A DNA stretch of 64,000 bases from Natronomonas halophila (lineage in GTDB: Archaea; Halobacteriota; Halobacteria; Halobacteriales; Haloarculaceae), in contig NZ_CP058334.1 in the NCBI RefSeq assembly GCF_013391085.1, positions 124,001 through 188,000 on the forward strand. Reading direction: 5' to 3'. A model generated the notes under the pieces. The model had not been told where the DNA came from, did no database searches, and saw only the letters and a list, made by a program, of their open reading frames with translations. A program made the position numbers and the translations under genes. How positions within the stretch are numbered: the stretch's first letter is position 1; each line of letters starts with the position of its first letter. Shown here piece by piece: positions 1-64,000 of the stretch.

Positions 1-911
1 CCGACGTACGCGGAGCCTTTGAGTCGGCCGACCAGCATCGGCTTGCCGGGCTTGACCGCGACACCGTGCAACAGGAGTTCGCCCGTCTCCTCGACGACGC
101 GGTAGATGACGTCGACCGCGGATGCGGAGGTCGACCCCGAGGAGAGCACGAGGTCGCATTCCTCGGCGGCCTCCCGGAGCACGGATTCCATCGCCTCGTA
201 GTCGTCGCCAGCATGGGAGTAGAGTTTCGCCTCGCCGCCGGCCTCCTCGACCGCCGTCGCGGTCGTGTAACTGTTGACGTCGTAGATTTCGCCCGCGTCG
301 CTGTTCAGCGAGTCGCCGGGCCGGACGAGTTCGTCGCCCGTCGATATGATGCCGACCGTCGGCTTGCCGCGAACCGGCACCTCGTCGACGCCAAGCGCCG
401 ACAGCAGGCCGATTTCTCGGGGCGTCAGCACCGTTCCGGGGCCGAGCGCGCGCTCGCCGGCCGCGACGTCCGCGCCCGCGAACATCACGCGGTCGCCCGG
501 CGCGAGCGACGTGCGCACCAGCACCGTGTCGCCGTCGGTGTCTGTTCGTTCGACCATCACCACCGCGTCGGCTCCCGGCGGGAGGACGGCGCCTGTCGAT
601 ATTTCTGCACATTCGCCGGCGCCCACCTCTACGTCGGGTTCGGCACCGGCGTGGACCTCACCGACCAGTTCGAGTCGGTTCGGGTCGGCCTCGTCGGCGC
701 CGAAGGTATCCTCGGCTTTGACTGCGTAACCATCGACGCTTGCGCGGTCGAACCCCGGCACGTCGAGTTCGGCGTCGATGCGCTCCGAAAGGACGCGGCC
801 TCGTGCTTCGCGCAGCGGGACGGTCTCGTCCTCAGGTCGGAGGTCCAAATCCGCGATGACCTCGTGGGCTTCCTCGGGGTCGGCCAGGTCGCGGAACTGC
901 TTTCTATTCAT
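1..911 (-). CDS. moeA: MoeA-family molybdopterin molybdenumtransferase, partial (3' end outside window)
   Basis: The first 303 residues of a MoeA-type protein are visible; the C-terminus lies beyond base 1. MoeA inserts molybdenum into adenylated molybdopterin in the cytoplasm. Visible family signatures are the early DRASVDGYAV segment, the STGAVLPPGADAVVMVE segment, the GIISTGDEL segment and VLSSGSTSAS near residue 260, followed by LLHGVAVKPGKP. The ATG at 911-909 overlaps the stop of the upstream MoeA gene by 8 bp, so the two are probably translationally coupled. In many haloarchaea one MoeA copy carries a C-terminal substrate-binding-like domain; whether this one does cannot be seen here. 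Confidence 0.88.
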   Translation of the reverse strand, partial: MNRKQFRDLADPEEAHEVIADLDLRPEDETVPLREARGRVLSERIDAELDVPGFDRASVDGYAVKAEDTFGADEADPNRLELVGEVHAGAEPDVEVGAGECAEISTGAVLPPGADAVVMVERTDTDGDTVLVRTSLAPGDRVMFAGADVAAGERALGPGTVLTPREIGLLSALGVDEVPVRGKPTVGIISTGDELVRPGDSLNSDAGEIYDVNSYTTATAVEEAGGEAKLYSHAGDDYEAMESVLREAAEECDLVLSSGSTSASAVDVIYRVVEETGELLLHGVAVKPGKPMLVGRLKGSAYV

Positions 912-2112
912 GGTACTCCCAGTTTTGGACCGCAACGGTTTCGCCTTCGGGAACCCCCTCCCGGCTTTCCTCGACGACGACCCAGCCGTCGGCCAAGGCG
1001 ACGCTTGAGAGGACGCCCGAGCCGCTGGCGCGAGTGGGCGTCGCTTCGAGGCCGGATTCGGGCTCGTCTAATTTCACCCGCACGAACGTCCGAACGCCGG
1101 GTTCGCTTCGAATCTTTCGGGTCAGCGTCGCCTCCCGCGTCGGCGGCGGATTCAGCGGCATCCGACCGAGATGCTTGATAAGGGGCCGCAAGAACTGGAC
1201 GGCGTTGACGATGGCCGCGACGGGATAGCCCGGCAGCATGACGACGGTGGTGTCCTGTACGCGGCCGAGCGCGACCGGATGACCGGGCTTGAGGGCGACG
1301 CCGTGGACGAGTATCTCGCCCAGTTCGTCGACCACCTCGGGGATGAGGTCCCGCTCGCCAACGGAGGAGCCGCCGGTCGTGACGACCACGTCGCGCGTCA
1401 GGTCCCGCTGGACGGCCGCCCGCAGGGCCTCGTGGTCGTCGGTCACGATGTTACGCCGCTTCACGTCGGCGCCCCAGCGCTCGGCGAGTCGCGAGACGGT
1501 AAAGCGGTTCGTCTCGATAACCTCGCCGGGGTCGGGGTCGGCCTGCACGAGTTCCTCGCCGGTCGGAATCACGGCGACTTCGGGTTCGGCGACGACTTCG
1601 ACGGTGTCGATGCCGGTGGCCTTCAGCAGGCCGAGGTCTGAAGGGCGCAACTGATGGCCGGGGTCGTAGAGCCGCTGGCCCTCGTCGACGTCCTCGCCGA
1701 CCGGCGCGACGTTTTCACCCTCGGCGACGGCGTCGAACACCTCCAGTTCGCCCGCGAGTTGTTCGGTCTGTTCGACCATCACGACGGCGTCTGCGCCCTC
1801 AGGCAGTTCGCTGCCGGTGTGGACCCGTGTTGCGGTGTCGGGGCCGACCGATTCGCCGGGGCGTAGGATGGCGGGCGAGCGGTCGGAAGCGCCGAAGGTG
1901 TCCTCCGCGCGGACCGCCCACCCGTCCATCGCGGCCCGTGGATAGTGGGGGACGTTCCGGGCGGCGTCGACCGGTTCCGCCAGCGTCCGGCCGTCGCAGA
2001 CGGACAGCGACACCCGTTCGGTGCGGTCTATCGGGGCGATATCGAGCAGTTCCTCGCGGGCGGCGGCGACCCGCGTCCGCTCTTTGAATCCCGATTCGCG
2101 TACGTCGCTCAT
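904..2112 (-). CDS. moeA: Molybdopterin molybdenumtransferase MoeA
   Basis: A full-length 402-residue MoeA-type enzyme for molybdenum insertion into molybdopterin. Signatures are RAAMDGWAVRAEDTFG near residue 60, HTGSELPEGADAVVMVEQ near residue 100, AVIPTGEELV near 185, the TTGGSSVGERDL loop near 245 and HGVALKPGHPV near 270. It is the upstream member of a same-strand pair with a second MoeA-type gene, overlapping it by 8 bp. Two adjacent copies are common in haloarchaea and may serve different cofactor steps; that division of labour is inference. Confidence 0.93.
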   Translation of the reverse strand: MSDVRESGFKERTRVAAAREELLDIAPIDRTERVSLSVCDGRTLAEPVDAARNVPHYPRAAMDGWAVRAEDTFGASDRSPAILRPGESVGPDTATRVHTGSELPEGADAVVMVEQTEQLAGELEVFDAVAEGENVAPVGEDVDEGQRLYDPGHQLRPSDLGLLKATGIDTVEVVAEPEVAVIPTGEELVQADPDPGEVIETNRFTVSRLAERWGADVKRRNIVTDDHEALRAAVQRDLTRDVVVTTGGSSVGERDLIPEVVDELGEILVHGVALKPGHPVALGRVQDTTVVMLPGYPVAAIVNAVQFLRPLIKHLGRMPLNPPPTREATLTRKIRSEPGVRTFVRVKLDEPESGLEATPTRASGSGVLSSVALADGWVVVEESREGVPEGETVAVQNWEYHE

Positions 2113-2169
2113 ACCCCACTCTGGGGATGCAGGGGTGAAAAAGGGTGACTCCGCGGCACGCCGTCACAC

Positions 2170-2442
2170 TCAGTTCGGCGCGACCAGAACGCTGCCGTCC
2201 CGGATGACGAAAAGCGGGTCGTGGCCGCCGAAGGCCGTCGCCATTCCGTCGCTCGTGTGTACCTCGACCGGGGCTTCGACGGCTTCGTCGAGAGCGTGTG
2301 TTTCGCCGGCCGCGAGGGTGACTGACTCCGTCCGAACGCCCGCACCGTGGACGACGACGTGGAGAGTCTCCGTCGAGGGCCCCTCGTTGTGGACGACGGG
2401 GCCACGCGTCGGTCCTGCAGTCGGGCGACTGGCTCCAGCCAT
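2170..2442 (-). CDS. Small haloarchaeal protein of unknown function
   Basis: A 90-residue protein I do not recognise. It contains a run of short beta-strand-like stretches (STETLHVVVHGAG, SVTLAAGETHAL, PLFVIRDGSVLVAPN) and no membrane segment or metal motif. The ATG at 2442 is chosen over the GTG at 2460 because a TATA-like TTATAATG box lies about 26 bp upstream, the spacing expected for a leaderless transcript. It sits between the MoeA pair and a divergent Hsp20 gene. The strand pattern would suit a small beta-sandwich, but no function is assigned. Confidence 0.6.
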   Translation of the reverse strand: MAGASRPTAGPTRGPVVHNEGPSTETLHVVVHGAGVRTESVTLAAGETHALDEAVEAPVEVHTSDGMATAFGGHDPLFVIRDGSVLVAPN

Positions 2443-2463
2443 CGTGTGAATAGTTACCACGAC

Positions 2464-2471
2464 ATTATAAG
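2464..2471 (-). promoter_or_regulatory. TATA-like box for the 2170-2442 gene
   Basis: On the minus strand the sequence reads TTATAATG, centred about 26 bp upstream of the ATG at 2442. The spacing fits a leaderless haloarchaeal promoter and decides the start codon of that gene. Confidence 0.55.
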
Positions 2472-2579
2472 TGTCTTCGGGCTGGTTCGGCTCCCGATCC
2501 CGACGGCCGATTGGGACTTTCGCTCCGGTACGTGCAGTTGTCCGCCACCGGGGATTTTAACGCTCCAGCGGCCCTAGCC

Positions 2580-2933
2580 ATGGGTATGCAACTTCGTGAG
2601 GCGTTGGGCGAACTCCCGGAGACGGTTTTTGCCGACCTGCTGGAGAACGAGGAGGCCTATCTGCTCGTCATCGACCTGCCGGGGTCGACGTCGGAGACCG
2701 TCGACGTCCGCCTCGAGGACGGCCGCCTTCGCATCGAGGCCCGCCGCGAGAAGGACGTCCCGCGGTCGTTCCGGTACGTGACCGAGGAACGGTCCCTCTT
2801 TCTGGATGCTGAACTCCCGCTGCCGTCGGACGTCTCCGGCGGCGGTGCCGAGGCGGAAGTCGAGAAAGGCGTCCTCACGATTCGCCTGCCGAAATCGACC
2901 GACGAGGGCGGCCAGCATATCCCCGTCTCGTGA
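2580..2933 (+). CDS. Hsp20/alpha-crystallin family small heat-shock protein
   Basis: A 117-residue small heat-shock protein, an ATP-independent chaperone that holds unfolding proteins in the cytoplasm. The alpha-crystallin domain is seen as LLVIDLPGSTSETVDVRLEDGRLRIEA, then ERSLFLDAELPLPSDV, then the typical closing VEKGVLTIRLPK. The start at 2580 follows a TTTTAA box (2553-2558) by about 25 bp, giving a probable leaderless message. The N-terminal arm is short (about 20 residues) and there is no C-terminal IXI motif, so the oligomer may be small; that is inference. The AarF-like kinase gene follows after 55 bp on the same strand. Confidence 0.85.
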   Translation: MGMQLREALGELPETVFADLLENEEAYLLVIDLPGSTSETVDVRLEDGRLRIEARREKDVPRSFRYVTEERSLFLDAELPLPSDVSGGGAEAEVEKGVLTIRLPKSTDEGGQHIPVS

Positions 2934-2988
2934 GCCGGGACACGCGGCCGATAGCCGGCGGGATATCCACCCCGAGTGAGGTGTACCT

Positions 2989-4647
2989 GTGACGCTCCGC
3001 GCCTATCGACGGTTCGTCGTCGTCGCCTACCAGTTCCTGCCGCTGCTGCTCGCTTACGCCCGCGACCGCAACCGGTATTTCCTCTTCGGCCCCAGCCGGA
3101 CGGTCTCGCCGGAAAAGCGCCGCGAACGGGCGGACTCGCTGCTGGAGTCGCTGGTCCGTCTCGGCCCCACGTTCGTCAAACTGGGCCAGTTGCTCTCGAC
3201 GCGACCGGACGTCCTGCCCCCGGAATACATCGAGGTGTTCGAGAGCCTGCAGGACGACGTCCCGCCCGCGCCGTGGGCGGAGAGCCGTACGGTCCTCGAA
3301 AGCGAACTCGGCCCTGTTGACGAGGTGTTCGACGAGTTCGACACCGACCCGATAAGCGGCGCCAGCCTCGGACAGGTCTACATCGGCGAAATCGACGGCC
3401 AGCGCGTCGCCATCAAGGTTCGACGGCCGAACATCGAGGACCTCGTGGAGGCCGACCTCCGGGTCATCCGCTGGTCGTTGCCCATCCTGATGCGCTTCGT
3501 CAGCGAGACGCGCTCCTTTTCGCTGGAGACGCTGGCCGACGAGTTCGAGAAGACCATCCGCGAGGAGATGGACTACGAGCGGGAGCGCCGTATGCTCGAA
3601 GAAATCGGCGAGAACCTCGGCGACAACCCGGACGTCCGCGTGCCCGTCGCGCTCCCCGAGTTGTCGACTCGGCGCGTGTTGACGATGGAGTACGTCGAGG
3701 GGACGAAGATTTCACAAATCGACAACCTCGACCGACTGGGCGTCGACCGGACGGAACTGGCGACGACGCTCCAGCGGGTCTACCTCCAGATGATTATCGA
3801 GGACGGCGTCTTCCACGCCGACCCTCACCCCGGCAACCTCGCCGTTCAGGACGACGGCACCATCGTCTTCTACGACTTCGGCATGAGCGGGCGCGTCGAC
3901 CCGTTCATTCAGGAGAAAATCGTCGACTTCTATCTGGCCGTCGCCCGTCAGGACACCGACGCCATCCTCGATACGCTCATCGAGATGGGGACGCTCAGCC
4001 CCGAGGCCGACCGCGAGGTCATGTCCAACGTCATGGAACTGGCCATCGCCGACGCCCGCGGGGAGGACATCGAACAGTACCGCGTCCAGCAAATCATCCA
4101 GCAGGTCGAGGACACCATCTACGACTTCCCTCTCCGCCTCCCACCGAACCTCGCGCTCGTCTTGCGCGTGGCGACAGTCGTCGAGGGTGTCTGCGTGACG
4201 CTGGACCCGGATTTCGACTTCATCGCCGTCGCGACCGACTACCTCCGCGACGAGGGCGTCCTCGAAGAGAGCGCCCGTGGCTACCTCCGGGGTCGCGGCG
4301 AGGAACTCCAGCACCTCGGCGAGTCGCTGGTTCGCGTGCCGCCAAAACTCGAATCGACGCTGGACCGGGTCGAACGCGGCGACGTCTCGGTCGGCGTCGA
4401 ACTCGAAGACGACGAACCGCTCGAAAAACTGGCCAAACGACTGGTCGTCGGCATGCTGCTGTCGACGGGACTGCTGGCGACGACGGTCCTCTATGCCTTC
4501 GCCACCCTCGAAGCGACGGCTGTCGCGGCGGGCGTATCTGCCCTACTTGCGGGCCTGCTGTGGCGGTCGTTCCGCAAGCGCCGCGGCATCCGTGCCAAGC
4601 CGCAGTTCACGCGGCAGGCGATGCGCGAGCGGCAGGACGAGAAGTAA
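2989..4647 (+). CDS. AarF/ABC1/UbiB kinase-like protein
   Basis: A 552-residue atypical kinase-like protein of the ABC1/UbiB family, whose members support isoprenoid quinone and membrane lipid metabolism. The family KxGQ motif is at K64-Q67, the A-rich nucleotide loop SGASLGQV near 123-130, the VAIKV lysine at K143, the HADPHPGN catalytic loop at 276-283 and DFG at 296-298. Two hydrophobic helices near residues 485-530 probably anchor the C-terminus in the membrane. The start is a GTG; an upstream GTG at 2981 runs into a stop at once. The substrate in archaea is not known. Confidence 0.92.
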   Translation: MTLRAYRRFVVVAYQFLPLLLAYARDRNRYFLFGPSRTVSPEKRRERADSLLESLVRLGPTFVKLGQLLSTRPDVLPPEYIEVFESLQDDVPPAPWAESRTVLESELGPVDEVFDEFDTDPISGASLGQVYIGEIDGQRVAIKVRRPNIEDLVEADLRVIRWSLPILMRFVSETRSFSLETLADEFEKTIREEMDYERERRMLEEIGENLGDNPDVRVPVALPELSTRRVLTMEYVEGTKISQIDNLDRLGVDRTELATTLQRVYLQMIIEDGVFHADPHPGNLAVQDDGTIVFYDFGMSGRVDPFIQEKIVDFYLAVARQDTDAILDTLIEMGTLSPEADREVMSNVMELAIADARGEDIEQYRVQQIIQQVEDTIYDFPLRLPPNLALVLRVATVVEGVCVTLDPDFDFIAVATDYLRDEGVLEESARGYLRGRGEELQHLGESLVRVPPKLESTLDRVERGDVSVGVELEDDEPLEKLAKRLVVGMLLSTGLLATTVLYAFATLEATAVAAGVSALLAGLLWRSFRKRRGIRAKPQFTRQAMRERQDEK

Positions 4648-4699
4648 CCGGGGGACGACGGGTTTTCACGGTGGTCTTGTTTAAAAGGATACGCCGGCC

Positions 4700-5044
4700 T
4701 CATGCAAGCGTCGTGAGAAGCAACACACGGAGGTTCCAGACGACGATGAGTGTCCCGAGGACCGCCAACCCCAGCGGCACGCCGACACAGTAGGGCTGGG
4801 GCGTGCGCCGCCAGACGACATAACAGCCCCCGAAAACGGTGGCTTTCAGCACGAGCATCGACCCGACGGCCGAATACTCGAAGAGGTACGCGGCGAGCGG
4901 CTGGAGTTCGACGACGCCCGTCAGTCGGAGTCCCACAGCCGTCGTCACCACGTCGCCGGCCCCGAAACAGAGAACGGCGATGCCCCACAACCCCATCACA
5001 CCACGTCGAGGAATTGCCTCAACCCGCACGGGTTCGCCGCTCAT
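4700..5044 (-). CDS. Small multi-pass membrane protein (possibly DUF5658-like)
   Basis: A 114-residue membrane protein with about three to four hydrophobic segments: LWGIAVLCFGAGDVVTTAVGL, VGSMLVLKATVFGGCYVVW and VGVPLGLAVLGTLIVVWNLRVLLL. The G-D-x-x-T-T pattern in the first helix recalls small haloarchaeal membrane proteins of the DUF5658 type, but I am not certain. In-frame ATGs also exist at 5071 and 5092, so the N-terminus could be up to 16 residues longer. It is convergent with the AarF-like gene and divergent from the aminotransferase. No function is assigned. Confidence 0.65.
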   Translation of the reverse strand: MSGEPVRVEAIPRRGVMGLWGIAVLCFGAGDVVTTAVGLRLTGVVELQPLAAYLFEYSAVGSMLVLKATVFGGCYVVWRRTPQPYCVGVPLGLAVLGTLIVVWNLRVLLLTTLA

Positions 5045-5156
5045 GCCCCGGGATACGGCGAATACGACCATTGTAACATCCAGCTTACCCATGGAAATAG
5101 GCCGGTAAACAACGCCTTCCCGCGGCGAGTTCGGGCTGTCCACACGGGACTCGGAC

Positions 5157-5176
5157 GGCGGCCTTTTGAGGCCGCC
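5157..5176. promoter_or_regulatory. Perfect inverted repeat around the TATA-like box of the aminotransferase gene
   Basis: GGCGGCC-TTTTGA-GGCCGCC: two perfect 7-bp arms around a 6-nt loop. The loop is the only T-rich stretch at the position (about 25 bp before the ATG at 5192) where a leaderless TATA box is expected. This could be an operator that hides the core promoter. High GC makes chance inverted repeats more likely, so confidence is moderate. Confidence 0.4.
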
Positions 5177-5191
5177 CGCCGACCTTCGAGT

Positions 5192-6256
5192 ATGCAAATC
5201 GAACCGTTCGAACTCGAACGCTGGTTCGCCGAGGTCGAATCCGGCGCCGATATCATGCTCGCCGAAAGCGGCGTTCGCCCGCTCGAAGCGAGCCGCTTCG
5301 ATACGGACCCCGGCGAGTTGGGCTACGTCATCCCCACCGCAGGCGACCCCGAATTCCGCGAGGCCATCGGCGCCCACCACGACCGAACCGCCGAGGAGAC
5401 GATTTTCACCTGTGGGACACAGGAGGCCAACTTCCTCACATTCCTCTCGCTGGTCGATACCCACGCCGTCGTCGTGACGCCGACCTACGGGTCGCTCTCG
5501 GAGGTGCCGGCGGCGCTGGCCGAAACGACCGAAGTCCCCCTTTCGGACCTCGACTGGACGCTCGATGTCGATGCGGTCGCCGAAGCGATTCGCCCCGATA
5601 CCGACCTCGTCGTCGTCAACAACCCGAACAACCCGACCGGCCGCTACCACGACGAGGACGCGATGCGTGCCCTCTACGACGTCTGTGCGGACAACGGAAC
5701 CTACCTGCTCTGTGATGAGGTCTACCGCCTGCTGGACGAGGACCCACGGCCCCCCGTCGCGAGTTTCGGCCGCTACGGTATCTCGACTGCCGGCGTCTCC
5801 AAATCCTTCGGTCTCGCTGGCTTACGATTCGGCTGGCTCTGTGGCCCCGCGGCCGTCGTCGCCGCCGTCGAGAACTGGAAGGATTACACCACCATCTCGC
5901 CTTCGGCGTTCGGCCAGCATATTGCCCGACAGGCGTGGGACCGCCGGGAGGAATTACTGGCCGAGAACCGCGAGCACGCCGCGAAAAACCGCGAATTGGT
6001 CGTCGAGTTCCTCGACGAACACGACCTCGAATGGTCGAATCCCGACTGCGGGACCAACGCCTTCATCGAGGTGCCCGACGGCTTCGCTGGCGGAGAATCA
6101 TTCTGCCGAAGCCTCGTCGAGGCCGAATCGGTCGTCCTCGCACCCGGCGAGGCCTTCGACCGCTCCGACTGGTTCCGCATCGGCTTCGGCCTGCCTCACG
6201 AGGAACTCGTCGAAGGGCTGGCACGCGTCGATTCGTTCCTCCAGCAACACGCCTGA
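5192..6256 (+). CDS. Class I/II PLP-dependent aminotransferase
   Basis: A 354-residue fold-type I aminotransferase, cytoplasmic, transferring an amino group through pyridoxal phosphate. Seen are the cofactor-binding NNPNNPTG at 143-150, the DEVY segment with D175, the Schiff-base lysine K204 in GVSKSFGLAGLRFGW, and a C-terminal FRIGFG arginine that binds the substrate carboxylate. It is shorter than typical aspartate aminotransferases (about 380-400 residues), mainly at the N-terminus. Substrate cannot be told from the sequence. The next gene converges on it with only 6 bp between. Confidence 0.88.
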   Translation: MQIEPFELERWFAEVESGADIMLAESGVRPLEASRFDTDPGELGYVIPTAGDPEFREAIGAHHDRTAEETIFTCGTQEANFLTFLSLVDTHAVVVTPTYGSLSEVPAALAETTEVPLSDLDWTLDVDAVAEAIRPDTDLVVVNNPNNPTGRYHDEDAMRALYDVCADNGTYLLCDEVYRLLDEDPRPPVASFGRYGISTAGVSKSFGLAGLRFGWLCGPAAVVAAVENWKDYTTISPSAFGQHIARQAWDRREELLAENREHAAKNRELVVEFLDEHDLEWSNPDCGTNAFIEVPDGFAGGESFCRSLVEAESVVLAPGEAFDRSDWFRIGFGLPHEELVEGLARVDSFLQQHA

Positions 6257-6262
6257 GCGGAC

Positions 6263-6997
6263 CTACACGCGCCGATAATCGCCAAGCCGCGTTCCGTCGA
6301 GCAAGTAAGCCTCGCCGTCGGCCAACCCCTCGGGCAGAAACGGTGAGAGGAACCCGTCGGCTTCGTTGACGAAGGTGCCACCCGAGCGGTCGTTAAACGC
6401 GGGGCAGACGACCATTCGGTCGCCCACCTCGTCGTACTCCGGAAAGCCCGCCGAGTCGATACCCCCTCGAAGCCAGACGCGCTCCGTTCGGCTACCGCCG
6501 ACCGCGTCTTCGAGTCGGACCTGCGGGTGCTCGTGGGCGGTACACAGCGTCGGCGCGGCGGCGACTTCCTCGGCGGGCCACGTGTGGCCGTGACAGAACC
6601 CAACGTCGCCGATACGGGTTCCGGAGCCATCGACGACGTTCACGTCCGTGATGCCGTCTGCGACGGCCTCGATGTTTCCGTCGTGGTTGCCCTTCGTAAT
6701 CGTGACCGGGACGCGCTCGGTGACCGTCTCCAAAAGCGTCTCCAGTTCGATGCGCTCGGCACCGGTCGGTTCGCCGATGGCGTCCGCGAGGTCACCCAAA
6801 AGGACGACGCGGTCGGCGTCGGTGTCGACCAACAACCGAAGAAGGCGCTCACGGCGTTGCTCGGCGTTGCTTCGGAGTTCGACGCCATCCAGTCGAAGGC
6901 CCACCTCGATGCCGGCGTGATAGTCGGCGACGACGAGGGCGCGCTCCGGCCCGCAGTCGGCGACGGCGGCCGGCCGGCCGGGCACCGGGTCGAGCAT
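6263..6997 (-). CDS. RPA-operon metallophosphoesterase
   Basis: A 244-residue calcineurin-like phosphoesterase. The binuclear metal motifs are DYHAG (D25, H27), LLGDLAD, GNHDG, then GHTWP and a late AHEH. Its ATG follows directly after the stop of the upstream RPAP gene (TGAATG), closing the rpa1-rpap-phosphoesterase operon. In Haloferax volcanii the equivalent third gene of the rpa1 operon encodes an RPA-linked phosphoesterase (rpe), from which the link to single-stranded DNA metabolism is taken. The substrate is unknown; related COG1407 proteins are often linked to helicases. Confidence 0.88.
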   Translation of the reverse strand: MLDPVPGRPAAVADCGPERALVVADYHAGIEVGLRLDGVELRSNAEQRRERLLRLLVDTDADRVVLLGDLADAIGEPTGAERIELETLLETVTERVPVTITKGNHDGNIEAVADGITDVNVVDGSGTRIGDVGFCHGHTWPAEEVAAAPTLCTAHEHPQVRLEDAVGGSRTERVWLRGGIDSAGFPEYDEVGDRMVVCPAFNDRSGGTFVNEADGFLSPFLPEGLADGEAYLLDGTRLGDYRRV

Positions 6998-8536
6998 TCA
7001 GATGGACTTGAGCGTGCCGTCGGAGGGCTCGTAACACCGGCCGCTCATGAGGGCGTCCTGAATCGCCTCTTCGACGTCGTCGGCGGCGACACCGTGGGAT
7101 TCGACGACTGCCTCGACGAGTTCGTCGTGGTCGGCACCGTCGCCCTCGTCGAGTTCTTCCATCGTATTCATGACGGCGTCTTCGAGGTCGACGTCTCCGG
7201 CGGCTTCGGCCTCTTCTTCAGTTCCCGTTTCTTCCTCGGCCTCCCCCTCGATGGGTTCGGCCGGCTCCTCGGTGTCTTCCGGTTCGGGTTCCGGCACTTC
7301 CTCGGATTCGGTCGCTTCGGGTTCCGATTCAATTTCACCCTCGGATTCGGGGGTCTCGATGCCGGCCTCCTCAACCTCGTCGGCCGTCGAGAACTCGGTG
7401 CCGTACTCCTCTTCGACCTGTTCGCGGGTCTCCTCGTCGAGGTCGAACTCTCCGGGGTCGAAGTCGTCCAGTTCCTCCTCGACTTCCTCGCGGACCTCCT
7501 CTTCGGATTCGAATTCGCCGGGTTCCTCGACGGTCTCGGATTCAGTCTCGGGTTCGGCCGCCGGTTCGGCCGTCTCTTCGGTCACTTCCTCGGTCTCCTC
7601 GATGGTCTCGGATTCGGCGGGTTCGGACGTTCCTTCGACTTCAGCAGGCTCTCCGGTCGCCGGTTCGGTTTCGACCTCCGTTTCCGCTTCGGCCGACTCC
7701 TCGGGTTCGGGTTCCTCGCTTTCCTCTTCGACCGTTCCCGGAGTGACCTCGGCCTCGTCTTCCTCGTCGACGCCGGCCGCGGCAGCCGCCGACGCCGGCG
7801 AGGGAGCACCCGACAGGTCGAGCGTCGCGAGGTCGCTGGCGTCGCCCATCCCCTCGTCGGGGGCGACGTCGAGTCGCCGGACCTCATCGCGCTCGCCCGC
7901 GACGACGCGGGCGGCATCGAGAGCGGTCTCCCGAAGCGCGTCGAGGTAGGCGGGCGTCGTGTCGTAGTAATCCAACGCGAGCGCGACGCCGTCGGCGAGG
8001 CGGTCGTCGATACCCTCCTCGACCAGCGCGGCGCGTAACTGGTCGCCGGAGAGTTCGGCCTCGATGGCCGAGGCCATGATTCCGATGCGGTCGATGGTCC
8101 GCTCGGCCGTCGTGACGACCCAGCGATCCCGGGTTTCGGCGTCGACCTCGCTGATTGATTCGGGCCGGACCGACGTGTAAATCTGGTCGCCGTCGTCTGG
8201 TTCGAAGGTTCGAGCCTTCCCGGAGAGGGAGACGAAGGTCGGCGGGTCGGCGCGTTCGAGAAAGGCCAGCGCTTCGGGTTGATACTGGCCGGCGTAACTG
8301 ACGAAAGCGCCCGTCGGGTCGACGATACGCCCCCGAACCATCTCGGGGTTGACGTCGTCGACTTCAGTGAGGACGCCGACCGCGAAGAGGCGGTTGACCC
8401 GCGCGCCGGTCGGCGTGACGACGTAGTTCGGCGCGCGCTCCTCGTCGCTTTCGCTGTAGGAGAACTCCGCGTCGTCGAACTCGGCGGCGAAGAGGCGGTA
8501 GGCGACCTCCCGTCGTCCGGGGCCGGAGTCACTCAT
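6998..8536 (-). CDS. rpap1: RPA-associated protein with long acidic linker (COG3390 family)
   Basis: A 512-residue partner of the RPA1 single-stranded-DNA-binding protein. The N-terminal 250 residues form an OB-fold-like domain (EVAYRLFAAEF, PTGARVNRLFAVGVLTEV, GRIVDPTGAFVSYAGQY, PPTFVSLSGKAR) plus a helical part. Residues about 250-435 are an almost pure Glu/Thr/Pro/Val low-complexity linker. The last 65 residues form a compact helical domain (HDELVEAVVESHGVAADDVEEAIQDAL) resembling a winged-helix protein-interaction module. The ATG overlaps the rpa1 stop in a 4-bp ATGA, so expression is coupled. The role is inferred from the conserved haloarchaeal operon. Confidence 0.9.
   Translation of the reverse strand: MSDSGPGRREVAYRLFAAEFDDAEFSYSESDEERAPNYVVTPTGARVNRLFAVGVLTEVDDVNPEMVRGRIVDPTGAFVSYAGQYQPEALAFLERADPPTFVSLSGKARTFEPDDGDQIYTSVRPESISEVDAETRDRWVVTTAERTIDRIGIMASAIEAELSGDQLRAALVEEGIDDRLADGVALALDYYDTTPAYLDALRETALDAARVVAGERDEVRRLDVAPDEGMGDASDLATLDLSGAPSPASAAAAAGVDEEDEAEVTPGTVEEESEEPEPEESAEAETEVETEPATGEPAEVEGTSEPAESETIEETEEVTEETAEPAAEPETESETVEEPGEFESEEEVREEVEEELDDFDPGEFDLDEETREQVEEEYGTEFSTADEVEEAGIETPESEGEIESEPEATESEEVPEPEPEDTEEPAEPIEGEAEEETGTEEEAEAAGDVDLEDAVMNTMEELDEGDGADHDELVEAVVESHGVAADDVEEAIQDALMSGRCYEPSDGTLKSI
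7230..7790 (-). repeat. Low-complexity acidic-coding stretch inside rpap1
   Basis: About 560 bp of irregular short repeats that encode roughly 185 residues dominated by Glu with Pro, Thr, Ser and Val (blocks such as SEPEATESEEVPEPEPED). On the plus strand it reads as ttcggttcgg-like runs. It looks like an expanded flexible linker rather than a folded domain. Confidence 0.8.
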
Positions 8537-9810
8537 GCGCCCACCTCCGCCAGCAGGTCACGGGCGCGTGACTCGGGGTCGTCGTCGCTCTCGGCGAACT
8601 CCTCGGCGTCGAGGTTCGCACCGTATTCGTCGACCGACAGCGCGCCGCGAACGCGGTACTCGCCGCCGACCAGTTGCTCGCTGATGTCATCGGCGACGAC
8701 TTCGCGGTCCATCGCATCGCGGGCGTGTTCCAGCGCTTCTTCGAGGGTGCCGCCGTAGATTTCCTCAGTCAACTCGCGGCCGAGGACGACGGTGACGGTG
8801 TCGGTGCCGTCATCGAGGATGGCCTTCACGCGCATGTCGTCCTCGGGGTCGACCTCGCCGTGGCTCCGACACTGGTCGTTCTGGACGACGCGGCCGCAGT
8901 CCGGACAGCGCTGGATGAGGCCGGAGCCGTCGCGGACGTCGATGACGTTGCCGACCAGTTCCACGTCGAAGACGCCGCCCGCGCCGACGGCCTCGCCGAT
9001 GGTCATCCGGGTCGCCGAATCGCTGACTGCGACCTCGGAGGTCGGTTCGACCGTCGAGAACTCCGTGACGTTCACGGAGGGGACACCCCGGTACTCGCGG
9101 ATGTAGACGTCCTCAAGCCGGACCGACTCGCCTTCGGCGATTTCGTCGTGGGGGTCCCAGTCAGTAAACGGGAGGCGGGCGGTCGAATCGCCCAGCACGC
9201 CGCTGAGGATTTCGGTCTCGCCGTCGCGGCCGTCGATGGTCTTGGATTCGACTTCGACGGCTTTCACTTCCAGCGTTCGGCCGCGGTCACCGGGTTCGAG
9301 GTCGATGAGGTCGCGTTCCCCGCCGATGTCGTAGGGGACTTCCAGCGGTTCGTCCCGCAGGGTGACCGTCGTCGATTCACCGAGGTTGAGTTCGGGGTCG
9401 CCCTCCCACTCGCGGACGCCGGCGTTGCCCGCGGTGATGGTGTCGCCGGGCGACAGCGAGAAATCGGTCCAGGCGGTGTAGGAGATGCGGCCGGTCTTGT
9501 CGGCCAACTCCCCCTCGAAGATGGTCTGGTCTTCGCCCTCGTAGCGAATCGAGCGCTTGCCGACCGTCAGCACGCGCGCGGTGACGGTGACGTTACCCAT
9601 GTCGGGTTCGATGTCGTCGATGTCGGTTTCGGGCGGTTCGTCACTGCCGCCACCACCGCCGCCGCCGTCGCCGTACTTCCGGCGCAGGCTCTGTTTCGCC
9701 TCGTCCATCGGCACCGAATACGAGACGAGCTTCTCCAAGTCCTCTTTGACCTCCGCTTTGTCTACGCCGAGGCTGGAGGCGAGTTCCTCGGCAGCATCGT
9801 CTAAGCTCAT
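8533..9810 (-). CDS. rpa1: Replication protein A, single-stranded DNA-binding protein with zinc finger
   Basis: A 425-residue archaeal RPA that coats single-stranded DNA in replication and repair. After a helical N-terminus and a Gly-rich linker (residues 48-55), three OB-fold segments follow: about 70-155, 175-265 and 285-400. The third holds a CPDCG...CRSHG zinc finger near 300-317. It heads the operon with its associated protein and phosphoesterase; the downstream ATG overlaps its stop. The order rpa1-rpap-phosphoesterase matches the rpa1 operon described in Haloferax volcanii, which supports the naming. Confidence 0.94.
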   Translation of the reverse strand: MSLDDAAEELASSLGVDKAEVKEDLEKLVSYSVPMDEAKQSLRRKYGDGGGGGGGSDEPPETDIDDIEPDMGNVTVTARVLTVGKRSIRYEGEDQTIFEGELADKTGRISYTAWTDFSLSPGDTITAGNAGVREWEGDPELNLGESTTVTLRDEPLEVPYDIGGERDLIDLEPGDRGRTLEVKAVEVESKTIDGRDGETEILSGVLGDSTARLPFTDWDPHDEIAEGESVRLEDVYIREYRGVPSVNVTEFSTVEPTSEVAVSDSATRMTIGEAVGAGGVFDVELVGNVIDVRDGSGLIQRCPDCGRVVQNDQCRSHGEVDPEDDMRVKAILDDGTDTVTVVLGRELTEEIYGGTLEEALEHARDAMDREVVADDISEQLVGGEYRVRGALSVDEYGANLDAEEFAESDDDPESRARDLLAEVGA

Positions 9811-9884
9811 CGAACGGACGTTGGTCAGGGGGCCCCAAAAGCGTTCGCGCCGAGCGCTGTAGCTACGGGTCTTGTCATCTAATC

Positions 9885-9912
9885 GGCCAGTGTATTTGAG
9901 TAATTACTGGCC
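9885..9912. promoter_or_regulatory. Inverted repeat in the rpa1/CBS divergent promoter region
   Basis: GGCCAGT, 14 nt, ACTGGCC: perfect 7-bp arms around an A/T-rich spacer (GTATTTGAGTAATT). It lies between rpa1 (starting at 9810, minus strand) and the CBS gene (9978, plus strand), 75 bp or more from rpa1 and about 65 bp from the CBS start. It could be a regulator site. Confidence 0.35.
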
Positions 9913-9932
9913 TCGATCTTCGCGATTGTCTT

Positions 9933-9948
9933 GCATTATTGATAATGC
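9933..9948. promoter_or_regulatory. 16-bp perfect palindrome upstream of the CBS-domain gene
   Basis: GCATTATTGATAATGC, 7-bp perfect arms with a TG centre, directly followed by TTAACA, a possible TATA-like box about 27 bp before the ATG at 9978. It therefore overlaps the BRE/TATA region of the CBS promoter. Being A/T-rich in GC-rich DNA, it is unlikely to be a chance product and is a good operator candidate. Confidence 0.5.
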
Positions 9949-9977
9949 TTAACACCCGGCAACACCGAGAGGGTAGT

Positions 9978-10382
9978 ATGATGGACGATATCTTCGTCGC
10001 CCGACTGATGACTTCGGACCTGCAAACCGTTTCTCCCGACACACTCGTCGAGGACGCAGCCCAGTTGATGATCGACAGCGGCATCGGTTCCGTGCTCGTC
10101 GTCGACGAGGACAACGGACTGCGAGGCATCCTCACCTCGACGGACTTCGTTCATATCGTCAGCGAACGGAAGCCGAAAGACCAGACGCCGGTCTCGAAGT
10201 ACATGAGCACCGACGTCGTCACGACCACCGCACAGACGCCCATCGAGGAGGCCGCCGACCTGATGCTCGAACAGGGGGTCCACCACCTGCCCGTCGTCGA
10301 CGACACCGAGGGAGTCATCGGCATCATCACGACGACGGACCTCACCACCTACGTCGCCGGCCTCCAGACACAGACCGCCTGA
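9978..10382 (+). CDS. Two-CBS-domain protein
   Basis: A 134-residue stand-alone pair of CBS domains (about residues 8-60 and 73-130), a module that senses adenine nucleotides and often controls partner proteins. Typical features are LMTSDLQTVSPDTLVEDAAQLM, VVDEDNGLRGILTSTDF and the second copy VVDDTEGVIGIITTTDLT. The ATG at 9978 is preferred because a palindrome and TATA-like box stand 27-45 bp upstream; an in-frame upstream start at 9939 would lie inside the promoter. The partner is not evident from the neighbours. Confidence 0.88.
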   Translation: MMDDIFVARLMTSDLQTVSPDTLVEDAAQLMIDSGIGSVLVVDEDNGLRGILTSTDFVHIVSERKPKDQTPVSKYMSTDVVTTTAQTPIEEAADLMLEQGVHHLPVVDDTEGVIGIITTTDLTTYVAGLQTQTA

Positions 10383-10484
10383 ATCCGGCGTTTTAAAGGT
10401 GAACCCTCAGGTGCCTGTCGAACGTCAGACGCCTGCCCGACGAGGCTTTTTGTAGTTCTGTAGTGAAGGGTTCAGTCCCTGACA

Positions 10485-10787
10485 ATGTCGCCATCCGCGA
10501 GTGACCCCGAAGACGTGCCGATAGAGGTCAGTCTCGCTGCCGAGGAGACGGAGAACCCGCCCGTCGAGTCCGACACCCGTATCGATATCCTCGTCGAGAA
10601 GGAGGCCTATCCGACGGCCCGACTCGACGACGGCCGGTACGTCGCCTGGTGGTTCACGACCGATTGCCCGCCCGCGGACGACCCCGTAACCAGCGAGTGG
10701 GTCACGGCGCCGACCCGGTTCCTCGCGGCGGGTACGCTCCACGAACTCTGGGAGAACCCCGGCGTGATGGAGTCCCTCGACGCTTAA
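10485..10787 (+). CDS. Conserved-looking haloarchaeal small protein, unknown function
   Basis: A 100-residue acidic protein that I do not recognise as a named family. It has an N-terminal disordered segment (SPSASDPEDVPIEVSLAAEE), a DTRIDILVEKEAYPTARLDDGRYVAWWF core, and a helical end (RFLAAGTLHELWENPGVMESL). No metal motif or membrane segment is present. Its stop abuts the convergent AlaX stop with no base between. A short T-rich tract at 10447-10452 ahead of it may end the CBS transcript. Confidence 0.7.
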   Translation: MSPSASDPEDVPIEVSLAAEETENPPVESDTRIDILVEKEAYPTARLDDGRYVAWWFTTDCPPADDPVTSEWVTAPTRFLAAGTLHELWENPGVMESLDA

Positions 10788-11507
10788 TCAGGCGAGTTCG
10801 AACTCGATGCGGTGGACGTCGGCGCCTTTCGAGGTGTGGTCGATAATATCCACGCGCCCGATTTCGTCCAGTCGCTCGACGTGAGTACCGCCGCACGGAC
10901 ACATATCGAAGTCCTCGATTTCGACGACGCGAAGCGGGTCGACCGACTCCGGGATGAGGTCCAGAAGTGCCCGCCCTTCCGTGACGTTCTCCTCGACCTG
11001 TTCGCGCGGGCGGTTCTCCTTGGTAACCGAGTGGCCGCGGTCGATGACCTCGTTGGTCCGTTCCTCGATGAAGGCGATGTCCTCCTCGTCGAAGTTCGCT
11101 GGTTCGAAGTCGATGCGCGAGCGGTCCTCGTAGACCTGATTGCCCGCGGTCTCCGCGCCGTATTCGTCGAGGACGACCCGCGAGAGGACGTGCTGGGCGG
11201 TGTGCATCCGGGTCAGTTTCGCGCGGCGCTCGGCGTCGATTTCGGCATCGACGGTCGTCCCCTCCTTCGGGAGGTCGCCATCCAGCGATTCGATGCGGTG
11301 GCGAACGTCGCCGTGGTTCTTCCGGACGTCACCGATGTCGGCCCGACCACTGTCCCATTCGATGGTGCCGTGGTCCGCCGGTTGGCCGCCACCTTCGGGA
11401 TAGAAGTACGTGCCGTCGAGAACGATATACTCCGGCGTCGCTTCCGTCACCGTGGCCGTAAATTCGGTCACATGGTCGTCGTTCGGTAGATACAGCAGGT
11501 CGGTCAT
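10788..11507 (-). CDS. alaX: Alanyl-tRNA editing protein AlaX
   Basis: A 239-residue free-standing editing enzyme that hydrolyses mischarged Ser- or Gly-tRNA(Ala). It has the TYFYPEGGGQPADHG element of the second-additional/editing domain, the zinc-binding HTAQH motif near residue 107-111 and a second site CPCGGTH near 208-214. It lacks the synthetase catalytic and tRNA-recognition parts, so it is an AlaX type rather than a truncated AlaRS. The ATG at 11507 (MTDLLYLP) is chosen; a longer frame from 11534 adds nine non-conserved residues. Confidence 0.9.
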   Translation of the reverse strand: MTDLLYLPNDDHVTEFTATVTEATPEYIVLDGTYFYPEGGGQPADHGTIEWDSGRADIGDVRKNHGDVRHRIESLDGDLPKEGTTVDAEIDAERRAKLTRMHTAQHVLSRVVLDEYGAETAGNQVYEDRSRIDFEPANFDEEDIAFIEERTNEVIDRGHSVTKENRPREQVEENVTEGRALLDLIPESVDPLRVVEIEDFDMCPCGGTHVERLDEIGRVDIIDHTSKGADVHRIEFELA

Positions 11508-11644
11508 GCGCGGGCGTTGAACCTGCAAGCGCAAGAAGCGGTCGGTCCAACTCGGGCGAGCGTACGACGCCTCCCCACCGCATCAAGGTCTGTTGGCACT
11601 TGACAGGGGCGTTTTATGTGGTTTCATGCCCAACGAATAATCGT

Positions 11645-12154
11645 ATGCGAGAACTCAGCCGACGGCGATTCGTTCAGGCTACCGGCGCAACGGTTGCGGT
11701 TGGTGCGGTTGCCGGTTGTACCGGCGACAGCGGCAACGGGAACGGCAACGGGAACGGGAACGGTGACACGCCGACGCCCGGTGGCAACGGTGGCGACGTG
11801 CCGCAGGAAATCGCCGACCACCTCGACGGTGCGAACCTCTACGAGGGCTCCGTCGAGGACCTCACCGGTCAGGACGAGGTAACCGTGAACGTCGGCGCTG
11901 GCGACGGGCTGGCCTTCGACCCGCCGGCGATTCGCATCTCCTCGAGTACGACCGTCGTCTGGGAGTGGACCGGCGCGGGCGGCAGCCACAACGTCGCCTC
12001 CGTCGAAGGCTCCGAAAGCGACTTCACTAGCGACTACTCCAACGAAGAGGGATACACCTTCGAACAGTCCTTCGACAACACCGGCATCCAACTCTACGTC
12101 TGTGAACCCCACCAGACCCAGGGCATGAAAGGCGCCATCGAAGTCGTCGAATAA
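11645..12154 (+). CDS. Halocyanin-type blue copper lipoprotein
   Basis: A 169-residue secreted electron carrier. A Tat signal (RRRF at 6-9) leads to a lipobox ending AGC with lipidated C25, followed by a low-complexity Gly-Asn tract (residues 30-40). The cupredoxin domain follows, with apparent type 1 copper ligands H115, C153, H156 and M161. It would sit on the outer face of the membrane and shuttle electrons in the respiratory chain. A T-rich box near 11612-11618 lies about 30 bp before the ATG. It is divergent from alaX. Confidence 0.92.
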   Translation: MRELSRRRFVQATGATVAVGAVAGCTGDSGNGNGNGNGNGDTPTPGGNGGDVPQEIADHLDGANLYEGSVEDLTGQDEVTVNVGAGDGLAFDPPAIRISSSTTVVWEWTGAGGSHNVASVEGSESDFTSDYSNEEGYTFEQSFDNTGIQLYVCEPHQTQGMKGAIEVVE

Positions 12155-12209
12155 TCGGACTAATCGGACTGCCGGCTTTCTTTTATACGTCGACCGCCTA
12201 GCCGTGGCC

Positions 12210-12797
12210 GTGAAACGAGTGACGGACCGGGTGTCGAACCCCTTCGGCATGCGAGCGCCCGGCGAACCGGCCGTCCACGGGTACGGCGACGCGAACGCTG
12301 ATTTCCACGTCATCGGCGCCGATGCTGACACTCACGGCGGCGCCGACACCGGCGTTCCCTTCACGGACTCGACTGCCGGCAAGCGTCTGCAACGCGTCCT
12401 CCATTCGGTTGGCTTCGCGGCCGAACCGTACAGCGACGGCCCCGAGTTGACGAACTGCTACCTCTCCTATCTTCACCTCTCGCCCGGCGACCCCGCCGAC
12501 CTCGAACGGTATCTCGACGCGGAACTCCGGGCCCTGAACGCCCACATCCTCCTGCCGGTCGGCGACGCTCCGCTGTCGTACGTTCTGGAGGAGTTCACGA
12601 CCCAGGCGCGGAAACTCCCGCACGACGCCGACCGTCTCCACGCCAGCGAGGTCCGGGGCCGGGGCTTTCTGGTCGTCCCCGTCCGGGAGCCTGCCGACTG
12701 GGAACCGGGCGACGAGGAGGCCCTTATCGACCGATTGGCGGCGCTGCTCGATAGCGACTATCGACAGACGAAAGGCGTGGCGACGACGGTCGGCTAA
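12210..12797 (+). CDS. Uracil-DNA glycosylase superfamily protein
   Basis: A 195-residue protein matching the haloarchaeal UDG-superfamily pattern: SNPFGM near the start, YGDANADFHVIGADADTHGGADTGVPF where the uracil pocket and catalytic loop lie, then LTNCYLSYLHL, HILLPVGDAPLSYVLEEF and EVRGRGFLVVPV. Such enzymes remove uracil from DNA, but activity here is inferred. A TTTATAC box at 12182-12188 lies 25 bp before the GTG at 12210, so that start is chosen over the GTG at 12204. There are no iron-sulfur cysteines as in family 4 UDGs. Confidence 0.72.
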   Translation: MKRVTDRVSNPFGMRAPGEPAVHGYGDANADFHVIGADADTHGGADTGVPFTDSTAGKRLQRVLHSVGFAAEPYSDGPELTNCYLSYLHLSPGDPADLERYLDAELRALNAHILLPVGDAPLSYVLEEFTTQARKLPHDADRLHASEVRGRGFLVVPVREPADWEPGDEEALIDRLAALLDSDYRQTKGVATTVG

Positions 12798-12814
12798 GGA
12801 GAGCGTCCCTGCGA

Positions 12815-13456
12815 TTACGCCCACTCGATGCGGAAGACTTCGGTATCGATTTGCTGGGATTCCTCGGTGTGGTGTTCGAACTGGCGCGGAATCTCGAACT
12901 CCGCGGCGAAAGCGTGGGTCACCTCGCCACCGTTGTCATCGGCGAAGGCTTCGACGAACTCCTGGCTGCCGGCGTTGTGGACGGAGTAGGAGACGGCCGC
13001 GACGTTGGCGGCGGTTTCGAGGAAAGCGCGATCGGCGCCCTCGCTGCCGGTCTGGGCGCCGAACGGCGGGTTCATGAGAACGGTCACTTCTTCATCGGGA
13101 CACAGCGGCGCCCGCGTCGCGTCGGCCCGGAGCCACGCGACGTTGGTCATCGCGCCAACCCGGGTTTCGTTCTCGCAGGCGGTCGACAGCGGCGCCGGGT
13201 CGATATCGACGCCGAGAACGCGCTTCGGCCCGCGGAGGGCCGCCCCGAGTGCGAGCATCCCCGTCCCACAGCCGAGGTCGGCCACGGTCCGGTCTTCGAT
13301 GTCGTCCTGCAGGTCCGCGACGTGGACGATGTGAGCCGCCAAATCGGGCGGCGTGTGGTACTGCTCCAGCGGCGCGCGTGGGTCCTCGAACCCCGCGACG
13401 ACTGCCAACTCCTGTGCCAACCGTCGGCGCGTCGCGCCCGCCTTCCCGTCTGTCAT
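12815..13456 (-). CDS. METTL5-like archaeal N6-adenine methyltransferase (COG2263)
   Basis: A 213-residue Rossmann-fold methyltransferase. The SAM motif is DLGCGTGMLALGAA near residue 65-78, followed by GVDIDPAPL, and the catalytic NPPFG motif near 130 is the signature of base N-methylation on RNA or DNA. Archaeal and human METTL5 relatives modify an adenine in small-subunit rRNA; the target here is inferred from the family. A TATA-like CTATAAGAAT (minus strand, about 13477-13486) lies about 26 bp upstream of the ATG at 13456, supporting this start. Confidence 0.85.
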   Translation of the reverse strand: MTDGKAGATRRRLAQELAVVAGFEDPRAPLEQYHTPPDLAAHIVHVADLQDDIEDRTVADLGCGTGMLALGAALRGPKRVLGVDIDPAPLSTACENETRVGAMTNVAWLRADATRAPLCPDEEVTVLMNPPFGAQTGSEGADRAFLETAANVAAVSYSVHNAGSQEFVEAFADDNGGEVTHAFAAEFEIPRQFEHHTEESQQIDTEVFRIEWA

Positions 13457-13578
13457 GTCCCGCAATACTTACCAGAAATTCTTATAGGTTTGTGTATGTC
13501 TGTTGTTAATATCCCGGGGCGGGTCGGCCGACCGAGCCACGCGATAGTTTCTTTCTACCCCGTGTGTAACGACCAGTC

Positions 13579-13977
13579 ATGGAGTGTCCCCGGTGCGGGG
13601 AGGACTTAGAGCGGTACGCCCTGCAGGGCCGGGAGGCGTTCGGCTGCAACGCCTGTGGCTACATCGGCGTCCCCGTCGAACACCGCGGGGAGTACGACCC
13701 GCCGGAATCGTGGGACGAGGCCATCTCCCGGTTCCACAACGTCGACCGCGTCGAATCGGTCACCATCGAGACGGCAGAGGACGACCCGACGCCGGAGTTC
13801 ATCGACGAGGAGGGCGACACACTGGAACCCGCATTCATCCGCGTCGACGCCGGCAACGGGACCAACGGGGCACCCGACGCCGAGTTCGCGTGTGCAGTCT
13901 GCGGCGAGACGTTCGACTCGCGGGCGGCGTTGGATGGCCACAGCGCCGTACACACGGACGAAGAAAACGAGGCGTAA
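13579..13977 (+). CDS. Zinc-ribbon plus C2H2 zinc-finger protein
   Basis: A 132-residue protein with two different zinc modules. Residues 3-26 form a zinc ribbon (CPRCG ... CNACG) and residues about 104-125 form a classical C2H2 finger (CAVCG, 12 residues, H-x3-H). The middle (about 35-100) is acidic with no clear fold. It could bind nucleic acid or a protein partner. It is convergent with salactin, 9 bp apart. Molecular role unknown. Confidence 0.82.
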   Translation: MECPRCGEDLERYALQGREAFGCNACGYIGVPVEHRGEYDPPESWDEAISRFHNVDRVESVTIETAEDDPTPEFIDEEGDTLEPAFIRVDAGNGTNGAPDAEFACAVCGETFDSRAALDGHSAVHTDEENEA

Positions 13978-13986
13978 GGAAACGAG

Positions 13987-15012
13987 TTAGTCTTCGGCCT
14001 CGGCGGCCTCGGCTTCTTCCTCGTCGCCACCGCCGCCTTCCTCGGTTCGGGAGGCCACCAGCGCGCCACGGGCGACGCTGTAGAGCGGTTCGTCGGCCTT
14101 CCGGACGTCGCTGATGGAGAAGGGGATGTTGGCCTTCTCGAGGCGTTCCTCGAAGAGTTTCTCGAAGCCGGGCGGGCTCGCGGTACCGCCGGTGACGACG
14201 ACGGGTACGTCGAGGCCCTCCTCGACGTCTTCCTCGTTGACCTCCTGGGCGACGTTCTCGATGACGTAATCGAGCAGGTTGTCGTAATAAATGGACAGCG
14301 CGCCCTCGACACCGCCGGCGTCGGTCGTGAAGTCCAGTCGGAAGTCGTCCTCCTTGATGGAGGTGACCTTGTCGATTTTCTCGCCGGTCGCGGTGGCGGT
14401 CTGTTCGTCGACCCAGTCGCCGCCGCGGGCCACGGAGAAGGTCATCACGGGGACCGCGTAGTAGGACAGACAGACGTTGGTCATCCCGGCGCCGAAGGAA
14501 ATGCCCAGTCCCGTGAAGTTCGAGTCGGCCAACTCGGAGTAGATGACGGCCATGCCCTCGTTGATGGGTTCGGGGTCATAGCCCATATCGGCGAGGAACG
14601 ATTCGAGGGTCTTCTGGTGGTACAGCGTCGAGAGGTCCGAGTCGATGGGGTCGGCGGGCGTCGAGAAGTGAATCCGCTCGTTGGGGCGGTCGGGTTCGCC
14701 GACCACCTGCTCGATGATGAGCTTGATCATCGGGATGGCCGACTGCTCCTCCGAAGAGAGGATACCGTGTTTCATCGGCCGGCGGGTTTCCTCGTTGAAG
14801 ATGTTCGCGAAGTTCAGCGCGTCGTCGCCGACCACGTACACCTTGTCGTCCTTACGGATGTGGAGGACGTCCGACCGGGAGAGCATCCGCTCGGCCATGT
14901 CGCTGTATTCGATCTCGACAAAGGAGTTCCGCTGTGATACGAAGACGGTCTCGTTTCCTTCCTGCTGTGCCGAGACGATGTTCATCGTCCCGACGTCAAT
15001 GCCGCGTGCCAT
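13987..15012 (-). CDS. Salactin-like haloarchaeal actin homologue
   Basis: A 341-residue member of the actin/MreB/ParM ATPase superfamily closest in features to salactin, a dynamically unstable filament protein described in Halobacterium. The phosphate-1 loop is [12 protein letters not shown] at residues 4-15, a second phosphate loop is [13 protein letters not shown] near 165, and an adenosine-type [11 protein letters not shown] lies near 290. The C-terminus is a disordered acidic tail ([16 protein letters not shown]). A TTTATTAG box about 28 bp upstream suggests its own promoter. The membrane-protein gene immediately upstream on the same strand (95 bp away) is a possible partner. Confidence 0.85.
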
Positions 15013-15106
15013 GGAGGAAGGGGCGGTGGGTCGCTAATAAAGATACCTGCCAGTTCATACCATGCGTCTCGGGCACGGTTGTCGAAAATAGGGAGGAAAA
15101 GAACCG

Positions 15107-15985
15107 TTAGCCGCCGAGACGCTGCTTCAGACGTTCCCAGACGCCGTCGGGTTCGGCCTCGGCCTCCTTGCGCTGCTGCTCGCGGAGTTCCTGCAAGGCC
15201 GCCGCCTGGTCGTCGACGCTGTCACTCGTGTCGGTGCGGTTCTCGCCGCCTTTCAGGCCCTGTAGTGCGGAGAGTTGCTCGTCGACGCTTTTCGAGCGGT
15301 GGACGTTCGCCGAAGACTGGTCGAGGTTTTCGCCGTCCAGTTCGGCGTCGGGGGTGATGTTCAGCCGCTCGGTTTCGACCTTCTCGACGCCGCCCCAGTT
15401 GATTTCGGTGTTCGACATGGCCTCGTCGATGTCCTGCTGGACCTGCTCGTCGGTGACGTCGGGACCGGCGTCGGTTTCGGCCTCCTCGGCAGCGGTTCCG
15501 GGGCCGCCGCTGACTCGCTCGATGTGGTAACTGACGAGGGCGGCGCCCGTCGAGGCGAGGACGCTCACGACGCCGACCGCATAGATGGTGACGCCGCGGA
15601 GGCTGTAGTCGGCGCCGGCGTTCCAGTTGCTCGGATAGACGGAGACGAAGAAGGCGATAGCGGCGATGGTGACCACGAGGCCGACAGCGGCCACGTACAG
15701 CGCTCGGCGGTCGGCGGGCAACAGTACGACGACCGAAAACAGCACCAGCGGCAGGCCGAAGGCCCCGCCCGCGAAAGCGATTTCGCGGAGCCAGAACACC
15801 TCGCCCGCAAGGGCGGTTCGCTCGATGCCGAAAAGCAGCAATCCGATCAAGCCGAGGCCAAGGCCGCCGAAGAAGAGCGCGAAGCCGAGGTAAACGTCCG
15901 TACGCCGGTCCGGTTCCCCGATGTAGTTCCGATAGAGTGCGACGAGTCGGTCCTCGCCCGACCCGTCCGTGTCGGCGGTCGTCAT
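15107..15985 (-). CDS. Four-helix membrane protein with cytoplasmic tail (DUF7139-like), upstream of salactin
   Basis: A 292-residue protein with four membrane helices (about residues 31-53, 66-90, 96-117 and 131-154) and a 135-residue acidic tail. The tail carries two copies of a short motif, SVDEQLSALQGL at 233-244 and SVDDQAAALQEL at 256-267, and ends in an amphipathic helix (VWERLKQRL). The ATG at 15985 is chosen over a GTG at 15991 because GAGGGTG (15989-15995) forms a Shine-Dalgarno-like site. I believe this corresponds to the haloarchaeal DUF7139 type, but the label is tentative. Function unknown; a salactin anchor is an inference. Confidence 0.75.
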   Translation of the reverse strand: MTTADTDGSGEDRLVALYRNYIGEPDRRTDVYLGFALFFGGLGLGLIGLLLFGIERTALAGEVFWLREIAFAGGAFGLPLVLFSVVVLLPADRRALYVAAVGLVVTIAAIAFFVSVYPSNWNAGADYSLRGVTIYAVGVVSVLASTGAALVSYHIERVSGGPGTAAEEAETDAGPDVTDEQVQQDIDEAMSNTEINWGGVEKVETERLNITPDAELDGENLDQSSANVHRSKSVDEQLSALQGLKGGENRTDTSDSVDDQAAALQELREQQRKEAEAEPDGVWERLKQRLGG

Positions 15986-15988
15986 TGG

Positions 15989-15995
15989 CACCCTC
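15989..15995 (-). promoter_or_regulatory. Shine-Dalgarno-like site deciding the start at 15985
   Basis: Minus strand GAGGGTG, 3 nt before the ATG at 15985. It covers the alternative GTG codon, so that codon is unlikely to be the start. Its presence suggests internal translation within a transcript coming from the upstream lipoprotein gene, 24 bp away. Confidence 0.5.
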
Positions 15996-16009
15996 TTTCG
16001 AGCGGTGGC

Positions 16010-17329
16010 CTATGACTGTTTGGCCTCGAGCGACGCCGTGAGGTCGGCCCCACGGTCGACCGCTCGGGTCGTCCACTCGGCGACGCCCGCATAGAACAGA
16101 TGGGCCCGTGCGACGGCACGGGTGTCACCGTCGCTCGACGAGGTACGGTCGGCCGTCTCCAGCAGCATCTCGCTGCGCTCGGCGAGATGTCGCTGAAGCG
16201 GCGTTCCGGAGGCCGCCGCTTCGATACCGTCGACGGCGTCCTCCTTGGCATCGATGACCGATTCGGCCGGTATCTCACCGTTCTCGAATCGGTCGACGGT
16301 TCGTGTGACCGCCGCATCGAAGGCGTTGAATTCCGTCAGATACGTGGCGATGTCGACGAGCAGTCGCACCGATGGCTCGCCGTCGTTGTCGTCGAGTTCG
16401 GAGAGCCAGCGTCGGCTTCGTCGGCCGACCTGAATCCGGATGTCCCGAACCCGGCCTTTCGGCGAGGCATCGTTCGGCGGGTCACGGTCGGCGTACGACT
16501 CCGCGATAGCTACGACTTCCTCACGGAGGTCCGCGAGGGCGGGCGGAATCGCGGTACGGAGCGACGGCGCCTCCGCGTCGGTCGCCGAGTCGTGCAGGGT
16601 GGCGATAGTCGACCGAGCCAGTCGGGTGCGTTCGACGCTCTGCCGAACCAACGCGAACGCCGTGTGTTCGTCCATACCGCCGTTGTCGGCGTCCGCCAGT
16701 TGCTCCCGTGCGTGGTCGAGATACCGAAACTCCGTCAGCCGGCGTTCCGCCTCGTAGAACATCGGCAGGTGGTCCCCGATGGGGCGTGCGATGCGGTAGG
16801 AAAACCGTTCGGTGAGCGCGTCGAGGGCGGCCTGCTCGTCTTCTATCATCGCTTCGATGGCCGCTCGGTCGACGGCGCCGGTCTTGGCCTCGATGTAGCC
16901 GAGCGCGAGGGCCACGTCACGGACCGTCGACTCGATTTGTCGTAGCGCGGCCTCGCCCCGGTCGGTCTCGCGGGCCGACTGGAGTCTCGCGTTCGCGTCC
17001 TCGACGATGTCGTTCGGGTCGTTCGGTATCGCCCGTCGCAGGCCGGTCAACTCGACATCGGGATTGGCTTCGGCCGCTGCGCGAAGGTCCGAAACGAGCG
17101 ATTCCGCGTGTTCCAGTGCGTGGTCGAGTCGCTCATCGGAGACCGGCACGGCCGGCGGGAGGTCCGGCCACTCGATTTCGGCGGCTTCACGAAGGATTTC
17201 CGAACTGCTTCGGGGCACGTCCACCGGCGTGACCGTCGGGTAGTCGTCGCTCGTCGTCTCGTTGCAACCGGCGAGGGCGGCGAGCGTTCCCGCGGCACCG
17301 AGGAGGACGCGGCGGCGAGTGGAGGGCAT
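16010..17329 (-). CDS. Tat-exported all-helical lipoprotein, unknown function
   Basis: A 439-residue protein with a Tat signal (STRRRVLLGAAG) and lipobox LAGC, with the lipidated Cys near residue 22. The remainder is predicted almost wholly alpha-helical, with repeating amphipathic stretches and no recognisable enzyme motif. It should be anchored on the outer membrane face. It lies 24 bp upstream of the four-helix membrane protein on the same strand, so co-transcription with the salactin region is possible. I do not recognise the family. Confidence 0.75.
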   Translation of the reverse strand: MPSTRRRVLLGAAGTLAALAGCNETTSDDYPTVTPVDVPRSSSEILREAAEIEWPDLPPAVPVSDERLDHALEHAESLVSDLRAAAEANPDVELTGLRRAIPNDPNDIVEDANARLQSARETDRGEAALRQIESTVRDVALALGYIEAKTGAVDRAAIEAMIEDEQAALDALTERFSYRIARPIGDHLPMFYEAERRLTEFRYLDHAREQLADADNGGMDEHTAFALVRQSVERTRLARSTIATLHDSATDAEAPSLRTAIPPALADLREEVVAIAESYADRDPPNDASPKGRVRDIRIQVGRRSRRWLSELDDNDGEPSVRLLVDIATYLTEFNAFDAAVTRTVDRFENGEIPAESVIDAKEDAVDGIEAAASGTPLQRHLAERSEMLLETADRTSSSDGDTRAVARAHLFYAGVAEWTTRAVDRGADLTASLEAKQS

Positions 17330-17396
17330 CGGCAGAAACGTAGACAGCCGTCGATAAACGTTTTCTGGACGGAAGAAGGGCGTAGCCGCTTGACGG

Positions 17397-18449
17397 TTAC
17401 CAGGTGCCGTGGAAGGTGTCGAATTCGAGGTCTTCGAGGTCCTTGTTGCCGACGGCGATTTCGTACTCGCCGGGCGTCAGCATCGGCTGTTTGAACTGCG
17501 GGCCGTCGTCGGTCGTAATCCGGGGACAGCCGGTGTTGACGTAGGCGTCCAGCCCGAAGTTGGTGAGGCGGTCCGGGGTCACCTCGTCCATCGTCAGCAG
17601 GTAAGCGTTCTCGTTGTTCTCGACGATTTCCTGGGCTTTCTCCCAGCGGCCCTGTCCGATTTTGGTGCAGTAGATGACGCCCCACTCCTCGGCGTCCATC
17701 GCCTTGTGGACGGAGGCGTATCGCTGCTTCATGAACTTCTCCGTGTCAGCAATTTTGACGACGTTGTTGACGGGGTCGGCGATGATGACCTTCTTGTCGG
17801 GGTGTTCCATCGCGAGGCCGAGGGGGTGGAACTTCCCGCCGCCGACGTAGAGAATCTGGTCGGCGTCGACGTCCGCGGAGGCGTAGTTACAGCCGAGGAC
17901 CTGCCCCTCGTGGGTCAGGCGGTCGTCGCCACGGCGGACTTCGACCTCGTAGTCGCGCTCTTCGAGCCACGAGCGCATCTCGTCGAACTTGTTCATGTGC
18001 TGGGCCGTCGTCACGAGCCCGACTGCGGGGTCCTCGTCGGGGTCGGCGAGTTCCTCCAGGGACTCCTCCATGATGGGCGTGACTTCGACGTTCGAGAAGA
18101 GGGGGACGTAGATTATCTTCTCGGACTCCTTCATCGGGGAGTGGCCGAAGTGGACGAAGACGTCCGTCCGGCGCATGACCTCGGTGTCGAGGTCGCAGGC
18201 GCCGTAACAGGGCTGGCCCGAAATGAGGACGTTGACGTCCTCTGGAAGCAGTTCTCGCAGGTCGTCGGCGACGCGCGGGGCGCGTCGCTTGAGGCCTTCG
18301 GGGAACTGCAGACCGACGGTGCCGGCATCCCGCTCTTCGACCGCATCCACGATTCGGTCGAGTTCGTAGTCCCACGTCCGCTCGTGTCGGAGCGACATCC
18401 CGGTGTTCCGGAGGTCGCCCTCGGTTCGTTCCGAGGATTCCTGACTCAT
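17397..18449 (-). CDS. dph2: Diphthamide synthase subunit Dph2 (3-amino-3-carboxypropyl transferase)
   Basis: A 350-residue radical iron-sulfur enzyme that transfers the aminocarboxypropyl group of SAM to the conserved histidine of elongation factor 2, the first step of diphthamide synthesis. The three cluster cysteines are C85 in CYGACD, C186 in LGCNYA and C307 in NTGCPR; archaeal Dph2 works as a homodimer. The start at 18449 (MSQESS) follows a GATTAAACG box (18474-18482 region) by about 29 bp, whereas the frame extends further upstream without support. Divergent from the YlbF-family gene. Confidence 0.92.
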   Translation of the reverse strand: MSQESSERTEGDLRNTGMSLRHERTWDYELDRIVDAVEERDAGTVGLQFPEGLKRRAPRVADDLRELLPEDVNVLISGQPCYGACDLDTEVMRRTDVFVHFGHSPMKESEKIIYVPLFSNVEVTPIMEESLEELADPDEDPAVGLVTTAQHMNKFDEMRSWLEERDYEVEVRRGDDRLTHEGQVLGCNYASADVDADQILYVGGGKFHPLGLAMEHPDKKVIIADPVNNVVKIADTEKFMKQRYASVHKAMDAEEWGVIYCTKIGQGRWEKAQEIVENNENAYLLTMDEVTPDRLTNFGLDAYVNTGCPRITTDDGPQFKQPMLTPGEYEIAVGNKDLEDLEFDTFHGTW

Positions 18450-18598
18450 TGGACCTGAATAACCGTCGCGGACGTTTAATCTCCGCGCTTCGCCAACCGG
18501 AGTGATAGCTGCTCTCGTGGCCCGGCCGTCGGTTGTGGGTTCCGGCACCGCTGTATCCATCCGGCACCTCTTTAGGCGCGAGGCACAAAGCGCGGGTA

Positions 18599-18994
18599 AT
18601 GAGCGTCGAGACGACTCCCGAAGGCGACCTTACGAGCGATGTCGACGAACTCGCAACGGAACTCGGCGAGGCCATCACGGACCTCCCGGCCTACCAGGAG
18701 TTCTGCGAAGCCAAAGCGGCCGTCGAGGCCGACGAGGAACTTCAAGAGGAGATTCGCGAGTTCGAACAGCTCCGCGAGGAGTTCATGATGGCACGACAGA
18801 CGGGCGATGCGAGCAACGAGGATCTGCGTGAGCTTCAGTCGGCCCAGCAGGAACTCCACGAGAAGCCGAAGATGTCCGCGTATCTGCAGGCCCAGTCCGA
18901 AATCGAGCTGAAACTGCAGGAACTCAACGAAATCATCTCCGAACCGCTGGAAGTCGACTTCGGACAGAAGGCCGGCGGCTGCTGCGAGGACTAA
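18599..18994 (+). CDS. YlbF-family regulator-like protein
   Basis: A 131-residue helical protein of the YlbF/YmcA family. In Bacillus, family members form a complex that affects RNA processing and development; the archaeal role is not known. Visible are the long helices ITDLPAYQEFCEAKAAVEADEELQ and SAQQELHEKPKMSAYLQAQ with the final ELNEIISEPLEVDFGQ typical of the family, then a short Cys-rich end GGCCED. A CTCTTTAGG box lies about 26 bp before the ATG, consistent with a leaderless message. It is divergent from dph2. Confidence 0.85.
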   Translation: MSVETTPEGDLTSDVDELATELGEAITDLPAYQEFCEAKAAVEADEELQEEIREFEQLREEFMMARQTGDASNEDLRELQSAQQELHEKPKMSAYLQAQSEIELKLQELNEIISEPLEVDFGQKAGGCCED

Positions 18995-19057
18995 GTTCGG
19001 TTCCGACCCCGAATCCGTATCGCCTTCCTTTTTGAGCAACCACCCTCAGTCACATCC

Positions 19058-19885
19058 ATGAGCGTTCACTCCGACTGGGGCGATTGGCTGCCGCGGGCCG
19101 TCGAATCGGCCGACCCCGACGGCCTCGCGGTCTGGTATCTGGGCTGTAACGGCTTCATCCTGAAGGCCGACGACGGCACGACCGTCTTCATCGACCCGTA
19201 TCTCGGGACGGGCGACCCACCGCGGACCGTGCGGATGATTCCGGTACCTTTCGCCCCCGAGGACGTCGCGGAGGCCGACGCCGTACTGGCGACCCACGAA
19301 CACACCGACCACGTTCACGGTCCCTCGCAGGCGCCGATTCTGGCGGATACGGACGCCACCTTCTACGGGCCTTCGGCGTCGGCCGAAAAAGCGACGGCAT
19401 GGACCGACGACTACGACGTCACCGACGACGATTTCGAGACCGTTTCGGAGGGCGATTCCCTCGACATCGGCGCCCTCTCTATCCACGTCGAACCGGCCAA
19501 CGACCCCGACGCCGACCATCCGGTCGCCTACGTCATCGAGCACGACTCGGGGACCTTCTTCCACGGCGGCGACGCGCGGCCGAGCGACGGGTTCGAAGAA
19601 ATCGGCGAGCGCTACGACATCGACCTCGGGGTCGTCGCGTTCGGTTCGGCGGGCATGATTCCGGACAAGCAGACCCGCGAGCCGAAGTACACACAGTGGT
19701 ATGCCGACGAGAACATGGCCGCCGAGGCAGCGAATCAACTCCAACTGGACCGCCTGCTGCCGACCCACTGGGACATGTGGAAGGGCCTGACCGCCGACCC
19801 CGAATCGTTGCGGCACCACACGCGCAGTTTCGAGTACCCGCGGACGCTGGACGTCCTCGAAATCGGCGACTCGACGACCGTCTAA
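19058..19885 (+). CDS. MBL-fold metallo-hydrolase (UlaG-like)
   Basis: A 275-residue metallo-beta-lactamase-fold enzyme. The metal motif THEHTDHVHG lies near residue 78-87, with further ligands in FFHGGDARPSD near 168 and LPTHWD near 232. The overall pattern (GCNGFILKADDGTTVFIDPYLG at the start) recalls UlaG-type lactonases and related hydrolases; the substrate is unknown. It follows the YlbF-family gene by 63 bp on the same strand but has its own T-rich box near 19027-19034. Confidence 0.88.
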   Translation: MSVHSDWGDWLPRAVESADPDGLAVWYLGCNGFILKADDGTTVFIDPYLGTGDPPRTVRMIPVPFAPEDVAEADAVLATHEHTDHVHGPSQAPILADTDATFYGPSASAEKATAWTDDYDVTDDDFETVSEGDSLDIGALSIHVEPANDPDADHPVAYVIEHDSGTFFHGGDARPSDGFEEIGERYDIDLGVVAFGSAGMIPDKQTREPKYTQWYADENMAAEAANQLQLDRLLPTHWDMWKGLTADPESLRHHTRSFEYPRTLDVLEIGDSTTV

Positions 19886-19955
19886 ACGTGGTTTCTTTCG
19901 TTTCGATTATTAAGTCAGCCAATAGGGTTATTGAGGACCGTTCGCAGTACCCAGT

Positions 19956-21620
19956 ATGAGCAACGTGGAATCCGAGGATATCGTCACTGTCTCCGAGGGT
20001 GGGGTCGTCGTCGAGAAGTCCTTCGAACCGGACGACTTCCCGGTGCCGGCTATCGCCTTCGTCGTGCGCTCCGAACGGGAAGAACCCGTTTCGCTAACGA
20101 TGACCGATACCATCCCGGACCACATTCCGGGGGAGGACATCGGCTTTCACCCGAAGTACGGCTCCGAGTACTGGGAGGTCGAGGGGAACGAAATCGTCTT
20201 CGAGCGGGAGTTCGAGCCACACGAGGAGTACACCACGGTCTACGGCCTTCGAGCGGCCGATATGGACAACCCCGACCCGTTCATGTCCGAACCGACAATC
20301 GAGTCGGTCGACCCGCCGCTGGAGGAAGCCCCCGACGATGTCGTCGGAGATGTCGTCGACGGTGACGGTGAGGGCGACTCCGAGACGGACACGGACGCGA
20401 ACGCCGACCAGTCCGGCGCTGATGACGTCGATATCGACATCGACGTTACCGGCCCGAACGACGAGGAGGGGGACGTCTCGATTCCCGACTCCGCAGTCGA
20501 GTCCGAAACGGACGCCGAAGCCGAAGCGGAAAGCGAGGACGACGATGACGACCCCGTCGAGCCGATAGACCTCGCCGAACCGGACGACGAGTCGGCGGAT
20601 GGTACAGCAGGCGAAACGGCGGCCGAGGCCGACGCCGATGCGGATTCGGAGTCCGAGGGCGAATCCGACGACGAATCTGGCCCGGAGTCCGCAATCCGGT
20701 CGGTCCCCTCCGTCGGTAGCGAGGCGGCCGGAGCCGGTGCGTCGGCCGGTCTCGCGGCGACGCTAGCGGACGAAATCCGAAGCGGCGAGGTCGACGACGA
20801 CGACCTCGACGTTCTTCAGGACGCCCTCGGCGTCGACCCGTCGAACAACAGCGTACAGACACGCATCGAACACCTCCAGTCCGAAGTCGCGGACCTGCAG
20901 GCCTACACCGAGGCCTTAGAGGAGTTCATCGACGAGAACGGCGACGCCCAGCAGGTCATCGAGGACATCCGCGAGGACTTCGAGTCGGCGACCGAGCGCC
21001 TCGACGAGATGGAAGAACAGACCGAAGAGGCGGTCGACATCGCCGAGTCCGTCGACGAGCGACTCGACGAGCGCATCGACGATACCGAAGCGCGCATCGA
21101 CGAACTCCTCGAAGACGGCGAAGAGCGACTCGATACGCTCGCCGACGACGCCGAAGAACAGGTCGACGAGGTCGTCGAGTCCGCCGAGGAACGGGTCGAC
21201 GACCTCGTCGACGAGGCCAAAGACCACATCGAATCGGAAATCGAGGAGACGACCGAGCGCATCAACGACATCGAGGACCGTGCTGAGGACGCGCTCGATG
21301 ACCTCGAAAACGCGCTGGACGACCTCGAAACCACGGCCGAAGAGCGCGTCGAGGAGGAACTCGACGAACTGTGGATGGAAATCGACGAGGTCGCCGCGGA
21401 AGCGGCCGACACCGCCGACGAAGTCGAGGAACTCCGGGACGAACTCGGCGAGCAGGCCACCGAGCGCATCTCGGCGCTCGAAGCGGACATCGAGGACCTC
21501 GAAGACCAGATCGGCGAGGTCGCGGAACTCCGCGACCGACTGGCCAACGCCCTCGGACCGCTCGGCGGCGGTGGCGGTGGAGATGGCAGCGGTACCGACG
21601 ACAGCGACGACGCGGAATAA
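19956..21620 (+). CDS. Long acidic coiled-coil protein, unknown function
   Basis: A 554-residue protein in three parts. Residues 1 to about 105 form a beta-rich domain (VTVSEGGVVVEKSFEPDDFPVPAIAF, EEPVSLTMTDTIP, IVFEREFEPHEEYTTVYGL). Residues about 110-250 are a disordered Asp/Glu/Ser linker. Residues about 290-530 form a long coiled coil of short repeated heptads (ERLDEMEEQTEE, DERLDERIDDTE, ERVDDLVDEAKDH). It ends in a Gly/Asp tail. There is no signal peptide or membrane helix, so a cytoplasmic structural or scaffold role is possible. The HisG-like gene follows 48 bp later. Confidence 0.8.
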   Translation: MSNVESEDIVTVSEGGVVVEKSFEPDDFPVPAIAFVVRSEREEPVSLTMTDTIPDHIPGEDIGFHPKYGSEYWEVEGNEIVFEREFEPHEEYTTVYGLRAADMDNPDPFMSEPTIESVDPPLEEAPDDVVGDVVDGDGEGDSETDTDANADQSGADDVDIDIDVTGPNDEEGDVSIPDSAVESETDAEAEAESEDDDDDPVEPIDLAEPDDESADGTAGETAAEADADADSESEGESDDESGPESAIRSVPSVGSEAAGAGASAGLAATLADEIRSGEVDDDDLDVLQDALGVDPSNNSVQTRIEHLQSEVADLQAYTEALEEFIDENGDAQQVIEDIREDFESATERLDEMEEQTEEAVDIAESVDERLDERIDDTEARIDELLEDGEERLDTLADDAEEQVDEVVESAEERVDDLVDEAKDHIESEIEETTERINDIEDRAEDALDDLENALDDLETTAEERVEEELDELWMEIDEVAAEAADTADEVEELRDELGEQATERISALEADIEDLEDQIGEVAELRDRLANALGPLGGGGGGDGSGTDDSDDAE

Positions 21621-21668
21621 CGTTCCCGAACCAGTTTCGTTTTATCCGTCGACGGCGACAAGCCGATA

Positions 21669-22544
21669 ATGACGACGATCCGTGTCGCCGTGCCGAGGAA
21701 GGGCCGGCCCCTCGAAGCCGTCCTCGAACGGGTCGCGGCCCTTGCGGATATCGAGGACCGCGCCGACGAGGTGGCCTCGACGCTCCGCTACGAGAAGGCG
21801 GTCACCAAGGACAAGCAGACCGCCGACCGAGACGTCTACGACCGGCTGGCGGCCTACAGCGATACAGACTCCTACGCCCCCGAATACACCCTCCTGCGGG
21901 ACGCCCGCCCCGGGATGCCGCGACGGGTCGTCTTCGACAGTATGACCGTCGACATCGGCGAGCACGACCTCCAGTTGGTCGGCCGCGAGGAGCCGTTCCG
22001 CTCGCTGCGCAAACACGAGTTCGCACTCGGCTTCGACGCCGCCGACCTCGTCCTCGAGGAGGTCGTCCGCATCGACGCCGACCCCCTGTCGAGTCTGGAC
22101 GAACTCAACGACCGCATCGACCCGAAGGACACCGACGTCCGCGTCGTCGGCGGCCTCGGCGATACGGTCTATCACACGCTGCTTTCGACGCCTGACGTCT
22201 GCGAGGACCCGACCCGCGAGTTCGTCGAGGACTACGAGGGCCCGCTCTGTATCTCACCGCGCTACGAGCGACTGGTGCGGGCGGTCCTCGGCAGCCGCGC
22301 GATGGAAGGCATCGACTTCCGCTATCCGGGCGACCGAGAAGAAGAAGCCGCCATCGCCTCGGTCGGCCTCGGCGTCTACCTGACGGTGACCGGGTCGACC
22401 GCACGGGACCACGGCCTCCGCATCGGCGAACAACTCTTCCCGAGTCAGACGGTCCTGCTCGAAAACCCCGCCGAAGCGGGCGACGGCGTCGAAGAAGTCG
22501 CCGAGAAAATCGTCGGCGGCGTCGAAACGACTGCGATTCAGTAG
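21669..22544 (+). CDS. HisG-like (ATP phosphoribosyltransferase-related) protein of unknown function
   Basis: A 291-residue protein whose start (TTIRVAVPRKGRPLEAVLERVAALA) and the FALGFDAADLVLEEV segment near residue 118-132 resemble the periplasmic-binding-protein-like catalytic part of ATP phosphoribosyltransferase. The PRPP-binding loop expected in HisG (D-x-V-x-T-G-x-T-L) is not visible, and the middle region differs, so histidine synthesis is unlikely. There are no other his genes here. A CGTTTTATCC box lies about 26 bp before the ATG. I call it a divergent paralogue with unknown substrate. Confidence 0.5.
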   Translation: MTTIRVAVPRKGRPLEAVLERVAALADIEDRADEVASTLRYEKAVTKDKQTADRDVYDRLAAYSDTDSYAPEYTLLRDARPGMPRRVVFDSMTVDIGEHDLQLVGREEPFRSLRKHEFALGFDAADLVLEEVVRIDADPLSSLDELNDRIDPKDTDVRVVGGLGDTVYHTLLSTPDVCEDPTREFVEDYEGPLCISPRYERLVRAVLGSRAMEGIDFRYPGDREEEAAIASVGLGVYLTVTGSTARDHGLRIGEQLFPSQTVLLENPAEAGDGVEEVAEKIVGGVETTAIQ

Positions 22545-22568
22545 TCGGCTAGAGCGGCCCAGAACCCG

Positions 22569-23636
22569 CTACTCGAGCCGATATCGGAGCAGTGCCGCGA
22601 CCCCGCCGAGGTTCGAGAGTTGCTGGCCGGGGTCGAACTCGTGGGAGAAGACGGTTACGTCGCCGCCTTGCCGTTCGACGGTGTCGATGAGTTCGTTGGC
22701 GTCGACGTCCCAGTCGCCTTCGCCCGCGCGTTCCTCACGGAGTCGCTTGTCGAGGATGAGCAGCGTCTCGACGGCGCCGTAGTCGGCGGCCTTCTCGACC
22801 TCCTCGATGCCATAGGCGGCCTTGGCGCCCTCCCCGATGCGCTCCATCAGTTCGTCGATGAGTTCTGCTTCCTCGGAGATGCGTGTCTCCGTCTGAATCC
22901 GGTCGACGGCCCCGCGTTTGAGCACCTCGTGAACGCCGCGTTCACCGACGGCGGCGGTGTCGACGGTCTGAATCTTGTCGACTACGTCAGGGGCGTTGTC
23001 CTCGACGTAATCCAGCGCGTCCTGTTTGGTGAATCCGGGGCCGGCGAGGATGATGGCAGGCGCGTCGAGCCGCTTCAGGACCTCGGTCAACTCCTCGAAG
23101 AGTTCGTCGCGGCCGCGGGCGTACTCGCCTTTGCCCGTCGTACCGGTAATCGTGGCGCGTTCCTCGACGCCGTACTGGGCGACGGTGTGGACGTGGGCTT
23201 CGCCCTCCTCGACGGTAGCGATGGCAACGTCGGGCTGTTCGGCGGCCTCGACGGCCTCCTGTAGTCGCTCCAGTTGGTCGACCTGCCAGACCTTCTCGAT
23301 TTCGAGTTCGTCGTGTTCCTCGACATTGAATGTGTGATGGAACCCCAACTGGTCCTCGCGGGAGCAGTCGACGATTTCGCCGCCGACACGGAGGCGGTTT
23401 GCGAACTTGGCGAACTCGACGCTCTCGACGTCGATGCGGAGCCACATCGGTTCCCGCTGGCCGCCCGTATCCCGCATCTTGTCGTCGTCGCGCTGGATGC
23501 GGCGGGTCGTATCGCCCGAGACGAGGTCGCCGGGTTCCAGAATATACGTGAGGTGCCAGAGGTCGTCGAGGCTCTCGGGAACGACCGTAATCCGCTCCTT
23601 CCGCCCCTCGACGTCCTGGCGGTCGGCGATGCGCAT
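22569..23636 (-). CDS. pelA: mRNA surveillance/ribosome rescue protein pelota
   Basis: A 355-residue archaeal pelota (Dom34), which enters the A site of stalled ribosomes and with aEF1A-type GTPase and ABCE1 splits them. The N-terminal Sm-like domain contains [25 protein letters not shown], the central domain [17 protein letters not shown] and [18 protein letters not shown], and the C-terminal domain [17 protein letters not shown]. The GGQ motif of eRF1 is absent, as expected for pelota. It lies 60 bp downstream of rqcH on the same strand, with a weak TATA-like box (GCACTTACC) of its own. Confidence 0.94.
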
Positions 23637-23696
23637 ACGGCTACTTCCGAGCGGCGGCGGTAAGTGCCCTGCTATTCGGTTGGCCGGACCGCCGAC

Positions 23697-25808
23697 CTAT
23701 TCGTTCACCATCGTACTGCCGCCGGGCGGACAGAATTCCTGAATCTTGTCGGCGCTGGCGATTTTCCGGACGAAACTCGTGTCCTCGAAGCGCTCGCGGA
23801 AGGTCCGATACAGGCGCTTCGCGATGTCGTTCTGGGCGTACTGGCCCGGTTCGATGCGAACCGACGTTTCGACCTTCGGTTCGATGGCCGACGGCGGGCC
23901 GCCGATGACCCGCGTGTCGGGTTCGCATTTGATGCCGATAGCGACCCCGACCGGCATGTCGCGGTAATACTCCCGGTCGCCGCGGATGACGAAACTCCCC
24001 TTCTCGATGTACTCGCCGCTTTCGGGCGTCTTCGAGACCTGTTCGGGGTCGACCTCGTAGACGTCGCCCTCGAACTTGCCGCTCTTCCAGACCGACGAGT
24101 AGGAGACGGCGAACTTCGCGGCCTCCCGTTTGCTGGATTCGGGGATGTCGATTTCCCGGGCGGCCTCGTCCGGCTCTGTGGCCTTTAGCACCGTCACGGG
24201 CGCGCCGTGGGCCTGCGCGTGGAAGAAGCAGTCCGACGGCTCCATGTACTTCTTGACCAGGTCCTCGTTCTGGTCGGCGTTGCGGCCGCCCAACACGAGG
24301 AAGCCGTCGCTCGTGCGGAACCAGCGGAACCGCTCGTACCACTTCTCGTCGTAGCGAACGGGCACCGACCCCATCGAGAGGTAGTCGCGCTCGACGTGCT
24401 CGGCTTCCTCTTCTTCGTCTTCCTCCTGTTCGCTTTCCTCCCACTCCTCCTTGCGCTGCTTGGCCTCTTCGAGGTCCTCGCGGGTGTCCTCGATTGCGGC
24501 CTCGGCACCCTCCATCTTCTCGCGAACGCGCTTCGACTCCTTATAGAGGCGGTCGGCGTTCTTCTCGACGCCCATCGCGGGGTCGATCTCGATTTGCTTG
24601 TCGTCGATTTCGATGGTGACGGTGCCTTCGGCCTCGTTGACGCCGACGACTGCTTCGGCGGCTTCGATGCCCTGCTCGGCACCCTGTTCGAACGTCTCCT
24701 CGATTTCCTCCCACCCGACGCCCTCATCGCGAGCGTTCTGGACCGTCGAGCAGATGTCGTCGACCAGGTCGTAGTTGCCGTAGAGGAGTTCGGCCTTCTG
24801 CTGTTCCTCCTCGGCCTGTTGTTCGTACTCCTCGATGGCGCCCTTCTGCTGTTCGATGATGCGCTTGTACTTCTCGATTTCCTGCTCGAAATCGGGGCGC
24901 TGGCTGCCGGGCTCCTCGGTGACTTCTTCGGCTTCCTGTTCGAGGCGATGGAAGTACTCGTCGATGGCGCCGTTGAAGTTCTCGAAGACTGTCTCGTCGT
25001 ATCCTTCGGCCTGATGTTCTTCGAGCGGCAGCGGCGTCGCATCGACGACGTCGCCCTCGTCGTCCTCGTAAAGCCGGGGGTCCGTCCGACCTTCCAGAAT
25101 CGGCTCTCGGAGGCGTTCCAGCGCGCCGAACAATGCCTCGTACTGCTCGTCGGTCGCGTCGGCAATGTCGACCGTTTTCTCGACGCCGGCGCGGATACAG
25201 AGTTCCTCGCCGTAGAGACCGCCGAAGTTCAGTTGGGTCGCCAGCGTCCGCACGAGGTCCGTATCCGACTGCTCCATCTTCGCCTTGAACGTCTCGTAAT
25301 CGACCTCCATCGGATTAAACCGCTCGTCGGGATAGCCGTACTGGGATCCGGGCGCGACGGTTCGGGAGCGCAGACGAACGGTGTCGAGACAGTCGATGAC
25401 CTCGCGGTCCTCGTTCATCACGGCGACGTTGCCGTCGCCAAACAGTTCCGCGACGACGAGCGTCGTCTGGTCCTCGCGCTCGAACCGGAAGGTGAGGATG
25501 CGGTCGAAGCCGTACTGCTCGACGCCCTCGAGGTTCGCGCCCGCGATGCGGTTTCGCATCATCATCGCGAAGTTCGGCGGCCGGCCGGGCGCGTCGGGGA
25601 CGTGTTCCGGCGTCGCGACGTGGGCGCGCTTGGGGTCGCCCACCTCGATGATGAGTTCGATGCGGCCGCGGTCGTAATCCCGCATCTTCAGCCGCACCTT
25701 GTCCTCGCCGTAGAGATAGGCCTTGTCGACGACGGCGCCGGTGTAGTCCCGTAACTCGCCGACGAGGGCGGCGAGGTCGACGCTCGTCATCGCCCGCTTT
25801 CTGTCCAT
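23697..25808 (-). CDS. rqcH: Ribosome quality control protein RqcH (NFACT/Rqc2 homologue)
   Basis: A 703-residue NFACT protein that binds peptidyl-tRNA-blocked large subunits and can add C-terminal tails to stalled chains. The NFACT-N part (MTSVDLAALVGELRDYTGAVVDKAYLY; PPNFAMMMRNRIAGANLEGVEQYGFDRI) is followed by helix-hairpin and coiled-coil parts (about 370-510) with an acidic stretch, then the NFACT-R domain (RWFRTSDGFLVLGGRNADQNEDLVKKY). The ATG at 25808 is preferred; MTSVDL at 25790 is possible. A 345-bp longer reading frame lacks family similarity. Adjacent pelota makes this a ribosome-rescue pair. Confidence 0.93.
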   Translation of the reverse strand: MDRKRAMTSVDLAALVGELRDYTGAVVDKAYLYGEDKVRLKMRDYDRGRIELIIEVGDPKRAHVATPEHVPDAPGRPPNFAMMMRNRIAGANLEGVEQYGFDRILTFRFEREDQTTLVVAELFGDGNVAVMNEDREVIDCLDTVRLRSRTVAPGSQYGYPDERFNPMEVDYETFKAKMEQSDTDLVRTLATQLNFGGLYGEELCIRAGVEKTVDIADATDEQYEALFGALERLREPILEGRTDPRLYEDDEGDVVDATPLPLEEHQAEGYDETVFENFNGAIDEYFHRLEQEAEEVTEEPGSQRPDFEQEIEKYKRIIEQQKGAIEEYEQQAEEEQQKAELLYGNYDLVDDICSTVQNARDEGVGWEEIEETFEQGAEQGIEAAEAVVGVNEAEGTVTIEIDDKQIEIDPAMGVEKNADRLYKESKRVREKMEGAEAAIEDTREDLEEAKQRKEEWEESEQEEDEEEEAEHVERDYLSMGSVPVRYDEKWYERFRWFRTSDGFLVLGGRNADQNEDLVKKYMEPSDCFFHAQAHGAPVTVLKATEPDEAAREIDIPESSKREAAKFAVSYSSVWKSGKFEGDVYEVDPEQVSKTPESGEYIEKGSFVIRGDREYYRDMPVGVAIGIKCEPDTRVIGGPPSAIEPKVETSVRIEPGQYAQNDIAKRLYRTFRERFEDTSFVRKIASADKIQEFCPPGGSTMVNE

Positions 25809-25898
25809 GTCTACGTCCTGACGCGGCCCGGAGAAAGGCCTGACGGGTTGCCGACGTGGTTCGCAACCGCTTAGGGGCCGCTGGCCGGACCGAACGGT

Positions 25899-26252
25899 AT
25901 GGACGACCGTCTCGCCGCTCTCGCTGCCGTGCTCGTTGGTGCCTCGCTCGCCGTCGTCAGCCTCGCCGAGTACGTCCTGCCGGGTCGTTCGGTACCGCCG
26001 TACGAACCGCTGACGACTGGCATTCTCGTTCTTATTAGTGGTCTGCTGTTGCTCGCGGCCGGGGGGATGGCCGCTAAGGAGGCGCTGGATACTCTCGCGC
26101 TCCGGGCGGCAACCTCCGTCGGCCTGGTGACGCTGTTGCTTGCCGTGCTCCAACCTACGTCGTTGCTGTTCGGTGGCGTCTTCTGGCTGGGGCTGGTGTC
26201 AGCGACCCTAATCGGGGCTGGAACGTATCGAACGTTCGCAAAAGCAAATTGA
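25899..26252 (+). CDS. Small four-helix membrane protein
   Basis: A 117-residue protein made almost entirely of four hydrophobic segments: AALAAVLVGASLAVVSLAEYVL, TGILVLISGLLLLAAGGMAAK, ALRAATSVGLVTLLLAVLQP and LLFGGVFWLGLVSATLIGAG. No functional motif is visible. It is divergent from rqcH and convergent with the subtilase gene (21 bp apart). Its base composition is intermediate between the GC-rich surroundings and the less GC-rich subtilase. Confidence 0.7.
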   Translation: MDDRLAALAAVLVGASLAVVSLAEYVLPGRSVPPYEPLTTGILVLISGLLLLAAGGMAAKEALDTLALRAATSVGLVTLLLAVLQPTSLLFGGVFWLGLVSATLIGAGTYRTFAKAN

Positions 26253-26273
26253 GGTGGAAGTGGATCGTGCTCC

Positions 26274-28196
26274 TCAAAGAGCGTCGAGAATATTCAGGTA
26301 CCCAGACCCGTAGAACGCTTTATCGTAGCCATCGGGGACCTCAGCTGCGCCTTTGAGTGCCGATTCAACCTGATTGGCGTTGTAATTCGGGTTTGCGCTT
26401 TTGACTAGTGCTGCGGCGCCAGCAACATTCGGTGCAGCCATCGAGGTTCCGGCCTTCCAGCCGTAACCGGGGGTCTGTGGAATCAGAAGCGCATCGCCTT
26501 CGAAATCCACTCCCGTATAAGTGATATCTACCGAATCATCTCGTCCGATGCCGCCACCGCTGTAGACGCCGACGCTTTGAACGAGTCCTTTACCGATGAC
26601 ATCTCTTGGATTCCCGGTCGGTGAGGATGGGTCGATGTCATTGTCAGCGAAAATCTCTTCGACGGAACCGGCTTCGAATACGCCACCGTACTCATCACCG
26701 AACGAGTCGCTTGCAGTCCATGAAACCGTTGTTCCGGAGTTTTCGTCTACCTGCCAGTCGATGACAACATAGTTAGTATCCTCTTCATCCCCATCACCGG
26801 GTACGACCACTTGCAGCGAAATCCAATCAGGGGCACCTCGTTCGTGGTCGGAACCAGTATTGTAGTCGACAGTCACGGTTTCCTCGCCGGTAAAGGTGGC
26901 TGTGCCGACACCGAAACGGACGCCACCGAACCCGACCGACGAGTACCAAGGGACATCGTCAGTCGTATACGGCGGGTCGCCTGAAACGGAGACCTCGCCG
27001 TAGAAATCCCCTCTCCACTCGGCTGTCACGGTCCCCGGATACTCGTCGGTTTTTGACCCGAACGTGCCCGAAACGAGTTCGCCGTTATGGGCGAAGACGG
27101 TATTGAAAACCAAATCTCGGAACCACGGAACACCCGAACCGATTGCACTGGGATCCGCGTCTCCTCCGGGCGCACCTAGTACGATGTCGTTCGTTCCGTA
27201 GTTGGTGTAGAATGCCGGACTCTCCGGAGGTTCAACGAGATCAGCTGTGTCACCATCACCATCAGCGTCCCATCCATATCCGATTGGGCCAGTCGCGGCG
27301 ACGGAGAGGCCTTGGGCGCCTTCGTTCGGAAGGCTGATGAAGTTCTTGTCTTTTTGGAGGTCAGCACTGTCATTGCCTGCCGCGATTACCAGTAAGGTGC
27401 CTTCCTTGTTCGCATAGGTCATCACGCTGTTCAAAACCTTACCGTAGAACTGTCCCTGCCCTTGCCGAGGAACTGGATACGCACCCAAGCTTAGGTTCGC
27501 CGCGTCGGCGTTGATGTTCACGCTGTAGACGATCGCTGCGAGGATGTCCGCGAACGTCGCGCCTTCTCCGGAGAACACTCGACAGTCCACGAGTTCGGTC
27601 TTCGGTGCCGTGCCGTTGACACCGGTCCCTCCGCCGTTATCGGCAGCCACAATACCAGCAACGTGGGTACCGTGGTCACCGCCACCGACTGGGTTGTGGT
27701 CCCCCTCATCGTCGGTGAAGTTCTGCGAGAGCTTAGTATTAAGCGGTCCTTTGAGATCCGGATGCGTCTCAAGTACCCCCGTATCGATAATCGCCACTCG
27801 TGTCCCCTCGCCTTCCGTCGTCTCATGGGCCTTTGGCACGTTTAAATCGGCCTTGTCCCACTGGAGGAAGTCTCCGGGTTGTCCCTCGTAATCCGACGCA
27901 TCGAAGGCCGGTACCTCGTCATTGACGTCCGGCTCGTTCAATTGAACCTCAATATCGGGCGCGTATCCCTTCACCCCACGAGCATCTTCCAACTCCGACT
28001 CGCTGCCGCGTACGACGGCGAAATCCACGCCGGGCATCTCGTGGACGACGTCCAGCCCCTTCAGGGCTTTTCTCCCCGAGGTTTCCACGATGAATCGGTC
28101 CGTCCGCGTACTGGCCACTACGGTCGAACCGGTTGCGATTCCACCCAATACGGCTCCACTAACTTTCAGAAAGGTCCGCCTGTTATGGTGTGTCAT
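26274..28196 (-). CDS. Tat-exported subtilisin-like serine protease with large inserted domain
   Basis: A 640-residue secreted S8 protease. A Tat signal (NRRTFLK) leads to a cleavage region near residue 28, then an inhibitor-type propeptide (about 30-95). The catalytic residues are D138 (AIIDTG), H175 (GDHGTHVAG), oxyanion N275 (AAGND) and S585 (GTSMAAPNVAG). About 310 residues separate N275 from S585, against 66 in subtilisin, so an extra domain of roughly 240 residues is inserted there; it looks beta-rich. Third-position A/T is visibly more frequent than in neighbouring genes, suggesting a different history. Confidence 0.93.
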   Translation of the reverse strand: MTHHNRRTFLKVSGAVLGGIATGSTVVASTRTDRFIVETSGRKALKGLDVVHEMPGVDFAVVRGSESELEDARGVKGYAPDIEVQLNEPDVNDEVPAFDASDYEGQPGDFLQWDKADLNVPKAHETTEGEGTRVAIIDTGVLETHPDLKGPLNTKLSQNFTDDEGDHNPVGGGDHGTHVAGIVAADNGGGTGVNGTAPKTELVDCRVFSGEGATFADILAAIVYSVNINADAANLSLGAYPVPRQGQGQFYGKVLNSVMTYANKEGTLLVIAAGNDSADLQKDKNFISLPNEGAQGLSVAATGPIGYGWDADGDGDTADLVEPPESPAFYTNYGTNDIVLGAPGGDADPSAIGSGVPWFRDLVFNTVFAHNGELVSGTFGSKTDEYPGTVTAEWRGDFYGEVSVSGDPPYTTDDVPWYSSVGFGGVRFGVGTATFTGEETVTVDYNTGSDHERGAPDWISLQVVVPGDGDEEDTNYVVIDWQVDENSGTTVSWTASDSFGDEYGGVFEAGSVEEIFADNDIDPSSPTGNPRDVIGKGLVQSVGVYSGGGIGRDDSVDITYTGVDFEGDALLIPQTPGYGWKAGTSMAAPNVAGAAALVKSANPNYNANQVESALKGAAEVPDGYDKAFYGSGYLNILDAL

Positions 28197-28334
28197 GCGA
28201 TTACACCCCGAAATCTCAATCGGCCACGGCTTAGTTAAGCACTACGAAAAACCAGCTAATATCCGGTTTATTTTAAGTGAGGTGTGCCCTCGTCCAAGGC
28301 GAGAAATTTTGTGCGCTACCGTCGTTCATCCCGT

Positions 28335-28949
28335 ATGCCGACCGAACTCCACGACGGCGTCTACGACATCACCTGCGTCGAACGGGAGACGAGCCGCATC
28401 CGTGCGTTCCTCTTCGAGGACGGCACGCTCGTCGACTGCGGCTTGCCCGATACGACCGAGGCGCTGCTGGACGGTATCGACGCCACGCCGGTCGAACCCG
28501 AACGCCTCGTCATCACCCACGCCGACGGCGACCACGTCGGCGGCTTCGACGCCGTCGTCCGCGACTACTGGGTCGACACCTACGTTCCCGAGGGAGTAGA
28601 CCTCGATACCGAGTTCGACCCGGACCACCGCTACGGCGACGGCGACGAAATCGGCCCCTTCGAGGCGGTTCACGTCCCCGGCCACCGCGACCACCAGCAC
28701 GCACTTATAAACGAGGAGGACGGTATCGCCGTGCTGGCGGACGCCGTCTCCGGGGCCGACCAGCGCGGGCTTCCGAAAGGCTACTTCCACCTGCCGCCGG
28801 GCGTCTACACCAACGACCTGAATCGGGCCGAAGAATCGCTCGAACGGTTGCTCGAATACGACTTCGATGTCGGATTAGTCTATCACGGCTCGTCGGTGCT
28901 ATCGGGAGCCAGCGACAAATTGGACGACTACGTCTATCGGATACCTTGA
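28335..28949 (+). CDS. MBL-fold metallo-hydrolase
   Basis: A 204-residue metallo-beta-lactamase-fold protein. The metal motif reads THADGDHVGG with H62, D64, D66 and H67, so the second histidine of the usual HxHxDH is replaced by Asp, a variant seen in some haloarchaeal families. Later ligand candidates are HVPGHRDHQHAL near residue 112-122 and VYHGSS near 185. Substrate unknown. The ATG at 28335 follows a T-rich stretch (AATTTTGTG) by about 29 bp. It is divergent from the subtilase gene. Confidence 0.85.
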   Translation: MPTELHDGVYDITCVERETSRIRAFLFEDGTLVDCGLPDTTEALLDGIDATPVEPERLVITHADGDHVGGFDAVVRDYWVDTYVPEGVDLDTEFDPDHRYGDGDEIGPFEAVHVPGHRDHQHALINEEDGIAVLADAVSGADQRGLPKGYFHLPPGVYTNDLNRAEESLERLLEYDFDVGLVYHGSSVLSGASDKLDDYVYRIP

Positions 28950-29037
28950 TTAAGGGCGAATCACCGCGACATCGACCCCAACCACCGCCATCCCTTAAGT
29001 ATCGGCCCGAGAATACGTAACCGCTGAGCACTATTCC

Positions 29038-31941
29038 ATGACCGCCACCACGAACACGATTTCTATCCTCCATGTCGACGACGAGTCGGAGTTCGCCGAG
29101 ATGGCTACGACGTTTCTGGAGCGGGAGGACGACCGATTCGTCATCGAAACCGCTACGGGGGCCGACGAGGCGGTCGAGTATCTCGCCGACAACGATGTCG
29201 ACTGTATCGTCAGCGACTACGACATGCCGGACCGGAACGGCATCGAGTTCCTCGGCACCGTCCGCGAGGAGTACGAGGACCTCCCCTTTATCCTCTATAC
29301 CGGCAAGGGCAGCGAGGAAATCGCCAGCAAGGCCATCTCTGCCGGCGTTACCGACTACCTCCAGAAGGAAACCGGGACCGGACAGTACACCGTCCTCGCA
29401 AACCGGATTACGAACGCGGTCAAGCAGTACCGAGCCAAGCGCGAACTCGAAGCCAGCCAAAAGCGCCTCTCGCTTTTCATCGAACAATCGCCGCTTGGCG
29501 TTCTGGAGTACGACAACGAGTTCAATATCGTGGGCGTGAACGAGGCCGCCGAGGAGATACTCGGCTACTCGGAGGCGGAACTCCAGGGCGAGACCTGGGA
29601 GCAAATCGTCGCATCGTCCAGTTACGAGAACGTCGACGACGTCACGTCCGCGCTGGCCGAAACCGAAGGCGGCTATCACAGCGTCGACGAGAACGTTCGG
29701 AAGGACGGAGAGCACATCGTCTGTGAGTGGCACAACCGTGTGGTGACCGACGACGACGGGGAGGTGCTCGCCATCTTCTCGCTTTTTCAGGATATCACCG
29801 ACCGGAAGGAACACGAGGAACGCCTCGAACGGAGCACGGCCCGACTCAAGGTGCTCTTCGAGAACTCCCCGGACATGATCGATATCCACACCGACGATGG
29901 AACCGTCATCGACGTGAACCAGCAGTTCTGCGAGGTCTTCGACCAGCCGAAAGAGGCCCTCGTCGGCCGGAAAGTCTGGGATATCGACCAGGAACTAAGC
30001 GCCGAGGAACTGCGGGACCTCTGGGATGGCATGGAAATCGGTGACCGAAGGGAACTCGAAACCGAGTTCGAACGCGACGACGGCAAGCGGTTCCCCGTCG
30101 AGGTTCACATTACCCGTCTCCCGGTCGAGGACGGAACCCGATTCATGGTCGTCTCCCGAGACATCACCGAGCGCCGGGAGCGACTGCGGGAGATTCAGAC
30201 GCTCAACGAGCGACTCGAACTCGCCGTCGAGGGCGCCGGCCTCGGGGTCTGGGACTGGGACATGACGACCGATGCCGTGGAGTTCAACGAGCGATGGGCG
30301 ACGATGCTCGGCTACACGCTGGACGAAATCGAACCGCACGTCGACGCGTGGGAAAGCCGTGTCCACCCGGACGACTTGGAGGGAGTCAACGAAGCACTGG
30401 AAGCCCACATCAACGGCGAGACGCCGCACTACGATACCGAACACCGGATGCGGACCGCGGCGGGCGACTGGAAGTGGATTCGGGACATCGGCAGAATCGT
30501 CGAACGGGACGAGGACGGTGACCCGGTCCGGGCGGTCGGTATCCACCTCGATATCGACGACCGAAAAAGGCGCGAACGGGAACTCGAACGGACGCGTGAC
30601 CTGCTCGAACAGACCGAACACATCGCGGACGTCGGCGGGTGGGAAATCGATACGGACACCAAGGAGGTGTTCTGGACCGAACACCTCTTCGAACTCCTTG
30701 GTGGCCAATACGACGAGGAACCGCCGCTGTCGGAGGCCCTCGACGTCTACCACGAGGACGACCGGCCGGCCGTCGAAGCCGCCGTCGAAACGGCTCTCTC
30801 CGACGGCGACTCCTTCGACGTGAATGCACGGTTCCGCCGGCCCGATGGCGAGATTCGCTGGCTTCGGATTCAGGGAGAGCCGACGCTCGCGGACGACGAG
30901 GTGACCACACTCCGCGGGGCGGTTCAGGACGTCACCGAACAGCGGGCCCGAGAGCGTGACCTCCAGCGGGCCCGCGAGGAGTACGAGGAACTGTTCAACG
31001 GCATGAACGATTCCGCGTGGGTCATCGGCCTCGACGAAACGTTTCTGGCGGTCAACGAGGCTGCCGTCGACCGGACGGGCTACACCAGAGAGGAACTCCA
31101 GTCGATGGGGCCACACGATATCGACGTGGAACTCGAACCCGGCGAGATATCCTCTCTCGTTCAGGACATGCCGGACGACGGGGTGCAGGTCATCGAAACG
31201 GTTCACGAAACGAAGGACGGCAGACGAATCCCGGTCGAAATCAACTCCAGCCTGATATCCTATGAGGACGAGACGGCCGTGTTGAGCATCGCGCGGGACA
31301 TCTCCGACCGGAAGCGGCGGGAACGGCAGTTGGAGGAGTTCGCCTCCATCGTCAGCCACGACCTTCGCAATCCGCTCACAGTCGCCCAAGGCTGGTTGGA
31401 AATCGCCCGCGAGGAAGGCGACGGCGACGCCGAATCCCTCGAACGGATAGGGGAAGCACACCACCGGATGAACCGGCTCATCGAGGACCTCCTCACGCTG
31501 GCACGCGAAGGCAACGACGTAGGCGAACGGGAGTCGGTCGATCTGGCCTCCTTCGTCGACCGATGTTGGAAGAACGTCGCGACGGCGGATGCGACACTAC
31601 GGGTCGACATCGACCGAACGATTCGGGCCGACCCGACCCGACTCGAACAACTCTTCGAGAACCTCTTTCGGAACGCGGTGGAACATGGCGGCGACCAGGT
31701 AACGGTTACCGTCGGGGAACTCGATACCGGCTTCTACGTCGAGGACGACGGCCCGGGGATCCCGCCCGAGGACCGCGAGGACGTGTTCGGATACGGTTAC
31801 TCGACCTCCGAAGACGGTACCGGCTTCGGTCTAAGCATCGTCAAGCAGATTGCCGAGGCACACGACTGGGATATCCGACTCACCGAGGGCACCGACGGCG
31901 GCGCACGCTTCGAAGTCATCGGCGTTCCCGCCGATTCGTGA
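29038..31941 (+). CDS. Hybrid sensor histidine kinase: receiver, five PAS domains, HisKA, HATPase
   Basis: A 967-residue cytoplasmic signalling kinase. An N-terminal receiver domain (residues 7-120) has the phosphoacceptor D60 in SDYDMP. Five PAS/PAC units follow at about 145-265, 265-390, 390-525, 525-645 and 645-760, each ending in a DITDRK/DITERR/DVTEQR-type motif. The HisKA box FASIVSHDLRNPL lies near 765, and the ATPase has N (LFENLFRNAVEHGG), G1 (EDDGPGIP) and G2 (GTGFGLSIV) boxes. No membrane helix or partner response regulator is nearby, so signal and output are unknown; several PAS units may bind heme, flavin or small ligands. Confidence 0.93.
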   Translation: MTATTNTISILHVDDESEFAEMATTFLEREDDRFVIETATGADEAVEYLADNDVDCIVSDYDMPDRNGIEFLGTVREEYEDLPFILYTGKGSEEIASKAISAGVTDYLQKETGTGQYTVLANRITNAVKQYRAKRELEASQKRLSLFIEQSPLGVLEYDNEFNIVGVNEAAEEILGYSEAELQGETWEQIVASSSYENVDDVTSALAETEGGYHSVDENVRKDGEHIVCEWHNRVVTDDDGEVLAIFSLFQDITDRKEHEERLERSTARLKVLFENSPDMIDIHTDDGTVIDVNQQFCEVFDQPKEALVGRKVWDIDQELSAEELRDLWDGMEIGDRRELETEFERDDGKRFPVEVHITRLPVEDGTRFMVVSRDITERRERLREIQTLNERLELAVEGAGLGVWDWDMTTDAVEFNERWATMLGYTLDEIEPHVDAWESRVHPDDLEGVNEALEAHINGETPHYDTEHRMRTAAGDWKWIRDIGRIVERDEDGDPVRAVGIHLDIDDRKRRERELERTRDLLEQTEHIADVGGWEIDTDTKEVFWTEHLFELLGGQYDEEPPLSEALDVYHEDDRPAVEAAVETALSDGDSFDVNARFRRPDGEIRWLRIQGEPTLADDEVTTLRGAVQDVTEQRARERDLQRAREEYEELFNGMNDSAWVIGLDETFLAVNEAAVDRTGYTREELQSMGPHDIDVELEPGEISSLVQDMPDDGVQVIETVHETKDGRRIPVEINSSLISYEDETAVLSIARDISDRKRRERQLEEFASIVSHDLRNPLTVAQGWLEIAREEGDGDAESLERIGEAHHRMNRLIEDLLTLAREGNDVGERESVDLASFVDRCWKNVATADATLRVDIDRTIRADPTRLEQLFENLFRNAVEHGGDQVTVTVGELDTGFYVEDDGPGIPPEDREDVFGYGYSTSEDGTGFGLSIVKQIAEAHDWDIRLTEGTDGGARFEVIGVPADS

Positions 31942-31986
31942 GAACGAGAGTTCCGTAGAGCCAAAAAAGCCCGTCCGACGGGCGCG

Positions 31987-33120
31987 TTAAATCCCGAGCG
32001 TCGCTCGAAGCATGTCCCGCGTTCCGGGGCCCAGTCCGACCGCGAGGATGGCGATAAAGAGGATGTAGGCGTAGGTGGGGCTTTCCTCGAAAATCTGTTC
32101 GTCGAACACCCAGACGACGGCGACGGCAGCGGCGACTTTCAGCAGGAGGAACGGCCACGCCGTGCCGATAGAGTCGCTCAGCCATGCGGGTTGGACCGTG
32201 CTCGTGATGCGAACCGTCGCGGCGTTGATAACGTGTTTCGAACCGTAGGTCACCGGCAGGCCGAGCGCGTTGGCCCAATCGAGGCTCAGGACGTTCGCGA
32301 TGCCGTCGACGCTGTGGCCCCAGACGACGAGGGCGCCCATCAAGCCCGTCCCGTCGTTGATGTACGGCGCGTACTCGTTGGAGGCCCACCAGAACAGCGC
32401 CGCGATGGCCGTCGCGCCCACGAGCGTGATAATCGAGACAGTCGGATAGAAGCCAACGACCTCCGAAGTCGCGGAGATATAGAGGAGGAAACCGACGGTC
32501 ACCGCCAGCGTGAGGGCGCCGACACCGCCGAGGAACGGTTCGTACTCGTCGATGACGCCGCGGTTATCGAGGACGATGCCGACGATAAGCGCCGTCAGCG
32601 TGATGGCGAACATCACGAAGTAGATGAAGGGACTGATGATGACCGATACCTCGGGGTAGGGGATGAGCATCGGCAGGTCCTCGCGGACGAAGGTGGCGTT
32701 GACGTCCTCGACGACTCGGAGGGCACCGCCCAATAGCATGAACGGGAACAGCGCGAAGTAGAACCGCGGGGACATCTCCACGTCGAGGCGGTCCAGAAGG
32801 AAGTAGACGCCGACGAGCATGAAGATGAGCACGAGGGCGTAGCTAATCGTCGAAACCGTCGTATAGCCGGGCGTGACGACGATGCCGTCCGCCGAAGCAC
32901 AGGCCGTCTGGCTGTAGAGTCGTTCGGTCGTGCCGCCGGAGCGGACCGCACACGTCGCCCCGTGGGCGTCGGCGTCCACCGGGCCGAAGAAGTAACGCCA
33001 CAGGAAGCCGTCGTAGACGCGCTGGGGGAACGCGATTGCGGCACCGACGACGGCGACGAACGCGGTCACGAAGGCCGCCAGCCACGCGCGGGCGGGGTCG
33101 ATTCCGTCGGAGGTGTTCAT
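31987..33120 (-). CDS. DUF63 family multi-pass membrane protein
   Basis: A 377-residue archaeal membrane protein with about eight to nine hydrophobic helices. Family-like landmarks are an extracytoplasmic loop after the first helix with several Cys and Gly, LLDRLDVEMSPRFYFALFPFMLLGGALRVVED, and GHSVDGIANVLSLDW. DUF63 proteins occur widely in archaea and have no known function. The ATG at 33120 (MNTSDG) is chosen over an in-frame upstream start. The inositol-phosphatase-like gene lies 60 bp upstream on the same strand. Confidence 0.85.
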   Translation of the reverse strand: MNTSDGIDPARAWLAAFVTAFVAVVGAAIAFPQRVYDGFLWRYFFGPVDADAHGATCAVRSGGTTERLYSQTACASADGIVVTPGYTTVSTISYALVLIFMLVGVYFLLDRLDVEMSPRFYFALFPFMLLGGALRVVEDVNATFVREDLPMLIPYPEVSVIISPFIYFVMFAITLTALIVGIVLDNRGVIDEYEPFLGGVGALTLAVTVGFLLYISATSEVVGFYPTVSIITLVGATAIAALFWWASNEYAPYINDGTGLMGALVVWGHSVDGIANVLSLDWANALGLPVTYGSKHVINAATVRITSTVQPAWLSDSIGTAWPFLLLKVAAAVAVVWVFDEQIFEESPTYAYILFIAILAVGLGPGTRDMLRATLGI

Positions 33121-33180
33121 GTCCCATTGGCCGGACCGCGGTGGTTTCACGCTTCCGGTCGCTGTCGAGAGGCCCCGAGG

Positions 33181-33978
33181 CTACCGCTCGGCTTCCGCCT
33201 CGGCCTCGCGGGCCGCCTCCAGCACGAGGTCGTGGGCCTCCCCGTTCGAGGCCACGAGGCCGCGACTGTCGTGGCGCCACGACTCGCCATGGATGTCGGT
33301 GACCGTGCCGCCCGCGGCCTCCACGAGTCCCGCGCCCACGACGCTGTCCCAGGGGTTGGCTTCGACGTTCGTGACGACACCCTCCACCGCACCCGCCGCA
33401 CACAGCGCGAGGGCGAGTTGTGCCGACCCGAACCGACGCATGTCGCCGAACCGCTCGACGATACCGCGGCAGGCCGCCGTATACTCCTCGCGGCGCTCGA
33501 AGGGCCACCAGACCGTCGGCACGACGGTGAACGCCTCGGGGTCGGCTTCGTCGCTGACCGAAATCGCCTCGCCGTTGCGGTAGGCCGCGCCGTCATCGAG
33601 CAGGTAGGTATCGTCGAGTGCCGGACAGACCGACGCGCCCGCGACGATTTCGCCATCGACCGTCGCCGCGACGCTGGTCGTCCACATCTGGATGCCGCGA
33701 ACGAAGTTGTTCGTTCCGTCGATTGGGTCGATAATCCACGACGGTCCCGACTCAGGCACGTCCCGCAACTCCTCGTCTTCCTCGCCGACGATGGCGTCCT
33801 CGGGGTACTCCTCCCGAATCGCGGCGACGACCGTCTCCTGTGCGTCCCGGTCGGCCTGCGTGACCACGTCCGTCTTATCGCCTTTCGTCTCGACCGCAAT
33901 TCCCTCCCGAAACGACCCGAGGGCGACGGCGCCGCCGGCCTCGGCCGCCCGGAGGGCACAGTCCGCGCGCTCGCTCAT
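33181..33978 (-). CDS. Inositol monophosphatase/FBPase-like phosphatase
   Basis: A 265-residue magnesium-dependent sugar-phosphate phosphatase. Metal-binding motifs are GEED near residue 66, WIIDPIDGTNNFVRG near 83-97 and the C-terminal NPWDSVVGAGLVEAAGG near 208. Archaeal members act on inositol-1-phosphate and often on fructose-1,6-bisphosphate; which applies here cannot be told. The ATG at 33978 is the first start that matches the family; a longer frame to 34065 runs into the divergent gene's promoter. Confidence 0.9.
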   Translation of the reverse strand: MSERADCALRAAEAGGAVALGSFREGIAVETKGDKTDVVTQADRDAQETVVAAIREEYPEDAIVGEEDEELRDVPESGPSWIIDPIDGTNNFVRGIQMWTTSVAATVDGEIVAGASVCPALDDTYLLDDGAAYRNGEAISVSDEADPEAFTVVPTVWWPFERREEYTAACRGIVERFGDMRRFGSAQLALALCAAGAVEGVVTNVEANPWDSVVGAGLVEAAGGTVTDIHGESWRHDSRGLVASNGEAHDLVLEAAREAEAEAER

Positions 33979-34042
33979 AGTCGGCCTGCGTTCGGCCCCC
34001 GGAAAGCGCCACCGATTTGCCGGACCGACGCCCACACGGAGT

Positions 34043-34306
34043 ATGAACACGCTCGCGAAACGCATTCACAACCTCACGCCCAAAGACGTCGAACTGACCT
34101 TCGAGGACGGCGACTCGGTCCGCCTCGATATGCGCTCGGCGGAGTTCTTTCAGGAAGAGTTCCAAGGGGAGGGCACCGACCCTGAGGGAACGACCTACCG
34201 TCTCGTCTCGGACGGCGAGGACGACCCACTCGTGGCGGGCAAGGAAACCGACGAGGGGTGGGTATCGGTTGGCCAGGTAACTGACGTCGCTCCTGCCGAG
34301 GAGTAG
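34043..34306 (+). CDS. Small haloarchaeal protein, unknown function
   Basis: An 87-residue acidic protein that I do not recognise. The N-terminus LAKRIHNLTPKDVELTFEDGDSVRLDM looks like a small beta-barrel start, followed by TYRLVSDGEDDPLVAGKETDEGWVSVGQVTDV, which gives three or four further strands; an Sm- or SH3-like mini-fold is conceivable. It is divergent from the inositol-phosphatase-like gene and convergent with the ABM-family gene. Confidence 0.68.
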   Translation: MNTLAKRIHNLTPKDVELTFEDGDSVRLDMRSAEFFQEEFQGEGTDPEGTTYRLVSDGEDDPLVAGKETDEGWVSVGQVTDVAPAEE

Positions 34307-34326
34307 CGCGGCGGGACCACGGTATT

Positions 34327-34647
34327 CTACTCGGGTGGGTCAGCACCGTCACCGAAACCGTCCCCGTAGGAATCGAGTACCTCTGTAATAGTGACCTCAT
34401 ACGCGTCGTACCACTCCGTCCATCGTTGCTTTGCCTTCTTGTGGTCTGCATCCGCGCCGAACGAATCGAGCGCGTCCAGTGACTCCCAGTAGTAGACGAC
34501 GAGGGTTTCGTCGCTCTCCGGGTCGTTCCACGTGCGTTTGCCGCGATATTCGTCCATGTCTTCGGCGGCCGCCTGTACCCTGTCGTTCAATTCGTGGAAC
34601 TCCTCGTCGTACTCCCCCGGGTCGATTCGAAAGGTGACAAGATACAT
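34327..34647 (-). CDS. ABM-type dimeric alpha+beta barrel protein
   Basis: A 106-residue protein with the antibiotic-biosynthesis-monooxygenase-like fold: beta strand MYLVTFRIDPGEYDEEFHEL, helix NDRVQAAAEDMDEY, strand GKRTWNDPESDETLVVYYWESLDAL, helix DHKKAKQRWTEWYDAY and strand EVTITEV. Such small dimers degrade heme, oxidise quinones or act as stress proteins; no heme ligand is evident. Two short palindromes sharing the half-site CCTGT lie just upstream, suggesting control by a repressor. Confidence 0.75.
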   Translation of the reverse strand: MYLVTFRIDPGEYDEEFHELNDRVQAAAEDMDEYRGKRTWNDPESDETLVVYYWESLDALDSFGADADHKKAKQRWTEWYDAYEVTITEVLDSYGDGFGDGADPPE

Positions 34648-34652
34648 CGATA

Positions 34653-34703
34653 CCTGTTCAATCGTACAGGCGCAGCAAGAGGGTTCCCCTGTCGATGGAC
34701 AGG
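34653..34703. promoter_or_regulatory. Two CCTGT/ACAGG palindromes upstream of the ABM gene
   Basis: CCTGT-N8-ACAGG at 34653-34670 and CCTGTC-GATG-GACAGG at 34688-34703 share the same half-site. Their centres are 34 bp apart. The first lies 6-23 bp before the ATG at 34647 and the second 41-56 bp before it, flanking the expected core promoter. The repeated half-site makes an operator plausible. Confidence 0.45.
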
Positions 34704-34742
34704 CGGTACGACCGGCAGCAAAAAAGGCAGTTTCAGCCGACT

Positions 34743-36710
34743 CTACTTGCCTTCGAACTCGGGTTCACCATCACCCATGAAGGCCGTAATGCCCTCCATG
34801 AGGTCGTCGGTGTTGATGAGGTGGCCGAAGGCCTGCGCTTCGAGTTCGAGGCCGGCGTCGATGTCCTCCCAGCCACGGAGCATCGCGCGTTTCGTGAGTT
34901 TCTGGGAGATGGGCGGGCCCGCAGCGAGGTCGGCAGCGAACTCGTGGGCGCGCTCCTCGAACTCCTCGTTTTCGACGACTTCCGTGACGACGTCGTAGTC
35001 GTACATCGTCTCGGGGTCGTAGCGGTCGGCCGTGAAGACGATTTCCTTGGCGCGGCCGAAGCCGGCGATGCGCATCAAGCGCTGGGTCCCGCCCCAACCG
35101 GGCAGGAGGCCGAGGTTGTGCTCGGGCGTGCCGAGTTCGGAGCGCTCCGATGCGATACGGAAGTCGGAGGCGAGCGCGAGTTCGAAGCCGCCGCCGAGGG
35201 CGAAGCCGTCGATACCGGCGACGACGGGCATGTCGCACTCTTCGAGTTTGCCGAAGGTCTGCTGGCCCTTCCGGGAGAGTTCGATGGCTTCGAGCGGTTC
35301 GGCGTTGCCGGCCATCGAGGTGACGTCGGCGCCCGCCGAAAAGGCGCGGTCGCCCTTACCCGTGATGAGGAGGGCGCGCACCTCGTCGTCTTCCTCCAGC
35401 AGGTCGACGGCGTCGGCGAGTTCGTCCAGCAGGTCCGGGTTGATGGTGTTCATCCGGGCCTCGCGGTCGAGGACGATCTGGCCGACCATGTCGCCGGGGT
35501 AGCGAACCTCGATGTTCGTGAAGTCGACGCCTTCCTCTTCGTCGCCGCCGTGGAAGCCGCCCTCTTCGGCGGCCGCACGCAGGCCCTCGGAGGCCTCGTA
35601 GCGCGGGTGGCCGGTCTCCTCGGCGAGTTCGTCGAGGCGCTCGGCGAGGGCTTCGAGGCCGTGCTCGTCCGCGATTTTCGCGGGGCCGTCCGGGAAGCCG
35701 GCGCCCAGCATGACCGCCTCGTCGATGTCGGCGGGGTCGGCGACGTCGTTGCCGACGAGGTTGCCGACCTCGTTAGCCATCACGGCGATGAGGCGCTCGG
35801 CGACCTCGTCGCTGCCGGCGTCGGTCGGGATGTCGGCGCCGTCGCCGTCCTCGTAGTCGTAGACGCCTTCGCCGGTCTTCTTGCCGAAGCGTTCGTCTTC
35901 GACGAGTTCCTCGAGGAAGGGCGCGGGCTCGTAGGCCTCGCCCAGTTCCTCGTTCATGTATTCGAGGACGTGGAAGGTGACGTCGTGGCCGACCTGGTCG
36001 CCGAGTTCGAAGGTGCCCATCGGCAGGCCCATGTCGAACTTCGTCGTGGAGTCGATCTCCTTGACGGTGGCGACGTCGTCGCTGACCAGCCAGCAGGCCT
36101 CGTTCATCAGGGGCACGAGGATGCGGTTGACGATGAAGCCGGGCGAGTCCTTGCGGACGCGAACCGGCGTCTTGTCGAAGTCTTCCGCGAGTTTTTCGGT
36201 CAGTTCGAGGGTCTCCTCGTCGGTGTGGGCCCCGGAGATGACCTCGACCAGCTGCATCCGGACCGGCGGGTTGAAGAAGTGCATCCCGCAGAACTGTTCG
36301 GGTCGCTCGGTGACCTCCGCCAGTTCCGTGATGGAAAGCGAGGAGGTGTTCGAGGCGATGATGGCGTGTTCCGGCAGGTATTCCTCGACCTCGCCGTAGA
36401 CGTCCTTCTTGATTTCCATCTGTTCGGGGACGGCCTCGATGACGAAGTCGGCGTCGCCGACGGCCTCCTCCATGTCGACGTAGGGCGTCACGCGGTCGAT
36501 GGCGTTCTCGGCTTCCTCGTCGCTGATGCGTTCCTTCTCCGCGAGCTTCTGGAGGGACCACTCGATGTCCTCGTAGCCGCTCTGGACGAACTCCTCTTTG
36601 ATGTCCCGCAGGTTAACGTTGTAACCCGCAAGCGCCGCAACTTCCGCGATGCCGTGGCCCATATTACCGGCGCCAAGCACCGCAATGGTCTCTATGTCGT
36701 CGAATTCCAT
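34743..36710 (-). CDS. Fused 3-hydroxyacyl-CoA dehydrogenase / enoyl-CoA hydratase
   Basis: A 655-residue bifunctional beta-oxidation enzyme. The NAD-dependent dehydrogenase part occupies about residues 1-385, with the Rossmann motif VLGAGNMGHGIAEVAALAGY near 8-27, the HFFNPP segment near 140 and the second dehydrogenase domain after 180. The hydratase (crotonase) part is about 400-655, with FSAGADVTSM near 467, ALGGGFELALASD near 510 and GLLPGWGGTQRL near 545. This order (dehydrogenase first) is opposite to bacterial FadB. The ATG at 36710 (MEFDDIE) is chosen. It is divergent from an acyl-CoA dehydrogenase gene. Confidence 0.94.
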   Translation of the reverse strand: MEFDDIETIAVLGAGNMGHGIAEVAALAGYNVNLRDIKEEFVQSGYEDIEWSLQKLAEKERISDEEAENAIDRVTPYVDMEEAVGDADFVIEAVPEQMEIKKDVYGEVEEYLPEHAIIASNTSSLSITELAEVTERPEQFCGMHFFNPPVRMQLVEVISGAHTDEETLELTEKLAEDFDKTPVRVRKDSPGFIVNRILVPLMNEACWLVSDDVATVKEIDSTTKFDMGLPMGTFELGDQVGHDVTFHVLEYMNEELGEAYEPAPFLEELVEDERFGKKTGEGVYDYEDGDGADIPTDAGSDEVAERLIAVMANEVGNLVGNDVADPADIDEAVMLGAGFPDGPAKIADEHGLEALAERLDELAEETGHPRYEASEGLRAAAEEGGFHGGDEEEGVDFTNIEVRYPGDMVGQIVLDREARMNTINPDLLDELADAVDLLEEDDEVRALLITGKGDRAFSAGADVTSMAGNAEPLEAIELSRKGQQTFGKLEECDMPVVAGIDGFALGGGFELALASDFRIASERSELGTPEHNLGLLPGWGGTQRLMRIAGFGRAKEIVFTADRYDPETMYDYDVVTEVVENEEFEERAHEFAADLAAGPPISQKLTKRAMLRGWEDIDAGLELEAQAFGHLINTDDLMEGITAFMGDGEPEFEGK

Positions 36711-36804
36711 TGTTACCGGGAGGATTGTCACTCTGAACCCGTTTCAACGTTTCCTTCTTTGCCCGTTTTCGCACGAACCACAACCCGAGACCGTCGATTC
36801 GGGG

Positions 36805-36820
36805 TTAACTAATATACGAA
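36805..36820. promoter_or_regulatory. TATA-like box in the divergent beta-oxidation promoter region
   Basis: TTAACTAATATACGAA is the main A/T-rich stretch of the 162-bp space between the two fatty-acid genes. For the acyl-CoA dehydrogenase it would give a leader of about 35 nt. A 7-bp inverted repeat (GTTTTCG at 36765-36771, CGAAAAC at 36817-36823) overlaps its end. Confidence 0.4.
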
Positions 36821-36872
36821 AACCGGCAATAGGAGGGAGAAGGGTTATGTGGCGCCATGCTGGCTTTCAATT

Positions 36873-38027
36873 ATGGACTTTGCGCTTACCGACGAGCAAG
36901 AACAACTCAAAGAGGAAGTCAAGCGTTTCGCCGACAACGAGGTGCGGCCGAACGCCACCGAGTACGACGTCGAGGAGAAGTTCCCCCACGACATCGTCGA
37001 CGAGGCAGCGAAGATGGGCCTGACCGGCGCGACCATTCCCATCGAGTACGGCGGTGCCGGCTACGGCGCCGTCGACTCCGTCCTCATCGCCGAGGAGCTG
37101 TTCGCCGCCGACCCCGGCATTGCCCTCTCCATTCTCGCTACCAGTTTCGGTACGGAAGCCATCCTCGAATACGGCACTGAGGAGCAGAAAGAGGAGTTCC
37201 TCGAACCCGTCGCGAAAGGCGACGCCATCTCCGGGGCCGCCATCTCCGAACCCGACACCGGCTCGGACGTCTCGTCGGTAAGCACGCGTGCCGAGAAGGA
37301 CGGCGACGAATACGTCATCAACGGCAACAAGATGTGGATTACCAACGGCAGCGTCGGCGACTTCTTCGTCGTGCTGTGTAAAACGGACCCCGACGCCGAC
37401 GGCCGCTATAACGGCTTCTCACAGATTATCGTCGAATCCGACCGCGACGGATTCGAAGCCGACAAGATTACCGGGAAGATGGGCATTCGTGCGTCCGACA
37501 CCGCCGAACTAATCCTCGACGACGTGCGCGTCCCCGAGGAGAACCTCGTCGGTTCGGAGAACGCCGGCTTCTACCAGCAGATGAACTTCTTCGACGCCAC
37601 CCGAACCGGCGTCGCCGCACAGGGTATCGGTATCGCCAAGGGTGCCGCCGAACGTGCCCTCGACTACGCCCAGGAACGCGAACAGTTCGGCCGCCCCATC
37701 GGCGACTTCCAGGCCATCCAGCACAAACTCGCCGACATGCACACCGAAACCGAGGCCGCCCGTAACCTCACCTATAAGTCCGCCTGGGAAGTCGACGAAG
37801 GCGGCTCGCCCAACACCATGCTCGCCTCGATGGCTAAGGAGTTCGCCTCCCGCACCGCCGTCAAGGCCGCCAACGAGGCCGTCCAGATTCACGGCGGGTC
37901 CGGCTACGTCAACGACTTCGACGTCGAGCGCTTCTACCGCGACGCCAAAATCACCCAAATCTACGAGGGAACCACCGAGATTCAGAAGATGATTATCGCC
38001 CGAGAGCTTCAGGGCAAGGGCTTCTAA
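36873..38027 (+). CDS. Acyl-CoA dehydrogenase
   Basis: A 384-residue FAD enzyme for the first oxidation step of fatty acid beta-oxidation. The helical start MDFALTDEQEQLKEEVKRFA, the FAD/substrate segments SEPDTGSDVSS and MWITNGSVGDFFVV, and the C-terminal IYEGTTEIQ with the catalytic base Glu are all present. The ATG at 36873 is the family start; an in-frame GTG at 36849 would add eight unrelated residues. Together with the divergent fused enzyme it covers three consecutive beta-oxidation steps. Confidence 0.95.
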   Translation: MDFALTDEQEQLKEEVKRFADNEVRPNATEYDVEEKFPHDIVDEAAKMGLTGATIPIEYGGAGYGAVDSVLIAEELFAADPGIALSILATSFGTEAILEYGTEEQKEEFLEPVAKGDAISGAAISEPDTGSDVSSVSTRAEKDGDEYVINGNKMWITNGSVGDFFVVLCKTDPDADGRYNGFSQIIVESDRDGFEADKITGKMGIRASDTAELILDDVRVPEENLVGSENAGFYQQMNFFDATRTGVAAQGIGIAKGAAERALDYAQEREQFGRPIGDFQAIQHKLADMHTETEAARNLTYKSAWEVDEGGSPNTMLASMAKEFASRTAVKAANEAVQIHGGSGYVNDFDVERFYRDAKITQIYEGTTEIQKMIIARELQGKGF

Positions 38028-38033
38028 ACCCCG

Positions 38034-38075
38034 AACTTTTTGCACGGGCGCCTGCGGCGCCCGGCAAAAACTTCG
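38034..38075. terminator. Extended stem-loop downstream of the acyl-CoA dehydrogenase
   Basis: A perfect 8-bp stem CGGGCGCC-TGC-GGCGCCCG (38045-38063) is extended outward by CTTTTTGC/GCAAAAA pairing into a hairpin of about 20 bp with one bulge and one mismatch. It starts 7 bp after the stop codon. T-rich and A-rich flanks would let it end transcripts from either side, although archaeal termination normally relies on T tracts. Confidence 0.45.
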
Positions 38076-38097
38076 ATGAAAAAGACACGGCGGCCCT

Positions 38098-38180
38098 CCC
38101 GATTGTCGGGCCTTGGTCCCGCGCTCCCTCCGGTCGCGCGGTGAACCGCCTCGGGGGCCTTCGAAGAAGGCCCCGCTCGG
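38098..38180. repeat. Row of three further perfect hairpins
   Basis: CCCGA-TTG-TCGGG (38098-38110), CCGCGC-N11-GCGCGG (38119-38141) and GGGGCCTTC-GAA-GAAGGCCCC (38154-38174), the last widened by CCGCC/GGCGG outside it. With the preceding stem-loop they fill most of the 236-bp gap before 38264. This could be a structured RNA or a palindromic repeat element; there is no convincing gene inside. Confidence 0.5.
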
Positions 38181-38263
38181 CGGATGCTCCTCTCGTTTCC
38201 TGTTTCACTATTTTCAGCCAATCAGGTCGAAACCACTTTTAAACAGCCCCCGTATGTCCGACC

Positions 38264-38716
38264 ATGACGCGGGTGTGTCTCGTCGGGAAGGAGGACGTCG
38301 AGTTGCGCTACGAACTCGTCAGTCGCGAGACTGCCCGGGAGGCGCTGGCCACTTACGAATTGAAAGAACCCTACCACAACACCGTCGCCGTCGAAACCGT
38401 CTCGCTCGGCGGCGCCGTCGCCCTTTTAAACGACCTCAACTGGTATCTCGTCCGCTTCGTCGACGAATCCCTCGTCCTGGAACCGTCCGTCAGCGACGAG
38501 GAGTGGCTCTCGCGGGAACTGGCCGAGGCCGTCCGTGACAACGAAATCGCCCCCGAAGACACCGGGCGCTTCCTGAAGGTCTTCGGCATTCGCGACGAGG
38601 AACTGCTCGAACCGATGTTCGTCACCCGAACCGGGCACGAACTCCCGGATTACGACCTCCACGAGGTCGACGAGACGCTCGTCGTTCGCGTCACCGAAGC
38701 CGAGTTCGGCGCCTGA
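38264..38716 (+). CDS. Haloarchaeal conserved protein (possibly DUF5804)
   Basis: A 150-residue acidic protein with a first half of beta strands and helices (TRVCLVGKEDVELRYELVSRETAREAL; YHNTVAVETVSLGGAVALLNDLNWYLVRFV) and a helical middle (EWLSRELAEAVRDNEIAPEDTGRFLKVFG). It resembles proteins annotated DUF5804 in haloarchaea, a label I hold only tentatively. CTTTTAAAC, 24 bp before the ATG, suits a leaderless message. Function unknown. Confidence 0.65.
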   Translation: MTRVCLVGKEDVELRYELVSRETAREALATYELKEPYHNTVAVETVSLGGAVALLNDLNWYLVRFVDESLVLEPSVSDEEWLSRELAEAVRDNEIAPEDTGRFLKVFGIRDEELLEPMFVTRTGHELPDYDLHEVDETLVVRVTEAEFGA

Positions 38717-38740
38717 ATCGGAACTGGTTCCGAGGACGCA

Positions 38741-38750
38741 GTATATACGC
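38741..38750 (+). promoter_or_regulatory. Strong TATA box for the alpha/beta hydrolase gene
   Basis: CAGTATATACGC gives a near-ideal archaeal TATA box centred about 25 bp before the ATG at 38771, indicating a leaderless transcript and confirming that start. Confidence 0.6.
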
Positions 38751-38770
38751 GATGCGCTTTTGTACGGGAT

Positions 38771-39637
38771 ATGAACGCTTTCGCGTCCGCCGACCAGCGG
38801 AGCATCGAGGTCGACGGAACCCGGATTCGATACTACGTCGACGGCCCCGAAGAGGCCCGCCCGGTCGTCCTCGTCCACGGCGTCGGCATCGATTCGGCGA
38901 CGGTTTCCTGGCGGGAAGCCTTCCACGAACTCGCCGAGGAATACCGCGTCTACGCGCTCGACTTGCCGGGGCACGGCGACAGCGACCCCGTCCCGGACGA
39001 CGTGGTGCCAGATACGGACTACTACGCCGACGTTCTGGGCGAGTTTTTCGAGGCACTCGACGTCCTCGATGCGACGCTCGTTGGCGCCTCGACGGGCGGC
39101 GCCATCGCGCTCGATTACACCTTCGCGTCCCCGGCGCGGGTCGCCCGCCTCGTCCTCGTCGACAGTTACGGCCTCGATGACGAGGGGACGGGCGGCAAGC
39201 GCAGAGCCGCCTACGTGAAAACGCCGCTTGTCATGGAGGCGGCGTGGTGGCGACTGAAGCGCAGTCCGGAGTTCACCGAACGGACGCTTCGGGATATCGT
39301 CCATCCCGAGAACCTCGACGACCAACTGGTCGACGACGCCGTCGCGGAACTCCAGCGGCCGGACGCCGGCGACGCCTACCGCCGGTTCCAGCGCGCCGAA
39401 GTCGGCTGGTCCGGGTTCCAGACGAGTTTCGCCGACCGGATGGACGAACTGCCGGTGCCGACGCTGTTCGTCCACGGCAAGGACGACCCGCTGGTGCCCG
39501 CCGACCACGCCAAGCGCGCCTCCGACGCCGCGCCCGTCGCCGACCGCTTTTTCCTCACCGACTGCGGCCATCTGCCCTCGCGGGAGCACCCCGAGGCGTT
39601 CACCGCGCGCCTGCAGGCGTGGCTCGACCGGACCTAA
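38771..39637 (+). CDS. Alpha/beta-hydrolase
   Basis: A 288-residue alpha/beta-hydrolase. The oxyanion region is VVLVHGVGIDSAT near residue 32, the nucleophile Ser lies in GASTGG near 105-110, the acid in VHGKDDP near 234-240 and the histidine in TDCGHLPSREHPE near 262. Members hydrolyse esters, lactones or carbon-carbon bonds; the substrate is not evident. It has its own strong TATA box. Confidence 0.88.
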   Translation: MNAFASADQRSIEVDGTRIRYYVDGPEEARPVVLVHGVGIDSATVSWREAFHELAEEYRVYALDLPGHGDSDPVPDDVVPDTDYYADVLGEFFEALDVLDATLVGASTGGAIALDYTFASPARVARLVLVDSYGLDDEGTGGKRRAAYVKTPLVMEAAWWRLKRSPEFTERTLRDIVHPENLDDQLVDDAVAELQRPDAGDAYRRFQRAEVGWSGFQTSFADRMDELPVPTLFVHGKDDPLVPADHAKRASDAAPVADRFFLTDCGHLPSREHPEAFTARLQAWLDRT

Positions 39638-39719
39638 CGCAGCCGTCTAACAGCCGGCTACCGTCCGTATAACCGTATCGGCCAGCGGGCTTTTCCCTCC
39701 AGACCGGGAAGTGATAGTA

Positions 39720-40691
39720 ATGAAAGACGACGACACCAGCCCGAGCCAGCGACGCGTCATCGCCCGACTACCGGAGGAGTATCGACGGCGGGAGGTCCTC
39801 GCCGTCGGCGGCGGCCTCGGTGCGACGCTGCTGGCAGGCTGTGTCGGCGATTCGCCGTCGAGCGACGAGGACGAACCGGGTACTGATTCCGGCGGGTCGG
39901 ACGACGGAACCCAGAGCGGGGCCAGTTTCCGGCTCCTTATCAGCGACGCTCCGGCCGATATCGACGATTTCGACCGACTGGACGTCACCTTCGACAGCGC
40001 CCGCATCTTCGACGGCGGTGACGAGGACGACGATTCGGAAACCGAGACACCGGCAGAACAGGCGACAGAGACGCCGTCCGGAACGCCGGAGGCAACCGAA
40101 ACGGAGGGAACAGCGGATGGCGGGACGACGGAGACAGAGGCCGAGGAAGACGAGGACGACGGCGAATCCGACGAAGACGGCGAGCGTGGATTCTACACCC
40201 TCGACCTCGATGACCCTACGGTCGACCTCACGCAGGTCGTCGGCGCCAAGGCCATGCCGGTCTTCGACGGCGAACTCGAACCCGGGACCTACCAGAAGGT
40301 GGAACTCAACGTAGCGAGCACCGAGGGCATCGTCGACGGCGAACCGGCGGCGGTGAAAGTCCCGAGCGAGAAACTCCAGATAACCAAACCGTTCGAGGTT
40401 CGCGCCGGCGAATCGCTCGATTTCGTCTTCGACATCAACGTCGTCAAGCGCGGCCAAGAGAACAGCTACATCCTGAAACCCGTGATTTCCCAGAGCGGCG
40501 TCGCCGGCGAGGACGTCGACGTCGAGGAAGTCGACGAAGACGACGACGATGACGAGTCGGAGGGAACCGAAACCCCGGAGGAGACGGAAACTCAGGAAGC
40601 GACGGAGACAACGGAAGCGACCGAAACCCCGGACGGAACCGAGACGCCGACTGCGACGCCGCAGGAAACGAGCGAAGGCGACAGTCAGTAA
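39720..40691 (+). CDS. DUF4382 lipoprotein with acidic insert and tail
   Basis: A 323-residue protein with a Tat-like start (YRRREVLAVGGG) and lipobox LLAGC, so probably a membrane-anchored surface protein. The DUF4382 domain is seen as FRLLISDAPADIDDFDRLDVTFDSARIF, then after a roughly 60-residue Glu/Thr/Asp-rich insert, FYTLDLDDPTVDLTQVVGAKAMPVF and TYQKVELNV. The C-terminal 55 residues repeat Thr-Glu units. The ATG at 39720 is chosen over a GTG at 39711; GGGAAGTGA precedes it. Function of DUF4382 is unknown. Confidence 0.85.
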   Translation: MKDDDTSPSQRRVIARLPEEYRRREVLAVGGGLGATLLAGCVGDSPSSDEDEPGTDSGGSDDGTQSGASFRLLISDAPADIDDFDRLDVTFDSARIFDGGDEDDDSETETPAEQATETPSGTPEATETEGTADGGTTETEAEEDEDDGESDEDGERGFYTLDLDDPTVDLTQVVGAKAMPVFDGELEPGTYQKVELNVASTEGIVDGEPAAVKVPSEKLQITKPFEVRAGESLDFVFDINVVKRGQENSYILKPVISQSGVAGEDVDVEEVDEDDDDDESEGTETPEETETQEATETTEATETPDGTETPTATPQETSEGDSQ

Positions 40692-40721
40692 GCCGACGCA
40701 GTTGTCGTCCGAGGGCCGCCT

Positions 40722-41726
40722 CTATTCTTCCGGTTCGTCGAACATACCGGTCGACATGTAGCGCTCGCCGGAATCCCAGAAGACTGTGACGACGAGCGGG
40801 CACTCGTCGGGCACGGGGTCGTGGTCGACGGCCTCGCCTTCCTCGAGGATGTTCACGTCGTTGTCGGGGCCGGGACAGGCATCGGGGTCGATGCCCCGCT
40901 CCTCGGCGAGGCGTTCGGCGACCCGCTTCGCGGCGAGTAGAGAGCCACCGGAGGACTGGCCAACGAGGATGCCTTCCTCGCGGGCGAGGCGGCGACACTC
41001 GGCCTCGGCGGATTCGAGGTCGACGACCTCCACGTCGTCGAGCAGTTCGCGGTTCAGGTTCGGCGAGACGAAGCCGGGACCCATTCCCTGGAAACTGTCC
41101 TCACCGGTCTTCCCGCCGGTGAGTACCTCGCTGCCCTCCGGTTCGACACCGACGACTTCCATGTCGGGGAACGCCTCCTTGAGTCGGCGGCCGGTCCCGG
41201 AGATAGTGCCCCCGGTACCGATGCCCGCCACGAGGGCGTCGACGGTGCGGTCGCCGACCTGTTCGATGATTTCGGCGCCCGTCGTGTGGTAGTGTGCCTG
41301 CGGGTTCGCCGGGTTCTCGAACTGTCGGACCTGCACGAAGCCTTTCTCTTCTTCCAGTTCGTCGGCCCGATCCTTGGCGGCCGAGATATCGCCCTCGACG
41401 AGTTCGAGGTCGGCGCCGTAGGCGCCCATAATCTGCCGTCGTTCGGGTGATTTGGAGGCAGGCATGACGACGGTGATGTCGTAGCCCTTCGCGGCGGCGA
41501 CCATCGAGAGGCCGATGCCGGTGTTGCCGGAGGTCGGTTCGACGATGGTATCGCCGGGTTCGAGTTCGCCGGCCTCCTCGGCGGCCTCGACCATGGCGAG
41601 GGCCGGGCGGTCCTTGGCGGACCCGCCGGGATTCTTCGATTCGATTTTCGCGGCGATGGTCGACCCGGGCGGGGATTGTACCTGTACCAGCGGCGAGCCA
41701 ACGGTCTCGAGAATACCCCGTTTCAT
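40722..41726 (-). CDS. cysK: Cysteine synthase family protein (O-acetylserine sulfhydrylase type)
   Basis: A 334-residue fold-type II PLP enzyme that makes cysteine or a related beta-replacement product. The PLP lysine is K38 in NPGGSAKDR, the substrate loop TSGNTGIG near 64-71, the phosphate-binding GIGTGGTISG near 165-174 and the C-terminal GQSSGGS loop near 255. A C-terminal extension (DPDACPGPDNDVNIL) is longer than in bacterial CysK. The substrate (O-acetylserine or O-phosphoserine) cannot be settled from sequence. Confidence 0.9.
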   Translation of the reverse strand: MKRGILETVGSPLVQVQSPPGSTIAAKIESKNPGGSAKDRPALAMVEAAEEAGELEPGDTIVEPTSGNTGIGLSMVAAAKGYDITVVMPASKSPERRQIMGAYGADLELVEGDISAAKDRADELEEEKGFVQVRQFENPANPQAHYHTTGAEIIEQVGDRTVDALVAGIGTGGTISGTGRRLKEAFPDMEVVGVEPEGSEVLTGGKTGEDSFQGMGPGFVSPNLNRELLDDVEVVDLESAEAECRRLAREEGILVGQSSGGSLLAAKRVAERLAEERGIDPDACPGPDNDVNILEEGEAVDHDPVPDECPLVVTVFWDSGERYMSTGMFDEPEE

Positions 41727-41810
41727 TGACCGGACGTTGGCAACCCCAATATAAGACCCCCGTGAAGGAGGGAACTCCTGCCGCCGTCGACACCGCGCCC
41801 CGGAGAAATC

Positions 41811-41951
41811 TCAGCCCCGGAGTTTGGTAAGCGTGAACACGTACATCGACTCACAGCTGTCGCATTCGATGTGTTTGGTGTCAGAGCCGGCGGGTTCGTC
41901 GGGATACCACCGGTTCTCGTGGCCACAGGAACATTCGAGTTCGAGTCTCAT
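41811..41951 (-). CDS. 46-residue CxC...CxxC zinc-type microprotein
   Basis: A very small gene that begins with ATG at 41951 and reads 46 residues. Two cysteine pairs, C7/C9 (CSCGH) and C30/C33 (CDSCE), are spaced as in a rubredoxin-like or zinc-ribbon knuckle, with a HIECDSC second half. It is preceded by GGAGGGG (41955-41961), a good Shine-Dalgarno match. The clean start, cysteine pairing and ribosome site argue that it is real. Haloarchaea have many such zinc microproteins; its role is unknown. Confidence 0.72.
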   Translation of the reverse strand: MRLELECSCGHENRWYPDEPAGSDTKHIECDSCESMYVFTLTKLRG

Positions 41952-42198
41952 CGGCCCCTCCGTCGGCACACGTCACGACTGGATACAGCGCCCCGACGAC
42001 CGACCGACCCGGCGACTGAAACGCCGGTTTCGATGGTCCCTCTCAACGTACCGACCCCATCAGACATATATTGAGACGTCGATACTCACCGATAAAAAGA
42101 CAGGACTTGATAGACCATGTCGTCAGGTGGCAAATCACTGACGGACAGGACGGCCGCTCCACAACTTCTATTCGTCGCGGGCCGAAATCCCGGCTGAG
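41952..42198. other. 247-bp divergent intergenic region
   Basis: This lies between the 46-residue zinc-type gene (minus) and the HTTM gene (plus). It holds an A/T-rich patch CATATATTGA near 42063-42072 and GATAAAAAGA near 42090-42100, either of which may be a promoter. Starts and stops in all frames give no convincing gene, and I see no RNA structure. Confidence 0.5.
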
Positions 42199-43662
42199 AT
42201 GGACGATGGCTCGGGGGTCGGAGCGACGCTCGCCGAACGCGTGGGCATCGACGCTCGTGCGCTGGCGGCCGCCCGCATCTATGTCGGCCTGCTGTTGTGT
42301 GTCGACCTGTTTTTGCGAGCGCGTGACCTCCGGGCGTTCTACACCGATTCCGGCGTCCTGCCGCGTAACGTCCACGCCGAACTCTATCCGACGCTCTCGC
42401 GAGTCTCGCTGCATACGCTGTCCGGGGAACTGTGGTGGCAGACGCTCCTGTTCGTCGTCGCCTTCGTGGTCGCCCTCTCGCTGGCGGTCGGCTACCGAAC
42501 ACGGCTGTCGACGGCCGTTTCGTGGGTGCTGCTGGCCTCCCTGCAGACTCGGAACTACTACGTCCTCAACGGCGGCGACAAGGTGCTGCTGGTGGTCCTC
42601 TTCATCGCCGTCTTTCTCCCGCTCGGTCGTCGCTGGTCGCTGGACGCGCGAGCAGGGCGGTCGACGTTCGATGGGGGCGACGGACAGGTGGTCGGCTTCG
42701 GGACGGCAGCCCTGCTGACACAGGTCGTCCTCATCTACGCGACCAACGCCGTCTTCAAGGTCCGAAGCGACGCCTGGATGGCCGGCGATGCCGTCCCGCG
42801 GATTTTTCAGGTCGAACGGTTCACGATTTTCCTCGGACCGTACCTGAACGAGTTCACGACGCTCCTCGTAGCCATCAACTGGCTCTGGATGGCGATGCTC
42901 GTCGCTTCGCCGCTGTTGTTGCTGACGCGGCGGTGGCTTCGCGCCGGCCTCGTCGCCCTCTATCTCGGCGCACATCTGGCGATGCGGCTGACGATGGACC
43001 TCGGCCTCTTCGCGGAGGCGATGTGGGCCGGGCTACTTGTCTTCCTGCCGCCAGTCGTCTGGGACCGCGTCGAAGCGGCCGTGATGCCGCTCGAAACGGG
43101 ACTTTCGGATTGGCTCGACGACCGCCCGCGACTCGACGAGATGCTTCGACCCGCCGGTCCCGTAGTCCCCGCGCGTTTCCGCCGAGGCGTCGCGCGAGCG
43201 CTTCCCGTCCTTACCGCGACGATTCTCGTCGTCGGCCTCCTCTGGCAGGCGGCGGCCGTCGGCGTCGTGCCGACACCCGAAAACAGCCCCGCCGAACCAA
43301 AAGACCACAGTTGGAAGCTCTTCGCGCCGAACCCGCCAGATGGCGACGGCTGGTACGTCGCCACCGGTGAACTCGCCTCCGGGACTGAGGTCGGCGTCTA
43401 CACCCACGCCGACACGAGTTTCGATCGGCCCGCCGATGTCGGCGAAACCTACCCGAACGCCCGCTGGCGCAAGTACCTCACCGACCTCCGATTCGGCAGC
43501 GACCACCGAATCGAGGCCTTCGCGGCGTACCTCTGTCGAAGCGGCGCCGAAACCCACGGCGAACGGATTACCGAGGTCGAACTCACCTTCGTCTACGAAG
43601 CCATCGAGACCGGCGACCGAACCCGACACGACCTCGGTACCTACCGCTGTCCGGGTGAATGA
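42199..43662 (+). CDS. HTTM domain multi-pass membrane protein
   Basis: A 487-residue protein with about seven to eight membrane helices matching the HTTM (horizontally transferred transmembrane) domain related to vitamin-K-dependent gamma-carboxylase. Landmarks are LAAARIYVGLLLCVDLFLRARDLRAFYTDSGVLPR, LGRRWSLDARAG and WKLFAPNPP (near residue 374), the last typical of this family. The C-terminal 120 residues form an extracytoplasmic domain. The biological role in haloarchaea is unknown. Its stop overlaps the next gene's ATG (ATGA), so both are co-expressed. Confidence 0.88.
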   Translation: MDDGSGVGATLAERVGIDARALAAARIYVGLLLCVDLFLRARDLRAFYTDSGVLPRNVHAELYPTLSRVSLHTLSGELWWQTLLFVVAFVVALSLAVGYRTRLSTAVSWVLLASLQTRNYYVLNGGDKVLLVVLFIAVFLPLGRRWSLDARAGRSTFDGGDGQVVGFGTAALLTQVVLIYATNAVFKVRSDAWMAGDAVPRIFQVERFTIFLGPYLNEFTTLLVAINWLWMAMLVASPLLLLTRRWLRAGLVALYLGAHLAMRLTMDLGLFAEAMWAGLLVFLPPVVWDRVEAAVMPLETGLSDWLDDRPRLDEMLRPAGPVVPARFRRGVARALPVLTATILVVGLLWQAAAVGVVPTPENSPAEPKDHSWKLFAPNPPDGDGWYVATGELASGTEVGVYTHADTSFDRPADVGETYPNARWRKYLTDLRFGSDHRIEAFAAYLCRSGAETHGERITEVELTFVYEAIETGDRTRHDLGTYRCPGE

Positions 43663-44495
43663 CCGACCGCCGACGAGGGATTGAAGACGGCCGCGACGAA
43701 CTGGCCGGTATGACCCAATCCGACGGCCGGGCGCCCGAGGCGCCACACGGCGTCGACCCGCTCTTCGAAGCCATCGCCGAGGAGATGGCGGCGTGGCTGG
43801 GCGACGATTCGACCGGCCACGACATCGCCCACGGCTGGCGCGTTTTTCATACCGCGATGGAGTTGGCCGACGATTACCCCCACGCCGACAGAGAGGTGCT
43901 CGGAGCGGCCGCCCTGACCCACGACATCCACCGCGCTATGGGTGCCGCGGCCGGTGAGTTCGTCCACCCCGAAGAGTCGCTGGACGAGGTCGAAGCCGTC
44001 CTCGCGGCCGTCGACTTCCCGCCCGAGAAGCGCGATGCCGTCCTCCACTGTGTCGCGCTCCACGAGGAGTACGAATTCCGCGAGGACGACCAAGGGGAGG
44101 CCTCGGAAGGTGCGAGTAGCGCGGAACGGAGTTCCGCGGACCGTTCGAGCGGGCGGGGCCCGCGAGAAGACGGGGAGGGTTGGCGACCCGCGAGCAGGGA
44201 TGACAGGCGGGACGGCGACCGTATCGAGGTCGACCTCCTGCGGGATGCCGACAACCTCGATGCGATGGGGGCGGTCGGCGTCGCGCGCTGTTTCGTCTAC
44301 ACCGGCGCCCACGACCGGCCGATGTGGACGCCCGACTCCGACGAACCATCGGCTATCGACCATTTCCATGAGAAACTGCTGAACCTGAACGACGAGATGC
44401 ACACCGACGCCGCCCGCGAAGTCGCGGAATCCCGCCACGACTTTCTGGAGACGTTCCTCGAACGATTCGAGGACGAGTGGTACGGTCGGGCGTAG
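43659..44495 (+). CDS. HD-domain phosphohydrolase with an in-frame palindromic insert
   Basis: A 278-residue HD-superfamily protein. HD motifs are GHDIAHGWRV near residue 50-59, LTHDIHRA near 88 and LLRDADNLDAMGAVG near 192, followed by a helical C-terminus. Such enzymes hydrolyse nucleotides or other phosphoesters. Residues about 146-187 (bases 44100-44220) interrupt the domain with a Ser/Arg/Gly/Asp-rich, non-conserved stretch encoded by palindromic DNA. The first ATG overlaps the HTTM stop; an internal start at 43710 is also possible. Confidence 0.82.
   Translation: MTDRRRGIEDGRDELAGMTQSDGRAPEAPHGVDPLFEAIAEEMAAWLGDDSTGHDIAHGWRVFHTAMELADDYPHADREVLGAAALTHDIHRAMGAAAGEFVHPEESLDEVEAVLAAVDFPPEKRDAVLHCVALHEEYEFREDDQGEASEGASSAERSSADRSSGRGPREDGEGWRPASRDDRRDGDRIEVDLLRDADNLDAMGAVGVARCFVYTGAHDRPMWTPDSDEPSAIDHFHEKLLNLNDEMHTDAAREVAESRHDFLETFLERFEDEWYGRA
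44100..44215. repeat. Palindromic low-complexity insert inside the HD gene
   Basis: The stretch holds CGCGGAAC-GGA-GTTCCGCG (44120-44138) and GCGGGC-GGG-GCCCGC (44149-44163), two perfect hairpins separated by 10 bp, then weaker GC repeats. It stays in frame and adds about 40 residues to the HD protein without a stop. This resembles selfish palindromic elements that insert in coding DNA. Confidence 0.5.
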
Positions 44496-44569
44496 TTTCC
44501 GCCTCGTGACCACCGGACGATTTCCGCCCGTAGCGCGGCCCTTAAGAAGCGTGCGACGAATCGATACGT

Positions 44570-44953
44570 ATGGAACTGGAAACCATGCGGCCGAATCCCG
44601 TCTGGGATGCGGACTCCTACGAGGACGCCGTCGACACCTTCGAGGCTATCGCCGACGATATCGTCGTGAAGGTCTGGGGCGGCGACTGGTGTAAGGACTG
44701 CCGCTCGCAGTTGCCCGACTTCGGCGCCGCACTCGATGCGGCCGGCGTCGACAACGTCGAACACTACCCCGTCGAGAAGGAAGACGACGGCTCGAAGACC
44801 GGCCCGAAAGTTGATGAGTACGGCATCGAGTTGATTCCGACAGTCGTCGTCGAAAATGCTGACACTGGCGAGGAACTCGCACGGTTCGTCGAGGAAGAGG
44901 ACGCCCCCATCGCCGTCTACCTCGCCGAACAACTCGAAACCCGCACCGTATAA
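44570..44953 (+). CDS. Thioredoxin-family protein
   Basis: A 127-residue thioredoxin-fold protein with the active site WCKDC (C41, C44) and the cis-proline loop ELIPTVVV near residue 83-90. The extra Cys and Lys in WCKDC differ from WCGPC of classical thioredoxin and recall Trx/BcpB-type disulfide reductases. A CTTAAGAAG box lies about 27 bp before the ATG. Thioredoxin reductase at 53.4 kb is a possible reductant, by inference. Confidence 0.88.
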   Translation: MELETMRPNPVWDADSYEDAVDTFEAIADDIVVKVWGGDWCKDCRSQLPDFGAALDAAGVDNVEHYPVEKEDDGSKTGPKVDEYGIELIPTVVVENADTGEELARFVEEEDAPIAVYLAEQLETRTV

Positions 44954-44995
44954 GAACCCCTCCGAAGTAATTCCTCGACAACGGGAGTGAAAACT

Positions 44996-45790
44996 ATGAC
45001 GGACAGCGACAAGCCAACCATCTCGCGTCGACGGGTACTCGCCTCCGCTGGCGCGAGCGTCGCGGCTCTCGGGTCGATACCCGTCATCCATCAGGGCTCG
45101 GAGCTAACGAGCCCGGAAATCGTCGGCCACCGTGGCGTCGCTGGCCTTGAAGCCCCCAACACTATCGCCAGCATCCAACTGGCCGAACAACTCGGCGCCG
45201 ACGGCGTCGCCCTCGACGTCCGACGGACCGCCGACGGGACGCTCGTGCTCTTTCACGACCCCGTCCTCGATATCTCGACGAACGCCAGCGGCCGCATCGA
45301 AACCACGACGGCCGAGGAACTGGCCGACGTGCGCGTCGACGGCGAGCCGATTCCGACGGTGCGGGAGGCCTTGCGCGTTATCGAAGACACGGAGATGTCG
45401 CTGTATCTGGAACTGAAGAAGGCCGGGTACACCGACCAGACGCTCGCACTCATCGAGGAGTTCAGCCTCGAATCCCGAACGACGCTGACCTCCTTTTTGA
45501 CCGGCGCGCTGGCCGGGCTCGATACGGCACCGGTCGAGACCGGATTTCTCGGAAGCGCGCCGCATCCGGACCTCTTCGGGGACGCCCGGAAAACCGGCAG
45601 TTCCCTCGTGTTGAGCCACTACGTGCCCTACGGACTGGAATGGTTCGTCGAGGAGGCCAACCGCTGGGACCTGACGCCCGGCATCTGGGAGTTAGCCTCG
45701 ACGGAGACCCACATCGAGGATTCCCTTTCCTACGACATCGGCGTGCTGATGACCAACCGCCCGGATATCGCGCTGGAGAAGGTGCGGTAG
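44996..45790 (+). CDS. Tat-exported GDPD-like protein lacking metal ligands
   Basis: A 264-residue glycerophosphodiester phosphodiesterase-fold protein with a Tat signal (SRRRVLAS) but no lipobox. The catalytic histidines (H45 in GHRG and H87 in FHDP), D74 and E139 of LYLELKK are present. However, the Glu of the usual PENT motif is replaced (EAPNT, P54) and the Glu of IELDV is Ala (A72 in VALDV). Two metal ligands expected in GlpQ-type enzymes are therefore missing, so activity may be altered or lost. The ATG at 44996 is preferred over a GTG at 44987 because CGGGAG precedes it. Confidence 0.85.
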   Translation: MTDSDKPTISRRRVLASAGASVAALGSIPVIHQGSELTSPEIVGHRGVAGLEAPNTIASIQLAEQLGADGVALDVRRTADGTLVLFHDPVLDISTNASGRIETTTAEELADVRVDGEPIPTVREALRVIEDTEMSLYLELKKAGYTDQTLALIEEFSLESRTTLTSFLTGALAGLDTAPVETGFLGSAPHPDLFGDARKTGSSLVLSHYVPYGLEWFVEEANRWDLTPGIWELASTETHIEDSLSYDIGVLMTNRPDIALEKVR

Positions 45791-45800
45791 CGGGCCCGCG

Positions 45801-47909
45801 CTACAGGTCGGATCTCGCCCACGCCAGCGCCTCCGACAGGTCGTGTTTCGGTGGCGAGCAGGTAAAGTTCCGACACGCATAGACCGTCGGCCGGTCGTCG
45901 CGGGCCTCGCGGTTCGCCCAGATGGGCGGCACGTCATCGAAACCGAGTTCCTCAGTCCATTCCTCGACGCCCTCCTCGGTCGGCGGCCGGACGCTGATGA
46001 ACCGCGACGGGAGATACGTCGCGGCGAGTTCGTCACGCCACTCGTTGGGCAGGCCGTCGGCGGCGACGGTCAACTCCAGCGCGCCGACCGCCCGGTCGTC
46101 GGCCGCAAGCACCAGCGCGGCGTGAGCCAGCGGGCTGGATTCGATTTTCGACGCGTGGGTTTCGAGGACCGATTCGGCCACCTCGGCGAAGCCCTCCTCG
46201 GGTGCAACGTGGGCCAGTGCCTCAAGCAGTTGTGCGGCCACGCCCGTGCTGGAGGGCGTCGAGGTGTCGGTCAATTCCTGCGGCCGAGCGACGAGCGACT
46301 CGCCGCCGGTCGGCGTGAAGTAGAGCGTTGCTTCCTCCTCGTCGTAGAAGGCATCCCGAATGACACGGCCGAGTTCGAGCGCGAACTCGAGGTACTCGCG
46401 GTCGCCCGTCGCCTGATACGTATCCAGCGCGCCGCGGCCGAGGAAGGCGTAGTCTTCGAGGTAACCCTCGATACCTACGTCACTATCCTTGAACCGCCGG
46501 TTGAGTCGCCTCTCGTCGGCGTCCCAGAGGTGCTCCCGGCAGAAGTCGACGGCCTCCTCGGCTGCTGCGGCGTATTCAGGGTCGAGCGTGATGGCGCCCT
46601 CGGCGAAGGCCGAGACCATGAGGCCGTTCCACCCGGCGAGAATTTTCTCGTCGCGGGGCGGTCGGGGGCGTTCCTCGCGGGCCTCGAAGACCTGTCGTTT
46701 CGCGCGTTCGATGCGTTCTTCGACGTCGTCGACGGCCATGTCGTATTTCGCGGCGAGTTCGTGCGGCGTCGCCGATTCGTTGAGGACCGTCTGTCCGTTC
46801 TCGAAGTTGCCGGCCTCGTGGACGCCGTAGCGGCCACAGAACAACTCGGCGTCCCGTTCGTCGTCGACGGCTTCGTGGACCTCGTCGGGCGTCCAGACGT
46901 AGAAGGCGCCTTCCTCGCGTTCGCCGGCTTCGTCCTCGCTTTCGGCGTCGAGCGTCGAGTAGAAGCCGCCGTCAGGATGAGTCATATCTCGCTCGACGAA
47001 GGCGAACGTCTCGCGGGTCACGTCGGCGTAGCGCTCGTCGCCGGTCAACTGGTAGCCGGCCATGAACGCTCGCGGGAGTTCCGCGTTGTCGTAGAGCATC
47101 TTCTCGAAGTGCGGGACTGTCCAGTTGCGGTCGACGCAGTAGCGGTGGAAGCCGCCACCGGCGTGGTCGTAGAGGCCGCCCGAAGCCATCGCGTCCAGCG
47201 CCTCGATGGCAACGTCGCGGTACTCCTCGCGGCCGGTCCGGTCGTAGGCCCGCAGGAGGATGTGGACCCGGCCGGGCTGGGGGAACTTCTGGCCGCGGCC
47301 CCAGCCGCCGTTGTCGCGGTCGGCCTGCTGGACGGCAGTGCTGGCCGCGGCGTCGACGAACTGGTCGTCGGGCGCCTCGCCGGGCTGGTCGGGCGTGTCT
47401 TCGAGCCGCCCCTCGACGGCATCAGTCCATTGCTGGGCGCGCTCTTCGAGACTTTCGCGGCCCTCCGGGTCCTCCCAGGAGGCGGCGACGTCGTCGAGAA
47501 CCTGCCCGAAGGCGGGCATATTCTGTTTCGGTTCCGGCGGATAGTAGGTGCCCACCTGGAAGGGCTTGCCGTCGGGCGTGAGCCACACCGAGAGGGGCCA
47601 GCCGCCGCTTCCGGTGACCAGTTGGCAGACAGTCATGTAGACGCTGTCGACGTCGGGGCGCTCCTCGCGGTCGACCTTGACCGGGACGAAGTTCTCGTTG
47701 AGTTTCTCGGCGATGTCGGGGTCGGTGAAGCTCTCGTCTTCCATCACGTGACACCAGTGGCAGGCGGCGTAGCCGATAGAAAGGAAGATGGGCACGTCCC
47801 GCTCTTCGGCGAGTTCGCGGGCTTCCTCGTCCCACGGCTGCCACGCGACGGGATTGTCGGCGTGTTGCTGGAGGTACGGCGAAGCGGCCTCGTCGAGGCG
47901 GTTTTCCAT
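45801..47909 (-). CDS. Thioredoxin-domain protein of the YyaL/DUF255 (SSP411) family
   Basis: A 702-residue protein with an N-terminal thioredoxin-like domain (about 1-170) holding C50 and C53 in ACHWCHVM and the N-terminal family signature SPYLQQHADNPVAW. The remainder is an (alpha/alpha)6-type barrel with GGLYDHAGGGFHRYCVD near residue 240 and EDYAFLGRGALDTYQ near 480. It resembles spermatogenesis-associated protein 20. Biochemical activity is unknown; a redox or sugar-linked role is inferred from the two domains. Confidence 0.9.
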   Translation of the reverse strand: MENRLDEAASPYLQQHADNPVAWQPWDEEARELAEERDVPIFLSIGYAACHWCHVMEDESFTDPDIAEKLNENFVPVKVDREERPDVDSVYMTVCQLVTGSGGWPLSVWLTPDGKPFQVGTYYPPEPKQNMPAFGQVLDDVAASWEDPEGRESLEERAQQWTDAVEGRLEDTPDQPGEAPDDQFVDAAASTAVQQADRDNGGWGRGQKFPQPGRVHILLRAYDRTGREEYRDVAIEALDAMASGGLYDHAGGGFHRYCVDRNWTVPHFEKMLYDNAELPRAFMAGYQLTGDERYADVTRETFAFVERDMTHPDGGFYSTLDAESEDEAGEREEGAFYVWTPDEVHEAVDDERDAELFCGRYGVHEAGNFENGQTVLNESATPHELAAKYDMAVDDVEERIERAKRQVFEAREERPRPPRDEKILAGWNGLMVSAFAEGAITLDPEYAAAAEEAVDFCREHLWDADERRLNRRFKDSDVGIEGYLEDYAFLGRGALDTYQATGDREYLEFALELGRVIRDAFYDEEEATLYFTPTGGESLVARPQELTDTSTPSSTGVAAQLLEALAHVAPEEGFAEVAESVLETHASKIESSPLAHAALVLAADDRAVGALELTVAADGLPNEWRDELAATYLPSRFISVRPPTEEGVEEWTEELGFDDVPPIWANREARDDRPTVYACRNFTCSPPKHDLSEALAWARSDL

Positions 47910-47970
47910 ATCGGTGCTACGGGCCGACCGTTACTAAACGCGGTGGGTCCGGCCAGCCCTGCTTTCGGGC

Positions 47971-48990
47971 TTACACCGGCCTGTTCTCGTCCGTGCCGAA
48001 CTCCCGGCGGTAGACGTCGAGGACCGCCCGGAGCGAACTGATGACGACGGGGCCGATGAAGACGCCCATAAAGCCGAAGACGTAGACGCCGCCGAGGACG
48101 CCCAGAATGATGACCGCGGGGTTGAGCCGGGTTTCGGTGTACCGTTCGACGGCGATTGGCCGGAGGTAATCGTCGGTCAGGCCGACGACGATGGTTCCGT
48201 AGACGAAGAGGAAAGTGCCCGCGACGGGCTGGTTCGTGACGAGGAGGTACACCGCCGCCGGTCCCCACACCAGAAACGAGCCGATAATCGGCAGCACGGC
48301 GAGAAACACCATCACGACGGTCCAGAAGACGGCGTTCGGGATACCGACGGCGACCAGCCCGAAACCGGCGACGATGCCCTGAATGACGGCGACGAGGACA
48401 TGGCTCACCAGCACCGCGTGGACGATGTCCTCGAACTCCGCGTACAGTTCCGTCTCGACGTGTGCCGGCAGGGGCATCGTCGCCCGGAGCCACGCGGCGA
48501 GGCGGTCGGCGTCCTTGAGCAGATAATACAGCAGAAACATCGTCAGGCCGAGGCCGATGACGATGTGCGTGACCGTTCCGAAAATCCCGAGGACGCCGTC
48601 GACAGCGCCGAACTGAATATCGCGGGCGACCGTCCGAAGCGTCTCCGCGAGGTCGACGTCGACGCCGGTCAGTTCCTCGACGCGCGCATCGAGTTGCGTG
48701 AAGCTGATTTCGCCGCGACGCACCCGTCCGAGAAGCGACGTGATGCTCCGGACCGTCGTCCGCAAGACGAACAGGACTGGAAGCACGACGACGACCGTCG
48801 CGCCGACAACGAGCGTCGTCGACGCGATTTCCGGGGAGACGTGTTCGGTAAGTCGGTCGTAGAGCGGTTTGAGCGGGTAGAACAGCAGTATCGCGAGGAA
48901 GACGAAATCCTGGAACGGCGAGACCAAAAGCACCGTAATCGCAAGCAGCAGGGCGACGAGTCCGAGCAGGACTGCTCGCGTCCGGTCCAT
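47971..48990 (-). CDS. AI-2E family (PerM-like) transporter
   Basis: A 339-residue membrane protein with about seven hydrophobic helices, starting with a helix pair (AVLLGLVALLLAITVLLVSPF, FVFLAILLFYPLKPLYDRL) typical of the AI-2E/PerM family. A central loop (SLLGRVRRGEISFTQLDARVEEL) precedes the PAAVYLL-type helices and LNPAVIILGVLGGVYVFGFMGVFIGPVV near the end. Family members export small molecules or ions; the substrate here is unknown. It lies 61 bp upstream of the DUF255 gene, on the same strand. Confidence 0.88.
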   Translation of the reverse strand: MDRTRAVLLGLVALLLAITVLLVSPFQDFVFLAILLFYPLKPLYDRLTEHVSPEIASTTLVVGATVVVVLPVLFVLRTTVRSITSLLGRVRRGEISFTQLDARVEELTGVDVDLAETLRTVARDIQFGAVDGVLGIFGTVTHIVIGLGLTMFLLYYLLKDADRLAAWLRATMPLPAHVETELYAEFEDIVHAVLVSHVLVAVIQGIVAGFGLVAVGIPNAVFWTVVMVFLAVLPIIGSFLVWGPAAVYLLVTNQPVAGTFLFVYGTIVVGLTDDYLRPIAVERYTETRLNPAVIILGVLGGVYVFGFMGVFIGPVVISSLRAVLDVYRREFGTDENRPV

Positions 48991-49109
48991 TGTTGGTGGT
49001 AGATGCCGGCTATCCCCTAAAAGGGTTGGTGAGCGAGGGGTGTCGCGTGAGGTTCCGGCCCCGCCGCGTGATAGCGGGTTATTTGAGTCGCCGGACAGAC
49101 GGGACGAAC

Positions 49110-49892
49110 ATGAAGCTCTCCCGCAGGGACGCGCTGCGTGCCGGTGGCGGCTTGCTCGCCGCGGCCGGCCTCGCCGGCTGTATCGAACAGCGTGTGACGC
49201 GCCGCGAAACGCGACTGGAGTCGAGCACGAACTGGGCGCTGAACCCCTCGGTCGAACGGTCGCTCGACGCCGAGGCCTTCGCGACCTACACCGACGACAT
49301 GGCCGACCGCTACGGCGACAGCGGCGTCTGGGGACTGGAGGCCGAACAGCCCGACGACCTCGAAACGGCCTACGTCCAGCGGATGGTCGTCTCCCGGGAG
49401 ACCCCCGGCCAGCCCGGCGGCACCGAATCCAGCCTCGACCCCGATGAGGTCGACCCCGACGCGCCGCTGCTCATCGTCGATGCCAGCGTCGCCGTCTACG
49501 CGGTCGGACAGAACCGCTATCGTTACTGGCTGTGGGCGGCCGCCGACGGCGGCGACGACCGACTCGTCCGGGACGTCTCCCTCTCGACCATCTCGACCAG
49601 CATCTCGCTTCGGGACGGCACCCTCACTGACGCCGCGACGGTTTCACAATCCGACGATGAAGGCGAGGTCACACTGGGCTCGCCGCCGTCGGGCCGGTTC
49701 CCGCTCAAGGAGACCACGAGCGCCATCGAGACCAACAGCGAGCGCCGCGAAGGCGGCTTCTACGACATCGAGTGGAGCGGCAGCGTCGACGGCGTTCAGT
49801 CGGTAAACGGCGTCTGCGAGGAGGAACGGCAGGGCGACCACGACTTCTTCTGGTCGGTCGGCGGCGGTTACACGCTCGAAGAACGCGTGTAG
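49110..49892 (+). CDS. Tat lipoprotein, unknown function
   Basis: A 260-residue surface lipoprotein. The start KLSRRDALRAGGG is a Tat signal and GLAGC a lipobox, with the Cys near residue 23. The rest is mixed alpha/beta: TNWALNPSVERSLDAEAFATYTDDMADRYGDSGVW, PDAPLLIVDASVAVYAVGQNRYRYWLWAAADGGDDRLVRDVSLST. No family recognised. A GTTATTTGA box is centred about 28 bp before the ATG at 49110, which settles the start; a longer reading frame begins upstream. Confidence 0.78.
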   Translation: MKLSRRDALRAGGGLLAAAGLAGCIEQRVTRRETRLESSTNWALNPSVERSLDAEAFATYTDDMADRYGDSGVWGLEAEQPDDLETAYVQRMVVSRETPGQPGGTESSLDPDEVDPDAPLLIVDASVAVYAVGQNRYRYWLWAAADGGDDRLVRDVSLSTISTSISLRDGTLTDAATVSQSDDEGEVTLGSPPSGRFPLKETTSAIETNSERREGGFYDIEWSGSVDGVQSVNGVCEEERQGDHDFFWSVGGGYTLEERV

Positions 49893-49964
49893 AACACACG
49901 TTCTTGCACAGATTCGTTCGCGAGAACAGCAACGTTTACACTTCTATGCGTGTCGGATACGCGT

Positions 49965-51260
49965 ATGACCGAGACCGTGCTGCTCGTCGGTGGCGGCGGC
50001 CGCGAACACGCCATCGCCCGCGCCGTCGACGATTCGGCCGACGCGGAACTGTACGCCTGTGCCTCGAACCGGAACCCCGGCATCGCCTCGCTCGCCGAGG
50101 GCTTTTCCGAAATCGACGAGACGGACGCCGACGCCATCGTCGAGTACGCCGAGGACGTCGGGGCGACGCTGGCGGCTATCGGCCCGGAATCCGCGCTGAA
50201 CGCCGGCGTCGCCGACGCGCTGGACGCGGTGGGTGTCTACGCCTTCGGCCCCCAAGAGGCAGAGGCCAGAATCGAGACGGACAAGGCCTTCCAGCGGGAA
50301 TTCATGGCCGACCACGACGTTCCGGGGTGTCCCGACTTCGCCACCTTCGAGGACCCCGAGAAGGCCGCTGATTACATCCGCGAGTACGACGGCGACCTCG
50401 CTATCAAGCCCCGCGGCCTCACCGGCGGCAAGGGCGTCCGCGTCATCGGCGACCAGATTACGGAAGAGGAGGGCATCGAGTACGTCCTCGAGAGCGACTA
50501 CGAGGAGTTCGTCCTCGAAGAGCGCCTCGTCGGCGAGGAGTTCACGATTCAGGCCTTCGTCGCCGACGGCCAGTATCGCGTCACCCCCGCCGTACAGGAC
50601 CACAAGCGCGCCTACGAGGGTGACGAGGGGCCGAACACCGGCGGTATGGGCTCGTATAGCGACGCCACCTTCGAGTTGCCGTTCATGACGGAAGCCGACT
50701 ACACCGAATCCGTCGAAGTCATCGACGCCGTCGTCGAGGCCATGCCGGACTACAAGGGCATCCTCTACGGCCAGTTCATGTTGACCGCCGAGGGCCCGAA
50801 GGTCGTGGAGTTCAATGCCCGCTTCGGCGACCCCGAGGCGATGAACACCTTGCCCGTGCTGGATACCGACTTCATCTCCATCCTGCAGGCCGCCCGCGAC
50901 GGCGAGGAGTTGCCCGAACTCACCTTCTCGAATCAGGCGACGGTCTGCAAGTACGCCGTCCCCGACGGCTACCCGACCGACCCCGAAGCCGGCGCGAAGG
51001 TCAAAATCGACGCGGAGTCGGCCGGCGACGCGCTGCTGTTCTACGCCAGCGTCGACGCCCGCGAGGACGGCATCTACACGACCACCTCCCGCTCCTTCGC
51101 CGTCGTCGGCCTCGCCGACACGATTACGGGTGCCGAGGCCATCGCCGAGGAAGCCCTCGGGAAGGCCGGCGAGGAAGGCCTACGCGTGCGCCACGACATC
51201 GGCAAGGCCGACCTACTCCAGCAGCGCATCGACCACATGAACGAACTCCGCGGCGAGTAA
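49965..51260 (+). CDS. purD: Phosphoribosylamine-glycine ligase PurD (GAR synthetase)
   Basis: A 431-residue ATP-grasp enzyme that joins glycine to phosphoribosylamine in purine synthesis. The N-terminal VLLVGGGGREHAIARAV, the ATP-binding AIKPRGLTGGKGVRV near 143-157, the VLEERLVGEEFTIQAFVADG segment near 180 and NARFGDPEAMNTLP near 285 are all typical. The ATG at 49965 is chosen because GTTTACA lies about 28 bp upstream; a GTG at 49950 is the alternative. It overlaps nothing; the small gene at 51333 converges on it. Confidence 0.95.
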   Translation: MTETVLLVGGGGREHAIARAVDDSADAELYACASNRNPGIASLAEGFSEIDETDADAIVEYAEDVGATLAAIGPESALNAGVADALDAVGVYAFGPQEAEARIETDKAFQREFMADHDVPGCPDFATFEDPEKAADYIREYDGDLAIKPRGLTGGKGVRVIGDQITEEEGIEYVLESDYEEFVLEERLVGEEFTIQAFVADGQYRVTPAVQDHKRAYEGDEGPNTGGMGSYSDATFELPFMTEADYTESVEVIDAVVEAMPDYKGILYGQFMLTAEGPKVVEFNARFGDPEAMNTLPVLDTDFISILQAARDGEELPELTFSNQATVCKYAVPDGYPTDPEAGAKVKIDAESAGDALLFYASVDAREDGIYTTTSRSFAVVGLADTITGAEAIAEEALGKAGEEGLRVRHDIGKADLLQQRIDHMNELRGE

Positions 51261-51332
51261 CTCGGGCGTCAGCGTCTTTCTGATGCGCCAGTCCGCCGAA
51301 GATAGGCGGTGACGGCGTTTGATTGCTACGTC

Positions 51333-51455
51333 TCAGTCGTCTTTTTCGGCGTCATCCTCGGGAAGAAGGTCGGTAGCATCCCGCTCGTATCGTGGTTTTT
51401 GGAGATACTGCTGAATCCGTTCTTGATCCGCCGATGTCAGTCTTGACTTGCTCAC
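51333..51455 (-). CDS. 40-residue haloarchaeal microprotein
   Basis: Starting with GTG at 51455, a 40-residue reading frame gives a basic, helical N-terminal part (KSRLTSADQERIQQYLQKPRYERDA) and an acidic end (DLLPEDDAEKDD). Its composition and the TSADQERIQQYL helix look like a real haloarchaeal small protein, and short proteins of this shape are common there. No Met start is available in the frame. A 12-bp palindrome TTGGTATACCAA lies about 40 bp upstream. Function unknown. Confidence 0.55.
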   Translation of the reverse strand: MSKSRLTSADQERIQQYLQKPRYERDATDLLPEDDAEKDD

Positions 51456-51493
51456 GGATGCGTTGGACGGCCGCTCACAATAGACGTTAATGC

Positions 51494-51505
51494 TTGGTAT
51501 ACCAA
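51494..51505. promoter_or_regulatory. 12-bp perfect palindrome TTGGTATACCAA
   Basis: A perfect palindrome about 39-50 bp upstream of the 40-residue gene, next to ATTAACG (minus strand), which could be its TATA box. It contains a TATA-like core itself. Candidate operator, or a symmetric promoter element. Confidence 0.4.
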
Positions 51506-51571
51506 CTACACGCCGGCATCGTGGCGGTTCGCGTACGACGGCACGGCGGATTCGAACGGCCCTTGCCCGCC

Positions 51572-52543
51572 TCAATCGTCGCCAGCGGCCCCGGAGCGGT
51601 CCGCACCCTCGATTTTCACCAGTTCCTCGACGGGCGGCAGTTCCGCGTCGGCGTCGGTGATGATTTCGATGCGGCGGGAGAGTTTCTCTTGGGCGTACTC
51701 GATGAGCGGCGCGGGGTCGGCGTCGGTATCGAACTCCGTCTGGACGGTGCCAGCCACAAGCGGCAGGAGGTCCGTCAGGGTACCCTGAACGATGGCGGGG
51801 TCGACGCCCTCCTCGGCGATGAGCTCTTGGACCTTCCGCATGCCGAAGCCGACGTGCCGCCCCTCGTCGCTGCGGATGCGGGTGATTCCTTCGATGAGGC
51901 CCTCCAAAACTACGTCTTCGGTGTCGTCGTCGTCCATCTCGCTCCACCCCTCGGGGCCGTCCTCGCCGAAGGTGGCCTGAAAGCCCCAGTAACCCGTCTG
52001 GGCCAGCACCGACTCGACGACCAGATGGTAATGACAGAACGCCTTCGCGCGGTTGGTCGGGGTGTCCTCCTCCAGCAGGCGGTGCATGGCGTCCTCGGTG
52101 CGGTCGAACAGTTCGACGTACTCCTCGGGGAAGTACCGCTGGTCGGTGGGGTTAGTGACCTCCCAACCCTTCGCCTCAGCGGCAGGATTGATGACGTTGC
52201 GCCAGTAGCGGTCGAAGAACTGGGTGTGTTTGGCCTCCTCGTAAATCTGGGAGGAGACGAACATCTGGTCGTTGATGTCCTCCAGCGTCAACATCAGTGG
52301 TGCGAGGTCCTCGGTGACCGCCTCCTCGCCCGCGCCGAACTTGGCGACCGACGCCCGGAAGGCCTCGAACTGCTCGAAGGACATATCGGAGTCGATAATC
52401 CGTTCGCGGTCCTGTTCCAGCAGTTCCTCGGGGATGTCCTCGTAGGGGTCCCAATGCCGATAGACGGCGTTGCGGAAGTAGCCACCCGAAAAGGACTCGG
52501 GGTCGATGCGCATCTCCCGGTCGGTGTCTCGTATCTGGGTCAT
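51572..52543 (-). CDS. R2-like ferritin-fold oxidase (R2lox or ribonucleotide reductase beta type)
   Basis: A 323-residue four-helix di-metal protein. Metal ligands by spacing are E78, E103 and H106 (EEAKH), E177, and E227 and H230 (DEGRH). Y172, five residues before E177, matches the position of the Tyr that forms the Tyr-Val cross-link in R2lox enzymes. The position matching the Val (E78+3) is Ala81 here. No large ribonucleotide reductase subunit is nearby. Annotation as NrdB is common for such proteins, but the all-Glu ligand set and Tyr position favour R2lox. Alignment is by eye. Confidence 0.8.
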   Translation of the reverse strand: MTQIRDTDREMRIDPESFSGGYFRNAVYRHWDPYEDIPEELLEQDRERIIDSDMSFEQFEAFRASVAKFGAGEEAVTEDLAPLMLTLEDINDQMFVSSQIYEEAKHTQFFDRYWRNVINPAAEAKGWEVTNPTDQRYFPEEYVELFDRTEDAMHRLLEEDTPTNRAKAFCHYHLVVESVLAQTGYWGFQATFGEDGPEGWSEMDDDDTEDVVLEGLIEGITRIRSDEGRHVGFGMRKVQELIAEEGVDPAIVQGTLTDLLPLVAGTVQTEFDTDADPAPLIEYAQEKLSRRIEIITDADAELPPVEELVKIEGADRSGAAGDD

Positions 52544-52596
52544 AGGACTATGGTAGGGATACCCACGCTTGTCAGTTCCGCCTTCTTTCGACGCCC

Positions 52597-52629
52597 TATT
52601 TATAAACTGGCTGCGCCCCATATTTAAGC
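52597..52629. promoter_or_regulatory. Divergent A/T-rich promoter elements
   Basis: TATTTATAAAC (52597-52607) and CATATTTAAGCC (52618-52629) lie between the R2-like gene (minus) and the degenerate MBL-like gene (plus). The second is centred about 27 bp before the ATG at 52652, a leaderless promoter. The first, read on the minus strand, may serve the R2-like gene with a leader. Confidence 0.5.
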
Positions 52630-52651
52630 CGCGCCGCTCCGAGGCGGTGAT

Positions 52652-53344
52652 ATGCCAGCGAAAGCGAGCGGCCTCGGGTCGCTCAACGTGGTCGACGACT
52701 TCGACGGCGGCTTCGGCTGGATTTCCCATCCCCACGAGACGATGGAGCGGACCAGCCACGCCCTTGCCGGCGACGACGGCGTGTGGGCTGTCGACCCCGT
52801 CGACGCCGAGGGTATCGACGCCCGCTTCGAGGAGTGGGGCGGCCTCACGGGTGTTGTCGTCCTCTACAGTTACCATCGCCGAGACGCCGCCGCCATCGCG
52901 ACCCGCCACGACGTGCCGGTCTATCTCCCCGAGGGGATGTCCGCGCTGTCGGCCGGCGATATCGCGGCCTCTGTCGAACGCTTCGAGGGGCGGCTTCCGG
53001 GAACCGACTATCAGCTTCGGCCGGTGACGAACCTGGGTCCCTGGCAGGAGTGGGCGCTCTGTGACGGCGAGACGCTCGTGGTTCCCGAATCGGTCGGCAC
53101 CGCCGACTACTTCACCGCTCCCGGCGAGCGCCTCGGCGTCTCCTTGATGCGCCGACCGCTTCCGCCGACAGCCCTCGATACCACCGACCCCGAGCGTATC
53201 CTCTGTGGCCACGGCGAGGGTGTCTTCGCCGACGCCTCGGGAGAACTCCAGCGAGCGCTCGCAGAGGCCAGACGGACAGCCCCCCGGATGTACGTGCGGC
53301 ACGCCCCGACGCTCGTCCGAAACCTCGTTGCGGCGACCCTGTGA
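52652..53344 (+). CDS. Probable degenerate MBL-fold protein
   Basis: A 230-residue protein that looks like a short MBL-fold domain without the metal motif. Where HxHxDH is expected, it reads VVVLYSYHRRDAAAIATRHDVPVYLP near residue 69-94, and the late strand ILCGHGEGVFAD near 189-200 resembles the conserved GHG-x-x-V of MBL enzymes. If so, it is not a zinc hydrolase. Ligand-binding or structural roles are possible. Identification is by pattern only. Confidence 0.6.
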   Translation: MPAKASGLGSLNVVDDFDGGFGWISHPHETMERTSHALAGDDGVWAVDPVDAEGIDARFEEWGGLTGVVVLYSYHRRDAAAIATRHDVPVYLPEGMSALSAGDIAASVERFEGRLPGTDYQLRPVTNLGPWQEWALCDGETLVVPESVGTADYFTAPGERLGVSLMRRPLPPTALDTTDPERILCGHGEGVFADASGELQRALAEARRTAPRMYVRHAPTLVRNLVAATL

Positions 53345-53438
53345 ATGCGGGCATGAGCCACGCTCACGCGTCGCGGGTGTGTACAAGCGGACGCAGGACA
53401 CAACAAACTACATACCGTCCCACCGGCTACGTTCGTCC

Positions 53439-54482
53439 ATGACCGAGGACGCCGAACATCGTCGCCTGGTAATCGCCGGGTCCGGCATCGCAGGGCTCTC
53501 CGCAGCCATCTACGCGGGCCGCTCGAACAACGAACCGCTCGTACTCGAAGGCCCCGAACCCGGCGGCCAGTTGACGCTGACGACCGACGTCGCCAACTAC
53601 CCCGGTTTCCCGGACGGCATCAACGGCACCGAACTCGTGAACAACATGAAAGAGCAGGCCGAGCAGTTCGGCGCCGAAATCGACCACGGCGTCATCGTCG
53701 ACGTCGAACCCGGCCAGCCCCACCGCATCGAACTCCGGGACGGCACCGTCTACACCGCCGACGCCTTCATCGCCGCCTCGGGCGCCTCCGCCCGCACGCT
53801 GGGTGTCCCCGGCGAGGACGAACTGATGGGCTACGGCGTCTCCACCTGTGCGACCTGTGACGGCGCCTTCTTCCGCGGCGAGGACATGCTCGTCGTCGGC
53901 GGCGGCGACGCCGCCTGCGAGGAGGCCGCCTTCCTCACCAAGTTCGCCGACACCGTCTACATCGTCCACCGCCGCGAGGAGTTCCGCGCCGAGGACTACT
54001 GGGTCGAACGCATCGAGGAACTCGAAGCCGAGGGCGACGTGGAAATCCTCACGAACACCGAACTCCTCGAAATTCACGGCAGCGAGGCCGAGGGCATCGA
54101 GGGCGTCACCCTCGCCAGCAACCCCACCGGTTACCCGAAGGACAACCTCGACGACCCCGAAACCGAGGAGTACGACATGGACGTCGGCGCCGTCTTCATG
54201 GCCATCGGCCACACGCCCAATACCGACTACCTAGAGGGCACCGACGTCGACCTCGACGAAACGGGCTACATCAATACCGAGGGCGGTTCCGGCGGCGGCC
54301 AGACCCGCACCGGCGTCCCCGGCATCTTCGGCGCCGGCGACGTCGTCGACCACCACTACCAGCAGGCCGCGACTGCCGGCGGCATGGGCGTCAAGGCCGC
54401 GCTGGACGCCGACGATTACCTCGAAGACCTCGAACGGGCCGAGGGCGCCACCGCCGACGCGGCGACTGCTGACGACGACTAA
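53439..54482 (+). CDS. trxB: Thioredoxin-disulfide reductase-type flavoprotein
   Basis: A 347-residue FAD/NAD(P) reductase. FAD is bound by VIAGSGIAGLSAAIYAGR near residue 11-28, the redox pair is CATC (C137, C140) and the pyridine-nucleotide loop is VVGGGDAACEEAAFL near 153. The second FAD motif is GIFGAGDV near 295. The C-terminus is extended by an acidic tail (EGATADAATADDD). In haloarchaea such reductases keep thioredoxins reduced. The ATG at 53439 lies 28 bp after ACTACATACC, so the longer frame from 53205 is rejected. Confidence 0.93.
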   Translation: MTEDAEHRRLVIAGSGIAGLSAAIYAGRSNNEPLVLEGPEPGGQLTLTTDVANYPGFPDGINGTELVNNMKEQAEQFGAEIDHGVIVDVEPGQPHRIELRDGTVYTADAFIAASGASARTLGVPGEDELMGYGVSTCATCDGAFFRGEDMLVVGGGDAACEEAAFLTKFADTVYIVHRREEFRAEDYWVERIEELEAEGDVEILTNTELLEIHGSEAEGIEGVTLASNPTGYPKDNLDDPETEEYDMDVGAVFMAIGHTPNTDYLEGTDVDLDETGYINTEGGSGGGQTRTGVPGIFGAGDVVDHHYQQAATAGGMGVKAALDADDYLEDLERAEGATADAATADDD

Positions 54483-54573
54483 CCGGACAGTTTCTCCTTT
54501 GGCGAGATAGGCCTGCAACAGCCACTAGACGCCGGAAAAGAGTTTTTGTATCTGAGTGCCGATTTCGCTCACC

Positions 54574-55110
54574 ATGATGCCGTCTCCGTCCCGCCGTCGA
54601 ATCCTCCAGACCAGCGCTGCCGGGGCCAGTTCGCTCCTGCTTCCGGGATGCAGTTCGTTCACCGAAGACCCGCAGTTCCGGAGTGGCTACACCCCGTCTC
54701 GACTTACGGAGCCGGTCGTGGAGGGAGGCCCCTCCCTCGATGAGGGGCCGACGCTGTTCGCTGCGGTTCTGACGAGCGAATCCGACGAAGCCGAACGGCT
54801 GGTAGCGGACCGGCTCCAGAGCCCGGAACGAGGTGAGTGGGTCGATATCGACTACGATACGTTCTTCGTCGCCGTCTTCATCTCACGAGTCGAGATTCCG
54901 CGACCGTCGTACGAATGCCCACTCAGCCGGCTCGAAGACGGCACCTTCGAGTTCCACCTCGGCTTCGATTCACGGCCCTCGATTGCGTCGGAGGAACTGT
55001 ACACACGGCTCGAAAAGTGGGAACTGAACGGACACGACACCCCGACACAGGCCGCTGTTCGAGTGACCTACGAGGACGGACCGTCCGAACACGACTGTCT
55101 CGAGGCGTAA
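54574..55110 (+). CDS. Tat lipoprotein of unknown function
   Basis: A 178-residue surface lipoprotein. PSRRRILQTSAAGASSLLLPGC combines a Tat signal and a lipobox with the lipidated Cys near residue 26. The mature part is a small alpha/beta protein (TLFAAVLTSESDEAERLVAD, FFVAVFISRVEIP, QAAVRVTYEDG) with two Cys that could pair (CPLS and HDC). The ATG at 54574 is chosen: TTTTTGTATC is 27 bp upstream. No family recognised. Confidence 0.72.
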   Translation: MMPSPSRRRILQTSAAGASSLLLPGCSSFTEDPQFRSGYTPSRLTEPVVEGGPSLDEGPTLFAAVLTSESDEAERLVADRLQSPERGEWVDIDYDTFFVAVFISRVEIPRPSYECPLSRLEDGTFEFHLGFDSRPSIASEELYTRLEKWELNGHDTPTQAAVRVTYEDGPSEHDCLEA

Positions 55111-55234
55111 CTCGGCAGCAGACGCTTCCCCGAGTCCCAGCGTCGAACGTCGCCGCCCACCAACGTCGAACCGAACGGGCAAGACGCGTACATTCGACCG
55201 GAAACCCCTTTTATCGCGGAAGTGAATCGAAGGT

Positions 55235-55519
55235 ATGGCAGACGATACTGTTACCCTGCACATCGAGGGCCCGAATAACGAAGACGACGTGACGCTCCCC
55301 GAGGAGATGCTGGACCTGATGCGAGAGGCCGACGAGTCCGACGCCGAAATCGTCGGCGACCTCGCGCTGTTCTCCTGTGCCCAGCGAATCCACGCGACGG
55401 TCCACCACGCCGAGGGCGGCGACACCGAGGAGTACAAGGAAATCGAGGAGCAGACGATGGACCTCTTCGAGGAGCGCTTCGGCGCCTCCTACGCGGAACT
55501 GACCGGCCACCAGCACTAA
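55235..55519 (+). CDS. Conserved-looking small acidic protein
   Basis: A 94-residue acidic, mainly helical protein: NNEDDVTLPEEMLDLMREADESDAEIVGDLALFSCAQRIHATVHHAEGG, then a helix (EEYKEIEEQTMDLFEERFG). No metal motif; the H-x3-HH cluster might bind a metal but is not a known site. CTTTTATCG is 24 bp before the ATG, so the message is likely leaderless. Unknown function. Confidence 0.7.
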   Translation: MADDTVTLHIEGPNNEDDVTLPEEMLDLMREADESDAEIVGDLALFSCAQRIHATVHHAEGGDTEEYKEIEEQTMDLFEERFGASYAELTGHQH

Positions 55520-55554
55520 CGCGGCCGCTCACACCCTTTTATTTAAATAGCCGC

Positions 55555-56214
55555 TTAGCCGACGGTCCACCGAAGGACGACGCCGTCGTCCATACGCTCG
55601 ACGCCGTCCAGTTCGAGGGCCGGGAAGTCAGCGACGAAGCCCTCGCCGTCAGCGAGTGTCGGCGCCTCGCGGCCACCGATAATCATGCCGCCGACGTAGA
55701 CCGATAGCTCGTCGACCAGTCCGGCCTCGAACAGCGAGAAGATGAGTTCGCCGCCGCCCTCAACCATGATGCGGTCGAGTCCCTCGGCTTCCAGCGCCGC
55801 GAAGGCCGCATCGAGGTCGACGCGTTCGGCGCCAGCGACGATTAGGGAGGCGCCGGCCTCGTCCAGCGCCTCGCGGCGGTCGATACCTGCAGCCTCGCTG
55901 GTCAGGATGTACGTCTCGGGGTCGCCAGCCAGAATATCGGCATCCGCTGGCGTCCGACAGCGGGAATCGGCGACGATGCGGGCCGGCGGGGCCGCCTCGG
56001 GGCTTCGGACGGCAGCGCGGTGGGCCTCGTCGTAGCGCACCAGCGATGGGTCGTCAGCCAGCACCGTTCCGACACCGACCATGACGCCGTCGGATTCCGC
56101 TCGCAGGCGGTCGACGCGGGCGAAATCCTCGTCGCCACTTATTTTGATCTGCTCGCGCCGCCGCGAGGAGAGTTTCCCGTCAGCGCTGACGGCGGCGTTG
56201 ACCAGTACGTGCAT
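55555..56214 (-). CDS. 2,5-diamino-6-ribosylaminopyrimidinone 5'-phosphate reductase (archaeal riboflavin pathway)
   Basis: A 219-residue RibD-C/dihydrofolate-reductase-fold enzyme that reduces the ribosyl side chain of the riboflavin precursor using NADPH. The start HVLVNAAVSADGKLSSR, the segment VMVGVGTVLADDPSLVR near 45, ARIVADSRCRTP near 83 and the GGGELIFSLFEAGLVDELSVYV loop near 160 are typical. The frame continues upstream (to 56241), but the ATG at 56214 fits the family. It heads away from the DUF-type gene at 55235, converging 35 bp apart. Confidence 0.88.
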   Translation of the reverse strand: MHVLVNAAVSADGKLSSRRREQIKISGDEDFARVDRLRAESDGVMVGVGTVLADDPSLVRYDEAHRAAVRSPEAAPPARIVADSRCRTPADADILAGDPETYILTSEAAGIDRREALDEAGASLIVAGAERVDLDAAFAALEAEGLDRIMVEGGGELIFSLFEAGLVDELSVYVGGMIIGGREAPTLADGEGFVADFPALELDGVERMDDGVVLRWTVG

Positions 56215-56256
56215 ACGGCAGGGTGGGAGGGCCGCCGGCAAAACCGTTGGTCTTCG

Positions 56257-56898
56257 TCAGCGGAGGCGGGCCGCGAAGAACGTCCAGTCGTCGTCCGCGT
56301 CCTCGGCGGATGTCCCGTCGTCCTCCAGCGTCTCCGGAACGCCCCAGCTATCGGTTATCTCGAAGCCGGCATCGTGCAACTGTTCGCGCGTCGCCTCGGC
56401 ACCAGCGATTTCCCACTCCATTTCGACGCCGCTGTCCAGCCAGTCGGGGTTCTCGCCGGCCCAGTGTTCGGTGCCCTCACAGACGAGAACGCGGCCGCCG
56501 GGGCGGAGCACCCGGGCGAACTCGTCGATAACCGTCCGGTGGTCGTCCATCGGGACGTGAATCAGCGACCAGTAGGCGACGACGGCGTCGAACGTCCCCG
56601 TTGCGAACGGCAAGGCTGTCATATCACCACGCACGAGCGCCGCTTCAGGGGCGTTCTCGGCCGCGAGTCGGAGTTGCTCGCCTGAAAAATCGAGGCCGAC
56701 TGCCGACGCCTCATCAGTCAGGTGAGAGAGGACCGGCCGCCCGGGGCCGCACCCGGCGTCCAGAATTCGGGCCGACTCCGGAACCGCTTCGAGAAACGCC
56801 GACAGGGCGTCCATTCCCTGTCCCTCGCCGGAGCGATGGGCGGCATAGGCGTCCCCCAACTCGTCGTATCCCTGCCGGACGGCGTCTTTCTCGACCAT
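56257..56898 (-). CDS. Class I SAM-dependent methyltransferase
   Basis: A 213-residue methyltransferase of the methyltransferase-11/25 type. The SAM-binding loop is ILDAGCGPGRPVLSHL near residue 44-59, followed by GLDFSGEQLRLA and the post-motif YWSLIHVPMDDHRTVIDEFARVLRPGGRVLV near 105-140. The target is unknown. Family-like sequence begins at the ATG at 56898; a longer open frame overlaps the preceding rhodanese-MBL gene. It lies 42 bp upstream of the reductase gene on the same strand. Confidence 0.88.
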   Translation of the reverse strand: MVEKDAVRQGYDELGDAYAAHRSGEGQGMDALSAFLEAVPESARILDAGCGPGRPVLSHLTDEASAVGLDFSGEQLRLAAENAPEAALVRGDMTALPFATGTFDAVVAYWSLIHVPMDDHRTVIDEFARVLRPGGRVLVCEGTEHWAGENPDWLDSGVEMEWEIAGAEATREQLHDAGFEITDSWGVPETLEDDGTSAEDADDDWTFFAARLR

Positions 56899-56942
56899 AG
56901 CGGAAGACTGGCCGGGGGGTTTGAGTGTTTTCCGGAGGCGTG

Positions 56943-58100
56943 CTACTCCGCGGCACAGCGGTTCGGCCCGAGTTCCAGTTCGATGGCTTCCTCGTCGTCT
57001 TCGGGGGCGTCCTGCCCGCGGTTGATGGCGATAACCTGCTCGTAGTTCGGCGGCTTTTCCGGAACGGAGTCGGTGATGTGGGCGACGAACGACTCGCGGT
57101 CCCTGTCGAGCAACGCGAGGTTGGTCCGGAGGTGGCGAACCGTGGTCGACACCTCGCTGCCGGGGTCGAACGCATCGGAGGCCGGGTCGGCGTGGCCCGG
57201 AAGGACGGCGACGGAATCGGGTTCGGCCAGCAGGGTCCCGTGGAGTGAGTCGTAGAGCATCTCGGCGCCCGCCGCGGCGTCGGCGTCGCCGAACTGCAAC
57301 TCGGTACGGCCGACGCTGTCGACGAAAACGGTGTCGCCGGTCAGCACCGCCTCGTCGCCGACGAGATAGCTCGCCATGCCGGAGGTGTGGCCGGGCGTAA
57401 AGAGGGCCTTGAGGTCGATATCGCCGACGCTGACGACGTCGTTGCGAGCGAGGGGTTCGTACTCGAAGGCCACGTCGCGTTCGGCGACGCGTTCGCCGAG
57501 GTGGTACGGAACGTCGAGTTCGTCGGCCAGTTTGCGGCCGCCGCTGATGTGGTCGGCGTGGATATGGGTATCGAGGACGCGTTCGATATCCCACTCACGT
57601 TCCTCGGCCACTTCCCGGTACTTCTCGGTGTGTCGGGACACGTCGATGGCCGCAGCAGCGCCGGTTTCGGGGTCGGCGACGAGATAGCCGAGACAGCCCT
57701 TGGCGCGGCGCTGCATCTGGACGATGGTCGCATCGCCAGCCGTTTCGACGTCGACCGCGCCGTAGACGGCGCTCCAGGCCCGCATCCCGCCCTCGACGTG
57801 GCGGACGTCCTCGTAGCCGGCCGTGACCAGTTCCTCGGCGAGGTGTTCGGAGGTGATTCCCTTCGCGCAGATGACGACGACGGAGTCGTCACGTTCGAGG
57901 CCGGTCTTCGATTGAAAGAGGTCGACGTCGAGGTCCGCGCCGGGTTTGAAGCCGCAGCGTTCGGCCGCAGGAATGTGCCAGCCCTCGAAATCCGCCTCGG
58001 GCCGCGTATCGAGGAGCGCGAATCCCCGGTCGCCGTCGAGGAGTTCCTTCAGCCGCTCGGCCGATATCTCCCCGGGCGCGCGCTCGGCTGTTCGTGTCAT
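56943..58100 (-). CDS. Rhodanese-MBL fusion, persulfide dioxygenase-like
   Basis: A 385-residue sulfur enzyme. The N-terminal rhodanese domain (about 1-110) has the active Cys C78 in VVICAKG. The MBL domain (about 120-330) has THIHADHISGG near 184, FTPGHTSGMASY and LTGDTVFVDSVGRTEL, all typical of ETHE1-type persulfide dioxygenases. The C-terminus is an extended segment. In several bacterial fusions (for example CstB) the rhodanese part follows the MBL part, so the order here is reversed. A role in sulfide or persulfide oxidation is inferred. Confidence 0.88.
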   Translation of the reverse strand: MTRTAERAPGEISAERLKELLDGDRGFALLDTRPEADFEGWHIPAAERCGFKPGADLDVDLFQSKTGLERDDSVVVICAKGITSEHLAEELVTAGYEDVRHVEGGMRAWSAVYGAVDVETAGDATIVQMQRRAKGCLGYLVADPETGAAAAIDVSRHTEKYREVAEEREWDIERVLDTHIHADHISGGRKLADELDVPYHLGERVAERDVAFEYEPLARNDVVSVGDIDLKALFTPGHTSGMASYLVGDEAVLTGDTVFVDSVGRTELQFGDADAAAGAEMLYDSLHGTLLAEPDSVAVLPGHADPASDAFDPGSEVSTTVRHLRTNLALLDRDRESFVAHITDSVPEKPPNYEQVIAINRGQDAPEDDEEAIELELGPNRCAAE

Positions 58101-58161
58101 AGCGTGGTATTCGGTGCCAAATGTGGTAAAACTGCGGCCCGACCCCGAGGTTCCGTCGGCG

Positions 58162-60759
58162 TCAGTCCAGCAGGCCCCGGAAGGGCCGCAGCGGCAGCGG
58201 GACGTAATCGCGGTCGGGTTCGTAGCGGGCGAACGCGAGGCTGTTGGACATCACGGAGACGCTGGAAGCCGACATCGCCGCGCCAGCCAAGGCGGGGTTC
58301 AGCAGGCCCAGCGAGGCGATGGGAATGAGCGCGACGTTGTAGGCGAAGGCCCAGAAGAGGTTCTGCCAGACCTTCGCGATGGTCGCCTCCGAGATTCGCA
58401 GGGCCTTCAGCACGTCGGCGGGGTCCGAGCGCATCAGCGTCACGTCGGCGGATTCGATGGCGACGTCGGTCCCGGAGCCGATGGCGACGCCGATGTGGGC
58501 CGCCGTGAGCGCGGGCGCGTCGTTGACGCCGTCACCGACCATCATCGCGTTGGTCCCGTCGCCCTGAATGTCGTCGATGACGTCGGCCTTCTCGTCGGGC
58601 AGGACCTCGGCACGGACGTTGTCGGCGGGGATGTCGAGTTCCTCGCCGACCGCGGTGGCCGTCCGGTCGTTGTCGCCGGTGAGCATGTAGATTTCGTAGC
58701 CGCGGTCGGTCAGTTCCACGACCGTCCGTCGGGCGCTCTCGCGAACGGTGTCGGCCGTCGCGACGACGCCGATGACCTCGCCGTCGAGGGCGACGGCCAT
58801 CGCGGTCTTGCCCTCCTTCTCGAGGCGTTCGAGCGTCTCGTCGACCGCGGCGGTGTCGATGCCGTGCTCCGAGAGCAGGGTTCGGTTGCCGACCAGCACC
58901 TCGCCGTGGTCGGTGGTCGCCGTCACGCCCTGACCGGGCACGTTCTCGAACTCGTGGGTCTCGCCGAGGTCGATGCCGCGGTCCTCGGCGCCCTCGACGA
59001 TGGCCTCGCCGAGGGGGTGTTCGGAGCCGGATTCGGCGGTCGCGGCGACGTCGAGGACGAACGACTCGTCCTTCGCCTGGCGTTCGACGGCCGCGCCGCC
59101 GTCCGGTGCCGCCTCGCCATCGACGCCGCCGTCGGGGACCGCACCGCCGACGACTTCGACGTCCGTCAACTGCATCTCGCCTTCGGTCAGCGTGCCGGTC
59201 TTGTCGAAGACGATGGCCTCGACGTCGCGGACGCGTTCGAGGATGTCGCCGCCCTTGAACAGGACGCCGTTCTTAGCGGCGATGGTCGAGCCCACCATCG
59301 TCGCCGCGGGCGTCGCAAGCCCGAGCGCGCAGGGACAGGCCACCAGCACCGCCGACGCGAAGACGATGACCGAGAACTCGAAGACGGGGACGCCACCGAT
59401 GACGGGGCCGCCGCCGACGGGGGCCCACAGCGGCAGGGCGGTCGCAAGGCTGTATAGCTGGTCGGGGAAGAGGAACCAGAGGATGCCCCAGAGAATCGCG
59501 TTCGCGAGGACGGCGCTAACGAAGTAGGCCGAAACCACGTCGACCAGCCGCTGGATGTCGGGCTGGCGGGACTGGGCCTCCTTGACACGGCGAACGATTT
59601 GCTGGAGGGCGGTGTCCTCGCCGACCTGCGTGGCCTCGACCACGAGAACGCCGTTCTCGTTGACCGTCGACCCCGCGACCTCGTCGCCGGGGCTCTTCTC
59701 GACGGGGACGGACTCGCCGGTCAGCATCGACTCGTCGACCGCAGAATCGCCCTCGACGACCACGCCGTCCGTGGGGATGCGCTCGCCGGGGCGGACCTTC
59801 ATCCGGTCGCCGACCTCGACTTCGGAGACCGGGACGGTGACCTCCTCACCGTCTCTGATGACGGTCGCCTCGTCGGCTTCCATCCGGAGGAGTTCGCGCA
59901 GGGCGTCGGAGGCCTGTGCCTTCGAGCGGGCCTCCAGCCAGTTGCCGAGCGTGATGAACCACAGGATGAACGCGACGGCCTCGAAGTAGAGCCCACCCGG
60001 GATATCGAGCAGGAGGACGGCCACGCTGAACGTGTAGCCGGCGGTGGTGCCGACCGCGACCAGCGTGTCCATGTTGGCGGTTCGGTTCTTCGCGGCCTTG
60101 TAGGCGCCAACGAGGAACTCCTTGCCGAGCGTCGCCATCAGCAGGGTCGCGATGGCGAACTCTATCCAGCCGAACGGGACGCCGAGCAGGGATTCGGGCG
60201 CCGACAGCGGCGTCACCATCGTCGCCATCAGGTAGATGAACGGCGCGGTCAGAACCCCGCCACCGATAACGAGTCGGCGCTGTTTGCGGAGTTCGCGCTC
60301 GGCAGGGGATTCGCCGTCCTCGGCGTCTGCGTCACCTTCGGTCTCACGAACGGCCTCGTAGCCCGAGTCGTCGATGGCGTCGTAGGTCGCTTCGATGGAG
60401 AACTCCTCGGGGTTGTATTCGACGGTCGCCTCGTCGGTCGCGTAGTTGACGTCGGCACGCACCACACCCGGAACGTCGTCGAGGGCGCCCTCGACGGTCT
60501 CCGAGCAGTTCGTACAGTGCATCCCGACGATTTCGATGGTCCGGGTTTCGGCGTGGGGTTCGTAGCCCGCCGACTCGATGGCGTCGTAAATCTCGCTAAG
60601 TGACGCCGACTCGGGGTCGTATTCGACGGTTCCCTCGTCGGTCGCGTAGTTGACCGACACCTCATCGACGCCATCGAGGGATTCGACCGCCTCGGTGACC
60701 GTCTCCGAGCAGGTCGAACAGGACATCCCGCCGATGGTCAGTCGTTCCCGTCTGGTCAT
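58162..60759 (-). CDS. copA: Copper-translocating P1B-type ATPase CopA
   Basis: An 865-residue heavy-metal pump that exports copper across the membrane. Two N-terminal HMA domains bind metal: GMSCSTC (C14, C17) and GMHCTNC (near 83). The transmembrane metal site is [10 protein letters not shown], the TGES phosphatase motif and DKTGTLTEG phosphorylation site follow, then HPLGEA and [10 protein letters not shown]. The ATG at 60759 is chosen because the CATTTTAAGGG box about 45 bp upstream is too close to the alternative ATG at 60786. The Lrp-TRASH regulator sits 120 bp upstream on the same strand. Confidence 0.95.
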
Positions 60760-60879
60760 ATCTATACGTAGGGGTCCCGTATTCATGCGCTTTGTCCCTT
60801 AAAATGTGGCGCTCAGGCACACGCTCACCTTGACTTCGAAAGTAAATCTGGGAAAAGGGCTTGATACAAAAGGAAAACT

Positions 60880-61470
60880 CTACGCGCCTTCCTTCAGTTC
60901 GTCGTACCGTTCCGTGAATCGGGCCTCACAGGACTCACAGCAGAACTCGTAGCGTTCGCCGCCGATACGAGCGGTGACGCCCTCGTCGGTGACGGTATTG
61001 CCGCACTCAGCACAGTCCAGTCCGAGTGTCGCTTCACCGAGGCCTGCCTGCCGGTCGGTCGCCACGAGCGGCGTGGCCTCCACACTCTCGACAGCGCCCG
61101 TCTCGAAGGCCGCGGCGAGATGCGTTTCGACGTCGCCGTCGGGCACCGTCGCCACGACGAACAGGCGGCCCTCGGCGGTGACGAACACCTGTTCGACCCC
61201 CGAGCAGTCCGCCAGCGCCTCCCGAACCGTCGTCGTCTCGCCGGGCGTCGTCTCGAAAGTGACTGCCATGCGGACGCCTTCTCGGAGTTTCGAGCGGTCG
61301 AGGTCGACGGTAAACCCCTCGATGACGCCCACTTCTTTGAGGCGGTCGATGCGGTCGCTGACCGCCGGCGCCGAGAGGTCGACCTTCTCGGCGAGGTCGC
61401 TGTAGGGGCGGCGAGCGTCCTCCGACAGCAGCCGAAGGAGTTCGTGGTCCGTCTCGTCGAGGTCGCGCAT
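60880..61470 (-). CDS. Lrp/AsnC-family copper-responsive regulator with TRASH domain
   Basis: A 196-residue transcription factor. The N-terminal AsnC helix-turn-helix (LRLLSEDARRPYSDLAEKVDLSAPAVSDRIDRL) is followed by a RAM-like ligand domain to about residue 140, and a C-terminal TRASH metal domain with CAEC (near 151) and CCESC (near 177). In Halobacterium an Lrp-TRASH protein controls a copper ATPase; gene order here (regulator, then copA) suggests the same. A TTTATAAGC box lies about 23 bp upstream and a palindrome AAACCGGTTT just beyond it, so it may regulate itself. Confidence 0.93.
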   Translation of the reverse strand: MRDLDETDHELLRLLSEDARRPYSDLAEKVDLSAPAVSDRIDRLKEVGVIEGFTVDLDRSKLREGVRMAVTFETTPGETTTVREALADCSGVEQVFVTAEGRLFVVATVPDGDVETHLAAAFETGAVESVEATPLVATDRQAGLGEATLGLDCAECGNTVTDEGVTARIGGERYEFCCESCEARFTERYDELKEGA

Positions 61471-61494
61471 GGTCGTGCTTGCAGGCGTGCTTAT

Positions 61495-61504
61495 AAACCG
61501 GTTT
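61495..61504. promoter_or_regulatory. Palindrome AAACCGGTTT at the regulator promoter
   Basis: A perfect 10-bp palindrome immediately upstream of the TATA box of the Lrp-TRASH gene (overlapping it by 3 bp), at the position of a transcription factor B recognition element. Candidate autoregulatory operator. Confidence 0.45.
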
Positions 61505-61512
61505 CGTCGCCG

Positions 61513-61992
61513 TTAGTCGAACCCTTCGGCGTACTCGAAGTCGATATCGCGAGCCTCGGGGTGGGTGCCGTCGAACCGAATCTGCCAGCCGTGAAGTTCA
61601 GTCGGGTCGTTGAGGGCGTTGTTCAGCGTCGTGCGGACGGCCAATACGTCGACGCCGTAGAAGTCGTTGGGAACGTCGTGGAAATACTGGAGGGCCGTCC
61701 GAAACAGCGACCGCATCCCGTCGTCGTCCTCGAAGTCGAAGTGCTTGTAGGCGCCGGCGGCAACCTGAACCATTCCGTGAAGAAAGGCGCTTTCGGTCGT
61801 TCCGCGACCGTAGTTGTACCACTCGTGTTCGAAGCAGTCGTGGGATTCGTGGAACTCGCCCGCATTGAAAAGGCGGACGCCGTGTTCGGTCGCCCGCCGG
61901 AGCGTGGCGTGCTCCCAGCGGCCGTCCGCGCGCCACCCCGTCGGCTCTCCGGCGGGCGGGCCGACGGTCGGGTCGCGGGTGTGGTCGTCCAT
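61513..61992 (-). CDS. DUF309 domain protein
   Basis: A 159-residue helical protein with the DUF309 pattern: [44 protein letters not shown] near residue 42-86, in which H48, H51 and E55 could form a metal site. Members occur in archaea and bacteria and have no proven activity. Its stop is 42 bp before the regulator's ATG on the same strand. Confidence 0.85.
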
Positions 61993-62023
61993 CAGGCACA
62001 GATAGGGCGGCCAGCGGCTAAAA

Positions 62024-62473
62024 TCACAGGTCCTTCGCGATGCCGCGGAGGCCGTTCATCCGCTCGCGCTTGCTCCGGATGTCGTCCGCGGACATGACCT
62101 CCGAGAGCCGCGTCGTTCGAACGTGTTCCGTGACCGTCTCGACGGCGTGCTGGTCGATTTCGACGCTTTTGAGGTACTCAGCGACGGCCTCGACTTCCTC
62201 GTCGGTCGCCTCGCGGCCGCCGTCGGCGCCCGTAATCGACCACGCGAGGTCGCGGGCGTCGGTCTTCTCGTCCCGCAGGTAGGCGCCGCCGGCCAGCGCC
62301 AGCGTCTTCGTCGTCAGCCACGGGACGATGTCGCGATTGCCGTATTCGAGGTCGTCGACGAGCAGGGCCTCGGCCTTATCCGAGAGGGCGAACTGGTCGC
62401 GTCCCTCCCGGCCTTTGGAGATGTCGATTTTCCACTCGTTTTCCTCGAAGACGAGATACGGAGAGATAGCCAT
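62024..62473 (-). CDS. Haloarchaeal conserved-looking protein, unknown function
   Basis: A 149-residue mixed protein ([105 protein letters not shown]). There is no motif I can name. The helical C-terminal half with regular hydrophobic spacing may pack as a bundle. The ATG at 62473 is the natural start. It is placed 31 bp from the DUF309 gene on the same strand. Confidence 0.72.
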
Positions 62474-62502
62474 ACCACCGCTTGTCGCCCGAGGTATTTT
62501 TG

Positions 62503-63054
62503 TCACGCGCTTTCGGCGGCGAGCGCCTGCCGGTAGGACAGCACCGCGGGATAGGCGACGATGACGCCAACCGTGTAGTAGCCGAGCGTTCGACCGAGCG
62601 CCGCGAGGAGGACGCCCGTACTACCGTAGACGACCAGCGCACCCGCGAAAAGCGCGAGGAGCGCGAGGGCGTGGGCGACCGCGAACTTTCGGCGCTGTTC
62701 GGCCGTTTCGAATATCCCGCCAGCGACCGTCAGCGATATCGGGAGCGCCCACCGGCCGGCCAGATAGCCGATTTGTAGGGGCCACGGAAGCGTTTCGGAG
62801 GGGAGCGCCTGAACGCCTCCGGCGACCGAGACCGCGACCGCGAGGAAGGTCACCGCGACCAGCGTCGCCTTCGCTCGCGCGGTCGGTTCGCTGTCGGACC
62901 GTGCAAGGGCGATGCTACCGACGGAGACGGCGACGTACGCGAAGAGGAGCGCGACGACGTGGCCCTGCCGGAGGAATCGCACCTCTACCGCCGCGATGAT
63001 GACGAGGGCGACAGCGCCCGTGACCGCGAGGTCCCGCCGCGACATCTCCGGCAT
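62503..63054 (-). CDS. Multi-pass membrane protein, unknown function
   Basis: A 183-residue membrane protein with five to six hydrophobic helices: LAVTGAVALVIIAAVEVRFL, VVALLFAYVAVSVGSIAL, ATLVAVTFLAVAVSVAGGV, WALPISLTVAGGIF, ALALLALFAGALVVYGSTGVL and TLGYYTVGVIVAYPAVL. No motif is recognised. It lies first in the long minus-strand run of genes that ends with the riboflavin reductase. Confidence 0.75.
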   Translation of the reverse strand: MPEMSRRDLAVTGAVALVIIAAVEVRFLRQGHVVALLFAYVAVSVGSIALARSDSEPTARAKATLVAVTFLAVAVSVAGGVQALPSETLPWPLQIGYLAGRWALPISLTVAGGIFETAEQRRKFAVAHALALLALFAGALVVYGSTGVLLAALGRTLGYYTVGVIVAYPAVLSYRQALAAESA

Positions 63055-63147
63055 ACCTGCCGACTGTGGGGCCGTGGGCAAGTACGTTCCGACGGACTGT
63101 CGGGGATTCGTGGGAATCGGACCGTCAATACGGGGAGGTACACTTTT

Positions 63148-63164
63148 GTGTCATCCAATGACAC
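63148..63164. promoter_or_regulatory. Perfect inverted repeat GTGTCAT-CCA-ATGACAC upstream of the TPP-enzyme gene
   Basis: Two perfect 7-bp arms with a CCA centre, 39-55 bp before the ATG at 63203. A TATA-like ACTATAGA follows at 63183-63190. Candidate operator for the thiamine-diphosphate enzyme gene. The right arm contains an in-frame ATG at 63158, a possible longer start. Confidence 0.45.
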
Positions 63165-63202
63165 GCGTTAGTGCGACTCTCCACTATAGAGTTGACCCAA
63201 CG

Positions 63203-64000
63203 ATGGCAGATACGACAGACCAAATTGTGGAATTATTCGAAGCCGGTGGTATCGAGACGGTGTTCGGGTTCCCCTGCGAACAGATGGACCCCTACTATTC
63301 GAGCCTCGCTGACTCGTCAGTGCGGCACGTTCTGGCTCGCAGCGAGGCGAGTGCGGCGCTGATGGCCGACGGCTACGCACGGGCGAACCGAACGATTGGC
63401 GTCGTCGACGGCGTCGGCGGGCCGGGTGCGGCATATATCGGCGCCGGTCTCTGTGAGGCCGACGGTGCATCGAGTCCCGTGCTCGCGCTCACCGGTGATA
63501 ACGAACGTGACATCCGCGGCCGAGAGGTCATACAGGACGCCGACAACGAGGCGATTCTGGAGCCGTACGCGGACACCACGTTCGACGCCGAATCGGCTGA
63601 CCGTGCCGTCGAAGCCGTCGATGCAGCGATTCGGCTGATGACGACGGGCGTCCCGAAACCAGCACACGTGAACCTTCCCGGCGATGTACTGGTCGAAGAC
63701 TCCTCGTACTCGCTGCCCGACGACGTTCCGGCGTCGTATCCAGCCGACCGTCCGGAACCGAACGCTGAACGCGTCACGGCTGTCGTAGAGAAACTCGACG
63801 AGGCGGAGACGCCGGTCATCCTGGCCGGCGAAGGCGTGGTTCGGGCCGGCGCATCGGAACTCCTGACCGAGTTCGCGACGCGAACGAACACGCCGGTCGT
63901 CACGTCGATAAACGGCAAAGGCGCGGTCGCCGAAACCGAACCGTTCGCACTCGGCGTGGCCGGGCGATGGGGCTTCTGTCAGGTCGCCAACGACGCCCTC
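63203..64000 (+). CDS. Thiamine-diphosphate-dependent enzyme (acetolactate-synthase-like), partial
   Basis: The first 266 residues of a ThDP enzyme; the rest lies past the window end. The pyrimidine-binding domain has DQIVELFEAGGIETVFGFP and the catalytic Glu in ARSEASAALMADGYARA near residue 48. The middle domain starts near 190 (AVVEKLDEAETPVILAGEGVVRAGA). Family members include acetolactate synthase, sulfopyruvate decarboxylase and oxalyl-CoA decarboxylase types; specificity cannot be decided without the C-terminal domain. An in-frame ATG at 63158 would add 15 residues. Confidence 0.85.
   Translation, partial: MADTTDQIVELFEAGGIETVFGFPCEQMDPYYSSLADSSVRHVLARSEASAALMADGYARANRTIGVVDGVGGPGAAYIGAGLCEADGASSPVLALTGDNERDIRGREVIQDADNEAILEPYADTTFDAESADRAVEAVDAAIRLMTTGVPKPAHVNLPGDVLVEDSSYSLPDDVPASYPADRPEPNAERVTAVVEKLDEAETPVILAGEGVVRAGASELLTEFATRTNTPVVTSINGKGAVAETEPFALGVAGRWGFCQVANDAL

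Follow-up and report, generated by a model that had tools for sequence, protein, structure and literature searches.

In a 64,000-nucleotide stretch of the Natronomonas halophila genome (the window), the gene for the actin homologue volactin is preceded by that of a DUF7139 membrane protein, which we propose, with a probability of roughly 60%, to be the obligate partner of volactin in the membrane, recruiting or anchoring the actin by means of several short tail motifs. The two genes form a pair, the tail is a specific feature of genomes with volactin and its motifs are conserved, and tail and volactin co-occur even where their genes are not linked.

Volactin and its DUF7139 neighbour

The actin homologue is encoded on the minus strand at 13987–15012 and is 341 residues long, with a short acidic C-terminal tail. 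Residues 1–320 match the Pfam Volactin family (PF25216) over positions 1–320 of the 321 in its profile, i.e., over its full length, with 457.9 bits against a cut-off of 35. The initial annotation had named this protein salactin, an identity ruled out by scores below both salactin cut-offs (24.6 bits against 27.1 for Pfam PF25229, 32.2 bits against 400 for NCBIfam NF053533) and by a profile search of the genome, which found no salactin elsewhere in it. Salactin of Halobacterium salinarum is likewise a haloarchaeal actin with dynamic filaments, of a separate family; it grows from the cell poles, helps in DNA partitioning and is reported to have poorly conserved gene neighbours (PMC10746226). Because the window actin is volactin, salactin's polar anchoring and DNA-partitioning role is not transferable to it. 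Volactins are about 80–90% identical to each other. The closest known counterpart of the window protein, which matches the Pfam family end-to-end, is VolA (HVO_2015) of Haloferax volcanii, the only volactin known to form dynamic filaments in vivo (PMC10869688). A sequence search of the PDB with volactin gave no matches. From its sequence, volactin lacks an N-terminal amphipathic membrane helix of the MreB type; its MARGIDVG start corresponds to the first strand, without an extension.

Upstream of volactin, on the same strand and across a gap of 94 nucleotides, lies the gene for a 292-residue DUF7139 protein (15107–15985, with its ATG at 15985). Residues 13–157 match PF23600 with 146.5 bits (cut-off 30), and an AlphaFold2 model calculated from 55 sequences places transmembrane helices at residues 28–58, 64–88, 93–116 and 128–158; the membrane domain as a whole spans residues 13–158 (15512–15949). 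These predictions agree with the four-helix protein that had been annotated just upstream of the actin. The even number of helices and a slightly basic loop 2 suggest that the C-terminal tail is on the cytoplasmic side. No Pfam family matched the last 135 residues. A fold search of the PDB with the model returned nothing at E ≤ 0.001; the best matches, such as LTC4 synthase (E 0.25), were to other membrane proteins with four helices and are taken as generic, and a PDB sequence search gave chance matches only (E 0.3).

In 97 of the 116 volactin loci from the haloarchaeal genomes sampled, volactin is directly preceded by a DUF7139 gene of the same orientation, bearing out the suggestion that the two are neighbours across this group. 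The 19 non-adjacent cases comprise G049, G130 and 17 genomes from Halorubrum (genus g16). Among the named loci, the genes are adjacent in 73 of 80, including seven Haloferax genomes, and two of the remaining seven lie at contig edges; the Haloferax species covered, all other than H. volcanii, carry the same gene pair as the window. Further upstream, at 16010–17329, the window encodes a 439-residue lipoprotein-like protein without a Pfam match, which we place outside the system because it is present at just one of 165 other volactin loci. A locus from an uncultured archaeon (L284:3334-7811) contains the full pair together with a second, partial volactin copy and a putative transposase-like reading frame.

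A BRE/TATA-like block is conserved in 81 loci about 37–24 nucleotides before the volactin ATG; in the window (15035–15049, minus strand) it includes TTTATTA at −29 to −23. Volactin could thus probably be transcribed alone, as a leaderless mRNA, besides read-through from the upstream gene. A promoter of its own would make sense for a filament protein required in larger amounts than its anchor.

Conserved motifs in the tail

The tail of about 130 residues is predicted by AlphaFold2 with low confidence and is mostly disordered; the only helices predicted in it coincide with conserved boxes. These boxes were defined from an alignment of 98 volactin-linked DUF7139 sequences from 97 genomes, the window being counted twice. 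The most conserved tail element, absent from the initial annotation, is box 1, with consensus DxxIxxDIDxAMxxxELSWGGVEK (residues 178–202, 15380–15454, minus strand); it contains a helix predicted at residues 179–191, and its Ala189, Trp197, Gly198 and Gly199 are invariant in all 98 sequences. Boxes 2 and 3 correspond to two copies of a shorter motif, SVDEQLSALQGL at residues 233–244 and SVDDQAAALQEL at residues 256–267, found exactly where they had been reported. Box 2 (RSSGVDxQVxGLKGLKGG, residues 230–248, 15242–15298, minus strand) is supported by the alignment and the AlphaFold2 model, while box 3 (SxSTVDDQTxKLxELREQQ, residues 254–272, 15170–15226, minus strand) overlaps a helix predicted at residues 257–277. 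Both copies are kept in the 98 aligned sequences, as the annotation's conservation check called for, with Leu241 of box 2 and Leu264 of box 3 invariant and separated by 23–25 residues in every sequence; other spacings in the tail are highly variable. The best 12-residue self-match of the tail has 8 identities out of 12, reached by none of 2000 shuffled sequences, and the repeat is thus not due to chance. Mean conservation is 3.1–3.3 bits in boxes 1–3, compared to 2.8 in the membrane domain and 1.7–2.5 in the linkers.

A short basic helix, with consensus GLLxRLRSLL, is predicted at the C-terminus (residues 281–290, 15116–15145, minus strand) from the alignment and AlphaFold2, whose model has the helix at residues 282–290. 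The final amphipathic helix described in the initial annotation is thus retained as a helix, its amphipathicity being only modest: the hydrophobic moment is 0.47 in the window protein, with a family median of 0.61 against 0.54 for shuffled sequences. The same comparison lends modest support only to a strongly membrane-binding C-terminal helix, which we did not adopt.

Other DUF7139 proteins have different tails. The same genome encodes two more of them, in which the four-helix PF23600 base is followed either by three repeats of DUF1508 or by a zinc-ribbon of the DUF7140 family (L152:4889-6151, L153:5814-6803); the zinc-ribbon type recurs in the tails of 30 additional paralogues, taken from other genomes. 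These proteins have other cytoplasmic cargo and no linkage to volactin, and DUF7139 looks like a shared modular membrane base with exchangeable cytoplasmic cargo. Among the tails compared, the boxes are confined to the volactin-linked proteins. We define here a volactin-associated DUF7139 subgroup, of which the window protein has every feature: a WGG box, two VD-Q boxes, the C-terminal helix and co-occurrence with volactin.

Co-occurrence of the tail with volactin

A profile of the tail only, built without the membrane domain, was searched in 195 genomes of the class. It matches 118 of them, including all 117 with a full volactin; the sole genome with the tail only, G188, is an assembly of 180 contigs. 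In nine genera of mixed presence, tail and volactin agree in 67 of 68 genomes, which none of 20,000 within-genus shuffles matched; these tests correct the genome counts for phylogeny in part only. Within Halorubrum, 36 of 53 genomes have both genes, 16 have neither and one, a fragmented assembly, has the tail only, with the two genes mostly on separate contigs or far apart. The idea of a functional pair thus survived the conservation test, tail and volactin being present or absent together even when unlinked. In G107, three tail copies occur alongside three volactin copies or fragments. The tail was not found outside the haloarchaea in a sample of 148 genomes of the phylum, all 14 matches being haloarchaea already sampled. 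No positive association between salactin and the tail was found in the 195 genomes (52/66/45/32).

Two further observations concern other haloarchaeal actins. Genome G184 (family f1, genus g12) has several salactin copies and fragments and lacks both DUF7139 and a full volactin. In many Natrialbaceae-type genomes, a divergent second volactin domain forms the N-terminus of reading frames mostly 900–1300 residues long (L149:3698-7387, L150:1604-5020, L151:1307-4963). In the one frame analysed in full, a long coiled coil comes after the domain, and all three frames examined have a glycine-rich transmembrane segment at the C-terminus; such frames may encode an actin fold inside a membrane-anchored coiled-coil protein.

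A proposed membrane partner for volactin and its alternatives

In published imaging, volactin filaments span the cytoplasm and contact the membrane with their tips; the existence of volactin-binding factors, as yet unknown, was suggested (PMC10869688). A membrane partner fits both points, and anchoring or nucleation is a plausible reading of this imaging. The accessible parts of the volactin papers name no membrane partner. Neither DUF7139 nor its pairing with volactin is named in the literature searched, which left out bioRxiv preprints and most subscription journals, and the neighbouring tags HVO_2014 and HVO_2016 are not mentioned there either. As a membrane protein restricted to volactin-bearing genomes and equipped with repeated short motifs, the DUF7139 protein is the simplest candidate for a volactin receptor. 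Its four helices would hold it in the membrane, while the disordered tail would reach into the cytoplasm and present the WGG box, the VDxQ and VDDQ boxes and the C-terminal basic helix. Volactin would most likely be what these motifs bind, with several of its subunits or the end of a filament as the probable target, and they would in this way recruit filaments to the membrane, nucleate them there or hold them in place; with their fixed spacing, the VDxQ and VDDQ copies could contact neighbouring subunits. We infer direct binding of volactin by the tail, and with it tip attachment or nucleation, from these properties. A joint AlphaFold2 model of tail, linker and volactin, calculated from 23 haloarchaeal loci with both genes in one frame (read through, with stops as glycine), had a mean pLDDT of 42 and speaks neither for nor against contact.

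Comparable arrangements exist in bacteria. MreB filaments are recruited by the dedicated membrane proteins RodZ, MreC and MreD. There is no sequence relation to these; the window protein has four transmembrane helices, a motif-bearing disordered tail and DUF7139 as its sole Pfam domain, whereas RodZ has an N-terminal helix-turn-helix and a single transmembrane segment. Contact with the membrane by filament tips is also a feature of volactin, unlike MreB. In the FtsZ-FtsA/ZipA and SepF systems, a membrane tether is joined to a cytomotive filament via a flexible region and a short motif; there the motif is on the tail of the filament protein, while in the window pair it is on the tail of the membrane protein.

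The main alternative is that the tail protein regulates volactin dynamics, as a disassembly or end-capping factor or as a sensor of membrane state that signals to the filament, instead of anchoring it mechanically. We consider this rather unlikely, although the same co-occurrence data would support it and sequence does not by itself separate regulation from anchoring; the conserved promoter of volactin suggests that amounts of filament and partner may differ, and regulated depolymerisation before cytokinesis has been suggested (PMC10869688). Co-occurrence indicates a shared task, not contact, and short linear motifs could bind any partner. The tail might thus bind another component of the same process, e.g., the division, S-layer or chemotaxis machinery, with volactin linked only through that process. 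This appears improbable: no third gene is as tightly linked at the volactin loci, where DUF7139 is found in 142 of 165, a zinc finger protein in 105, a methyltransferase in 81 and dph2 in 74, and a partner of a general kind should also occur where volactin is missing, not in a near one-to-one relation with it.

That unrelated genes were merely inherited as neighbours and kept or lost together has very little probability. The wider gene surroundings are also partly conserved, and in G060 (L193:1444-1884) a single in-frame deletion joins the first 40 or so residues of DUF7139 to the last 100 or so of volactin, apparently the scar of a joint loss in which one deletion removed both genes. Chance linkage alone is nevertheless not enough, because presence and absence also track each other in G049, in G130 and in Halorubrum with its mostly unlinked genes, and the volactin-linked tail is unlike all other DUF7139 tails seen. 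Least credible of all, to the point of being negligible, is the original proposal of a salactin anchor. Volactin is a distant relative of salactin, and the salactin profile gives a weak score to its C-terminal third, but that score is under the cut-off, the genome is without salactin, the tail is not associated with salactin and none of 30 salactin loci of about 4 kb contains a DUF7139 gene.

Volactin drives Haloferax cells to form disks, and it has been implicated in the tissue-like multicellularity of haloarchaea (PMC10869688, PMC7617734). Its near one-to-one partner provides a specific gene and specific residues to probe, in relatives of a genetically tractable and readily imaged model organism, and would offer a first look at the coupling between an archaeal actin and a membrane. 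More tentatively, the tail could be both receptor and nucleator for volactin tips, with the four-helix base sensing the state of the membrane. If so, membrane tension or curvature would be coupled to an archaeal actin in rod–disk and tissue-like transitions, by a membrane–actin linkage system separate from the bacterial and eukaryotic ones.

Follow-up and report, generated by a model that had tools for sequence, protein, structure and literature searches.

REP/BIME sequences are dispersed intergenic palindromes whose stem variants keep their pairing and whose hairpins are grouped; according to the accessible part of their description, most of them lie between genes that are convergent or point in one direction, often less than 20 bp behind an ORF (PMC3733652). 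Transposase-free repeats have also been described for the haloarchaeon Haloquadratum walsbyi, in which PATEs carry near-terminal palindromes of the IS605 type, SMRs have terminal inverted repeats and SMR-A elements of approximately 110 bp insert into palindromes (PMC3119063, accessible text). Haloarchaeal terminators consist of a T stretch shortly behind the gene, and the motif T5C ended 95% of transcripts when assayed with a reporter in Haloferax volcanii (PMC7237163, accessible text). The hairpin element analyzed here, from the genome of Natronomonas halophila, resembles each of these systems. Like REP/BIME, it is composed of short palindromes with many intergenic copies that are rarely found between divergent genes; like the SMR-A case, it involves insertion into palindromes, here by twin-hairpin modules; and like the haloarchaeal terminators, it places a T stretch shortly behind a gene. 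It differs from REP/BIME in its four distinct hairpins, its T5/A5 and GAAAAAG cores and its archaeal host, and GT pairs, which are often seen in GTAG REPs (PMC3733652, same part), are nearly absent. No GTAG-like or CGTC tetranucleotide foot was seen by eye at the conserved edges of the alignment A1 described below. Unlike the element, PATEs and SMRs are not described as fixed behind stop codons in the accessible part of PMC3119063, and the inserts found here measure about 55-80 bp. In contrast to haloarchaeal terminators, the T5 tract is located in a hairpin arm, the opposite arm provides a T5 tract for the other strand, and this first hairpin is followed by three more. Mitochondrial double-hairpin elements, short twin hairpins that are regarded as mobile, are organellar; the present inserts are nested in the hairpins of a larger element, which is archaeal. 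Integron attC sites also lie behind stop codons and were set aside as a candidate, as copies of the element are scattered and do not form arrays. No earlier description of the element was found among open-licence papers, and an earlier account is possible; the accessible parts of PMC3733652, PMC7237163, PMC3119063, PMC6006769, PMC2841640 and PMC2864571 do not contain it.

The starting point was a window of 64,000 nucleotides (G000:124001-188000), to which the following positions refer. On its plus strand, an acyl-CoA dehydrogenase gene (36873-38027; PF02771, PF02770 and PF00441 above cut-off) ends with the TAA codon at 38025-38027, and the gene of a DUF5804 protein of 150 amino acids (38264-38716; PF19120 above cut-off) starts at 38264, which leaves a gap of 236 bp. 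An earlier note had reported a cluster of four hairpins in this gap at 38034-38180. The cluster was recovered with slightly longer boundaries: a covariance model matched the full canonical four-hairpin form on the plus strand at 38032-38188 (G000:162032-162188) with 136.7 bits, this copy itself being among the 24 from which the model was made. The element begins 4 nt 3' of the acyl-CoA dehydrogenase gene. Hairpin H1 (38032-38075, read from the sequence) has the form CGAAC-TTTTT-GC, a GC-rich exchangeable tip and GC-AAAAA-C-TTCG, with a 4-bp base CGAA/TTCG, one bulged A and one C.C mismatch; its base and tip covary while T5/A5 is unchanging. This is the hairpin that had been singled out before as extended and bearing A/T arms. 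Its T5 tract (38037-38041, plus strand, 9 nt past the stop codon) is the proposed forward terminator of the upstream gene, and its A5 tract (38066-38070), a T5 tract on the minus strand, is a proposed reverse terminator. The linker GAAAAAG (38078-38084), invariant in A1 and mostly kept in the wider alignment A3, corresponds to CTTTTTC and thus T5C on the minus strand. With the A5 tract included, this strand of the element reads CTTTTTC and GTTTTTG. Hairpin H2 (38092-38112, GGCCC/GGGCC) shows changes on both sides; the flanking GAC (38084-38086) and GTC (38116-38118) form pairs that never vary and are therefore uninformative. Hairpin H3 (38119-38141, CCGCGC/GCGCGG) has few changes and is weakly tested, and hairpin H4 (38146-38183, CCGC ... 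GCGG) has a long exchangeable tip and inner arms of 9 nt with 100% complementarity. The 3' edge ATGCT (38184-38188) of GCGGATGCT is conserved in A1 and A3. By eye, A1 columns 73-74 and 98, which flank H2, seem to covary in a non-standard manner (G with T, T with C on the plus strand). Known RNA motifs such as a kink-turn were considered for the H2 base, by reasoning on the minus strand, and set aside as a misfit.

Folding of 38025-38263 (239 nt) as plus-strand RNA gave -98.7 kcal/mol compared to -79.65 +/- 4.54 for shuffled sequences (z -4.20, none of 200 as good), and the other strand of the same stretch was better than all 200 shuffles (z -5.14). The pattern AACTTTTTGC-N5..35-GCAAAAA occurred once in the window and in none of 100 shuffles. 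A DNA search of the 3.21-Mb genome detected 62 matching pieces, including near-identical copies behind unrelated genes (97% identity over 93 nt, 93% over 130 nt). A covariance model, R1, was derived from alignment A1 of 24 full copies without long inserts. It yielded 40 matches of at least 80 bits in the N. halophila genome (150 of 4106 candidates scored) and 99 at E 0.1, among which are weak matches and shadows of H1 on the reverse strand. On the minus strand of L039, near a canonical copy, lies a relative that shares the CTTCGATGAAAAAG core but differs in its H1 tip and has a shorter right part.

In A1, 98.0% of 1000 cells were in standard pairs, compared to 87.0% after shuffling and 36-47% with the partner slid. 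As the structure was derived from the same sequences, this percentage is biased upward, and two-sided changes provide the stronger evidence for the structure: 86 cells had changed on both sides versus 22.2 in shuffled alignments. Further pair types (26 versus 22.5 shuffled, a value reached by 32 of 500 shuffles) were not clearly above expectation. One-sided changes were found in 8 cells, all G.U, among about 980 standard cells, and 20 cells were unpaired. The wider alignment A3 comprises 25 diverse Halobacteriales members and 15 pairs from the H1 base, the tract and the H4 base; of their cells, 92.2% were paired versus 80.7% shuffled, with 33 two-sided changes versus 8.1. The compensatory base changes that the earlier note had asked for are thus present in both sets, and its suggestion of a palindromic repeat family is borne out by the many copies, their relatives and these changes. 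GC-rich DNA readily forms hairpins, as the energies of about -80 kcal/mol of the shuffled sequences illustrate, and an ordinary terminator among chance hairpins in GC-rich intergenic DNA could be imagined at a single site. The shuffling controls, the dozens of copies and the covariation relative to shuffled and slid controls make this reading exceedingly improbable, and we regard it as refuted. The earlier note had held that a single unconserved copy without RNA reads would reduce the cluster to a composition effect plus terminator; on copy number and conservation, this reduction fails.

The T5/A5 pairs of H1 were unchanged in 24 of 24 A1 copies, and in A3 the T-A pair was kept in 23-25 of the 25 members at each position. 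Since pairing alone needs no T5/A5, the tract is likely kept for its sequence. The four pairs below the tract and those above it, in contrast, exchange freely. To examine them, 78 H1 hairpins from four genomes were compared, the search pattern requiring TTTTT and AAAAA and being therefore uninformative on the tract itself. The H1 bases were CGAAC/CTTCG in 41 hairpins, GAACC/CGTTC in 15, CGACC/CGTCG in 11 and other in 11, of which six were GAAAC/CGTTC with a single mismatch. Directly above the tract, the pair was G-C in 65 cases, C-G in 10 and unpaired in 3.

The family is widespread in the order Halobacteriales. At E 0.001, 17 of the 20 genomes searched in the genus gave R1 matches. Their number ranged from 26 to 79 in seven genomes (26-36 in G002, G003, G004, G007, G009 and G016) and from 0 to 4 in G001, G005, G006, G008, G013-G015, G017 and G019, some of which are incomplete. 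With stricter filters and E 1e-6, 85 of 293 genomes of the order were matched. The copies in relatives that the earlier note had proposed to look for were also captured with a wider model, R2, built from the 25 members of A3. At E 1e-4 and with at most 75 candidates scored, 28 of 40 Halobacteriales genomes had a match, including 24 of the 27 complete genomes; the highest number in one genome was 69, and 12 of the 40 (3 of the 27 complete) had no match. When R2 was applied to 246 genomes from the whole phylum, with stricter filters and 12 candidates scored in each, 37 genomes matched, all Halobacteriales; no sampled genome outside the order matched, the sample not being matched for composition, and six order genomes in the same search had no match listed. 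An exact 25-nt core was found in Natronomonas gomsonensis YCN60, Natronomonas sp. CBA1123 and a Halobacteriales MAG. At one locus (L066, G005:C1:2763268-2763677), three diverged copies were observed head to tail with a period of 142 bp. The Natronomonas form had no plasmid or phage match by blastn and its exact 19-mer core was absent from viral contigs, and a plasmid, phage or viral origin of this form was rejected for want of such matches. A form of another genus (L187) is present on nine haloarchaeal plasmids, and a third form (L085) had no plasmid match. By eye, H1 to H4 are visible in six of the nine plasmid copies (L209-L213 and L217), the usual right end is missing from L214 and L215, the left arm of H1 is missing from L216, and the T tract of L212 is interrupted.

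The placement of the copies was determined relative to genes predicted from codon usage, with the window as the training set of the caller. In the N. halophila genome 38 copies were counted (44 matches minus six duplicate loci; three copies of at least 80 bits, at 8020, 1032668 and 2477393, are outside the count and L034 with 62 bits is included), of which 18 lie between convergent genes, 19 between same-direction genes and one between two 5' ends. The 3' end of a protein gene is flanked by 37 of the 38, and the remaining copy (L018) starts 8 nt 3' of the archaeal SRP RNA gene. A protein gene ends on the H1 side of 29 copies and the start of 27 of these falls between -2 and +19 nt relative to the stop codon, the exceptions being L030, located 33 nt behind a tRNA-Met gene, and L037, which carries inserts; for L037, L027 and the first copy of L019 the model start lies inside an insert and distances are not meaningful. 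The H1 edge faces a gene start in eight copies, at 29-46 nt in six of them, while two carry inserts. Where no gene ends on the H1 side (L007, the first copy of L008, L017, L021 and L026), the start codon was observed 39-46 nt away, and in L003 the H1 edge lies 29 nt before a start codon. In these copies the H1 edge seems to adjoin a putative promoter of the gene that it faces. For comparison, divergent gaps make up 5007 of the 7962 bp of intergenic DNA in the window, and a T5 tract within 40 nt of the stop codon is found in just 4 of its 58 genes.

The same placement is seen in the close relatives G002, G003 and G016, for which 56 of 57 copies were counted (L169, cut by a contig end, excluded). 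A protein-gene 3' end is flanked by 51 of the 56 with genes called on both sides, one without a called left gene has a 3' end on its right, and four lie between two protein-gene 5' ends; 26 of the 56 are between same-direction genes. Left-hand distances were within -2 to +10 nt in 30 of 37 cases and 69-402 nt in the other seven. The SRP RNA gene precedes the element by 4-8 nt in L128, L143 and L163 and thus, together with L018, in four genomes, and in L159 the element is located 5 nt behind a tRNA-Met gene. Among the ten best-scoring listed copies each of G046 and G025, which belong to other families, all 20 flank a 3' end, 18 start -1 to +5 nt from the stop codon and 13 are between same-direction genes.

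Comparison of close genomes revealed stable sites with remodelled elements. At 51 of the 57 loci of G003, G002 and G016, at least 300 bp are shared with one of these loci in another of the three genomes; because the loci were chosen for holding elements, this number shows stable sites and does not measure insertion. The other loci (L116, L134, L135, L142, L154 and L156) are without partner and outside the site groups, L135 being an acyl-CoA dehydrogenase locus. Alignment of 20 site groups showed preserved flanks and remodelled elements. In 41 pairs from 19 groups (L169 excluded), mean identity was 93% (61-100%) for the outer 60 nt and 76% (54-100%) for the H1 tips, and in 36 of the 41 pairs the tip was less identical than the flank. 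The tips remain nearly palindromic. The middle part swaps its subfamily in 6 of the 20 groups, as judged by eye. Orthologous hairpins with an identical inner arm were compared in 55 pairs; the loop was kept in 32, was the exact reverse complement in 10 and was otherwise changed in 13. Exact inversions thus account for 10 of 23 loop changes, one event being counted twice, where approximately 0.4 would be expected if the other triplets were equally likely. Twin-hairpin modules of about 55-80 bp were observed inside the hairpins of the element or just behind H1. They are present or absent at the same site between genomes (L149 versus L157, L151 versus L164), seven of them each match 5 to 13 of the loci analysed, some of which overlap, and two have 12 and 10 matching pieces in the N. 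halophila genome. Loci with modules in this genome are L005, L007, L008, L019, L025, L027-L030, L036, L037 and L039, and AACG(T) was observed on both sides of the insert in L149 and L151.

A cis-acting structured RNA at transcript 3' ends, selected for its fold and serving stability, protein binding or processing, would agree with the two-sided covariation, the 3'-end placement and the low folding energy of either strand. In an RNA fold, however, G.U should be better tolerated than A.C. This expectation weakens the explanation, as G.U is nearly absent from A1 (8 cells among about 980 standard) and the 78 H1 tips contain 607 Watson-Crick positions, 3 G.T, 3 A.C, 20 C.T and 1 A.G, so that G.T is no commoner than A.C in these small counts. 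When each tip was paired with others of equal length, G.T and A.C amounted to 2.8% and 2.7%. Of the 78 tips, 63 are perfect in a register chosen to favour pairing. Tips and loops are moreover unconserved, with 52 distinct tips among the 78. The opening T5 tract could cut off such an RNA. None of 4227 Rfam families matched in the window, and no Rfam match to the element was found at E 0.1 in four loci carrying members. Taken with the inverted loops, which make up 10 of 23 changes, these data weaken the structured RNA that had been considered in the earlier note, and we think it improbable that selection for a fold explains the family.

A more serious competitor is a selfish palindromic repeat (MITE-, PATE-, SMR- or REPIN-like) that is mobilised by a transposase acting in trans and tolerated at 3' sites as the least harmful ones; T5/A5 would then be part of its recognition ends. 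We consider both the selfish repeat and this role of T5/A5 rather unlikely. Near-identical copies behind unrelated genes agree with mobility, and the explanation stays serious because of the patchy copy number within one genus, the plasmid copies, all nine of which lie at least 80 nt from annotated stop codons and one of which (L217) is between two annotated 5' ends (the gene table being incomplete), and the nested twin-hairpin modules that recur in several elements. Haloquadratum SMR elements likewise insert into the palindromes of other elements (PMC3119063, accessible text). Opposed to this are the close fit of chromosomal copies to the gene end, the flanks common to most element-bearing loci chosen from the three close genomes, and the failure to find a clean empty site of the whole element. 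Six other genomes carry seemingly diverged elements, recognized by eye, behind acyl-CoA dehydrogenase homologues, and L107 is the sole such homologue without any element; these genes are paralogues of uncertain orthology and differing gene order, and their loci were set aside as empty sites. The N. halophila genome contains a single Y1_Tnp (PF01797) match (L044, 1471-3136), with no R1 match listed nearby; the ORF directly behind it has a Cas12f1-like TNB domain. We take this to be an IS605-type arrangement; the flank of the Y1 gene showed no resemblance to the element by eye, and no RAYT-like gene flanked by copies was found in this genome. A transposase source was set aside, given this one Y1_Tnp gene in its IS605-like setting, and for the same reason the element was not filed as a member of REP/BIME.

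The explanation that we favour, and hold to be somewhat probable, is that the dispersed multi-hairpin elements form a family widespread in Halobacteriales, lie at the 3' ends of genes and act as two-sided terminators, their palindromes being kept up in DNA like those of REP/BIME. A two-sided terminator is the likeliest function because T5 is kept on both strands, the 3' placement is near-fixed and T5C is strong in Haloferax. Transcription of the upstream gene would stop at the T5 tract just behind it. On the opposite strand, where the A5 and GAAAAAG tracts each read as T5, they would stop transcripts arriving from the other side, for which both tracts lie behind hairpins H4 to H2. The element would thereby combine a two-sided terminator with a 3' boundary. 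If T5 ends the upstream transcript, H2-H4 are unneeded for that end; counting against two-sidedness, copies between same-direction genes (half of those counted in N. halophila) leave one terminator without an obvious client. The judgement that the cluster far exceeds a simple terminator therefore holds for its build, while the T5/A5 core makes termination its likeliest single function.

Upkeep of the palindromes in DNA is, judged from sequence comparison, the likeliest route of their persistence, because loops are exactly inverted, tips are swapped and there is no wobble excess. The palindromes would be reshuffled when tips are inverted or exchanged, when the middle part changes from one subfamily to another and when nested twin-hairpin modules are inserted, and such DNA events, rather than the slow compensatory change of an RNA, would maintain the pairing. 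Template switching, conversion between copies and hairpin opening are candidates for this process. We tentatively suggest that the element represents an undescribed, order-wide class of archaeal 3' boundary, in which two-sided covariation may arise from DNA conversion and not from RNA selection.

If the element is a terminator, its tens of copies behind protein, SRP RNA and tRNA genes would make it a main part of transcript ending and gene separation in Halobacteriales, one that is missing from Rfam. The family also offers a natural test of palindrome evolution, as close relatives differ in their tips yet retain the pairing, and no wobble excess appears. Covariation may here record events in DNA, which calls for caution in taking covariation as proof of a functional RNA.
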